Position numbers and translations under genes: made by a program. Shown here piece after piece: positions 1 through 21,710 of a stretch of 21,710 bases of DNA (positions within the stretch are counted from its first letter, which is position 1; each line of letters starts with the position of its first letter). The notes below the pieces were generated by a model. It was not told the origin of the DNA and did not search any database. It saw nothing but the letters and a program-made list of their open reading frames with translations. Source of the stretch: a virus; the IMG/VR virus record IMGVR_UViG_3300009285_002816, positions 1-21,710 of that record. One strand, written 5' to 3'.

Positions 1-149
1 AAATTTTTATGAAGGCGAATTAAAGATTGATAATGCTTGGTATCTGTTCGGCCTTTGATTATCAGATCGTCAATGGCGGAATTAACCGCGTCCAGCTTTT
101 TTTTCAATTCATTCTCTTTTTTTTGTTTTGGAGATTTTAAAATATACAT
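1..149 (-). CDS. Hypothetical Lys-rich protein, C-terminus cut by window edge
   Basis: An ATG on the minus strand at 149-147 opens a frame that runs without a stop to the left edge (49 codons visible). The product starts MYILKSPKQKKENELKKKLD and continues with a charged, probably helical stretch. It follows the 171-443 gene by 21 nt in the same direction and so belongs to the leftward early operon. The leader is A/T only with no Shine-Dalgarno sequence, as in its neighbours. No family is recognised. The C-terminus lies outside the window, so length and function cannot be judged. Confidence 0.6.
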   Translation of the reverse strand, partial: MYILKSPKQKKENELKKKLDAVNSAIDDLIIKGRTDTKHYQSLIRLHKN

Positions 150-170
150 AGTTTTTTTTGTTTTTAGTTT

Positions 171-443
171 TTAATTTAACAATGAATGATAATTAAATTT
201 CTCAAAACAATTTTCGCAAATATCTCTGACTTCTTCATTGCTTTTCATTTTATTCCCGACGCAACCGGCGATTATGCAGTCAAAGCAGAAATTATTTTCA
301 CATTCTTTGCATTTAGCCATTGGATTGCGATAAGTTTGTTTGGACTTGCACCCAAAACAAGTTTTTTTATTTTTTTTCAATCCCTCCCACCACGATGCCC
401 TTTTTTCGCTTTGCGGGGTGGCCGAAATAAGGTTTTCTGTCAT
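171..443 (-). CDS. Small zinc-finger protein (four or more Cys pairs)
   Basis: A 90-residue protein whose central part carries regularly spaced cysteines: CFGC (about residues 29-32), CKEC (45-48), CFDC (53-56), a further Cys in the AGC that follows, and CENC (76-79). This CxxC pairing is that of a treble-clef, FYVE or RING-like structural zinc module. The N-terminal 25 residues are charged and lack a motif. It is probably an intracellular nucleic-acid or protein-binding factor of the early region. It lies between the partial gene at the left edge and the 38-codon ORF upstream, all leftward. The plus-strand frame over this region is a shadow. The exact zinc-finger class is uncertain. Confidence 0.7.
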   Translation of the reverse strand: MTENLISATPQSEKRASWWEGLKKNKKTCFGCKSKQTYRNPMAKCKECENNFCFDCIIAGCVGNKMKSNEEVRDICENCFEKFNYHSLLN

Positions 444-475
444 AAGTGGCGTATACGTATTTTAAGTTTTTTATC

Positions 476-492
476 TTTTAGCTAATCTTAGC
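476..492. repeat. Palindromic element, one copy of a 17-nt inverted pair
   Basis: TTTTAGCTAATCTTAGC here is the exact reverse complement of 12239-12255. Its core is itself an inverted repeat (GCTAA, 2-nt spacer, TTAGC). It overlaps the stop codon of the 478-594 ORF and lies 33 nt upstream of the 171-443 start, where an operator or a short RNA hairpin could act. Two 17-mers matching by chance in a window this size is unlikely, but no function is known. Confidence 0.45.
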
Positions 493-594
493 CTTTTGCG
501 ATGAATAGGCTATCCGAGGGTTCGTTGAGAGCAAATCGCGCCTTAACCTGTATATGCGATTTGTTCCTTCGTTATCCACAGGTAGCTTTAACAT
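478..594 (-). CDS. Small hypothetical protein, 38 aa
   Basis: ATG at 594-592 to TAA at 480-478, encoding a basic 38-residue product that begins MLKLPVDNEGTNRIYRLRRD. It is supported by an extended -10 promoter (TGCTATACT, 612-604) placed so that transcription would start about 3 nt before the ATG, the near-leaderless layout also seen at 3450 and 3601. No domain is recognised. An exact DnaA-box sequence (572-580) lies inside the reading frame, so part of the sequence constraint may be DNA-level. Larger frames on either strand over this region have compositions unlike protein and are rejected. Confidence 0.45.
   Translation of the reverse strand: MLKLPVDNEGTNRIYRLRRDLLSTNPRIAYSSQKAKIS
572..580 (+). 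promoter_or_regulatory. DnaA box (TTATCCACA)
   Basis: An exact match to the bacterial DnaA-box consensus TTATCCACA. Further exact copies lie at 668-676 and 3554-3562, all in the same orientation and none in the structural region. The random expectation for this 9-mer on both strands over the window is about 0.17 copies. Confidence 0.5.
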
Positions 595-603
595 CGTGCT
601 ATC

Positions 604-631
604 AGTATAGCATACTGCTGGCAGAATACAA
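604..631 (-). promoter_or_regulatory. Extended -10 promoter for the 38-aa ORF
   Basis: Reading leftward: TTGTAT at 631-626 (weak -35, three of six), a 16-nt spacer, and TATACT at 609-604 preceded by TGC, an extended -10. Predicted start is near 597, about 3 nt before the ATG at 594. The stretch 605-617 is also a palindrome (AGTAT-AGC-ATACT), so a repressor could bind over the -10. Confidence 0.45.
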
Positions 632-654
632 GCCCTATATTATCGGGCTTTTTT
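630..654 (+). terminator. Terminator-like hairpin, plus-strand orientation
   Basis: AAGCCC (630-635) pairs with GGGCTT (645-650), with an inner 2-bp extension, followed by TTTT. This is the Rho-independent layout for rightward transcription. No rightward gene lies upstream, so it would stop antisense transcripts. Read leftward it sits on the stop codon of the 640-795 gene but lacks a following T tract. Confidence 0.35.
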
Positions 655-795
655 GGCCTTTCCTGACTTATCCACAGCCTTATTTGTCCTTTTGGCCTCG
701 CCGGACAATATACCCATTCGCACGAAATGCGCCTTGCCGTACTTTTTCTGGACGGCCTTGCCGCCCATTCTCGCCACCTCATTGATTGTTTGCAT
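640..795 (-). CDS. KGG-motif small basic protein, 51 aa
   Basis: ATG at 795-793 to TAA at 642-640. The N-terminal half carries GGKAVQKKYGKAHFVRMG (residues 11-28), followed by SGEAKR. This resembles the KGG (Con-10/YciG stress-protein-like) repeat, here in about one and a half copies. The tail is Lys/Ala-rich. Such proteins are small, soluble and highly charged, and their biochemical role is poorly known; a nucleic-acid-associated role is plausible. It has its own upstream promoter (TTGACA-17-TAAACT) overlapped by a 14-nt palindrome. A competing 64-codon frame at 588-782 on the same strand has no recognisable motif and is rejected in favour of this one. Confidence 0.7.
   Translation of the reverse strand: MQTINEVARMGGKAVQKKYGKAHFVRMGILSGEAKRTNKAVDKSGKAKKAR
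668..676 (+). promoter_or_regulatory. DnaA box (TTATCCACA)
   Basis: A second exact DnaA-box consensus, 96 bp from the copy at 572-580 and in the same orientation. It lies inside the KGG-protein frame, where it encodes part of an Ala-Val-Asp-Lys stretch. Confidence 0.45.
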
Positions 796-819
796 ATAGT
801 TTTTTGTTTTTAAAATAAT

Positions 820-858
820 AACTGCTAACAGTTTAGCTTTTATTTTTTATTTTGTCAA
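820..858 (-). promoter_or_regulatory. Promoter with operator-like palindrome
   Basis: Leftward promoter: TTGACA at 858-853, a 17-nt spacer, TAAACT at 835-830. A 14-nt near-perfect palindrome (AACTGTTAGCAGTT, 833-820) covers the -10 and the start site, a typical repressor operator position. Predicted start is about 823, giving a leader of about 28 nt before the 795 ATG. The same -35, spacing and GCTAAACTG -10 block recurs at 2919-2947. Confidence 0.6.
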
Positions 859-952
859 ACTCCCGCCTTTCTATGAACCGGCGCAACCGACAAATAATAT
901 TTTGCGGAACCCATTTTATTTTGAATAATATCCAAAAAAGTTTTTTGGTCAT
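833..952 (-). CDS. Small basic hypothetical protein, 39 aa
   Basis: ATG at 952-950 overlaps the TGA stop of the 949-1230 gene in the ATGA arrangement used repeatedly in this operon, which suggests translational coupling. The product begins MTKKLFWILFKIKWVPQNII and then has an Arg-rich segment (CRLRRFIERREF). The hydrophobic N-terminal part (residues 5-20) could be amphipathic or membrane-associated. No family is recognised. The downstream promoter at 820-858 is embedded in its 3' end. Support comes from the coupled start and tight packing only. Confidence 0.5.
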   Translation of the reverse strand: MTKKLFWILFKIKWVPQNIICRLRRFIERREFDKIKNKS

Positions 953-1230
953 AATTGTTTTATGCAATGATCGCATTCAGGGTGTATTTTCGGAAGCAAA
1001 TGGCGGGCGTGCGGATTCGATTTGTTTTCTTCACGGAGACAATCTTTAATATTTTTATCAATATCGTTTATCGCTTCGTTGTTATTTTCCAAGTCGACAG
1101 TTTTTTTTGCTTTTTTCAGTTCGGCAAAACATTCTTGCAATTCAATTTTCAGTATTGCTTTTTGCCAGCGTGAATATTTTTTCAGGCAAGGCGGGCAAGT
1201 ACAATTATTCTCATAGCCAATATGTCTCAT
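949..1230 (-). CDS. Hypothetical protein with CxxC pairs at both ends
   Basis: A 93-residue protein whose ATG overlaps the TGA of the helicase gene (ATGA). Two cysteine pairs lie near the termini, CTCPPC at about residues 10-15 and CDHC at about 86-89, separated by a charged, probably coiled-coil helix rich in Lys and Glu (about 20-70). Together the pairs could ligate one zinc and bring the ends together as in a zinc-hook-like or antiparallel hairpin arrangement; that fold is inference. Its position directly behind the helicase suggests a replication accessory role, but no family is recognised. Plus-strand frames here are shadows. Confidence 0.65.
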   Translation of the reverse strand: MRHIGYENNCTCPPCLKKYSRWQKAILKIELQECFAELKKAKKTVDLENNNEAINDIDKNIKDCLREENKSNPHARHLLPKIHPECDHCIKQL

Positions 1231-2102
1231 AGTTGTTTTGTGAAATCAAGTTCTTTTAAATTCACTTCTTTTTTAGTTGCGGTTTCAATCGCTTTGCTTT
1301 GTTCTTCATTCATTTCAGAAGTTTCCCGCGTTTGAAAATCGTGCAAAGTAAAAATACTGCCCATATGCCCCCATTCGTGGCGATTTTTAATCAACTTGAC
1401 ATTCCCTTTGCCTTGTTCCCGATCAATAAGCGAAACAACCGCCGCCCAATCCGATAAGTCGCCGATTGATTTTGAATCTTTAATGTCCATAATGTCCGGA
1501 TCGCCGGAGTTTTTCCGAGTATGAGCTGTAAGCATTAGGGCGATATTATGTTTTATGGTGATTGTTTTTAAAGTTTGAATGCAAAAACGAGTGGAAATAT
1601 CCAAATTGGAAGAAAATAAAAGCGGAACGATAAAATCCAAATTATCCAGAAAAATAACTTTGGCGTTAAATTTGATTTTCGCTTCCACGATCCGATCTTC
1701 TAGCCACTTCAAGTTTTTGTGCGTGTATTGAGCGGGCATACAAAGTAAGTGCGTTTTTTGGGGAAATTGCGGAAAACGGCGAACGACCTGAATATTACCC
1801 ATCTCAAAAGAGAAATAACAAGTTTCAATTCCTTGCTCGCTTAGATTAACCGCTAGGGCAATCCCAAAAGTGGTTTTGCCATTATTAGTATTGCCCGTTA
1901 AAATAGCCAAGTCAGTTTCCTCAATTCCGCCGCCTAGTAAAAAATCAAATCGGTCAAATTTCGTTTTAATCATTATTGGGGGTTGCGCTTGGGCTTGCCG
2001 CAATAATTCTTCGTGTTCAATTATTTGATCTTCGCCTTGATAGTCTAAAAGCCTTTTTTGCATTTCCAGCGAGGTCTCATTTTTTTGCGTTGAATTGTTC
2101 AT
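1227..2102 (-). CDS. DnaB-like replicative helicase domain protein (RecA-fold ATPase)
   Basis: A 291-residue ATPase with the RecA-like core of the DnaB/Gp4 family. Walker A is GNTNNGKT (residues 70-77), SFEM (98-101) matches the DnaB SLEM segment, Walker B is VIFLDNLD (149-156), a sensor-like LTAHTRK lies at 191-197, and DSKSIGDLSDWAAVV (209-223) occupies the place of the DnaB segment that ends in the arginine-finger region. The DnaB N-terminal primase-interaction domain is absent: only about 45 residues precede the core. In a phage replication operon this fits a helicase that unwinds DNA at the fork, perhaps recruited by the upstream initiator-like protein. The start overlaps that gene by 26 nt. 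A single-ring loader or KaiC-like ATPase is the main alternative. Confidence 0.85.
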   Translation of the reverse strand: MNNSTQKNETSLEMQKRLLDYQGEDQIIEHEELLRQAQAQPPIMIKTKFDRFDFLLGGGIEETDLAILTGNTNNGKTTFGIALAVNLSEQGIETCYFSFEMGNIQVVRRFPQFPQKTHLLCMPAQYTHKNLKWLEDRIVEAKIKFNAKVIFLDNLDFIVPLLFSSNLDISTRFCIQTLKTITIKHNIALMLTAHTRKNSGDPDIMDIKDSKSIGDLSDWAAVVSLIDREQGKGNVKLIKNRHEWGHMGSIFTLHDFQTRETSEMNEEQSKAIETATKKEVNLKELDFTKQL

Positions 2103-2784
2103 ATTTTTTTATCCAAGTTGATAATCTCTTTTTAACTTCAAAGGTTTTTTCGCCTTCCCAGCGTTCCGCTTTACCGGACTTTGTTTTTTCCGTCCAATAA
2201 TCAATAAATTTATTTACTTCGTTTTTCGCGGTTTCTTGATTAAATCCGTGGGAGAAAAGATATTCAACGACTTTTTGCTGTTTTTCCGTGTTTCCGCAAA
2301 AGTCCCTCATTTCTTCCGCCGGCGTCAACGATCCGTTTCCTTTAAGGGGCGGGTGGGGAGATTTATCTCCCTCACTCACTATTTCTTTTACTTTCTTTTC
2401 CTTTATAGCATTGCCATCGCATTGCGTTCGCATTGCGTTCGCATTATTCCACCTAACCTTAGCAGAATTTCTTGCGCTTTTAGATTTATTTCTTCGTTCG
2501 TTTAGTCGTCGTAAAACAGCATCAGACCAAAACATTTTTTCATCATATTGAAATAACTCAAAGTCAAAAACTATTGATTTTATTAACTTTTCCTCAACTC
2601 TTAATGCGTTCGCAATGCGACCCATATGCGACAGCAATGCGTACCCATTTTCTTCGTATAACATTTCAATTATGCACCAAAAAATTCCAATACCCGCAAC
2701 TCCGACTTCACCCAGAAGCACTGATTCTAATTTAAGATCGTGGCGGGCGTGATAATCGTGTTGAAAATAATAAGTTTCTTTCAT
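2077..2784 (-). CDS. Replication initiator-like protein (DUF4373/Lin1244-type N-terminal domain)
   Basis: I place the start at the ATG of MKETYYFQHDYHARHD (2784), because the DUF4373/Lin1244 family begins at this motif; a 17-codon in-frame extension to 2835 would run through the structured leader. Residues about 3-95 match the family pattern: YYFQHDYHAR, then GVAGIGIFWCIIEMLYEENG, then SDAVLRRLNERRNKSKSARN with SAKVRW. The C-terminal part (FIDYWTEKTKSGKAERW, EGEKTFEVKKRLSTW) matches the tail of phage replication proteins of this class. Proteins of this type are DnaD/initiator-like and act at phage origins. The gene carries two blocks of 11-bp DNA repeats and overlaps the helicase gene, so initiator, origin and helicase appear physically linked. 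Confidence 0.8.
   Translation of the reverse strand: MKETYYFQHDYHARHDLKLESVLLGEVGVAGIGIFWCIIEMLYEENGYALLSHMGRIANALRVEEKLIKSIVFDFELFQYDEKMFWSDAVLRRLNERRNKSKSARNSAKVRWNNANAMRTQCDGNAIKEKKVKEIVSEGDKSPHPPLKGNGSLTPAEEMRDFCGNTEKQQKVVEYLFSHGFNQETAKNEVNKFIDYWTEKTKSGKAERWEGEKTFEVKKRLSTWIKKYEQFNAKK
2408..2451. repeat. Iteron cluster 1: four 11-bp units inside the initiator gene
   Basis: Units begin at 2408 (GCATTGCCATC), 2419 (GCATTGCGTTC), 2430 (GCATTGCGTTC) and 2441 (GCATTATTCCA, weaker). The 11-bp period is one helical turn and is not a multiple of three, so the repetition is not driven by a repeated peptide. This is the form of initiator-binding iterons. Confidence 0.65.
2601..2644. repeat. Iteron cluster 2: four 11-bp units in inverted orientation
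   Basis: Units begin at 2601 (TTAATGCGTTC), 2612 (GCAATGCGACC), 2623 (CATATGCGACA) and 2634 (GCAATGCGTAC), again with exact 11-bp phasing. The core GCAATGCG is the reverse complement of the cluster 1 core CGCATTGC, so the two clusters face each other across about 150 bp that includes an A/T-rich stretch (about 2530-2600). Confidence 0.65.
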
Positions 2785-2798
2785 ATCATTAAACACAA

Positions 2799-2889
2799 AA
2801 CGCTGATAACTGCCTCCTATCGGTCTTGACGGCATTTCTGCCCCGATATTTAGCGATTATCAGCGTTCTATTTTTAATGGCCGTCAAGA
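2799..2889 (-). promoter_or_regulatory. Structured 5' leader with interlocking inverted repeats (pseudoknot topology)
   Basis: Plus-strand coordinates: AACGCTGATAA (2799-2809) pairs with TTATCAGCGTT (2857-2867), 11 bp; TCTTGACGGC (2824-2833) pairs with GCCGTCAAGA (2880-2889), 10 bp. The order A-B-A'-B' is that of a pseudoknot. An AGGAGG (2818-2813, minus) lies in the connecting loop, and a GGCA-GAAA-TGCC hairpin (2842-2831) would compete with stem B. The element lies between the 2919-2947 promoter and the 2784 ATG, so it is in the mRNA leader of the replication genes. DNA-level operator function is the alternative. Confidence 0.65.
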
Positions 2890-2918
2890 ATTTTGGCATA
2901 AAAATTTATTTCATAATC

Positions 2919-2947
2919 AGTTTAGCATAAATTTTTGTTTATGTCAA
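2919..2947 (-). promoter_or_regulatory. Promoter for the replication genes
   Basis: Leftward: TTGACA at 2947-2942 (perfect -35), a 17-nt spacer, TAAACT at 2924-2919, preceded by TGC. Predicted start is near 2912, leaving a leader of about 128 nt. The design is the same as at 820-858. It overlaps the end of the HNH gene. Confidence 0.65.
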
Positions 2948-3325
2948 TGGATTTTTTACTATAATGATTTTGATAATAAATCCTCGCATATTCTTTGTGT
3001 TTAGTATAATTTTTAGTATAATTTTTTTTTCATAACACGATGAACAAAATCCTTTTCCTCTATGTTTATTATTTGTCTTTTTACATATTACACACTGATT
3101 ATACTTTATTGCCCAAGTAGTTATTTTTTTAGCCCCTCTTTTGTTTTTTTCTAATGAATAATGGCATTTGGCGCAAACTAACATTAAATTCTCTAAATCA
3201 TTGTTTTGTTTAGAAATAGGCAAGCTTGAACCTTGTCCGTCTATATGATGAATATGCATTTTTTCTTTTTTTAAAAAACAAACGCCACACTTATTTTGAT
3301 ATTTTTTAATCACTTTATCTCTCAT
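2939..3325 (-). CDS. HNH endonuclease-like protein, probable frameshift at A9 run
   Basis: Starts at an ATGA overlap with the stop of the 3322-3450 gene. The HNH module is clear: CGVC (about residues 13-16), MHIHHIDGQG (23-32), the Asn region NDLENLMLVC (41-50) and CAKCH (50-54), so the His-Asn-His nuclease fold with its zinc Cys pairs is present. A second zinc module follows (CVIC about 77-80, CSSC about 94-97). After that the reading frame becomes hydrophobic and low-complexity (KKIILKIILN, then IIKIIIVK). Adding one A to the nine-A run at 3022-3030 gives a frame reading YTKHKEYARIYYQNHYSKK and ending at 2922, which looks like the usual basic helical tail of such proteins. Assembly indel, real mutation and slippage are all possible. 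Confidence 0.75.
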   Translation of the reverse strand: MRDKVIKKYQNKCGVCFLKKEKMHIHHIDGQGSSLPISKQNNDLENLMLVCAKCHYSLEKNKRGAKKITTWAIKYNQCVICKKTNNKHRGKGFCSSCYEKKIILKIILNTKNMRGFIIKIIIVKNPLT

Positions 3326-3450
3326 TCCGCCATATATGCGTGATTGGCGCCATAAAGGGTTTTTTTATAAAAATATTTAACATAACAAGCACTGCAACGC
3401 TTGCTGTTTGGCGTATGGCCTTCTCGTTTTTGACAATCAATACAAATCAT
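3322..3450 (-). CDS. Small zinc-knuckle protein, 42 aa
   Basis: I start at the ATG at 3450 rather than an upstream in-frame ATG at 3576, because a consensus promoter (3457-3485) places transcription start at or next to 3450 and the upstream extension would cross the divergent control region. The product begins MICIDCQKREGHTPNSKRCS and has CIDC (3-6) and CSAC (19-22), a small zinc ribbon common in phage and Patescibacteria-like HNH-associated proteins. It is the first gene of the leftward operon and is coupled by ATGA to the HNH gene. A DNA-binding regulatory role is possible but not shown. Confidence 0.7.
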   Translation of the reverse strand: MICIDCQKREGHTPNSKRCSACYVKYFYKKTLYGANHAYMAE

Positions 3451-3456
3451 ATTTAT

Positions 3457-3485
3457 ATAATATATGTTATAATGGAAGATGTCAA
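3457..3485 (-). promoter_or_regulatory. Leftward early promoter, leaderless
   Basis: TTGACA at 3485-3480, a 17-nt spacer, TATTAT at 3462-3457, then six nt to the ATG at 3450. The message is predicted to start at, or within a base or two of, the start codon. Its -35 is an inverted copy of the rightward -35 at 3565 (TGTCAAG against CTTGACA). Confidence 0.75.
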
Positions 3486-3516
3486 GTCTATTTTCTAAAA
3501 AAGATAAAGTCAAGGG

Positions 3517-3529
3517 GGGTGTTATACCC
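3517..3529. promoter_or_regulatory. Operator-like palindrome between divergent promoters
   Basis: GGGT-GTTAT-ACCC lies midway between the two -35 boxes (3480 and 3565), where a regulator could affect both promoters. The arms are only 4 bp, so this is a weak call. Confidence 0.25.
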
Positions 3530-3541
3530 ATTTTCGCCAAG

Positions 3542-3562
3542 TTATCCATAAAGTTATCCACA
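3542..3562 (+). promoter_or_regulatory. Tandem DnaA boxes
   Basis: TTATCCATA (3542-3550, one mismatch) and TTATCCACA (3554-3562, exact) lie in a direct repeat of AAGTTATCCA with 12-bp spacing. They sit immediately upstream of the rightward -35 (3565), so DnaA could act on replication or repress this promoter. Confidence 0.55.
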
Positions 3563-3564
3563 AC

Positions 3565-3592
3565 TTGACAAAGCAAAAATAAGGTTTATAAT
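3565..3592 (+). promoter_or_regulatory. Consensus sigma70-type promoter, near-leaderless
   Basis: TTGACA (3565-3570), a 16-nt spacer, TATAAT (3587-3592): both hexamers are perfect. Start is predicted at about 3599, just before the ATG at 3601. It is the only full-consensus promoter found upstream of the virion block. Confidence 0.85.
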
Positions 3593-3600
3593 AATATTAT

Positions 3601-3645
3601 ATGGCTAAAAAAGTAAAAAAATCCAATAAAAAAGCGAAGAAATAG
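3601..3645 (+). CDS. 14-aa Lys-rich leader peptide ORF
   Basis: ATG at 3601 to TAG at 3643 encodes MAKKVKKSNKKAKK: eight of 14 residues are Lys. A perfect promoter ends 8 nt before the ATG and a strong terminator begins at the base after the stop codon, so the ORF fills the whole short transcript. The layout resembles an amino-acid attenuator leader peptide, although a functional small basic peptide or a non-coding transcript is also possible. A ribosome at the stop codon would cover the 5' arm of the terminator. Confidence 0.5.
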   Translation: MAKKVKKSNKKAKK

Positions 3646-3671
3646 GCGATCTTATTAAGATTGCTTTTTTT
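3646..3671 (+). terminator. Rho-independent terminator / attenuator
   Basis: GCGATCTT (3646-3653) pairs with AAGATTGC (3657-3664) through 8 bp including one G-U, with a 3-nt loop, followed by seven T (3665-3671) and a further T-rich run. It lies about 50 nt after the promoter start and before all virion genes. Confidence 0.85.
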
Positions 3672-3683
3672 ATTTTTAAAAGA

Positions 3684-3741
3684 TGTTTAGTGATAAACAG
3701 TTTCTCGGTTAATAATCACCGGAAGACGCAATAAGCGTCTT
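3684..3741 (+). promoter_or_regulatory. Three consecutive hairpins upstream of the late genes
   Basis: TGTTTA-GTGA-TAAACA (3684-3699, GNRA-type loop), CGGT-N8-ACCG (3706-3721) and AAGACGC-AATAA-GCGTCTT (3723-3741) follow the terminator without a gene. The last is followed by only a short T run. Together with the terminator they form a structured leader of about 100 nt ahead of 3760. Apart from these hairpins, the two promoters, the DnaA boxes and the 14-codon ORF, I see nothing else in the 3451-3759 interval. Confidence 0.5.
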
Positions 3742-3759
3742 TTAGAAATAAAAAACAAT

Positions 3760-4077
3760 ATGAGCGAAGAAGAAATGGAAAAATATCTAAAAAATTTAAA
3801 AATCAGTTTTTTAGAGAGTGATATTATTAAAGAAAGAATGAAATTCCGGCAATTTGGATTCATCAAGATAATGCGCCCTGATTGGATGATAATGGAAATA
3901 AAAATGTATTTTAAATATTCTTTTTTAAAAAGAGTAAGATATGCCGCGCAAATACGAATTGTTTTAATTCTAAGATTTTTCAGAGATTTAAAAATTAAAG
4001 TGCGATATTGGCGGAAATACGGAGAATGGCTTCCCAAATCGCAAAGAAATGTGAATAATAACTATGGCGGAAAATAG
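3760..4077 (+). CDS. Hypothetical basic protein, 105 aa
   Basis: ATG at 3760 follows an A-rich leader ending in acaat, the same leader end as at 11778. The product starts MSEEEMEKYLKNLK and becomes strongly basic and aromatic, with segments such as FGFIKIMRPDWMIMEIKMYF and ending WRKYGEWLPKSQ. No domain is recognised. It is the first gene of the rightward block, two genes before the small terminase candidate, so a packaging or regulatory role is possible. The opposite-strand frame is hydrophobic and A/T-driven and is rejected. Confidence 0.55.
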   Translation: MSEEEMEKYLKNLKISFLESDIIKERMKFRQFGFIKIMRPDWMIMEIKMYFKYSFLKRVRYAAQIRIVLILRFFRDLKIKVRYWRKYGEWLPKSQRNVNNNYGGK

Positions 4078-4091
4078 GAATAAAAAATAAT

Positions 4092-4376
4092 ATGGAAGCG
4101 GTCAACGCAACAGCGGAAATTCCCATTAAATATCAAATGGAAAGGATTGAGCCGATTAAGATTGATGTTGAGTTCATTCGGCACCCCAATACGAATGAGA
4201 TAATTATATTAGCCAGAAAGATAAACGAGATCGTGGAAAAAATAAACAATATGGCAGAAATTCCAGAAAGAAAAAAAGTAGAGGTAATAAATAAGAAATT
4301 GTATGTCGGAGGAAAATCAGTTGAAAAGACCACTCAAGATTATTTTTATAACCCACAGAAAATGGCAGATCAATAA
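4092..4376 (+). CDS. Hypothetical protein, 94 aa
   Basis: Starts at ATG 4092 after an aataat leader and ends 5 nt before the next gene. The product is mixed alpha/beta: an N-terminal IEPIKIDVEFIRHPNTNEII segment, a helix (ARKINEIVEKINNMAEI, about 41-57), then a short strand pair (VEVINKKLYVGGKSV). No family is recognised. Its position before the small terminase candidate is where phages often carry small DNA-binding or packaging accessory genes, but nothing in the sequence demonstrates this. Confidence 0.6.
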   Translation: MEAVNATAEIPIKYQMERIEPIKIDVEFIRHPNTNEIIILARKINEIVEKINNMAEIPERKKVEVINKKLYVGGKSVEKTTQDYFYNPQKMADQ

Positions 4377-4381
4377 ATAAT

Positions 4382-4666
4382 ATGGCTAAATCAGGCGGAA
4401 CTTGGAAAAAAGGACAAAGCGGAAACCCGAAAGGGAAACAAAAAGATCCGGCCTTGGAAGAAGCAAGGCGTTTAATCGCTGACGCCGGTTTATTGTCATT
4501 TGCGATACAAAGAGCAAAAAAGAGCGACCAAGTTTTAATTGCTTTACTGAAAAAGGCCTATCCGGATTTATCCAGCACAGAATTGAAAAGCGCGGCCGAG
4601 GGATTTAAACTGATAGTGGAACAAGGCGGTTACGCTGTAACGAAGAGTGAGACAGACATAACTTAA
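4382..4666 (+). CDS. terS: Putative terminase small subunit (DUF5681-like N-terminus)
   Basis: The N-terminus WKKGQSGNPKGKQKD (about residues 8-22) is the hallmark of DUF5681-type phage proteins, which are often encoded directly before TerL. The rest is helical and charged (LEEARRLIADAGLLSFAI, LIALLKKAYPDL), consistent with an oligomeric DNA-recognition protein. The gene lies 5 nt before the TerL start, which supports the small-subunit role of recognising viral DNA and regulating the large subunit. At 94 residues it is shorter than many TerS proteins. The assignment rests on motif and position, since DUF5681 has no confirmed biochemical role. Confidence 0.6.
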   Translation: MAKSGGTWKKGQSGNPKGKQKDPALEEARRLIADAGLLSFAIQRAKKSDQVLIALLKKAYPDLSSTELKSAAEGFKLIVEQGGYAVTKSETDIT

Positions 4667-4671
4667 AAAAT

Positions 4672-6033
4672 GTGAAAGAAATAAAATTTGATGATGTTTG
4701 TAATTTTTTTGACAAGCAAAGAGAAGCTTCAGAGATAGCGGACAAGTTCAAGTATGTTTTATACGGAGGTTCAGTCGGTGGCGGAAAATCCCGATGGCTG
4801 AGATGGTACCCGCTTAGATATTTGCTTATTCAGTATAGTTTAACGGAAATCAAAGGAATTAGAGCTGGTCTATTTTGCGAGGATTATCCCGCGCTTCACG
4901 ATAGGCATATAGCCAGAATACAGTGGGAGTTTCCGGAGTGGCTGGGCAATTACAATAAAACCTCAAAGGAATTTATTTTAAAAGCAGAATGGGGATCGGG
5001 AGTTTTATCGCTTAGAAACTTAGACGATGTATCACATTACCAGAGCGCGGAATTTGCCCTTGTTGCGGTAGATGAGCTGACGAAAAATAAGAAAGACACC
5101 TTTGATTTTCTTAGAACGCGTATGAGGTGGCCGGGCATATCGGATGTCCGCTTTATTGCCGGCAGTAATCCGGGAGGCATAGGACACTTTTGGGTTAAAC
5201 AATTATGGATGGATAAGGTTTATGAACCGACCGAAAAAGAAAAAGACCAATTTAAATTTGTATCAAGCAGGGTTGTTGATAATCCGTATCTGGACAAAAG
5301 CTACACTGTCGCCTTAGAGGGCTTGCCGGAGAATTTAAGAAAAGCTTTTTTGGACGGAAATTGGGATGTATTTCAGGGACAATTTTTTACCGAGTGGGAT
5401 AGAAATATACACACCATGCCCGCATTTGCGATACCGAGAGACTGGAAAAGATATAGAGCCATAGACCACGGCGGAGACATATCACCGACATCTTGTTTAT
5501 GGTTTGCGGTTGATTATGATAAAAGAGTCTATTGTTATCGGGAGTATCACGCCATAGATAAATTAGCCACTAATCACGCAAAAAGAATAAAGGAGTTAAG
5601 CGGAGACGAAACAATAAGCGCTACTTACGCCGATCCGTCAATGTGGATTAAGAGCAGTACCGATGGCCGCGCAGTCTCTGACTTATATGCCAGCGAGGGC
5701 GTAAATCTGGATAGAGCCAATAATGACAGGATTAACGGGTGGATGGTTGTGCGGGAATTTTTTGCCAAAAAAGAGGGAATGACGGCTCCTCGTTTACAAA
5801 TATTTGAGAACTGTTATAATTTAATTAGAACAATACCGCTGCAGATTCACGACGAGAAAAAAGCTGAAGATTTGGATACAACCGGAGACGATCACGATGT
5901 TGATGCTTTAAGATATTTCTTGGCTTCTTGGTTTGGCTGGCCGAGAATGAAAAATAAACAGCCGGAACCCGGCTCCTTTGAATGGGAAATGGAACAAAAC
6001 AGGAAAAGAAGAGAAGCCAAAGAATATGAATAA
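4672..6033 (+). CDS. terL: Terminase large subunit
   Basis: A 453-residue packaging motor with both domains. ATPase: Walker A GGSVGGGKS (32-40), Walker B FALVAVDEL (128-136) with the catalytic Glu at 135, coupling motif GSNPGG (164-169). RuvC-like nuclease: first acidic residue in AIDHGG (Asp265), second in TYADPS (Asp321), third in GDDHDVDALRYF (Asp407-411). It translocates DNA into the prohead through the portal and cuts concatemers. The start is GTG at 4672: an ATG two bases earlier (4670) meets TGA immediately. The length is normal for the family. The next gene overlaps its 3' end by 8 nt. Confidence 0.95.
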   Translation: MKEIKFDDVCNFFDKQREASEIADKFKYVLYGGSVGGGKSRWLRWYPLRYLLIQYSLTEIKGIRAGLFCEDYPALHDRHIARIQWEFPEWLGNYNKTSKEFILKAEWGSGVLSLRNLDDVSHYQSAEFALVAVDELTKNKKDTFDFLRTRMRWPGISDVRFIAGSNPGGIGHFWVKQLWMDKVYEPTEKEKDQFKFVSSRVVDNPYLDKSYTVALEGLPENLRKAFLDGNWDVFQGQFFTEWDRNIHTMPAFAIPRDWKRYRAIDHGGDISPTSCLWFAVDYDKRVYCYREYHAIDKLATNHAKRIKELSGDETISATYADPSMWIKSSTDGRAVSDLYASEGVNLDRANNDRINGWMVVREFFAKKEGMTAPRLQIFENCYNLIRTIPLQIHDEKKAEDLDTTGDDHDVDALRYFLASWFGWPRMKNKQPEPGSFEWEMEQNRKRREAKEYE

Positions 6034-6208
6034 GGTTAAAATATATTATGTGCGATGGCTGGAGAATGATGCTTTTTTTCTTTCCTTAGAATCTGCAAAC
6101 CAACATATACGAGAAAGAATAAGTATGGAAAAATGGGATGTTTTTGAAAGGAAAAGAAAAGTAAAAATATTCGCGTTTGAAGCGGAAGAATTGAAAGAAT
6201 ATGAATAA
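6026..6208 (+). CDS. Hypothetical protein, 60 aa
   Basis: I take the ATG at 6026 (MNKVKIYYVRWLENDAFF), which overlaps the TerL stop by 8 nt; an earlier ATG at 5978 would lie deep within TerL. The product is charged, with an alternating hydrophobic N-terminal strand and an acidic end (FAFEAEELKEYE). No domain is recognised. It sits tightly between terminase and portal genes and is co-transcribed with them. Confidence 0.55.
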   Translation: MNKVKIYYVRWLENDAFFLSLESANQHIRERISMEKWDVFERKRKVKIFAFEAEELKEYE

Positions 6209-6215
6209 ATAAATT

Positions 6216-7949
6216 ATGTCAAAAAAGAGTAAAAAAGAGGAGATAAAGGAAGAAAAATTGGCCGACACCATACGGGATCGCATTGCCGTTTCCATTAAGT
6301 TTATGAAAGACTGGAAAGCAAGCGTGGACACGGCCAATCTGTATTGGACGGGCAAATCGCGTCCCAAGAGCATATCGCGCGAGAACTATTATTCCGTCAA
6401 TTATATCTACGCCATCATCAAGGATTCTATTGCGAGGATGTACTACCGCAATCCGCAAATCAATGTGGAACCCGTGAACGGCAAAGATCCCGCCATATTC
6501 ACGAACGCCAAGAATGCGCAGCTTGTTTTAAACTGGCAAGCGCAAAAGAAAGAATATCGGTTAAGAGACCATATCAAATTGGCTTTACTGGATTGGCAAA
6601 GAACGGGAATGGGCGTAGTCTTTACCGGATGGACAACGCTTTTGGAACAGGAAAAAGACGAAATTAAAAGGATTCAAAAAGACCAGCCCGACATTAAGAG
6701 AATCCACCCAAAGCATATTTATCTTGCCCCCGGCTTTACCAGAGACAAAATAGACTATGTGGTGTTGGAATATCAAGTGCCTCTCAAAGAAGTGAAGAAT
6801 AATAAGAATTTTAATCAGAAGGTTTTAGACGGATTCAATATCACAAGTTATTTGGACAAAGAATGGCGCGATGACGGCAATGGAGGAACAAGAGTTAAAG
6901 AAACGGAAGATATGGCCAGAGTGACGCTGTATCACTACTATGACGCGGAGCATTGGTTTGTAATGCTAAAAGGCGCGGACGATCCTTTAATGGAAAAAGA
7001 GAATCCGTATACGGCGGTATTCGGAGAAGATAATCCCCTCCCTATTACAATCATTTGGGGAGACGACGATTTGGCCTCACCCTTTCCAATCTCAAAGATT
7101 GATCCGATAAAGGATGTGGTCAGGGAACTGTCAATGATCCGAAGCCAGCAGGTCAATCATCGCAAGAGATTCAATCGCAAGGCTTTATATGACAGCAATT
7201 CCATTGACGAAACAAAAATAGAAAAACTAAAAAATCCCGATGACGGCACTATGATTGGCATAGCCTTAGAAAGCGGCAAGACATTAGATGGCGCGATTTA
7301 TCCCATACCGGAACAGCCCTTACAGTATCCATTTCAAATTGAGCCGATGGTCAAAGAGGATATATATGTCATTTCCGGCACGACGCCCACGGCTCTAACC
7401 GGCAAGTCGGCCAATCCCACCTTAGGACAAGATGAGCTATCAGCCAAGAGCGCGCAAAACCGAGAAGAAGAAGATCAATCCCAAGTGGAGCAATTCGTGG
7501 AAGCGATATATCAAAGGCTTTTACAGCTTGATCAAACCTATCTGCAACAGCCCGTAGCAATGCAAGTATCGGGCTCCATAGATCATCAATGGATGGAGTT
7601 GACAAGCACGGATATTGCGGGCGGGATGACGCTCAAAGTGATATCTGGTTCTATGGTGAGAGAAACCGATGAGGTAGTTCGCAAACAAGCTATGGATGTG
7701 TTAAACTTAGTGGGAATGTTACCGATTGGACAGCCACTTATTCCTGAAATTATTCAGAAGATACTTGACACCTTTCCGATGTTTTCCGATATAGCGGAAA
7801 AGATAAGAAGGATGATGGCGCAACCGCAACCGCCCATTTTGCCTCCTCAAATGGGAGAGACAGGCAATGGGCCGATGAATCAAAGTATATTGAATCAAAA
7901 CGCGCCAACAGCCAGCGGATTATCAAATGGCGCGAATAAAATAACTTAA
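6216..7949 (+). CDS. Portal protein
   Basis: A 577-residue protein directly after terminase and before the scaffold and capsid genes, the standard portal position and size. The N-terminus is Lys-rich, followed by helical segments such as YSVNYIYAIIKDSIARMYYR (about 59-78), typical of the portal clip and stem region. Its C-terminal third is Gln/Ser/Thr-rich, with a Pro-rich tail (QPQPPILPPQMGETG). Portal proteins form the dodecameric ring at one capsid vertex through which TerL pumps DNA and to which the adaptor attaches. The ATG at 6216 follows an aaataaatt leader. Family-level identity is by context and overall pattern rather than a single motif. Confidence 0.85.
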   Translation: MSKKSKKEEIKEEKLADTIRDRIAVSIKFMKDWKASVDTANLYWTGKSRPKSISRENYYSVNYIYAIIKDSIARMYYRNPQINVEPVNGKDPAIFTNAKNAQLVLNWQAQKKEYRLRDHIKLALLDWQRTGMGVVFTGWTTLLEQEKDEIKRIQKDQPDIKRIHPKHIYLAPGFTRDKIDYVVLEYQVPLKEVKNNKNFNQKVLDGFNITSYLDKEWRDDGNGGTRVKETEDMARVTLYHYYDAEHWFVMLKGADDPLMEKENPYTAVFGEDNPLPITIIWGDDDLASPFPISKIDPIKDVVRELSMIRSQQVNHRKRFNRKALYDSNSIDETKIEKLKNPDDGTMIGIALESGKTLDGAIYPIPEQPLQYPFQIEPMVKEDIYVISGTTPTALTGKSANPTLGQDELSAKSAQNREEEDQSQVEQFVEAIYQRLLQLDQTYLQQPVAMQVSGSIDHQWMELTSTDIAGGMTLKVISGSMVRETDEVVRKQAMDVLNLVGMLPIGQPLIPEIIQKILDTFPMFSDIAEKIRRMMAQPQPPILPPQMGETGNGPMNQSILNQNAPTASGLSNGANKIT

Positions 7950-7953
7950 TAAT

Positions 7954-8274
7954 ATGTCAGAACAAAATTTATATCTAACGCTCACCGATAAAGAACTGCC
8001 CGATCTCGCTCAATGGAAAGCGGGCAAGGAGTATGAAGTATTAGCCAGAATTAAAATGGTAAAAATGACCAAAGAGATGAACGAAAAAGGCAAAGAACTG
8101 AAAGCGGATTTTAGCATTGTGAATATTCGGGATGTGGAAGAAGCCGATATGAAGTATCGCTCTAAATTCCAAAAAGTGGCCAAAGAGGCGATGAAAGATT
8201 CACTCGTGAAAAATAAGCCAGAAGAAAAGAATGAAACTTATGTGACGCTAAGAACCGAACCTTATGTTAGCTAA
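7954..8274 (+). CDS. Hypothetical head-region protein, 106 aa
   Basis: Starts 4 nt after the portal gene and ends in an 11-nt overlap with the next gene. The N-terminal half (LYLTLTDKELPDLAQWKAGK, then YEVLARIKMVKMTKEM) reads like a small beta-barrel; the C-terminal half is charged and helical. Small proteins in this position in phages include head accessory and capsid-associated factors, but I recognise no family. The gene composition matches the neighbouring virion genes. Confidence 0.6.
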   Translation: MSEQNLYLTLTDKELPDLAQWKAGKEYEVLARIKMVKMTKEMNEKGKELKADFSIVNIRDVEEADMKYRSKFQKVAKEAMKDSLVKNKPEEKNETYVTLRTEPYVS

Positions 8275-8557
8275 GAGATATGAGGACGCGAAAAAGGAGC
8301 AGGTTAATTTCAAGAATAAATATTGTTGGGGATGCGGAGATTCAAGATATACGGTGGCCAGCCGATACTGCAAAAGGTGCGACGCTAAGATTGAAGAAAA
8401 GATACGAATGGACTCAAAAAGCGGACGGGCGAAAAACCAGAATTACGGATATGACAGGGGAATGAATTACGGCCTTGGCATTTATATTGAAAGCAAAGAT
8501 GAATTTAAAAAAGGCGTTAAATACGCGGAAACCGAAGGAACATTTTTAAAAGGTTAG
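8264..8557 (+). CDS. Zinc-ribbon protein of the head region, 97 aa
   Basis: A 97-residue basic protein with a compact zinc ribbon, CWGC (about residues 21-24) and CKRC (about 36-39), within an N-terminal 45-residue domain. The rest has a YGYDRGMNYGLGIYIESKDE segment and ends with GVKYAETEGTFLKG. The phrase SKDEFKKG-K.AETEG resembles small phage proteins encoded between portal and scaffold that carry a zinc ribbon plus a short strand-helix tail; their role is unknown. The start overlaps the preceding gene by 11 nt. Confidence 0.65.
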   Translation: MLAKRYEDAKKEQVNFKNKYCWGCGDSRYTVASRYCKRCDAKIEEKIRMDSKSGRAKNQNYGYDRGMNYGLGIYIESKDEFKKGVKYAETEGTFLKG

Positions 8558-8626
8558 TTCGCCGCAAGGAAGAAGCGAGCCAATCTTTTATCAGCGGCTC
8601 AATTATCAACTCAACCGCAAAATTTT

Positions 8627-9373
8627 ATGCCAGACGAAGAAATCGGGCAAACCGAAGGAAGCTTTGTTCCTGATGAAGGGCAAACAACGGGTTCCGAAAG
8701 CGCGGCAACCGAGGCAGTAGAGGGTAATCCGCCCGCAGAGGCGAATCCTCAAGCGCCGGAGATTAAACCGCAATTTGGCCAATTTGGAGAGGACGCCAAC
8801 AAACTTTACGAGGGCTACAAAGCTCTTGAGAGCAAACTCGGCAATTGGAACGAAACCGAGGAATTAGCGAATAAGTATCGGGAGCTTCAAGCGAATCCGC
8901 CAGTGGCGGAAACGCCCGAAGAGGTGCCTGACTTCCAAGCAATGACGCAAGAAGAACAGCTTGCGTATTTACGCGCTGACGCGCGAAAAGAAGCCGAGAA
9001 AGCCGTTCAAGAAGCGATCGCCAAAGAAGTCAAACCGCTTCAACAAGATGTTTATACGCGCCAAGCTAATGAAGCTGCGGCTAAAATCAAGGAAAAATAT
9101 CCTGATATTGAGCAGCATAAAGACGCGATAAACAAGTTTCTTGATGATAATCCCGCTATTGCCGCTAACCTTAATCCGGAAGTATTTGACATAGCCTATC
9201 GTTATGTCACTTATGAAAAGGCGAAAGAACTTGGGGCCAAAGACGCGATAGCCAAACTATCGCAAAAAGCCGCCAAGAATACGCCTCAACCGATGGGCAG
9301 CGTTCCAGTCACCTCCACAACGCCAAAATCATTTATGGAAGCATTAAGACAAGCGGAAGACGAGGTAAGTTAA
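8627..9373 (+). CDS. Scaffolding protein
   Basis: A 248-residue, strongly acidic and Gln/Ala/Glu-rich protein immediately before the major capsid gene, the usual place for a scaffold. Residues 1-60 are disordered (Gly/Pro/Glu/Thr-rich). Residues about 105-155 form a long predicted coiled coil (EQLAYLRADARKEAEKAVQE and on). A helical C-terminal part follows, ending KSFMEALRQAEDEVS, which may be the capsid-binding helix. Scaffolds direct prohead assembly and then leave. No protease motif is seen, so autocleavage is not suggested. Confidence 0.85.
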   Translation: MPDEEIGQTEGSFVPDEGQTTGSESAATEAVEGNPPAEANPQAPEIKPQFGQFGEDANKLYEGYKALESKLGNWNETEELANKYRELQANPPVAETPEEVPDFQAMTQEEQLAYLRADARKEAEKAVQEAIAKEVKPLQQDVYTRQANEAAAKIKEKYPDIEQHKDAINKFLDDNPAIAANLNPEVFDIAYRYVTYEKAKELGAKDAIAKLSQKAAKNTPQPMGSVPVTSTTPKSFMEALRQAEDEVS

Positions 9374-9389
9374 ATAGAATTAAAATTAT

Positions 9390-10340
9390 ATGGCAACAGG
9401 AAATACGAATTTTGACGCCATAGCCTCAAGCACCTTGCAGAAATATAAACCAACCTTATACGACAATGTGTTCAAAAGAACCCCTTTGTTTTATAAGTTA
9501 ATGGAAAAAGGCAGTAAAGATGTACTGGACGGCGGACGATCAATCGTCGTGCCGGTCATTATGTCCGCTAACAGCACTGCGGCAGGGTATTCGGGCTATG
9601 GGACGATCGATATTACTCCGCAATCAAATGAAAGCGCGGCCGAATTCGAGTGGTGTCAGTACGCCGCTTCAATCGCGATCTCCGGACTGGAAGAAAGAAA
9701 AAATGCGGATTCCAAAACGCAAATCTATAAACTTTTGGAAGCAAAAACAAAAAATGCGGAAGATTCTCTCCGCCGAAAAATGGACATTGCCGCCTTTTCA
9801 AATGCCAATGGGTCAACCAGCGCTTTGAATGGTTTGCAAACATTGGTGGACGCCACCTCAACGGTCGGCGGAATCAATAGAACCAATGACGCTTTTTGGC
9901 AAGCGGTAGTCAACGCTTCAATCGGTTCATTCGCTACGAATGGATTGGACAAAATGCGCTCTACCTACAATTCTTGCACCGATGAAGGCCAAGACGCGCC
10001 AGACTTCGGAATCACCACGCAAGCCGTCTTTGAGTACTATGAGAAATCATTGCAGACTCAACAGCGCTTTACCGACAGCAAAACCGCTGACGGAGGATTT
10101 GAAAATCTCAAATTCAAAGGAATGGTTTTGATGTTTGATTCCAACTGCGCTTCGGGAGAAATGTATATGTTAAATTCCAACTGGTTGAAATTGGCCGTCC
10201 ATAAAGACGCTGATTTGGAAATCGGAGCTTTCGTAGTTCCGGCCAACCAAGACGCAAAGGTCGCCAAAATTCTGTTTCAGGGTAATTTGATTGTTCTCCA
10301 ATCTCGCCGCCAAGGCAAGATCACGGGAATTACGGCCTGA
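9390..10340 (+). CDS. Major capsid protein
   Basis: A 316-residue protein behind the scaffold. The pattern is that of an HK97-fold coat: an N-terminal arm with LYDNVFKRTPLFYKLMEK (about 24-41), an extended strand region (GGRSIVVPVIM, 47-57), a long spine helix region containing AEDSLRRKMDIAAFSN (about 124-139), a P-domain-like central part and a beta-rich C-terminus (VAKILFQGNLIVLQSRRQGK). The end SRRQGKITGI fits coats that report a terminal strand. It forms the icosahedral shell around the DNA. The gene uses a GC-balanced codon set like its neighbours, unlike the A/T-richer endonuclease that follows. Confidence 0.9.
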   Translation: MATGNTNFDAIASSTLQKYKPTLYDNVFKRTPLFYKLMEKGSKDVLDGGRSIVVPVIMSANSTAAGYSGYGTIDITPQSNESAAEFEWCQYAASIAISGLEERKNADSKTQIYKLLEAKTKNAEDSLRRKMDIAAFSNANGSTSALNGLQTLVDATSTVGGINRTNDAFWQAVVNASIGSFATNGLDKMRSTYNSCTDEGQDAPDFGITTQAVFEYYEKSLQTQQRFTDSKTADGGFENLKFKGMVLMFDSNCASGEMYMLNSNWLKLAVHKDADLEIGAFVVPANQDAKVAKILFQGNLIVLQSRRQGKITGITA

Positions 10341-10349
10341 TATTTTTCT

Positions 10350-10378
10350 TTGACATATTTCTTAGGAAGGAGTATAAT
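10350..10378 (+). promoter_or_regulatory. Consensus promoter of the inserted HNH gene
   Basis: TTGACA (10350-10355), a 17-nt spacer, TATAAT (10373-10378): perfect in hexamers and spacing. Predicted start is near 10385, about 26 nt before the ATG at 10411. It lies 9 nt after the capsid stop codon. The spacer contains AGGAAGGAG, which would not be in the transcript. Confidence 0.85.
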
Positions 10379-10410
10379 TTTTATAGATTATTTTATAAAA
10401 TATTATACTT

Positions 10411-10983
10411 ATGCTTTCAAAAGAAATATTACAGAAAAAATATTGGAACGAACGATTAAGTCTTAAAAAGATTGCTCAAGAAGAGCAAGTATCTCCAAAA
10501 ACAGTTGCACGGTGGATGGAAAGTTGGAACATTGAAAGAAGGCCATTTAGTACGAAAGGTCTTCAAACAAGACTTGGAGCAATACTAACCGAAGAAACAA
10601 AAAAGAAGATAGCTCAAAAACATTTAGGAAAAAGGTTATCTCCAGAACATCGGAAGAAGGTAGTAGCCAATCTTAATAAGTATCGTTGGGGGAATAAAAA
10701 TCCCGCATGGACAGGTGGTATAGTTGTTAGTGATAATGGATATATTCTTATTAAAATGAGAAATCATCCAAGAGCCAATAAAAATGGATATATAGGATCA
10801 CACATTTTACTTCTTGAACAAAAGATTGGTAGATACTTAGAAAAAGATGAAGTCGCTCATCACAAGAACGAAAAGCGTTGGGATAATCGGTTAGAGAATC
10901 TTCAAGTTATGACTTTCAATAAACATTCTAAATATCATGCAATAAAAAGATACAAAGCAAATAAAGGACTAAATCATTCTTAA
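10411..10983 (+). CDS. HNH homing endonuclease with HTH and NUMOD-type segments
   Basis: A 190-residue protein. Residues 1-50 form a helix-turn-helix (LKKIAQEEQVSPKTVARWME, 18-37), a NUMOD3-like repeat follows (GKRLSPEHRKKV, 73-84), and the nuclease core contains VAHHKNEKRWDNRLENLQVM (148-167) with His150-His151, Asn159/Asn163 and His172. HNH homing enzymes of this build nick or cut DNA at intron-less alleles and spread by copying. The gene sits alone between the capsid gene and a small head gene, is A/T-richer than both, and has its own promoter, so it is a free-standing mobile insertion. No intron structure is seen around it. Confidence 0.9.
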   Translation: MLSKEILQKKYWNERLSLKKIAQEEQVSPKTVARWMESWNIERRPFSTKGLQTRLGAILTEETKKKIAQKHLGKRLSPEHRKKVVANLNKYRWGNKNPAWTGGIVVSDNGYILIKMRNHPRANKNGYIGSHILLLEQKIGRYLEKDEVAHHKNEKRWDNRLENLQVMTFNKHSKYHAIKRYKANKGLNHS

Positions 10984-11016
10984 ACCATTATTAAAATCTA
11001 ATCAATTAAAAATATT

Positions 11017-11277
11017 ATGGCTTTCGCCTCTACTACAACCACTGCCCCGGGACCTGATGTATTGGGTTCTTCCCGTCTTATCTCGGGAACATATACCAAT
11101 GCTGAAACGGATTCGGGCGGCGCAATTTCAACGGGCTTTTCAGTCATTATCGCTTGCGGCGTATTTTCTACAAACGCAATCGGCAATGCAGATCCGAAAT
11201 TCACTGTTTCGGGAGGCACAATCACTGTCGTCACTTCTAATGGAGCGGACGGTTCGTGGTGGGCCATAGGGAGATGA
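11017..11277 (+). CDS. Small virion protein, 86 aa
   Basis: An 86-residue Gly/Ser/Thr/Ala-rich beta protein. The end TVSGGTITVVTSNGADGSWW-AIGR is the strand pattern of small phage head or decoration proteins and of fibre C-terminal domains, and echoes the SWMAIG and NWIALG ends of the 20093 and 19579 products. It is likely a capsid decoration or head-completion protein because it was adjacent to the capsid gene before the HNH insertion. The LAGLIDADG gene begins 3 nt after its stop. Exact role unknown. Confidence 0.6.
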   Translation: MAFASTTTTAPGPDVLGSSRLISGTYTNAETDSGGAISTGFSVIIACGVFSTNAIGNADPKFTVSGGTITVVTSNGADGSWWAIGR

Positions 11278-11280
11278 CGT

Positions 11281-11679
11281 ATGAAGATAGCCTATTTAGC
11301 GGGAATTATTGACGGAGAAGGATGTATATTAATTCATCGTTCAATAAACGACAAGGGATACATTGGCTATACTCTTGAAGTAGGGGTAAGAAATACTGAT
11401 GGTCGTCTAATTGATTGGTTAAAAAACAATTATGGTGGAACTGTTAAAGTTTCCAGTCGAGGAAATTCTAAACATAAAACTTGCTATGATTGGAGATTAT
11501 TCAATCAAAAAGCGATAAGCCTTTTACTTCTTATTCTTCCTTACTTAATTGTAAAAAAAGAACAAATAGAAGTCGCGCTAAAGTTTCCTGTAGGAAAGAT
11601 AGTAAGAAATCCAGCATTACGTGAATGGATATATAAAACCCTTCAATCCCTAAAGGCTATGGTTTATACACTAAACTAG
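11281..11679 (+). CDS. LAGLIDADG homing endonuclease (single motif)
   Basis: A 132-residue protein starting MKIAYLAGIIDGEGCILIHR: residues 6-14 match the LAGLIDADG helix, with the catalytic acid at about Asp11 or Glu13. One motif per chain means it would act as a homodimer and cut a pseudo-palindromic site. The following alternating strands (YTLEVGVRNTDGRLIDWLKN, CYDWRLFNQKAI) fit the DNA-contacting sheet. It begins 3 nt after the previous stop, so its translation is probably coupled, and has no promoter of its own. It is followed by a 98-nt structured non-coding stretch. Adaptation to a structural-gene junction is clear, but no intron is found. Confidence 0.9.
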   Translation: MKIAYLAGIIDGEGCILIHRSINDKGYIGYTLEVGVRNTDGRLIDWLKNNYGGTVKVSSRGNSKHKTCYDWRLFNQKAISLLLLILPYLIVKKEQIEVALKFPVGKIVRNPALREWIYKTLQSLKAMVYTLN

Positions 11680-11685
11680 AACCAT

Positions 11686-11744
11686 TACTCGTAGACGTGT
11701 TTCCGGGAGATGCGAGTGGGTAAAGTCCATCAGCCTACCCGGAC
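11686..11744 (+). other. Structured non-coding segment after the LAGLIDADG gene
   Basis: Several pairings overlap: ACTCG (11687-11691) with CGAGT (11713-11717), GGGTA (11718-11722) with TACCC (11736-11740), and TCCGGG (11702-11707) with CCCGGA (11738-11743), which cannot all form at once. The direct repeat ATTACTC occurs at 11684-11690 and 11748-11754. Possibly an insertion scar, a remnant of a self-splicing element or an RNA switch. No complete group I core was found. Confidence 0.4.
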
Positions 11745-11777
11745 AAAATTACTCACTAAGAAATCTAAAAAAACAAT

Positions 11778-12239
11778 ATGCAAATTCAACAAGTCAACCG
11801 AACAGATGATGAAAAAATTTATCTGGTCGTTAAAAATGTAAACGCGGTAACCGCTACCACCGGATTCGGTCTTCGTTATGTCGGCGGAGCCGCAGCGGAG
11901 ATTGTTTCCACCGGCGGAGCAAACGCGGTCTTTCAGACTGATGCCACCAACGGATTAGCCGCCGGTGTCGCAGTTGAAGACATTGCCGTAAATGCGTACG
12001 GACGCGTGCAGGCTTACGGGCTTGTGTCGGTCGCGTACTCGTTTGAAGCGGACAAAACAGTCGGCGTAACAGGCGTTGCTACAAGTCTTTTAAAGACTGG
12101 CGGTCTGGCTGGCTCTTTTACTTCCACTCGCGTACCGGAAGGACTGTCAACATCGCTCTACAAATACGCCATCAATATGGTGACCACCAATATTTCAGGC
12201 GGATTGCCTCTGGGGAGCGCATTTATAAGATATTTGTAG
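11778..12239 (+). CDS. Virion structural protein, 153 aa
   Basis: A Gly/Ala/Val/Thr-rich beta protein: YLVVKNVNAVTATTGFGLRY, then EIVSTGGANAVFQTDATNGL, then AVNAYGRVQAYGLVSVAYSF, ending with a hydrophobic ISGGLPLGSAFIRYL. The composition and the repeated short strands fit a head decoration or capsid-stabilising protein of the head module; it also resembles small proteins encoded downstream of the major capsid gene in other phages. The leader aaaaaacaat is the same as at 3760. No specific family is named with confidence. The stop codon TAG overlaps an operator-like palindrome (12237-12252). Confidence 0.6.
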   Translation: MQIQQVNRTDDEKIYLVVKNVNAVTATTGFGLRYVGGAAAEIVSTGGANAVFQTDATNGLAAGVAVEDIAVNAYGRVQAYGLVSVAYSFEADKTVGVTGVATSLLKTGGLAGSFTSTRVPEGLSTSLYKYAINMVTTNISGGLPLGSAFIRYL

Positions 12240-12252
12240 CTAAGATTAGCTA
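12237..12252. repeat. Palindrome, partner of the 476-492 element
   Basis: TAGCTAA-GA-TTAGCTA is a perfect 7-bp inverted repeat with a 2-nt centre. With flanks, 12239-12255 is the reverse complement of 476-492. It overlaps the stop codon of the preceding gene. Confidence 0.45.
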
Positions 12253-12259
12253 AAATAAG

Positions 12260-12285
12260 GGGGATAGGGCGTTGGCCTTATCCCC
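12260..12285 (+). promoter_or_regulatory. Strong intercistronic hairpin
   Basis: GGGGATAGGGC (12260-12270) pairs with GCCTTATCCCC (12275-12285) across a GTTG loop: 11 bp with one G-U. No T tract follows, so it is not a classic terminator; mRNA processing or stability, or control of the 12305 start, are possible. It is followed by TAACGAAAGGAAG, carrying the SD-like sequence of the next gene. Confidence 0.6.
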
Positions 12286-12304
12286 TAACGAAAGGAAGAA
12301 AAAT

Positions 12305-12466
12305 ATGAGAGAAAAAGACATTAAATATTTCAGGTGCCAGAGCGATCATCAAATTGTTACGGCCAGGATGATCCATAAAGGGTTGGCGTGCGGACATCAA
12401 CTGCGCATAGCCGGATATGTCACATTTTTGGAATGGCTATTGATTAAAATAAGGTGGATAAGGTAA
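12305..12466 (+). CDS. Small Cys-containing protein, 53 aa
   Basis: I start at ATG 12305 because an AAAGGAAG Shine-Dalgarno-like sequence lies at 12291-12298; an in-frame ATG-less extension to 12272 would run through the hairpin. The product MREKDIKYFRCQSDHQIVTA continues to KGLACGHQLRIAG and a Trp/Ile/Lys-rich end. Two Cys and several His could bind a metal but no family is certain. The leader closely resembles that of the 16194 gene, another small Cys protein, which suggests these two share an origin or control. Confidence 0.55.
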   Translation: MREKDIKYFRCQSDHQIVTARMIHKGLACGHQLRIAGYVTFLEWLLIKIRWIR

Positions 12467-12476
12467 AAATAAATTT

Positions 12477-13247
12477 ATGGAAGGAAGAATAATAAAGGTG
12501 GCGATAGGCGTACCGACGAAAGGGACGACTGACGCGCCCGCTTACGACAATCATTTGACGCTTCTGGCGCATTTGGGAAAATTGCAAATCGCCTCGTGGG
12601 CGGGAATAAAAGAAATGGACGGAGAGTATTTTGATTATCCGGACGGCATTAAATTCAAATTCGCTTTAATGACTTTACCCCGAGTATTCCCCGCATTAGC
12701 CAGAGAGAAGATAGCGGAAGAAGCGAAAGAACAGAATTGCGATTATCTTTTCTTCTTTGACGATGATATGATAATGATGCCGGACATATTTGAAAGATTA
12801 TTCAAGCACCGGAAAGATATTGTCGCGGCTCTGGCCTTTTGCCGATTATATCCGTACAATCCGGTTATCTATAATCTGACGAAAGGATATGACGGAGTGG
12901 AGAAAAAAGAATACTATATTAACTTGACGGTTAATCGGTATCCGAAAGACCAATTAGTGGAATGCGACGCGGTCGGTTTCGGAGCGGTGCTGATTGATAT
13001 GAAGCTCTTGGATACAATACAGAAGCCGTGGTTTATGACGACAAGCGGGGCTGGTGAAGATATACATTTTTGTCATTTAGCGGGAAAAGCGGGATTCAGG
13101 GTATTTATGGATACGGCCACCAAGATAGGCCATTTAGGGGAAAGAGAAGTAGTCATCGAGGAAACTTACGAAAAAAATAATACTATTAAAGAAGATCGCC
13201 AAAGAGCGGGCGATGAAAAAAAATATCAAAAAAAGGAAGTATGCTAG
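12477..13247 (+). CDS. GT-A fold glycosyltransferase
   Basis: A 256-residue enzyme. The N-terminal strand KVAIGVPTKG (7-16) opens a GT-A nucleotide-sugar fold, the DxD-type metal motif is FFFDDDM (92-98), the acceptor-side acidic pair lies in GAGEDIHFCHLAGKAG (191-206), and a conserved His follows in KIGHLG (216-221). It would transfer a sugar from a nucleotide donor to an unknown acceptor in the cytoplasm. Its place in a virion block with two other glycan genes suggests modification of phage proteins or host surface glycans. It overlaps the following gene by 7 nt. The last 25 residues are a charged, Lys/Glu-rich tail. Confidence 0.8.
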   Translation: MEGRIIKVAIGVPTKGTTDAPAYDNHLTLLAHLGKLQIASWAGIKEMDGEYFDYPDGIKFKFALMTLPRVFPALAREKIAEEAKEQNCDYLFFFDDDMIMMPDIFERLFKHRKDIVAALAFCRLYPYNPVIYNLTKGYDGVEKKEYYINLTVNRYPKDQLVECDAVGFGAVLIDMKLLDTIQKPWFMTTSGAGEDIHFCHLAGKAGFRVFMDTATKIGHLGEREVVIEETYEKNNTIKEDRQRAGDEKKYQKKEVC

Positions 13248-14470
13248 AACCCATCACGATTTTAATCCCCACATATAATAATTCAGACCAACTGCGGCAA
13301 TGCGTGGAATCAATCCTGTCGTATAACTTTATTCAACCGGCTGAAATAATCATCGTCAATAACGGACAAGCTCCTCTGGCATTTTTATATAAGGATATTA
13401 AAAATGTAAAAGTGTTTACAATGAAAGAAAATCTCGGCTGGGAAGGCGGATTAAAAGAAGGTTTAAAACATACCAAAACAAAATATGTGATGTTTCTGAA
13501 TGATGATGTGTATATCCCGCGATCTTCGTCAAATTGGTTAAGGAATATGGCGCGGGTGCTGGAAACATACAAAGAGGCGGGAGCTATCGGCCCGTCAAGC
13601 AATGTGGTAATGGGACAGCAAAACATATTCAGTCCGCCATTCGTTCAATGCTTTCAAGCGCAATTTCTTATTGGTTTCTGCATTTTATTCAGAAGAGCCG
13701 CACTTGACGATATTGGAGGAGTGGACGACACCTTGCCTGGAGGCGATGACTTTGATTATTCCATACGACTGCGGAAAAAGAACTGGAAAATGATTGTGAT
13801 GAAAGACACTTTTGTTTATCATCACGGCTTTCAGACCGGCAATGTATTGCACGGCGACCATACGGCCAAGAACGGCTGGAACTCTCCCCAAATGACGGAA
13901 AGAACGAATACGGCTATTATCAAGAAACACGGATTTATTGACTGGTGGGAAACGATTGCGCCTCAACCGCTTGGCCATGATGATTTAATACGGGACGCGG
14001 AAGGGGACGAAATACGCGCCCTTGTTAAAGGAAAAGATGTTTGCGAATTGGGAGTAGGTGGTAAAAAGACGATAGAGAACTCTATCGGAGTGGATAGGGT
14101 GAAAAAAGGCGAGATGATTCCGTGGGTCAATCAAATATCAGTGGCGGATGTCGTGGCTGATGTAAGTGGAAAACTGCCCTTTGAAAATTCACAATACGAT
14201 TGCGTGATCGCCCGTCATATTCTGGAGCATTCCCTGGACACTTTAATCACCCTTGCTGAATGGTCAAGGATTATTAAGAAAGGCGGACAACTGATTATTG
14301 CCGTACCGAATGAGAACATTGCCGATAGTATTCCGCTCAACCCGGAACATCTGCACGCTTTTACGCCTGAATCTCTTACCAATTTAGGCTATGCCAATGG
14401 ATTGAAGCCGGTCAAAGCGATTGAGGGGTATAATTCCGTATCATTTATCATTCAATTTGAAAAAGTATGA
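13241..14470 (+). CDS. GT2 glycosyltransferase fused to SAM methyltransferase
   Basis: A 409-residue two-domain protein. Residues about 1-200 are a family 2 glycosyltransferase: ITILIPTYNN (5-14), EIIIVNN (35-41), metal motif FLNDDV (85-90), GGDDFDYSIRLRKK (167-180). Residues about 255-400 are a class I methyltransferase: SAM site VCELGVG (267-273), DVVADVSGKLPF (303-314), YDCVIARHILEH (319-330) and a GGQLIIAVPNE strand (348-358), a family of the Methyltransf_11/23 type. A single polypeptide could add a sugar and methylate it, as in capping of glycan chains. It begins by overlapping the previous gene and ends with TGA overlapping a further ATG at 14467. Confidence 0.85.
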   Translation: MLEPITILIPTYNNSDQLRQCVESILSYNFIQPAEIIIVNNGQAPLAFLYKDIKNVKVFTMKENLGWEGGLKEGLKHTKTKYVMFLNDDVYIPRSSSNWLRNMARVLETYKEAGAIGPSSNVVMGQQNIFSPPFVQCFQAQFLIGFCILFRRAALDDIGGVDDTLPGGDDFDYSIRLRKKNWKMIVMKDTFVYHHGFQTGNVLHGDHTAKNGWNSPQMTERTNTAIIKKHGFIDWWETIAPQPLGHDDLIRDAEGDEIRALVKGKDVCELGVGGKKTIENSIGVDRVKKGEMIPWVNQISVADVVADVSGKLPFENSQYDCVIARHILEHSLDTLITLAEWSRIIKKGGQLIIAVPNENIADSIPLNPEHLHAFTPESLTNLGYANGLKPVKAIEGYNSVSFIIQFEKV

Positions 14471-14478
14471 GAATAGCA

Positions 14479-14997
14479 CTAAGGAACGAATTGACCGGAT
14501 TTGTTACGCTTAAAGCGTTTAACTTGTTCAGCTTTGTGAATATGGTTATGTTCAAATGTTGTAAGTACAACAAGATTCTCAATTCGATTGTCATTTTTAA
14601 TGCCATTGATATGATGAACATGTTGTTTATGTTCAAGTTTTCGACTAAGATGCATTTCCATGACAAAACGATGTTCGCCAACCCAATGAGTTCCGTTCCA
14701 AATTTCAATGTAACCAGATTGTTGATTTCGACGAGAACCAATAGAACGCCTACTGTCTTTCATTGCTTCTCCACCCTTCCATTGAGGATTAAGTTCGCCA
14801 TTTTGAGTGTTTATGTTTTTAACAGAAGCGCATTTAGCAGAGCAATACAACTGTTTTCTATCGGCTATAAAGAGTTCTTTGCATTCTTTGCATATATATT
14901 CTTTATAGGGTGCGGGAAAACGACCAGTTCCAACAGTATGCCAAGTTCCGTCTCCGTGATCTATCCATCCTCTTTGTTTCGCAATAGAGATTTTCAT
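14479..14997 (-). CDS. HNH homing endonuclease inserted antisense between glycan genes
   Basis: A 172-residue protein on the opposite strand to all its neighbours. The N-terminus has a zinc ribbon, CKEC (about residues 36-39) and CSAKC (about 52-56). The HNH core is GEHRFVMEMHLSRKL (about 107-121), then QHVHHINGIKNDNRIENLVV (124-143) with the His-His pair and Asn residues, and a terminal His in FEHNHIH. This is an HNH_3-type homing enzyme. Transcription would converge on the 13241 gene, so it must use a leftward promoter near 15000-15030, which I cannot identify with confidence. The long plus-strand frame opposite is a shadow. Confidence 0.9.
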   Translation of the reverse strand: MKISIAKQRGWIDHGDGTWHTVGTGRFPAPYKEYICKECKELFIADRKQLYCSAKCASVKNINTQNGELNPQWKGGEAMKDSRRSIGSRRNQQSGYIEIWNGTHWVGEHRFVMEMHLSRKLEHKQHVHHINGIKNDNRIENLVVLTTFEHNHIHKAEQVKRFKRNKSGQFVP

Positions 14998-15029
14998 AGT
15001 ATTTTATTAATTAAGAGAGTAATACTTAT

Positions 15030-15956
15030 ATGATAGAGGAATCTTTGAGACCTGTCAAGAGAGTAGCGTTTCCGTACGAGTCAAGACTCGGAAGAAATGA
15101 CGGAAGTCCATTGTATTATTCTCATTTAGTCAAACGCACACCAGGATTTGAAATGATCCACTTCACCTCGGAAGACACAGGCGACTTAGATAAGTGGGGA
15201 CGGTTTGATGCTTGGATTTGGGTTGACTGGGGAGAAGACGCTCTTAAAGAAATGCTACCCTATACTCCAATGAGCTTAAAAGACAAGCACCCGTCAATCT
15301 ATATATGTTCCGACACTCACTTAGGCCGAGAGTATCGCTTTGAAAAAGCCTTGGAATTTGACTGGGTTTTCTTTAATCAAAAAAGAGCGATGGAAGAATT
15401 TACCGCTTTGTTTCCCGAAAAAAAGGAAAAGGTATTTTGGTTGCCTCACGCGGTTGAACCGCTGGCATACCCCAATAAGCCCGTATCAATCAAAAAGTTT
15501 GATATTGGTTTTGTCGGATATGTTTCTTTTCGCAAGAGAGCGGAAATGCTGGATAGGATGTTCAAGGAGTTCCCTAACTTCTTTTACGGACAAAGATTCT
15601 CGCGCTGGATATACGGCGAACCGGCGGACGGACAAGATACGGCTGATATATTCCGAAAGTCAAAAATTGTTTTCAGTACAGCCGCAGTTGATGATGTTCA
15701 AATGCGCACTTTTGAGGCATTAGCAACGGGTTCTTTTCTTCTCACGGAATGGGTACCGACACTTGAAGAATTGTTCGAGAATAAAAAACATCTGGTTTGG
15801 TACAAGACAATGGATGAAGCGGTGGAACTGGCGAAATACTATCTGGAGAATGAAATAGAAAGAGAAATGATTGCAACTGCTGGTATGCAGGAAGTGTTAG
15901 CGAATCATACATACGAAAAAAGATTTGAAAAAATATTATCAATTATTAAGATTTAA
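15030..15956 (+). CDS. CgeB-like glycosyltransferase (GT-B type)
   Basis: A 308-residue protein whose C-terminal half matches the Glyco_trans_1_2 (CgeB-like) pattern: FDIGFVGYVSFRKRAEML (about 158-175), DIFRKSKIVFSTAAVDDVQM (206-225), then RTFEALATGSFLLTEWVPTL (226-245) and a final helix region with LANHTYEKRFEKIL. The N-terminal half is the acceptor domain (RVAFPYESRLGRNDGSPLYY and DTHLGREYRFEKAL). It would transfer a sugar from a nucleotide donor and completes a three-enzyme glycan set with the two genes upstream. Its present start at 15030 lies 33 nt beyond the antisense HNH gene and may be secondary to that insertion. Confidence 0.8.
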   Translation: MIEESLRPVKRVAFPYESRLGRNDGSPLYYSHLVKRTPGFEMIHFTSEDTGDLDKWGRFDAWIWVDWGEDALKEMLPYTPMSLKDKHPSIYICSDTHLGREYRFEKALEFDWVFFNQKRAMEEFTALFPEKKEKVFWLPHAVEPLAYPNKPVSIKKFDIGFVGYVSFRKRAEMLDRMFKEFPNFFYGQRFSRWIYGEPADGQDTADIFRKSKIVFSTAAVDDVQMRTFEALATGSFLLTEWVPTLEELFENKKHLVWYKTMDEAVELAKYYLENEIEREMIATAGMQEVLANHTYEKRFEKILSIIKI

Positions 15957-15961
15957 TATTT

Positions 15962-16165
15962 ATGCCAAGAGGAAGACCGAAAACAATCCGCGCCAAAGGC
16001 CCCACCACTGTTTATGAAGCCGAACAGTTTATGCAATTTTTCATTAACTGCTTTGAAAGGCATCCGGAACGATCCTTTGACGAGATGATGGATTTGATGA
16101 AAATGCCGGCTGGTACTGTGAATATTCGGTATCTTGAAAAGATGAGAGATTTGGCCGAATTGTAG
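15962..16165 (+). CDS. Small hypothetical protein with AT-hook-like start
   Basis: A 67-residue protein beginning MPRGRPKTIRAKGPTTVYEA; the PRGRPK segment matches the core of an AT-hook, a minor-groove DNA contact, and is followed by a helical domain (AEQFMQFFINCFERHPERSF and an MDLMKMPAGTVNIRYLEKM segment). DNA binding is plausible but not proven, since short PRGRPK starts also occur in unrelated phage proteins. It begins 5 nt after the glycosyltransferase gene. Confidence 0.6.
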   Translation: MPRGRPKTIRAKGPTTVYEAEQFMQFFINCFERHPERSFDEMMDLMKMPAGTVNIRYLEKMRDLAEL

Positions 16166-16193
16166 CTCTTTTATAACGAAAAAGGAGAAAATT

Positions 16194-16394
16194 ATGACGA
16201 CTTACGAATTGAAGCTGGATGTCTGCCTTAACGGATGCAAGAAAAAGTTGTATACTGTATTTATCAACGAAGACACCGGAGATATTTTGATGATTTGCCC
16301 CAAGTGCAACATAAAGTACAAAAGTAAGCTCAAATTTATCTCGCGCGAAAAAGTTTTGCAAGTTATGCGAAACAACCGAAAGGAAGACGGTTAA
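16194..16394 (+). CDS. Small zinc-ribbon protein, 66 aa
   Basis: MTTYELKLDVCLNGCKKKLY carries CLNGC (11-15), and CPKC (about 35-38) closes a four-Cys ribbon; the remainder is Lys/Arg-rich (KYKSKLKFISREKVLQVMRN). Unusually for this window, the gene has a clear Shine-Dalgarno sequence: AAGGAG at 16181-16186, about 7 nt before the ATG. It is directly followed by a Rho-independent terminator whose loop contains the stop codon. A nucleic-acid-binding role is possible. Confidence 0.7.
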   Translation: MTTYELKLDVCLNGCKKKLYTVFINEDTGDILMICPKCNIKYKSKLKFISREKVLQVMRNNRKEDG

Positions 16395-16410
16395 TGTCTT
16401 CCTTTTTTTT
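16382..16410 (+). terminator. Rho-independent terminator
   Basis: GGAAGAC (16382-16388) pairs perfectly with GTCTTCC (16396-16402) across a 7-nt loop that contains the TAA of the 16194 gene, followed by eight T. This splits the rightward block: tail genes beyond 16442 need read-through or their own promoter, which I could not identify. Confidence 0.85.
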
Positions 16411-16441
16411 ATTTAATTATTAACTTTAAAAGATAAAAATT

Positions 16442-16747
16442 ATGGGTCAATTTAACACAGCAAGTAAATCAACAGGGCCGATTACGGCTGACGCGGTAGT
16501 ATCAGCCGTACCGTGTATTATTACGGCTATCACTTTGCGATCAGGCACGGGCGCGTCCAGCTTGGTGATTTACGATAACGCAACAGAGGCTTCGGGAGAT
16601 ATTAAGTGGGCGGCTTCTCTTGCCGCAACGACTGCGGCGGGCGATCAAACACACAGCATTGCTGGACTGGACATCGCGTGTACGAATGGAGCGTATGTGG
16701 ACTGGACAGGTACGGGAGCAATCGGATATATTGGCTTTAAAACATAA
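16442..16747 (+). CDS. Small virion protein, 101 aa
   Basis: A 101-residue beta-rich protein: ADAVVSAVPCIITAITLRSG, then ASSLVIYDNATEASGDIKWA, and TNGAYVDWTGTGAIGYIGFK. This pattern, a short Ser/Gly/Thr beta-sandwich ending in a Gly-rich strand, is found in small phage head or fibre proteins whose function is not established, and resembles the C-terminal part of the 20629 product (KVIIQSQTDNTGLIAVGTSG and following). The leader is A/T only. It is the first gene after the terminator. Confidence 0.55.
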   Translation: MGQFNTASKSTGPITADAVVSAVPCIITAITLRSGTGASSLVIYDNATEASGDIKWAASLAATTAAGDQTHSIAGLDIACTNGAYVDWTGTGAIGYIGFKT

Positions 16748-16752
16748 AATAT

Positions 16753-17478
16753 ATGGCTAACCTTAGCACATACGATGATATTATTTCGCAAGTCAAAGAT
16801 TTATTTGACGATGCTTCGGCGGGAGCAAACACGACTATCCGCCGACTTGTCGCGCCTGTCTTGTGGGATATTTACCGGAGAAAAAAATGGAAATTCGCCC
16901 GCAAAGAAACTACGGTCGCCACGGTCGCCTCTACCGAGAGCTATACCTTGGCCTCTGATTATGATTTTGGCGGAATGGTAAGCGTCGTCAATGATACGGC
17001 CAATACGCGCGTTTCCTATATCAGCGATGATGATTTTGACCGAATGTATCCGGACGGAAGCGCGAGCGGATCGCCCACGCTTTATCGTCTTTGGAACATT
17101 TCTTCAAATACCCAGCAAATCAGCTTTTATCCGATTCCCTCGGCTGTGGAAACGATTACTTACAAATATTACCGGAAACCGACAGTAGTGGATTTATCTA
17201 CGAATACGGACAATGACGATGAAACGCCCGACCTGCCCCAGCAATACAGGGAATTGATTGTTTTGGGTGTTCTTATTGAACTGTTTAAAAAGGACGAATC
17301 CCAGCTGGCCAATGTCAATGAAGTGAAATACGAAAATATGCTGAAAAGAATGGAACAGCAATACGCGGATGAACCGGACATCGTCCATATTCTGCGAAGC
17401 GAAGAAGAAAGATCGGGAAGCTCTTTGCCGACCGTGCAGTTTCCAAGCAATTACGGGCCGACCGTAGACCTTTATTAA
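16753..17478 (+). CDS. Head-tail adaptor protein
   Basis: A 241-residue protein with the pattern of phage adaptor/connector proteins: N-terminal helices (YDDIISQVKDLFDD, about 7-20; IRRLVAPVLWDIYRRKKWKF, 29-48), then strands SYTLASDYDFGGMVSVVND (57-75), a YRLWNISSNTQQISFYPIP segment (107-125) and TYKYYRKPTVVDL (131-143), then DLPQQYRELIVLGVLIELFK, and a helical tail. Adaptors sit between the portal and the tail hub and help close the DNA-filled head. It directly precedes the tail hub gene, as in podoviruses and related phages. The exact family (gp4-like or TTA-like) cannot be fixed by eye. Confidence 0.75.
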   Translation: MANLSTYDDIISQVKDLFDDASAGANTTIRRLVAPVLWDIYRRKKWKFARKETTVATVASTESYTLASDYDFGGMVSVVNDTANTRVSYISDDDFDRMYPDGSASGSPTLYRLWNISSNTQQISFYPIPSAVETITYKYYRKPTVVDLSTNTDNDDETPDLPQQYRELIVLGVLIELFKKDESQLANVNEVKYENMLKRMEQQYADEPDIVHILRSEEERSGSSLPTVQFPSNYGPTVDLY

Positions 17479-17485
17479 CAGACAA

Positions 17486-17512
17486 TCCGCCCAATTCTTC
17501 CTTTTGGGCGGA
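17486..17512 (+). promoter_or_regulatory. Intercistronic hairpin without T tract
   Basis: TCCGCCCAA (17486-17494) pairs perfectly with TTGGGCGGA (17504-17512) across a 9-nt pyrimidine loop, and an adjacent CAG/CTG pair could extend the stem. No T run follows, so it is not a typical terminator; it lies between the adaptor stop and the hub start and may set mRNA stability. Confidence 0.6.
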
Positions 17513-17542
17513 CTGCGTGGTAAGAAAGTTTATTGTTGATTT

Positions 17543-19549
17543 ATGTCTTTATTCCGAACACCGGCTATCACTCCCAAACGGCTGGATACCTTTACTGTCA
17601 GCGGACTTGTCGGCGGTTGGAACTCCAGCGATAACCAAGACGAACTGAATGACAGGGAAATATCTGACGGACGGAATACGGAAATTACTTCTTCTTCCAC
17701 AATCGCGCCTCGAGGCGGATATGTCAATCGGGGCAATTTCTTGGGGGGTACTACAAAAATACTGGGACTTCACGAATGGATCAAAAGTGACGGAACGCGC
17801 AAGCTGATAGCGGTATACGATACGGATGCGTATGTGCTGTCTACGGACTGGGAACCGGCCGGAATGGTTTTAACCAGCAACAAACCTGCCGAATTTGCCA
17901 ATTATCTGGACAGGGCGTATATGACGAATAAGGGGAGTACAGCCGCCGGACATTTGGGGGTTATGTACTATGACGGTACAAACTGGACGCAAGTAACGGG
18001 TTTTCCCATAGTAGGGGCAACAGCATCGGACATTTGCGCGGGGTTGTGCGTGTATAAAGAAAGACTGATCGGGTGGAATACGACCAATTTCCCCAAGAGG
18101 GTGTATTATTCCAACGCTAACGCGCATACGATAGGGACGCTGAATTATTTTGATATGGATGAGGCGGTAACGGCGTGCGTGCCTTTCTTCGACTACTTGC
18201 TGATTTTCACGGAAAACCATTTATACAAAATATCTTCATTTATTTTTACCGGTGTCGCTTTTGAGCCGAATAATATTCAGCCCTTGGCGACCAAGAATGG
18301 ATGCGCGGCAATGCGGACAATTAAGCAGATAGGCAGCGCGGTATACTATCTCTCGGCGGACGGATTATATAAAACTGACGGATTCGTGGCAATAAATTTA
18401 ACGAATAATAAGATAGAGAATTTTTTGAATGATACGATGAGCAAGGCGGTGGTGGCGACATCTAATGCGGGAATAAATGGAACAGATTATCACCTTTGCA
18501 TTTCCACAGACGGAACAACCCAGAACGAGATTATCAGCTATGATACGGCGCGCAACATCTTCCAGCCGAGAAAAACAGGCAAAGCATTTTCCTGTTTCGC
18601 GCAATTCAAAGAAAGCGGAGCAGTAAAACTGTATGGAGGTTCGGACGCGGAAGGTCATATTTATCAACTTGCCTCAACAAACATTTATGATGATACGGCG
18701 GATGTGAGCCAAGCGGCCGGACAAGATACGGATGACGCGGTGGACGGAGGAGCAACGACTAAAAGACAGGCGCAGGGTTTTCAGCTTACGACGGCGGGGG
18801 AAGTAACCGGTGTCGCGCTGTATATGAAAAAGAACGCGGGAACAACCGCAGAATTGGCCATACGGATTGAAACAGATAACGCAGGAGTACCCTCGGGGAC
18901 GGCCGTAACCAATGGAACGACAACGCTATCGGCTTTCACGACAACGACCTATCGGTACAAGTACGCCACCTTTTCCACTCCGCCCATATTGAACGCGAGT
19001 ACGACTTATTGGCTGGTGGTACAACATACAACAGAGGGAAGCGGAACAAGTCAGTATTATTGGGGATCGGACGACTCAAGCCCCGGATATGCTACCTACA
19101 ACGCCGCCTCTTACGCCAGCAGTGCTTGGACGGCAGATACGAGCAAAGACCAGTTGTTTCGGATTTACACTAAAAGCGCCTATGAAAAGTATTTTATAAC
19201 AAAAGGATATTCTTTGGGAAGCCCACAATATAAAAAGATTGTGAAAAGAGTATTTTGCGAATTAGACGCTTCAGGAAACTATAATATAGCAATAGGGTTG
19301 AATACCGACCAGTACACGACATTTACCGAGATGACGCAGGATTTATCCGGCAATTCGCCGATACGCGGATCAACCCTTACAAGAGGAAATTTCACCAGAG
19401 GAACAATGTCTAAAATAAGTACGGTGTTAAAATTCTCGGATGTGAGGGGGCGAAGAATTAAATTAAGGGTGTATAATAATATGGCAGGCAATACTTTTAA
19501 TTTTCATTCGGCGGTTTTAAATTATCGGCTAAAGCAAATTCCAAGATAA
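17543..19549 (+). CDS. Tail hub / stabilisation protein with inserted beta-sandwich domain
   Basis: A 668-residue beta-rich protein directly after the adaptor. The first part is a repeated-blade pattern (VSGLVGGWNSSDNQDELNDR, then STIAPRGGYVNRG, LIAVYDTDAYVLSTDW, MYYDGTNWTQVTGFPIVGAT and further blades) typical of the podovirus tail hub or stabilisation proteins, which seal the adaptor ring and carry the fibres. At about residues 390-545 a distinct domain is inserted (GFQLTTAGEVTGVALYMKKN, LAIRIETDNAGVPSGTAV and TYWLVVQHTTEG). It reads like the choice-of-anchor R or carbohydrate-binding-like sandwich domains found in surface proteins. After it the hub pattern resumes and ends FHSAVLNYRLKQIPR. 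Confidence 0.7.
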   Translation: MSLFRTPAITPKRLDTFTVSGLVGGWNSSDNQDELNDREISDGRNTEITSSSTIAPRGGYVNRGNFLGGTTKILGLHEWIKSDGTRKLIAVYDTDAYVLSTDWEPAGMVLTSNKPAEFANYLDRAYMTNKGSTAAGHLGVMYYDGTNWTQVTGFPIVGATASDICAGLCVYKERLIGWNTTNFPKRVYYSNANAHTIGTLNYFDMDEAVTACVPFFDYLLIFTENHLYKISSFIFTGVAFEPNNIQPLATKNGCAAMRTIKQIGSAVYYLSADGLYKTDGFVAINLTNNKIENFLNDTMSKAVVATSNAGINGTDYHLCISTDGTTQNEIISYDTARNIFQPRKTGKAFSCFAQFKESGAVKLYGGSDAEGHIYQLASTNIYDDTADVSQAAGQDTDDAVDGGATTKRQAQGFQLTTAGEVTGVALYMKKNAGTTAELAIRIETDNAGVPSGTAVTNGTTTLSAFTTTTYRYKYATFSTPPILNASTTYWLVVQHTTEGSGTSQYYWGSDDSSPGYATYNAASYASSAWTADTSKDQLFRIYTKSAYEKYFITKGYSLGSPQYKKIVKRVFCELDASGNYNIAIGLNTDQYTTFTEMTQDLSGNSPIRGSTLTRGNFTRGTMSKISTVLKFSDVRGRRIKLRVYNNMAGNTFNFHSAVLNYRLKQIPR

Positions 19550-19578
19550 AAAAATTATCAATTAAATTATATAAATTT

Positions 19579-20091
19579 GTGTCACAAATCACTTTACCAA
19601 ATGTCATCGCGTCAGGCGATGCGGACAATCCGACAAGAGATATGGCGAATTGGACAACCATTCGCGACATTATCAACGGCAATTTGGATAATACGAATAT
19701 AAATGCCAGTGCGGCTATTGTAGATTCTAAGCTCTCTGTTCCCAATCGTATAAAACAAACTCAACGACAAGGAGGGAGCGCAACCGACTGGAATACAACA
19801 GGTACGACAACCAGAGATGTTACAAATCCTATCCTTCAATGCGGAACAATTACTATGACAAGCGGAGAATCGGGAACAGCTCCATACACAGCCTCGGTAA
19901 CCGTTACTTTTCCCACAGCGTATACAAATAAACCGATTGTTGTTGCTTCACAAACTGAGATATCCGCGACATTGACTATTGGAGTTATGACCGGATCGAT
20001 AACCACAACTTCGTTTCAAATTACAGTCAACGCTTCTGCTGCCGGATATGTGGCTGGAGCGGTTGTTAATTGGATTGCTCTTGGGACATAA
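19579..20091 (+). CDS. Tail fibre-like protein, 170 aa
   Basis: Starts at GTG 19579 (the frame has no upstream ATG). N-terminal part: LPNVIASGDADNPTRDMANW and INASAAIVDSKLSVPN, the short attachment segment seen at fibre N-termini. C-terminal part, about 90-170: YTASVTVTFPTAYTNKPIVV, then SITTTSFQITVNASAAGYVA and a NWIALGT end, an H-type-lectin/gp53-like beta-sandwich pattern as in phage receptor-binding tips. It probably trimerises and binds the cell surface. The 20093 gene encodes a paralogous layout. Confidence 0.65.
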   Translation: MSQITLPNVIASGDADNPTRDMANWTTIRDIINGNLDNTNINASAAIVDSKLSVPNRIKQTQRQGGSATDWNTTGTTTRDVTNPILQCGTITMTSGESGTAPYTASVTVTFPTAYTNKPIVVASQTEISATLTIGVMTGSITTTSFQITVNASAAGYVAGAVVNWIALGT

Positions 20092-20092
20092 T

Positions 20093-20611
20093 ATGCTTAC
20101 ACCCAATAATGACGCTGATAATATCATAAAAGTGCTTAATGGACAGTTGGGGGCGGTGAACTTCGGCGCGGTTGATTTACTCAAAAATGCTCAAATTGAT
20201 TCTAATGCTCTCATCGCACAAAGCAAATTAGACCCCGCAACCCTTCATCGCTCGGCTGTTTATGTTCAGAGCATTACATCAAATGCGCTTACAAGCAATC
20301 AGGTCATCTATCGGGGTTGGGGATATACGGGAAACTTTGGCGCGCCCACAGGAACTATTACAATCACTCTTCCTAATAGTGGCTTTGATGATGCGGCGTA
20401 TGAAGTCTTCGTTACATACTTGGGAGAAAAAGCAACCAATCCAACCTCACGCATTGATGTTACCAGCCACAGAGTAGGTTCGACTGCCGCAGAAGACCCG
20501 ACATTGCCACGATCAGCAACGCAGTTTCGAGCCACTTTTACGACAGGGGCTGGCGGTGGAAACTTTACTATCGTCGCCTTTAGTTGGATGGCGATTGGAA
20601 CAAAGGCTTAA
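20093..20611 (+). CDS. Tail fibre-like protein, paralogue of the preceding gene
   Basis: Start chosen at ATG 20093, two bases after the preceding stop, with a cataat leader matching other genes; an upstream in-frame ATG at 20048 would overlap the previous gene. Its 172 residues share the layout of the 19579 product: NNDADNIIKVLNGQLGAVNF and IDSNALIAQSKLDPA at the N-terminus, a strand-rich C-terminal domain, and an end FSWMAIGTKA comparable to NWIALGT. Two tandem fibre genes with the same build suggest duplication, giving either two receptor-binding specificities or a heteromeric spike. Confidence 0.65.
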   Translation: MLTPNNDADNIIKVLNGQLGAVNFGAVDLLKNAQIDSNALIAQSKLDPATLHRSAVYVQSITSNALTSNQVIYRGWGYTGNFGAPTGTITITLPNSGFDDAAYEVFVTYLGEKATNPTSRIDVTSHRVGSTAAEDPTLPRSATQFRATFTTGAGGGNFTIVAFSWMAIGTKA

Positions 20612-20628
20612 TTTAATTACAGTAAAAT

Positions 20629-21336
20629 ATGTCTAATCAAAATTCAATTCCGGACCTAGGAGTCTCTCGCAGTCTGCTGGCCGTAGACGGAGAAACCAAT
20701 ACAGAAACACGGCGACTGCACACATTGACGGCGGGAACTGTCAATGGTCTTGCCGTTGCCATAATTGACGGGGCGGGAGCGCAAATAACTTCTTTCGGCG
20801 GAGGCACGCAATATACGGAAGACGATCCGGCGGCGGCTAATCCTGTTGGCACCGCTCTAATAGGTATTCGCGCTGATGCTTTAGCCGGATTAACGACAGC
20901 CGATGGCGATAATGTCGCCGGAAGAATGACGGATAAAGGCGAGCTTTATGTCAAGCATTCAGATAAAATCTCAATTTATTCCATAGACGCCGGAGATACT
21001 AATATTGGCAATGTAGATGTCGTAACAATGCCGGTAGTAACAATAATCCACGGAATCACCGGCATAGCACACGGTGTAAAAACGATAACAACCGCCGGAA
21101 CAGATGAAGCATTGGCCGGTTCAACCGTTTGCAAAAAAGTGATAATTCAAAGCCAGACCGACAATACGGGATTGATAGCGGTGGGAACTTCGGGCGTGGA
21201 CGCGACCGAAGCGACAGGAACGGGCGTTATTCTTTATGCGGGAGATGCTTTAGAAATTGAAATAGATAATTTGGCCGATGTGTATATTGACGCCACTGTC
21301 TCGGGGGAAGGCGTAAGATATTCGTGGTTTTCATAA
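20629..21336 (+). CDS. Virion structural protein, 235 aa
   Basis: A beta-rich protein whose segment TQYTEDDPAAANPVGTALIG, followed by RADALAGLTTADGDNVAGRM and GELYVKHSD, is a recurrent phage structural module (an acidic tyrosine-containing motif followed by a Gly-Asp-Asp-type turn and a Leu-x-Val strand). The C-terminal 90 residues (VCKKVIIQSQTDNTGLIAVG and GVILYAGDALEIEIDNLADV) form a small beta-sandwich of the type found in head fibre or collar proteins, comparable with the 16442 product. It probably coats the virion or joins fibres to the hub. Leader taaaat without Shine-Dalgarno. Confidence 0.65.
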   Translation: MSNQNSIPDLGVSRSLLAVDGETNTETRRLHTLTAGTVNGLAVAIIDGAGAQITSFGGGTQYTEDDPAAANPVGTALIGIRADALAGLTTADGDNVAGRMTDKGELYVKHSDKISIYSIDAGDTNIGNVDVVTMPVVTIIHGITGIAHGVKTITTAGTDEALAGSTVCKKVIIQSQTDNTGLIAVGTSGVDATEATGTGVILYAGDALEIEIDNLADVYIDATVSGEGVRYSWFS

Positions 21337-21339
21337 AAT

Positions 21340-21710
21340 ATGGGAATAATAAAATCAACAAAATCAATTATTCGTAAAAACTCCGCCGGTTCTGATTTTA
21401 TTCGGCGAAGAGTCAATTTGATTGAGGGTTCGGGAATCACTTTAACTGTCGCAGATGATTCGGCAAATAATGAAATTGATGTGACGATTGCGGGCGGAGC
21501 AAGCGGGGCAAGCACAGCTCTGGATAATTTAGCGTCTGTCGCTATCAATACTTCCTTGATTTCCGATACCGATTCTACTGATGATTTGGGGAGTACAACA
21601 AAATTTTGGGCGAACGCGTATATTGATAAAATATTTTTCAATTCTTATCTCTATGCAACACCATCTGAGAGTTTAGTTTTAGATTTAGGAAGTAATTTTG
21701 CTTCAGGAGG
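21340..21710 (+). CDS. Tail fibre protein, truncated by the window end
   Basis: ATG 21340 follows the preceding stop by 3 nt and the frame stays open to the right edge (123 codons). The start MGIIKSTKSIIRKNSAGSDF is followed by NLIEGSGITLTVADDSANNE, the characteristic fibre motif in which a strand is followed by a short-turn and an Asp/Asn loop, and then LDNLASVAINTSLISDTDST with DDLGSTTKFWANAYIDKIFF, the repeated-strand pattern of long trimeric fibres. The remaining C-terminus, where a receptor-binding tip would lie, is outside the window. Confidence 0.7.
   Translation, partial: MGIIKSTKSIIRKNSAGSDFIRRRVNLIEGSGITLTVADDSANNEIDVTIAGGASGASTALDNLASVAINTSLISDTDSTDDLGSTTKFWANAYIDKIFFNSYLYATPSESLVLDLGSNFASG

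Follow-up and report, generated by a model that had tools for sequence, protein, structure and literature searches.

The initiator gene and its repeats

The window, that is the whole stretch of DNA analysed, is a 21.7 kb phage contig from IMG/VR, and the features discussed here are compiled in Table 1. The 2077–2784 product matched two profiles, Lin1244_N (PF14297; E 4e-10, 40.6 bits versus a curated cut-off of 25) and phrog_2562, ‘replication initiation protein’ (E 4e-19). The adjoining gene for a DnaB-type helicase, which lies on the same strand and overlaps it, places it in a replication module. On the strength of these matches and this neighbour the product is taken to be a Lin1244_N phage replication initiator, as the original prediction had proposed.

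Table 1. Features of the replication region (window coordinates).
Feature	Position	Strand	Remarks
DnaB-like helicase / RecA-type ATPase gene, downstream of the initiator gene	1227..2102	-	DnaB_C 1.5e-9, phrog_19 2e-25
Initiator gene	2077..2784	-	235 aa; Lin1244_N, phrog_2562, AlphaFold model
Purine-rich tract, candidate unwinding element	2380..2404	- (coding strand)	AAAGGAAAAGAAAGTAAAAGAAATA, 3 bp from cluster 1
Iteron cluster 1, linker-coding	2408..2451	-	four 11-bp units, coding-strand consensus AATGCGAACGC
Iteron cluster 2, N-terminal-domain-coding	2603..2646	+	AATGCG-type units at 2603, 2614, 2625, 2636

In the AlphaFold model (pLDDT 84), residues 7–113 form a compact N-terminal domain predicted to be winged-helix-like, a disordered linker spans residues 114–154 approximately, and residues 155–235 make up a helical C-terminal domain. 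A Pfam scan of the protein returned Lin1244_N alone, with no match to the RepA_N domain, and a sequence search of the PDB gave no match. Fold searches gave weak winged-helix matches at best, all with E above 0.001, so we do not claim membership in the RepA_N or DnaD families.

Cluster 1 has its four units at the predicted positions (+ strand starts 2408, 2419, 2430 and 2441). It was detected by Tandem Repeats Finder at 2408–2445 (period 11, 3.5 copies, 92%) as one of two arrays in the whole window. For cluster 2 the number of units stood, but each unit starts two bases later than the predicted 2601, 2612, 2623 and 2634; the unit at 2625 reads TATGCG. The proposed common core, CGCATTGC or its counterpart GCAATGCG, is exact in two of the four units of each cluster, the remaining units being degenerate. 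The clusters had also been described as inverted. This label is weak because the unit is near-palindromic (TGCGAACGCA, GCAATGC/GCATTGC): GCATTGC and GCAATGC do differ, but on the coding strand GCGAACGC points the same way in cluster 1 and cluster 2. Translation of the coding-strand AATGCGAACGC passes through three frames, giving N-A-N-A-M-R-T-Q-C-D-G-N-A-I, so the 11-bp period is indeed out of step with the codons. An Rfam search of positions 1000–4500 gave no match.

Three further features of the window were observed. An imperfect inverted repeat with 37-nt arms (2787–2879), which includes AACGCTGATAA...TTATCAGCGTT, lies just upstream of the initiator gene and is possibly an operator, a terminator or the end of a mobile element. 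A tandem repeat of TTTAGTATAATT (12 bp, 2.2 copies) occupies positions 3000–3026, in the terminal part of a small HNH-type gene. At 13241–14470, one protein joins a family-2 glycosyltransferase domain to a methyltransferase domain.

Replication might instead start in the AT-rich intergenic region near 2900–3600, at DnaA-box-like sites used by the host DnaA. Two such sites, TTATCCATA at 3542 and TTATCCACA at 3554, lie 12 bp apart (3542–3562), the GC content is low, and the GC skew turns near 3 kb. However, the window as a whole has close to the chance number of boxes (strict, 4 versus 2.35 expected; relaxed, 11 versus 5.4 expected). The skew, which had been suggested as a check, speaks neither for nor against, because gene orientation also switches near 3 kb. 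We regard a DnaA-driven origin in this region as very unlikely.

Phasing and covariation at the DNA level

The repeats were evaluated against a null in which the protein is held constant and the codons are redrawn according to the phage's own codon frequencies. Over the whole initiator gene the lag-11 score was 27, a value reached by 6 of 20 000 such recodings, and the control lags 7–10 and 12–15 scored 14–19. The lag-11 signal of the region coding for the N-terminal domain, where cluster 2 lies, was significant by itself (p = 0.005). The two clusters have six 8-mers in common versus 0.51 expected (p = 0.005).

Relatives (loci L003–L183) were found by protein query and by alignment query of viral and genome contigs. 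We tested 84 representatives from Bacteroidota, Bacillota and other phyla, a set that is loosely thinned and not fully independent. Part of the collection used the pattern IKE[KS]K..., which spans the purine tract, and the frequency of the tract in this set is therefore biased. Back-translation of the pattern used all codons, so that the codon-null tests are unaffected. All 52 aligned initiator sequences matched Lin1244_N. A DnaC-like loader gene comes next after the initiator gene in EF62phi and in a Porphyromonas phage, and C-terminal domains of the DnaB_2 type occur in part of the family. The initiator of one relative, L015 (4001–5023), has an extra block inserted in the origin region of its linker, which by eye resembles a GIY-YIG-type endonuclease domain.

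The lag-11 signal of the linker exceeded the protein-preserving null (p ≤ 0.05) in 63 of the 84 relatives, with about zero excess at the control lags 8 and 13; the other 21 linkers had no significant 11-bp excess. Distances between ATGC-type cores are nearly all 11, 22 or 33 bp, with additional half-steps of 5–6 bp, in both clusters and in all three frames. Helically phased repeats under DNA-level constraint are present inside the initiator genes of the window and of most relatives tested.

Cluster 2 belongs to the same system, because 10-mers taken from the linker recur almost only at gene offset 120–239 (286 hits, versus about one per 60-bp bin over the 5-kb locus), which is the position of cluster 2 in the window. 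Each N-terminal region is matched to its own linker: 497 8-mers are shared, compared with 119.6 under the codon null and with a maximum of 345 in 10 000 random re-pairings. Motif classes changing jointly in both clusters are GCGAACGC(A/T)TTGC and GCAAATGC, as well as ACGAACGTATTAC (L006, L007 and L045), ATAACACTGTTA (L163 and L164) and GGGGGGCTATT (L177); besides the GCGAACGC class there is also a ACGAACGT class. In L007, the stretch common to both clusters is translated in different frames at the two places. For the GGGGGCTATT group (L017, L018 and L114), linker repeats are present and a matching N-terminal cluster was not found. Two loci considered as orphan copies of the repeats, L376 (from 236, + strand) and L413 (minus strand), were rejected as such, both being Lin1244_N initiator genes that are readable only with TGA as Gly. 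They carry further iteron motifs of their own, again in both clusters. The outcome that would have spoken against the original prediction, namely relatives in which the protein is conserved and the phasing of the nucleotides is not, is the opposite of what was found: the phased nucleotides are kept or changed together, and the protein follows.

Several repeated DNA signals are generally known from phages, and the arrays could serve packaging, recombination or another purpose unrelated to replication while being housed in this gene. Yet the specificity of the motif tracks the initiator gene and co-varies within it, and Lin1244_N initiator genes are also present on plasmid records. A signal of this kind is extremely improbable.

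The purine tract and displaced copies of the module

On the coding strand, the last iteron is closely followed on its 3′ side by a tract of A-rich AAAGG/AAAGT-type pentamers that encodes KEKKVKE-like residues. In the window, A+T content is 0.76 at 2375–2407; the tract itself is short, and its 5-bp (lag-5) score does not differ significantly from the codon null (p = 0.25). Among the relatives, lag-5 beats the protein-preserving null in 71 of 84. Across the family the tract is 83% purine with an A+T content of 0.76, and it has the least stable duplex of the gene parts tested (dG per bp 1.127 versus 1.183 for the null). An adjacent element of low stability is therefore seen at family level, and more weakly in the window itself. 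Codon choice within the family's tract departs strongly from usage (GTA 79% versus 33%, GGA 86% versus 34%, AGT 69% versus 17%, ATA 76% versus 36%), as if these codons were forced.

Melting had originally been assigned to an A/T block between the clusters. This block exists in the window (70% A+T at 2453–2600, compared with 62% for the gene), but it is not a family feature and was rejected as the melting region, as the inter-cluster DNA of relatives is ordinary (A+T 0.61 versus 0.76 in the tract). The purine tract is the better candidate.

A protein-free query, a degenerate pattern of the tract alone, found 124 places in viral contigs, 93 of them in ORFs that match the initiator profile. Most of the remainder lie in more divergent Lin1244_N proteins or in other phage replication-initiation proteins. 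Scans for AATGCTATAAAGGAAAG and for a second junction pattern placed 122 of 129 hits within initiator ORFs. The hits in L198, L231 and L217 appear fortuitous and were discarded as module copies. AAAGK-type tracts, sometimes after repeats, were also noticed in initiators that have no Lin1244_N match (L342, L407 and L405; phrog_1408 and phrog_2514 types).

The module of iterons and tract also occurs outside the initiator gene. The phage record of L428 (G001), 66 kb long, has a tract and two iteron arrays, some 160 bp from each other, in intergenic DNA from about 31129, with stops in all frames. The linker of the Lin1244_N initiator at 41039 in this record contains neither iterons nor tract and is Pro/Ala-rich. 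The record of L425 (G002) has the same iteron motif plus tract at two places, one within the linker of the initiator (near 11108) and the other free-standing (23284–23312). In L220, a non-coding copy lies between genes that look like virion genes. By their sequence, such copies are natural controls in which the DNA module is found apart from the protein sequence. The free-standing elements of iterons and tract in L425 near 8730 and in L303 near 2326 both follow a small Cys-rich (CxxCxG-like) gene.

These controls bear on two further explanations. One is selection on the protein: if the linker required an Asn/Ala-rich and then a Lys/Glu-rich composition, the DNA repeats would simply follow, and NANAM and KEKKVKE are indeed widespread among the linkers of the family. 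This explanation is largely refuted and retains next to no probability. In most relatives it fails against synonymous-codon nulls, the iterons are found in all three frames, and a change of motif in one cluster is matched in the other, with different amino acids encoded. Moreover, module copies exist in non-coding DNA, and where the module lies outside the gene, as in G001, the initiator has a linker rich in Pro and Ala. The original view that the repeats are no by-product of a protein repeat is borne out by the codon null, the 11-bp spacing across three frames, the covariation between clusters and the free-standing copies; conversely, the linker sequence NANAMRTQCDGNAIKEKKVKE would for the most part result from the DNA signal.

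The other explanation takes the repeats for operator sites bound by the initiator, for autoregulation or as a sink in copy-number control or incompatibility, with the true origin elsewhere. Iterons often serve regulation and origin function alike, the two roles being compatible with each other, and cluster 2 appears to lie nearer the promoter end of the gene. A purely regulatory role is nevertheless unlikely: a melting-type tract follows cluster 1 in most of the family, and the free-standing copies of L428, L425 and L220 pair iterons with a tract away from the gene, for which regulation has no need.

A putative origin within the initiator gene

DNA-level constraint, 11-bp phasing, two co-varying clusters, a constrained tract and separability from the gene were each demonstrated by sequence analysis. 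Taken as a whole, they are best explained if the repeats are an initiator-bound replication origin embedded in the phage's own initiator gene, which we consider highly probable. The original reading of the iterons as a candidate origin was, on constraint, phasing, covariation and separability, largely right.

The winged-helix-like N-terminal domain of the initiator would bind both iteron clusters. As the phase equals one helical turn, bound protomers would line up on one face of the DNA, and they would probably oligomerize or bridge the two clusters. The resulting strain may melt the neighbouring A-rich purine tract, one exposed strand being held by the C-terminal domain of the initiator, by a helicase loader or by both; this in turn would lead to loading of the DnaB-type helicase. 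Binding, melting and helicase loading are proposed here by analogy with lambda (PMC7466680), SPP1 (PMC6316719) and pSK41 (PMC5703833).

Origins within initiator genes of the lambda O, SPP1 gp38 or pSK41 kind are already known. The lambda origin, with iterons beside an AT-rich tract, lies midway along gene O, and replication is blocked by iteron mutations even when these do not alter the O protein (PMC7466680). The arrangement of iterons and neighbouring AT-rich tract within the gene is alike. In contrast to lambda with its one cluster of four iterons, the 11-bp units described here form two clusters, one of them in the sequence coding for the DNA-binding domain; the purine tract of the family has a 5-bp period, and no O-family match was seen for the initiator. 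In SPP1, direct repeats and an AT-rich unwinding element lie in gene 38 (oriL), and a second, free-standing copy, oriR, lies elsewhere (PMC6316719). G002 and L220 show a similar dual or displaced arrangement, whereas the repeat motif differs from that of SPP1 and varies by lineage, and homology to gp38 was not shown.

For pSK41 rep (RepA_N plasmids), four central Rep boxes are bound by the winged-helix N-terminal domain, the origin-encoded linker is dispensable, and the structure is DnaD-like (PMC5703833). The initiator analysed here would resemble it in a linker encoded by the putative origin and in its predicted winged-helix-like N-terminal domain. Differences are that the RepA_N Pfam family is not matched and, as far as the description of pSK41 in that source goes (PMC5703833), that a cluster lies within the DNA-binding domain and a purine pentamer tract is present. 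The unwinding region of Bacillus subtilis oriC contains DnaA-trios and a DnaD recognition element, DnaD binding a TnnT motif (PMC10201434). There, too, short single-strand motifs stand beside double-strand sites, although that origin is DnaA-based and chromosomal. By inspection only, TnnT (PMC10201434) agrees with the T(A/C)CT present every 5 nt on the strand opposite the AAAGG/AAAGT repeats, and we hypothesize that this T(A/C)CT series is a DnaD-type signal.

A broader proposal, put forward tentatively and with somewhat less than an even chance of holding in full, joins these elements. Phage initiators from unrelated N-terminal families would have a common origin grammar: an iteron array particular to the lineage would run straight into an AAAGK pentamer tract, and the strand opposite this tract, with T(A/C)CT every 5 nt, would offer a DnaD-type single-strand loading signal. 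In Lin1244_N, the second array lies in the sequence coding for the DNA-binding domain, so that specificity and both target arrays would be contained within about 450 bp and could be swapped by recombination as one cassette.

In the literature searched, which omits most subscription journals, we found no published origin for the Lin1244_N family; the name DUF4373 came up there in two papers, both, judged by title, on iron in Bacteroidetes/Bacteroides. Nor did this incomplete literature yield a description of a second array in the coding sequence of the DNA-binding domain, of the pentamer tract or of the covariation. The analysis provides a putative origin, and a sequence-based way to find it, for a large and otherwise uncharacterized initiator family that reaches across phages and prophages of Bacteroidota and Bacillota and phages reading TGA as Gly. 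The puzzling low-complexity linker NANAM...NAIKEKKVKE would be explained as a DNA signal translated into protein, and phages with the module outside the gene offer ready-made controls. Origin and recognizing protein appear to travel together, related phages showing matching DNA changes, and with so many motif classes the protein–DNA specificity of the initiator may be readable from covariation.
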